Below are positions 1 to 5,425 of a DNA stretch of 5,425 nucleotides, piece by piece. This DNA comes from Verrucomicrobiia bacterium (GTDB taxonomy: Bacteria; Verrucomicrobiota; Verrucomicrobiae; Limisphaerales; UBA11358). The notes beneath the pieces were generated by a model. That model had not been told where the DNA came from. It saw only the letters and a list, made by a program, of their open reading frames with translations, and did no database searches. Each line of letters opens with the position of its first letter. Position 1 is the stretch's first letter. Both the position numbers and the translations under genes were made by a program. The stretch spans positions 1-5,425 of the forward strand of contig JASHZU010000217.1 of the NCBI GenBank assembly GCA_030042375.1. Reading direction: 5' to 3'.

Positions 1-1470
1 GACTTAAAAGAGCCGGCCAAGTTTAAATCATGGCTCTTTGGCATCGCGCGGAACCGCATTCACAACACCTTTCGCCAGCAAACCCGCAACCCGCTCGCCG
101 CCGCGGAACCGTTGGATGAAGTTGCGGCGACGACTGCCACCGTTTCCAACCCCGCCGGCCACGCCATCAGCAAGGAGGAAGAGGAAATCCTGTGGCGCTC
201 GCTGGCGCAGGTGCCGGATGCCTACCGCGAGCCGCTGGTGTTGTTTTATCGCGAACAACAATCCATCGAGCGCGTCGCCGCCATTTTAGAGTTATCGGAA
301 GAAGCGACGCGGCAGCGGCTCTCGCGCGGGCGAAAATTATTGCAGGAGCAAGTCACGGCCTTTGTGGAGGGCGCGCTGGCACGGACAAATCCCGGCCAGG
401 CCTTCACGATGGGCGTGCTCGCGGCATTGCCCATCTCGCTCGCGGCGTCGGCCAAGGCCGTCACGGTGGCGGCTTCCGCGGCCAAAGGCGGCGCGGCGGT
501 GACGGGCGCATCGTTTTTGTCCATGCTCAGCGCGTTGCTTGGCCCGATAATCGGGATAGTGGCCGGCTATCTCGGCATGCGCGCGGGCCTGAAATCCACC
601 CGCACGCCGCGTGAACGCGCCATGATGGTCCGTTACAATTGGTGTCATATTGGCGGGTTCATCGTTTTCTTCGCGGCTTGTTTTCTTTTAGGCTCTTTGC
701 CCGACCGGAATCAACCGGTGCTCCGAATTTCCATTGGGATGGTGGCCATCATCGCCTACACGGTTTTTATCTTCGTCACTGCGTTCTGGTTCAAAAACGC
801 ATTTGCGCGAATTCGTGAAGAAGAACAGCAGCTCCACCCGGAACTATACGAGAACCAAACGACATCATGGTTTGCGACGTCGTGGTGGACGATGCCGTAT
901 GAATATCGCAGCCGCACCACACTGTTCGGTTTACCGCTGGTGCATTATCGGATGGGCACATTGCCGGGACAAAAGCGGCAGCCGGCGGTCGGCTGGATTG
1001 CTTTTGGTGAAGTTGCTTATGGAATTTTGTACGCCAGCGGCGGCATTGCGGTGGGCGGTATCAGCACCGGTGGCGTGAGCATTGGGATCTTTGCCTTCGG
1101 TGGCCTGGGCCTCGGGCTGGTCGCCTTTGGCGGACTGGCCATTGGCGGGCTGGCGCTGGGCGGCGGAGCCATCGGTCTGGTGGCGACCGGCGGTCTGGCC
1201 ATCGCGTGGCACGCGGCCGCAGGAGGATTGGTTGCCGCACATGACCTGGCTGTCGGCGGCCAGGTAATCGCGAACCACGCCAACGATGCCGTGGCGCGGG
1301 CCTTTTTTGCGCGCTATCGCTGGCTGGATATGACCCGGCCGGCCTCAATGAGCGTGTTTTGGGTACTTTGCTTTGCGCCAATGGTCGTGCAAATCCTGGC
1401 CTGGAACTGGTGGCGGCGAAAAATGGCCAAAAAAATCGTGGCCGGCCCACAGCCCGGCGCAAGCTACTGA
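1..1470 (+). CDS. Sigma-70 family (ECF-like) RNA polymerase sigma factor with C-terminal membrane domain, 5'-truncated by window edge
   Basis: Promoter-recognition subunit of RNA polymerase, fused to a membrane domain. The frame is open from base 1 and the first residues (FKSWLFGIARNR) match the end of sigma region 2, so the true start lies to the left; the TTG at 112 is only an internal codon. Of 489 visible residues, about 59-114 form sigma region 4: a 'VPDAYREPLVLFY' segment, then a helix-turn-helix around SIERVAAILELSEEATRQRL. After residue 130 the protein is hydrophobic: likely membrane segments near 170-194, 217-232, 245-264 and 453-471, with an 'LFGLPLVHYRMG' segment (308-319) and a Gly-rich repeat block (347-401). 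It ends in TGA, convergent with the next gene. Canonical ECF factors are about 180-200 residues, so the tail is an unusual extension. Anti-sigma or membrane-sensing function of the tail is inference; sigma identity is firm. Confidence 0.88.
   Translation, partial: DLKEPAKFKSWLFGIARNRIHNTFRQQTRNPLAAAEPLDEVAATTATVSNPAGHAISKEEEEILWRSLAQVPDAYREPLVLFYREQQSIERVAAILELSEEATRQRLSRGRKLLQEQVTAFVEGALARTNPGQAFTMGVLAALPISLAASAKAVTVAASAAKGGAAVTGASFLSMLSALLGPIIGIVAGYLGMRAGLKSTRTPRERAMMVRYNWCHIGGFIVFFAACFLLGSLPDRNQPVLRISIGMVAIIAYTVFIFVTAFWFKNAFARIREEEQQLHPELYENQTTSWFATSWWTMPYEYRSRTTLFGLPLVHYRMGTLPGQKRQPAVGWIAFGEVAYGILYASGGIAVGGISTGGVSIGIFAFGGLGLGLVAFGGLAIGGLALGGGAIGLVATGGLAIAWHAAAGGLVAAHDLAVGGQVIANHANDAVARAFFARYRWLDMTRPASMSVFWVLCFAPMVVQILAWNWWRRKMAKKIVAGPQPGASY
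1039..1203 (+). repeat. Eleven tandem Gly-rich pentapeptide-like repeats within the sigma factor tail
   Basis: Read in frame, this stretch divides exactly into eleven five-residue units with consensus G-(G/I/L)-hydrophobic-(A/S)-hydrophobic, for example GGIAV, GGLAI, GGLAL and GLVAF. Two looser units (GWIAF, GEVAY) lie just upstream. There are no charged residues in the block. At the DNA level the units are only loosely alike, so the period is kept at the protein level rather than being a recent DNA expansion. A compact repetitive fold or tightly packed membrane helices are both possible. It is not the classical A(D/N)Lxx pentapeptide repeat. Confidence 0.8.
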
Positions 1471-1648
1471 TTCACAGTATAATACTTTCTGATTTTGAGA
1501 TTGATTTTCGCCTTATGAAATTTAAAACTCGTTATCGCTGGGGATAATCCGATCGGAACATATAAGAACAGAGAAGCACGCTTTGAAGGAAACCATGCGG
1601 GGTGTTTTCAGATATCAGAACCGCCCCTTTACGAAGGCGTCCGCACGC
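1471..1648. other. Convergent intergenic gap
   Basis: This gap lies between the stop of the sigma factor gene (plus strand) and the stop of the pseudopilin gene (minus strand). No convincing ORF is seen. It contains an isolated TATAAT at 1478-1483 without a recognisable -35 element, and one imperfect hairpin near its right end (listed separately). Confidence 0.6.
1599..1627. terminator. Weak candidate bidirectional hairpin between convergent genes
   Basis: The arm GGGGTGTTTT (1599-1608) can pair with the segment ending CCGCCCC at 1627, giving four G-C pairs, one G-U, one G-C, one mismatch, two A-U and a further G-U. Only three T residues follow on the plus strand, and no T run follows on the minus strand. 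Its position 22 nt past the pseudopilin stop fits a terminator, but the missing U-tract makes this a weak call. Confidence 0.22.
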
Positions 1649-2509
1649 TCACTTTTCAACCGTAGTTTCGCTTTGCAATTTTTCCCAATCCGGGTCCGGG
1701 CTGGTGTCATCCTCCCAATCGGAACTGGGCGCGAGCCATTTGTCCGATTCCACGTGACCGTCGGCAAAGTTCAGTTCATAAGCGCCGCCGTGCCGGGTGG
1801 CCGGCAGGTCGGGAATGGTATTTACCGGACCCATATCCACGACAAACATGGAATCATTAATGGTGCTGCCGTCTTCATCAATCAAATACCACATCTGGGC
1901 AGGTTGTGTGATTTGATTTTCCCTTCGGAAGAAAGTGTAGGTGAGTGCCTGGTCAAAGTCGGGCGTTGTGAAATACGTCACACCGGTCGGGTCGCCATAA
2001 CTCCGGCCACTCATCCATGAATTCATCGAATAGCTGCGAACCACCGGCCAGCCGCCCAGACTCCGGTCATCGGCGGGGCAGCGATAGATGCCCACCGTTT
2101 TGTTATACTGCCAGATGGCGCCCTGTTCCAAGGCATAAATATTGGTGCAGTCGAATTGAGGGCTGGGGCCGTAATCGTTGTCGCTGGGTTCTTCGTATGA
2201 CGCCCAGCCCGGACACCACGAATAGGGATTGACGGGGTAATCGTCAAAACCGATCGGCCAGCATGAGACCAAATCGCCACTATTGTCATCCGCATAGTTT
2301 TTGCAGCAAATGGACAATTGCCGAAGATTGTTGAGGCAGGCGCTGGCCTGCCCTTTTCGTTCGGCCTGGTTCAAGACCGGCAGCAGCACCGCCGCGAGAA
2401 TGCCGATGACGGCAATCACCACCAGCAGCTCGATCAGCGTAAATGCCTTTTTTCGCTGGTGGTTTTTCCCGCAATTATTTTCCCCCGATTTTGGAATTTT
2501 ACCAGGCAC
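1649..2509 (-). CDS. Pseudopilin-like prepilin with H-X9-DG domain
   Basis: This is a 286-residue protein processed by prepilin peptidase and anchored by its N-terminal helix, as in type II secretion pseudopilins and type IV pilins. A polar leader (1-22, rich in Lys/Asn) ends in RKKA, followed by FTLIELLVVIAVIGILAA. Cleavage is predicted between Ala22 and Phe23, with the conserved Glu at mature position 5 (Glu27). The body contains IYRCPAD (141-147), an 'RSYSMN' segment (158-163) and His240, nine residues, then Asp250-Gly251. That is the H-X9-DG motif of prepilin-processing-associated proteins common in Planctomycetes and Verrucomicrobia. The start is GTG at 2509, supported by a GAGGA site 4 nt upstream and an in-frame stop shortly above. 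The first 11 nt overlap the end of the glycosyltransferase gene, so the two are probably cotranscribed. Cargo or fibre role unknown. Confidence 0.9.
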   Translation of the reverse strand: MPGKIPKSGENNCGKNHQRKKAFTLIELLVVIAVIGILAAVLLPVLNQAERKGQASACLNNLRQLSICCKNYADDNSGDLVSCWPIGFDDYPVNPYSWCPGWASYEEPSDNDYGPSPQFDCTNIYALEQGAIWQYNKTVGIYRCPADDRSLGGWPVVRSYSMNSWMSGRSYGDPTGVTYFTTPDFDQALTYTFFRRENQITQPAQMWYLIDEDGSTINDSMFVVDMGPVNTIPDLPATRHGGAYELNFADGHVESDKWLAPSSDWEDDTSPDPDWEKLQSETTVEK

Positions 2510-3713
2510 GTTTTCCTCTGGGAATAAAAAGTGTTACATATATCCCCTTGATAAACCCAAGTGCGCAAACAAAAGTAAATATCGGATAGTAAACCAGCGA
2601 ATAAGGAAATATAAGCCATATTTTTGAAGGCTCTTTCCTTAAATCATAATTTACCGCAACATAGGGGATCGAGAATAAAGGATAAAGCAGATAAAGAAGC
2701 GCAATCTTATCAAGCCTCATTCCACTTTCTGTCCGGGCAAACCCAAAAGAGGAAAAAAATGAGTTCCCGGTATCTCTGAATGAATCGAAATGAACGAAAA
2801 AGTTCGTGAGAAAGATGAAATTATTTACAAAAGAAACAAGGAAGGCAATGGCCAGGAGCACATTGGTCACCAGGAACAATATGACAACCGGATTTTTCAT
2901 AAAAAACTTAAAATGAATTATGAAATTCTGTATTGCTCCACCAGACCATCTCACGGTTCGCTGATACCATGCTTCCAAAGTCTCAGGAACATAAGTATGA
3001 ATTGGAAGAATGCCTTCTTGTGTCTTCATTCCAGTCTCTCCTATCTTTAAAGCCAGGTCCTGGTCTTCCGTAAGAAAATTATCGCTAAACATCCCTACTT
3101 TCTCGAAAACACCCCTTTTGACTGCTATGGATGCACCCCACAAAGCCACGGTTGAAAAAGGATTATAGGAAACCTGGATCAGCCCATACATTCCATATTC
3201 AACTCGTTGCATGCTTGCAAGAAATCCCCGGTTTATCGGAACAGGCCTTCTACTCACTCCCCCTACTTTTTCATCTTCCAGCCTGGCTATGGAATCCTGG
3301 ACGATTTTCCCGTTTATTTTCGTGTCCGAGTCGAGTATCCAGATGATTTCCCCTTTTGTCGTTGGAAAAGCACAGTTAATCGATTTTGATTTTCCAAGAT
3401 TGATCTTATTGTTTATCACCTGGATCGGATATTTTCTCCCTAAAGTCTCCAATATGTCCAAAGTGTTGTCTGTGCTCTTGTCATTGATTACGATAACTTC
3501 AAACCTGCCCTGTTCATTGGATTTAAACACGCTTTCCACCGTTTCAACAATATAATCTGCATCATTGTGCGTGGGAATCATGAAAGAAATGAATGGTTTT
3601 GTTTTCGCCTTAACCGTCTTGTGTATTTCAAAAATAAAAACGGTTATCATAAAGGAAAGTGTTAAAATAAACACAGCAAAAGCAATATCATTGAAAGTTG
3701 ACAGGCTGATCAT
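2499..3713 (-). CDS. Membrane-bound family 2 glycosyltransferase (processive PgaC/hyaluronan synthase-like)
   Basis: This 404-residue enzyme is predicted to transfer sugars from nucleotide-sugar donors at the inner face of the membrane, probably building or extruding a polysaccharide. One membrane helix (about 10-30) precedes a GT-A domain: FISFMIPTHNDADYI (41-55), VINDKSTDNT (75-84), the DSD metal/nucleotide motif (128-130), the acceptor/catalytic TED motif (215-217), and a variant of QxxRW at 251-256 (QRTVRW). Further membrane segments lie near 276-305, 337-352 and 365-388. The ATG start at 3713 has an AGGAGA site 10 nt upstream. The gene is markedly AT-rich: hand counts gave 25/60 G+C at 3421-3480 and 19/60 at 3601-3660, against 42/60 at 2041-2100 in the adjacent pseudopilin. 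It ends abruptly at GKRAW, where relatives usually continue with a short W-x-K-T-x-R type tail. Sugar specificity cannot be read from sequence; acquisition by transfer is inferred. Confidence 0.88.
   Translation of the reverse strand: MISLSTFNDIAFAVFILTLSFMITVFIFEIHKTVKAKTKPFISFMIPTHNDADYIVETVESVFKSNEQGRFEVIVINDKSTDNTLDILETLGRKYPIQVINNKINLGKSKSINCAFPTTKGEIIWILDSDTKINGKIVQDSIARLEDEKVGGVSRRPVPINRGFLASMQRVEYGMYGLIQVSYNPFSTVALWGASIAVKRGVFEKVGMFSDNFLTEDQDLALKIGETGMKTQEGILPIHTYVPETLEAWYQRTVRWSGGAIQNFIIHFKFFMKNPVVILFLVTNVLLAIAFLVSFVNNFIFLTNFFVHFDSFRDTGNSFFSSFGFARTESGMRLDKIALLYLLYPLFSIPYVAVNYDLRKEPSKIWLIFPYSLVYYPIFTFVCALGFIKGIYVTLFIPRGKRAW
2514..2519 (-). promoter_or_regulatory. Ribosome binding site deciding the GTG start of the pseudopilin
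   Basis: On the minus strand this reads AGAGGA, followed by AAAC and then GTG at 2509. It lies inside the last codons of the upstream glycosyltransferase gene. It is the only good Shine-Dalgarno match near the start and justifies choosing GTG. Confidence 0.65.
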
Positions 3714-3723
3714 TTAATTGGGA

Positions 3724-3729
3724 TCTCCT
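3724..3729 (-). promoter_or_regulatory. Shine-Dalgarno site of the glycosyltransferase gene
   Basis: On the minus strand this reads AGGAGA, 10 nt before the ATG at 3713. It is the strongest ribosome binding site in the window. This contrasts with the plus-strand genes to the right, which have none I can recognise. Confidence 0.7.
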
Positions 3730-3741
3730 ATATGATTTCTT

Positions 3742-3766
3742 GCCCACGATCAGCGTGGGCTTTTTT
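3742..3766 (+). terminator. Intrinsic terminator, plus-strand orientation
   Basis: GCCCACG (3742-3748) pairs perfectly with CGTGGGC (3754-3760) around a 5-nt ATCAG loop, followed directly by six T residues (3761-3766). This is a textbook Rho-independent terminator for rightward transcription. No plus-strand gene lies immediately to its left: the neighbour is the start of the leftward glycosyltransferase gene, 28 nt away. On the minus strand the hairpin lies in the glycosyltransferase leader with no T run after it, so there it could act only as a leader structure. Confidence 0.75.
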
Positions 3767-3957
3767 GTGATTTTCTGCCTGCCCCAGAGATTAGCAAGGA
3801 CGTTTTTTTTGGTTAGCCCTTGGTTTTTCGCCGGCACAAGGGGCGATTTGTTGCCGCCTTTCCACACGCTTTTCCATGTCATCTGAACCGGTTGCAGCCA
3901 TTTTGAGTAACGGCAGGATGTTATCTTGTTGCCAACCAAGATTTAGTCAGAACATAT
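3767..3957. other. Intergenic region without a conventional gene
   Basis: This stretch separates the terminator from the first small lipoprotein copy. A possible stem pairs CCCTTG (3817-3822) with CAAGGG (3837-3842) across a 14-nt loop, but no T run follows. The minus-strand open frame covering 3688-3939 reads as low-complexity Lys-rich sequence with no recognisable motif, overlaps the glycosyltransferase start, and is not called. The right-hand part (from 3887) belongs to the tandem repeat region described separately. Confidence 0.5.
3887..3910 (+). pseudogene. Tail remnant of a third small-lipoprotein copy
   Basis: Read in frame this gives T-G-C-S-H-F-E-stop, the same TGCSH that ends the frame-corrected copy downstream (TGCSHGSSIE). 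The DNA at 3887-3901 matches 4028-4042 at 14 of 15 bases. A stop (TGA at 3884-3886) precedes it in this frame, and no hydrophobic signal segment can be found upstream in any plus frame. It is therefore either a decayed copy or the edge of the duplicated block. Confidence 0.45.
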
Positions 3958-4040
3958 ATGAAAAACATTTCTTGTAAAAAAATTCGGGTCATCATACTAA
4001 TCCTTGGATTCGCCTTTGTGCTGCCTCACCGGATGCAGCC
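3908..4040 (+). repeat. Tandem direct repeat, unit 1
   Basis: Unit 1 runs from a TAACGGC start through a spacer, an ATG and a short hydrophobic coding stretch to ACCGGATGCAGCC. It aligns over its whole length with unit 2 at 4066-4197, with several small indels. The longest shared blocks include GATTCGCC, TTTGTGCTGCC and CAGAACA. The ATG-to-ATG distance between units is 155 nt. The copies have clearly diverged, so the duplication is not recent. Confidence 0.82.
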
Positions 4041-4060
4041 ATGGGAGCAGTATTGAATGA
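3958..4060 (+). pseudogene. Frameshifted copy of the very small lipoprotein gene
   Basis: Starting at ATG 3958, the protein begins MKNISCKKIRVIILILGFA and parallels the intact copy at 4113. After GCC (4012-4014) two bases (GC) present in the other copy are missing. As written, the frame continues FVLPHRMQPWEQY and stops at 4056, giving 32 residues with no lipobox. Restoring the two bases gives AALCCLTGC followed by SHGSSIE and a TGA at 4058-4060, a proper lipobox with a mature part of eight residues. No Shine-Dalgarno site is visible. It is most simply an inactivated duplicate. Expression of the frameshifted 32-residue hydrophobic peptide cannot be excluded. Confidence 0.6.
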
Positions 4061-4065
4061 GATGT

Positions 4066-4197
4066 TAACGGCGTTATGTTATCGTGTTGCTAACCAAACA
4101 ATCAGAACAAATATGAAAACATTCCTTAAAAAAAATATTCGGGTCATTGTACTCGTCCTTGGATTCGCCGCTTTGTGCTGCCTTACCGGCTGCGATT
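4066..4197 (+). repeat. Tandem direct repeat, unit 2
   Basis: Second copy of the block at 3908-4040, beginning with TAACGGC and carrying the intact small lipoprotein gene. The non-coding part upstream of the ATG is also conserved (GTTATC, TGTTGC, AACCAA, TCAGAACA). The duplication therefore included the leader or promoter region as well as the reading frame. Confidence 0.82.
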
Positions 4198-4202
4198 ACT
4201 AA
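4113..4202 (+). CDS. Very small lipoprotein precursor, 29 residues, predicted mature peptide Cys-Asp-Tyr
   Basis: ATG at 4113, TAA at 4200-4202. The N-terminus MKTFLKKN gives a positively charged n-region (with Arg10), followed by a hydrophobic core VIVLVLGFAALCC and a lipobox LTGC (residues 24-27), then only Asp-Tyr. Lipid attachment would be at Cys27, with signal peptidase II cutting before it, leaving a lipidated tripeptide; Asp at +2 is the classical inner-membrane retention residue in Gram-negative bacteria such as E. coli. Coding status is supported by the upstream copy: in the hydrophobic core the differences are synonymous or Ile/Val exchanges. No Shine-Dalgarno site is seen; the leader is A-rich. 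It is not LptM or entericidin by motif. The released signal peptide might be the real product, or the ORF might be a leader or lysis-type peptide; all of that is speculation. Confidence 0.62.
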   Translation: MKTFLKKNIRVIVLVLGFAALCCLTGCDY

Positions 4203-4298
4203 ATAAGCCACTGACGGCTCAATCGCCAGGGTTCGGCGTATAGATTTGCAGGCGCGCCGCGTGACATATGGACCGCGGCCGTGTCTTAGTCTTTACCA
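4203..4298 (+). other. Spacer upstream of the membrane protein gene
   Basis: This short stretch has no gene, no clear terminator after the small lipoprotein and no convincing promoter. A TATAGA-like hexamer at 4239-4244 lies 22 nt after a CTGACG hexamer, too far apart for a normal sigma-70 promoter. Whether the small lipoprotein and the following genes share a transcript is undecided. Confidence 0.4.
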
Positions 4299-4964
4299 AT
4301 GTCGCCGGGAATTCGCTGCCAAACTTTTCTTCTAGCTTTTCGTTTAAACGGGTTAAACTCAGCCGTGCACCAGCGAAGTTTTCTCATTGGCGCGGTGGCG
4401 GCAATTGTCGGCATTTGGTTGTTGGCGATGGCCGGGCACTGGTATTTGGAGAACCTCAAGATGACCGCGGACAAAGTCCGCGTGTATGTGGAGTCGGTTG
4501 ATTTTTCCCAGCTCACCGGGGATGCGCGGGCCCGGGCCATCCGCAAATTGGAGGACGACCTTAACGCCCTGTCCTACGAAGAGCGCCAGAAACTGCGGCT
4601 GCAGCACACGATTCGTTCATGGTTCGACCAGATGACGGAAGAGGAAAAGAGCCAATTTTTGGAGGCGACCCTGCCGACCGGTTTTAAGCAAATGATTAAC
4701 GCCTACCAGCAGATGCCCGAGGACAAACGGCGCCGGCTCATTGACAACACGATGAAGAATTTGCAGAAGGCCAATAGCCAGGCGCAGCCCAACGGCGGTA
4801 CAAATGGTCCCGCGCTTAGCCCGGAACTGGAGGCGAAGGTCCGGACGATTGGGCTGGACACCTTTTACAGCCAAAGCTCGGCGGAAACGAAAGCGGAACT
4901 GGCGCCGGTGCTGGAGGAATTGCAGCACCAAATGGAGACGGAGAAAATCCCGCGCCAGCAATGA
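4299..4964 (+). CDS. Single-pass membrane protein with helical, charged soluble domain; function unknown
   Basis: I do not recognise a named family. Using ATG 4299 the product is 221 residues. One membrane helix ([19 protein letters not shown], 28-46) is followed by a charged, probably helical domain likely facing the periplasm. A local pattern recurs: LSYEER (91-96), MTEEEK (112-117), MPEDKR (139-144), then LSPELE (173-178) after a polar Gln/Asn/Gly linker. Each looks like a helix start capped by Ser/Thr/Pro plus acids. An in-frame GTG at 4365 would give 199 residues with the helix at positions 6-24, more typical for an anchor; neither start has a Shine-Dalgarno site, so the start is uncertain. 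The stop overlaps the next gene's start (ATGA), implying translational coupling and a possible accessory role for the pseudopilin. Confidence 0.75.
4342..4358. promoter_or_regulatory. Short inverted repeat near the alternative GTG start
   Basis: GTTTAA (4342-4347) and TTAAAC (4353-4358) form perfect 6-bp arms around ACGGG, ending 6 nt before the GTG at 4365. If translation starts at that GTG, this would be a leader site such as an operator or small hairpin. If it starts at ATG 4299, the site is coding. A chance occurrence is quite possible. Confidence 0.2.
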
Positions 4965-5425
4965 ACCCCGCGACTGTTCATGAGAGGCGAACAACGGCCA
5001 CGGCCTTCAGCCTGCTCGAACTACTCATCGTCATCGCCATCATCGGGATTCTGGCCGCGCTGTTGCTGCCGGTGTTGAATCGCGCGGAAGAAGAAGGCCG
5101 CGCCACCGCCTGCGTCAGCAACCTGCACCAGATCGGACTGGCATTGCAAATGTACGTGGACGCGAACAACAACACTTTGCCGACCATGTACGATGTGCCG
5201 TTGGACACCAATGCCATGGCCACGAACAATTTGCCCAACGTGGATACCGTTCTGAGAACTGAGTTGGGCAACACGAATGTTTTGCGCTGTCCTTCGGACT
5301 TCCAGGGAATTTTTACGCTGACCGGCTCGAGTTATTCGTGGAACTACCTTTTGAACGGCGAGAACGCGAACAACCTGGTGGTGATGGGCATGACGTTTAA
5401 TCCGCACGCGATTCCGGTTTTTTTC
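4961..5425 (+). CDS. Pseudopilin-like prepilin, 3'-truncated by window edge
   Basis: The ATG at 4961 overlaps the stop of the upstream gene (ATGA), and the frame stays open to the right edge (155 residues visible). A short leader with RR at 9-10 ends in TATA, followed by [18 protein letters not shown]. Cleavage is predicted between Ala15 and Phe16, with Glu20 at mature position 5. The next segment, [17 protein letters not shown] (35-51), closely parallels the pseudopilin at 1649-2509, and LRCPSD (108-113) matches that protein's CPAD motif, so the two are paralogs. The H-X9-DG motif, if present, would lie beyond the window. It is expected to be processed by a prepilin peptidase and assembled by a type II secretion or pilus-like machine. 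No clear Shine-Dalgarno site is seen, which fits coupled translation. Confidence 0.9.

What the first reader, a model, noticed from the sequence alone, without database searches (positions are those of the whole stretch)
4113..4202. An intact 29-residue lipoprotein gene whose mature product would be only Cys-Asp-Tyr
The small ORF has every part of a lipoprotein signal peptide: a basic n-region, a hydrophobic core and LTGC. It has almost nothing after the lipidated Cys. Either the lipidated tripeptide or the cleaved signal peptide would be the functional product. Enterococcal sex pheromones derived from lipoprotein signal peptides are a known precedent for the second idea, though in another phylum. 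ORFs of this size are usually skipped in annotation.
Basis: partly seen in the sequence, partly recalled or inferred. Interest (0 to 1): 0.72.

Follow-up and report, generated by a model that had tools for sequence, protein, structure and literature searches.

The report
Duplicated micro-lipoprotein gene ending in Cys-Asp-Tyr
A very small bacterial gene that encodes almost nothing but a lipoprotein export signal is really there, sits beside a tandem sister copy that has lost its reading frame, and is kept at the same length in one close relative, but its function is untested and may be none.

Summary
Window 4113-4202 (+) encodes MKTFLKKNIRVIVLVLGFAALCCLTGCDY: a textbook Sec/SPII signal peptide with LTGC and two residues after the Cys. 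Dinucleotide shuffles give such an ORF 0.017 times per window and 0.003 times per intergenic region. The protein search finds one homologue, P0121, ending ...LCCLTGCDL, so lipobox and stop position are kept. In the upstream copy (3958-4056) a 2-nt length difference breaks the frame before the lipobox. No convincing homologue was seen in 320 genomes of the related order, 387 of the phylum, or 82 regions upstream of the conserved neighbour, but none of the 320 is close (neighbour 66% identical at best). Best reading: a young, lineage-restricted micro-lipoprotein whose kept part is the signal peptide, not the tripeptide. Translation and function are inferred. The pheromone idea has no support beyond form.

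The parts
4113..4202 (+). 29-codon ORF, predicted micro-lipoprotein MKTFLKKNIRVIVLVLGFAALCCLTGCDY (copy 2)
   Evidence: homologue P0121 with the same stop position
4113..4190 (+). predicted 26-residue Sec/SPII signal peptide: basic n-region, hydrophobic core, LTG
   Evidence: sequence; regex and hydropathy filter. SignalP/LipoP not available
4191..4199 (+). predicted mature lipotripeptide Cys-Asp-Tyr (Cys-Asp-Leu in P0121)
   Evidence: cleavage and lipidation inferred
3958..4056 (+). upstream tandem copy (copy 1): same start and hydrophobic core, then a 2-nt length difference relative to copy 2 shifts the frame before the lipobox; reads MKNISCKKIRVIILILGFAFVLPHRMQPWEQY
3896..4036 (+). tandem repeat unit 1 (141 nt)
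   Evidence: global alignment to unit 2, 119 of 137 aligned positions identical
4037..4193 (+). tandem repeat unit 2 (157 nt)
3887..3895 (+). ACCGGTTGC, left edge of the duplication
   Evidence: ACCGGNTGC occurs only three times in the window (both strands searched), all at unit edges
4028..4036 (+). ACCGGATGC, junction between units
4185..4193 (+). ACCGGCTGC, right edge of the duplication = Thr-Gly-Cys codons of the lipobox
4066..4112 (+). 5' leader of copy 2 (TAACGGC...CAGAACAAAT), matching 3908-3957; A-rich near the ATG, no Shine-Dalgarno seen; may hold the start signals
   Evidence: mean unpaired probability around the start 0.61 at 4113 (0.53 at 3958, 0.37 at 4041)
4041..4112 (+). upstream extension of the same frame (MGAVLNEMLTALCYRVANQTIRTN), included in P0121 as deposited; judged probably not translated
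   Evidence: 5 of 24 residues differ from P0121; copy 1 has no ATG, GTG or TTG in its corresponding stretch (starts its ORF at 3958)

Best explanation
A real but young and lineage-restricted gene of a bacterium that is probably a verrucomicrobium encodes a 29-residue prolipoprotein that is essentially a signal peptide. Inferred route: translation from ATG 4113, Sec export, lipidation by Lgt, cleavage by LspA, giving a 26-residue hydrophobic peptide and lipid-Cys-Asp-Tyr. Inferred history: a single gene already ending in Cys-Asp-x was tandemly duplicated through the short repeat ACCGGNTGC, one copy of which is its own lipobox. The upstream copy thereby gained a tail read from former 5' leader and later lost its frame. 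The part that is kept is the membrane-inserting signal peptide plus the Cys, while what follows varies. So the most likely selected product is the membrane peptide or lipid anchor itself, acting locally at the inner membrane, not a specific lipotripeptide. Shown: ORF, duplicated units and their edges, frame kept in one relative, LspA in related genomes. Inferred: translation, processing, activity.
For: ORF and chance rate. Residues KNIRVIVLVLGFAALCCLTGCD are identical in 22 of 22 positions against 19 of 24 in the upstream extension (one-sided Fisher 0.031). In the 18 gap-free codons shared by the two tandem copies, 6 substitutions give 4 silent and 2 Ile/Val changes (simulated P 0.06-0.09 for at most 2 changes, 0.002-0.004 if also confined to I/L/M/V). 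Duplication edges. The two replacements that P0121 shows within the tail of copy 1 are, by the only single-base routes, silent in the lipobox frame (AGT>AGC, stop TGA>TAA), consistent with copy 1 having been coding. LspA family PF01252 over cut-off in 8 of 8 related genomes.
Against: Only one homologue, and close. Over the whole 29 residues the difference from the extension is not significant (3 of 29 against 5 of 24, Fisher 0.25). The 22-residue stretch and the I/L/M/V criterion were chosen after seeing the data. The 5' leader of the repeat is also similar between the copies, so most of the similarity only reports the duplication. No + strand promoter-like site reached the scan's threshold and no Shine-Dalgarno was seen. 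The DNA of the relative could not be read, so synonymous and non-synonymous rates are unknown, and that P0121 and P0002 share a contig is inferred. No convincing homologue in the 320, 387 and 21 genomes searched.
Confidence: 0.5

Rival explanations
1. A chance or decaying ORF in a low-GC accessory stretch: the frame is open and signal-like by accident or is the remnant of a former gene, and nothing is selected.
For: Seen in this contig and one close relative only; one of the two copies is already frameshifted; nothing similar in 82 regions upstream of the conserved neighbour in relatives; weak statistics of constraint; GC 35-46% over 2501-4250 between flanks of 49-66%.
Against: Chance 0.003 per intergenic region; stop, lipobox and 22 residues kept in P0121; silent or conservative changes between copies.
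Confidence: 0.3
2. Entericidin-like or type I-toxin-like membrane peptide pair: two tandem small membrane peptides, one restraining the other or both restrained by an antisense RNA.
For: Tandem homologous small membrane peptides; weak NCBIfam match to entericidin A over residues 10-28 (E 0.093); the antisense strand of unit 2 folds better than 197 of 200 shuffles (z -2.1).
Against: Match is 12.7 bits against a cut-off of 86; almost no mature part; one - strand promoter-like site where shuffles give 0.9; no Rfam match at E up to 1; copy 1 is frameshifted.
Confidence: 0.07
3. [quoted passage not shown]
For: Almost nothing but a lipoprotein signal peptide is encoded; in Enterococcus cCF10 is the last seven residues of a lipoprotein signal peptide (PMC7117660, passages).
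Against: Receptor, exporter and responsive operon not tested; known cases that I could name are Gram-positive plasmid systems; an outer membrane would be an extra barrier (recalled).
Confidence: 0.04
4. Regulatory upstream ORF or nascent-chain sensor: its translation or export controls in cis the gene that starts 162 nt downstream (GTG 4365), and the peptide is a by-product; or the true product is the 53-aa frame from 4041.
For: Same strand and upstream of a gene conserved in Verrucomicrobiae; the 53-aa frame is open in both homologues and is the form deposited as P0121.
Against: No similar ORF in 82 regions upstream of that gene in relatives; the extension changes at 5 of 24 residues, has a less open start (0.37 against 0.61) and lies partly over the tail of copy 1; no significant structure on the + strand of unit 2 (z -0.17).
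Confidence: 0.08

Closest known systems
Entericidin A/B (EcnA/EcnB) small lipoproteins of Enterobacteria
   Same: Tandem pair of homologous very small lipoproteins with [LV]T[GA]C (recalled); only NCBIfam match of the ORF at E up to 1. Described as an antidote/toxin system in a passage of PMC10782963
   Different: Entericidins have a mature part of about 20-27 residues with a shared motif (recalled); here it is 3, and the score is far under the cut-off
Enterococcal sex pheromone precursors and inhibitor peptides (cCF10/iCF10, cAD1/iAD1)
   Same: Lipoprotein signal peptide as source of an active 7-8 residue peptide (PMC7117660, passages); inhibitor precursors are signal-peptide-like ORFs of about 21-23 residues (length recalled)
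   Different: Gram-positive conjugative plasmids; the pheromone is cut from a lipoprotein precursor and the listed inhibitors show no Cys; no receptor or operon was looked for here beyond the window
Type I toxins in repeats (Ibs, Ldr)
   Same: Very small hydrophobic peptides, often in repeats (recalled; review PMC8309996 seen only in a search listing)
   Different: They have no lipobox (recalled); an antisense RNA defines them and none was shown here
Verrucomicrobial lipoprotein WP_009060351 of Methylacidiphilum fumariolicum
   Same: Predicted Sec/SPII lipoprotein of the same phylum; Lgt, LspA and Lnt predicted in that strain (PMC10260701, outline and section 15)
   Different: 139 residues with a 53-residue conserved C-terminal part

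Membership tests
Bacterial Sec/SPII lipoprotein | Basic n-region, hydrophobic core and lipobox L-[ASTVI]-[GAS]-C near residue 15-30 | tested here: met
   Sequence and filter; Cys is residue 27
Bacterial Sec/SPII lipoprotein | Host lineage has lipoprotein signal peptidase | tested here: met
   PF01252 over cut-off in 8 of 8 related genomes; the host genome itself is not held
Bacterial Sec/SPII lipoprotein | Lipidation and cleavage at Cys | not testable with these tools
   needs labelling or mass spectrometry
Entericidin (EcnA/EcnB) | Reaches the curated model score | tested here: not met
   NF007319 12.7 bits against 86; no Pfam family at E up to 1
Entericidin (EcnA/EcnB) | Conserved mature domain | tested here: not met
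   3 residues after cleavage; the match covers residues 10-28 of 29 and profile positions 4-20 of 41
Entericidin (EcnA/EcnB) | Tandem homologous genes | tested here: met
   but one copy is frameshifted
Type I toxin-antitoxin | Antisense RNA gene overlapping or beside the toxin ORF | tested here: inconclusive
   no Rfam match; one - strand promoter-like site, 0.9 expected; antisense fold z -2.1
Enterococcal-type signal-peptide pheromone | Active hepta- or octapeptide at the end of a lipoprotein signal peptide | not testable with these tools
   needs synthetic peptide and host
Enterococcal-type signal-peptide pheromone | Cognate receptor and regulator (PrgZ/PrgX type) and conjugative plasmid | not tested
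   host genome not held; the six window proteins scanned with Pfam and NCBIfam were not named as such among the families shown

The most novel reading that the evidence does not exclude
A signal-peptide-only lipoprotein gene is a functional gene type outside Gram-positives: the cell makes it to release either a bioactive signal-peptide fragment or a lipid-anchored tripeptide, which would be the shortest natural lipoprotein that I know of, and the gene duplicates through the codons of its own lipobox.
Probability: 0.1. Interest if true: 0.75.

Novelty: new variant of a known kind. Interest (0 to 1): 0.36.

Why it matters
If translated and processed, it would be a natural minimal substrate of the lipoprotein pathway, with the signal peptide and lipidated Cys as nearly the whole product. 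It would let one ask directly whether a lipoprotein signal peptide alone can be a selected gene product in a bacterium with two membranes. If it is not functional, it is a clean example of how a tandem duplication through a 9-nt repeat makes and breaks tiny ORFs.

Tried and rejected
Homology in plasmids (DNA of 3850-4260; protein of the 53-aa frame): no match. In phages (53-aa frame): 17 records, all at E 3 or worse, judged chance. Viral contigs: nothing confirmed for the downstream neighbour or for two alignments of the ORF. tblastn of the 29 residues against the 54 related loci: the best match in the part of the list that was printed is E 0.15. The DNA search of 320 genomes gave 6 genomes with matches spanning 23-43 nt of the query, judged chance. 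The protein search of the same 320 gave 3 genomes at E up to 0.05, in open frames of 532, 1011 and 460 aa. I aligned all three again (alignments end at residue 26, before the Cys; two reached residue 27) and did not identify those proteins further. The alignment search of 387 phylum genomes gave 26 genomes at E up to 0.1, with 20 loci returned. I looked at 6 of the 20: the best (L071) is a 44-residue lipoprotein with an unrelated 21-residue mature part, L072 is a signal-like stretch of a 144-residue frame, and the other four printed no lipoprotein of this kind. The other 14 loci and 6 hits without loci were not looked at.

Considered and dropped: that 3887-3901 is the end of a third, older gene copy. 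The local match is only 15 nt (score reached by 5 of 500 shuffles), the sequence before it is unlike the gene, and the edge-repeat model explains it without a third gene. That the repeat is a structured RNA: no Rfam match at E up to 1, + strand fold z -0.17. That the ORF is a truncated longer lipoprotein: P0121 stops at the same place. PHROGs and PADLOC gave nothing useful for the ORF (best PHROG E 0.044, a membrane protein).

Paper searches (listings): smallest, shortest, tiny or ultrashort lipoprotein (28 papers, 20 listed, none of those titles on a bacterial lipoprotein); small lipoproteins with small proteins and Verrucomicrobia (0); short lipoprotein, lipobox, small ORF (3, not read); small proteins of microbiomes (14, 8 listed, not read); stable signal peptides and lysis proteins (5, not read); signal-peptide signalling and RseP (13, 10 listed, not read). 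I saw no precedent of this size, but I read only PMC7117660 and PMC10782963 (passages) and PMC10260701 (outline and section 15), and most subscription journals are not held.

Full report
What is there. Window 4113-4202 (+) is an intact 29-codon ORF, MKTFLKKNIRVIVLVLGFAALCCLTGCDY. The Cys of LTGC is residue 27, so a cleaved product would be lipid-Cys-Asp-Tyr. With my filter for basic n-region, hydrophobic core, lipobox and at most 8 residues counted from the Cys, 300 dinucleotide shuffles of the window give 0.0167 such ORFs per window, and 1500 shuffles of 3714-4363 give 0.0033. The same filter finds one such ORF in 54 related loci of 768,769 bases, so the class is not enriched in these loci.

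The part that was missed. The ORF is the second of two tandem units. Units 3896-4036 and 4037-4193 align with 119 of 137 aligned positions identical, over 161 columns. The motif ACCGGNTGC occurs only three times in the window, both strands searched: at 3887, 4028 and 4185, which are the left edge, the junction and the right edge of the two units. AGCCAT follows the first two; the sequence after the third (GATTAC) is different. This is the pattern of a tandem duplication through a short direct repeat, one copy of which was the Thr-Gly-Cys part of the lipobox. It follows (inference) that the parent gene was the present downstream copy with its Cys-Asp-Tyr end, and that the upstream copy got its tail from the old 5' leader. 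The upstream ORF (3958-4056) starts the same way but differs by 2 nt in length just before the lipobox, so it now reads MKNISCKKIRVIILILGFAFVLPHRMQPWEQY and has no lipobox. An assembly error there cannot be excluded.

Host. No whole genome is held for the window. The gene downstream (GTG 4365 to 4964; 221 aa if read from 4299) belongs to an uncharacterised family with 2199 hits at E up to 0.001; in the 120 rows shown, 7 of 11 organism names are Verrucomicrobiae, Verrucomicrobiia or Limisphaerales, and 4 are other MAG labels. Of the 54 genome loci, 48 titles name Verrucomicrobiota or taxa that I know to belong there; 6 do not (three 'bacterium', two Proteobacteria, one Klebsiella pneumoniae, all MAGs). 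The gene is followed by a prepilin-like gene in 52 of 54 loci. So the host is most likely a verrucomicrobium.

Conservation. The 29 residues are too short for the protein search. The 53-aa frame that contains them (residues 14-53) has one hit at E up to 10 in a collection of 5.8 billion: P0121, E 3e-16, MGAALNKVLTAVSYRVANQTIRTNMKTFFVKNIRVIVLVLGFAALCCLTGCDL. Its contig is 2759 bases long, as is that of P0002, the 90%-identical neighbour; I infer that they share a contig. A profile search with both plus the upstream copy added nothing (3 candidates). The 22 residues KNIRVIVLVLGFAALCCLTGCD are unchanged, against 5 changes in the 24 residues before the Met (one-sided Fisher 0.031); over all 29 residues the contrast is 3 of 29 against 5 of 24 (0.25, not significant). 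The 22-residue stretch was picked after the fact.

Coding signal between the copies. In 18 gap-free codons, 6 substitutions are 4 silent and 2 Ile/Val. Simulation gives P 0.06-0.09 for at most two amino-acid changes and 0.002-0.004 when these must also stay within I/L/M/V; the second criterion was set after seeing the data. The 5' leader is also similar between the copies, so similarity as such only reports the duplication. In P0121 the two changes that fall within the tail of copy 1 are, by the only single-base routes, silent in the lipobox frame (AGT>AGC and TGA>TAA; chance about 0.05). This suggests that copy 1 was coding at least in that lineage.

Distribution. With the 29 residues, 320 genomes of the order of G001 gave 3 weak hits in long frames, and 21 genomes behind the loci gave hits in 8, at E 0.027 or worse. 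With the three-row alignment, 387 genomes drawn from the phylum gave hits in 26 at E up to 0.1; 6 of the 20 loci returned were looked at and none is a homologue. Upstream of the conserved neighbour, 82 regions (at most 1.5 kb each; 84 loci, 2 dropped for lack of upstream sequence; L091-L120 partly repeat genomes of L001-L054) gave 18 loose lipobox hits, of which by eye only one (L024, 64 aa, other strand) is a plausible lipoprotein and none is similar. Two limits apply. These searches would miss homologues below about 60% identity (my estimate; no positive control was run). And the genome set holds no close relative: the neighbour protein is at best 66% identical in the 320 genomes, against 90% for P0002. 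So absence there says little about close kin.

Surroundings. The glycosyltransferase gene next door (2499-3713, -) had no match at E up to 1e-10 in 8 related genomes; the tool warns that this had no positive control. The stretch 2501-4250 is 35-46% GC between flanks of 49-66%. The array may therefore sit in or beside an accessory segment.

Start site. The start at 4113 is favoured over 4041. The leader before 4113 is more open (mean unpaired probability 0.61, against 0.37 at 4041 and 0.53 at 3958). In copy 1 the first ATG, GTG or TTG after the stop is the corresponding ATG 3958. The extension is the part that changes most. A 53-aa product is not excluded.

How it most likely works. The pathway exists in related genomes: LspA (PF01252) is over cut-off in 8 of 8, and available metagenomes of Verrucomicrobiota other than the methanotrophs are said to contain LolA and lack LolB (PMC10260701, section 15). 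Expected product: a 26-residue signal peptide and lipid-Cys-Asp-Tyr. In E. coli an Asp after the Cys tends to keep a lipoprotein in the inner membrane (recalled; not known for this phylum). What is kept between copies and homologues is the signal peptide and the Cys codon; what follows is Asp-Tyr, Asp-Leu or, after the Cys codon of copy 1, unrelated. So if something is selected, it is more likely the membrane peptide or the lipid anchor than a tripeptide sequence. I give 0.5 to this reading, 0.3 to a chance or decaying ORF, and the rest to toxin-like, regulatory and pheromone readings.

Known relatives. Entericidin A is the only NCBIfam match at E up to 1 but fails its cut-off (12.7 against 86 bits), and there is almost no mature part. 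The enterococcal pheromones and inhibitors (PMC7117660, passages) resemble it in using a lipoprotein-type signal peptide; nothing further was tested. For the ORF, no Pfam family matches at E up to 1, no Rfam family matches the window at E up to 1, and no PADLOC family matches.

Noticed in passing
window 1-1470: ECF sigma factor regions fused in frame to a long hydrophobic domain with a glycine-rich repeat stretch (GGIAVGGISTGGVSIGIFAFGG...); in Pfam only sigma-70 families pass their cut-off.
   Followed up: no
window 4365-4964: Uncharacterised protein family with 2199 homologues at E up to 0.001, no Pfam family above its cut-off, followed by a prepilin-like gene in 52 of 54 related loci.
   Followed up: partly
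window 2499-3713 (-): Low-GC family 2 glycosyltransferase (best NCBIfam match PgaC/IcaA, 122 against a cut-off of 422), no match at E up to 1e-10 in 8 related genomes, without positive control: possibly an acquired gene.
   Followed up: partly
window 3742-3760: Intrinsic-terminator-like hairpin (7 pairs, 6 G-C) with a T run on the + strand, just upstream of the start of the - strand glycosyltransferase gene (2 such sites found in the region, 1.0 expected).
   Followed up: no
window 1649-2509 (-) and 4961-5425 (+): Two prepilin-like genes on opposite strands (N-methylation motif scanned and found in the first; the second judged from its sequence); the first overlaps the 3' end of the glycosyltransferase gene by 11 nt if its GTG start is right.
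   Followed up: no
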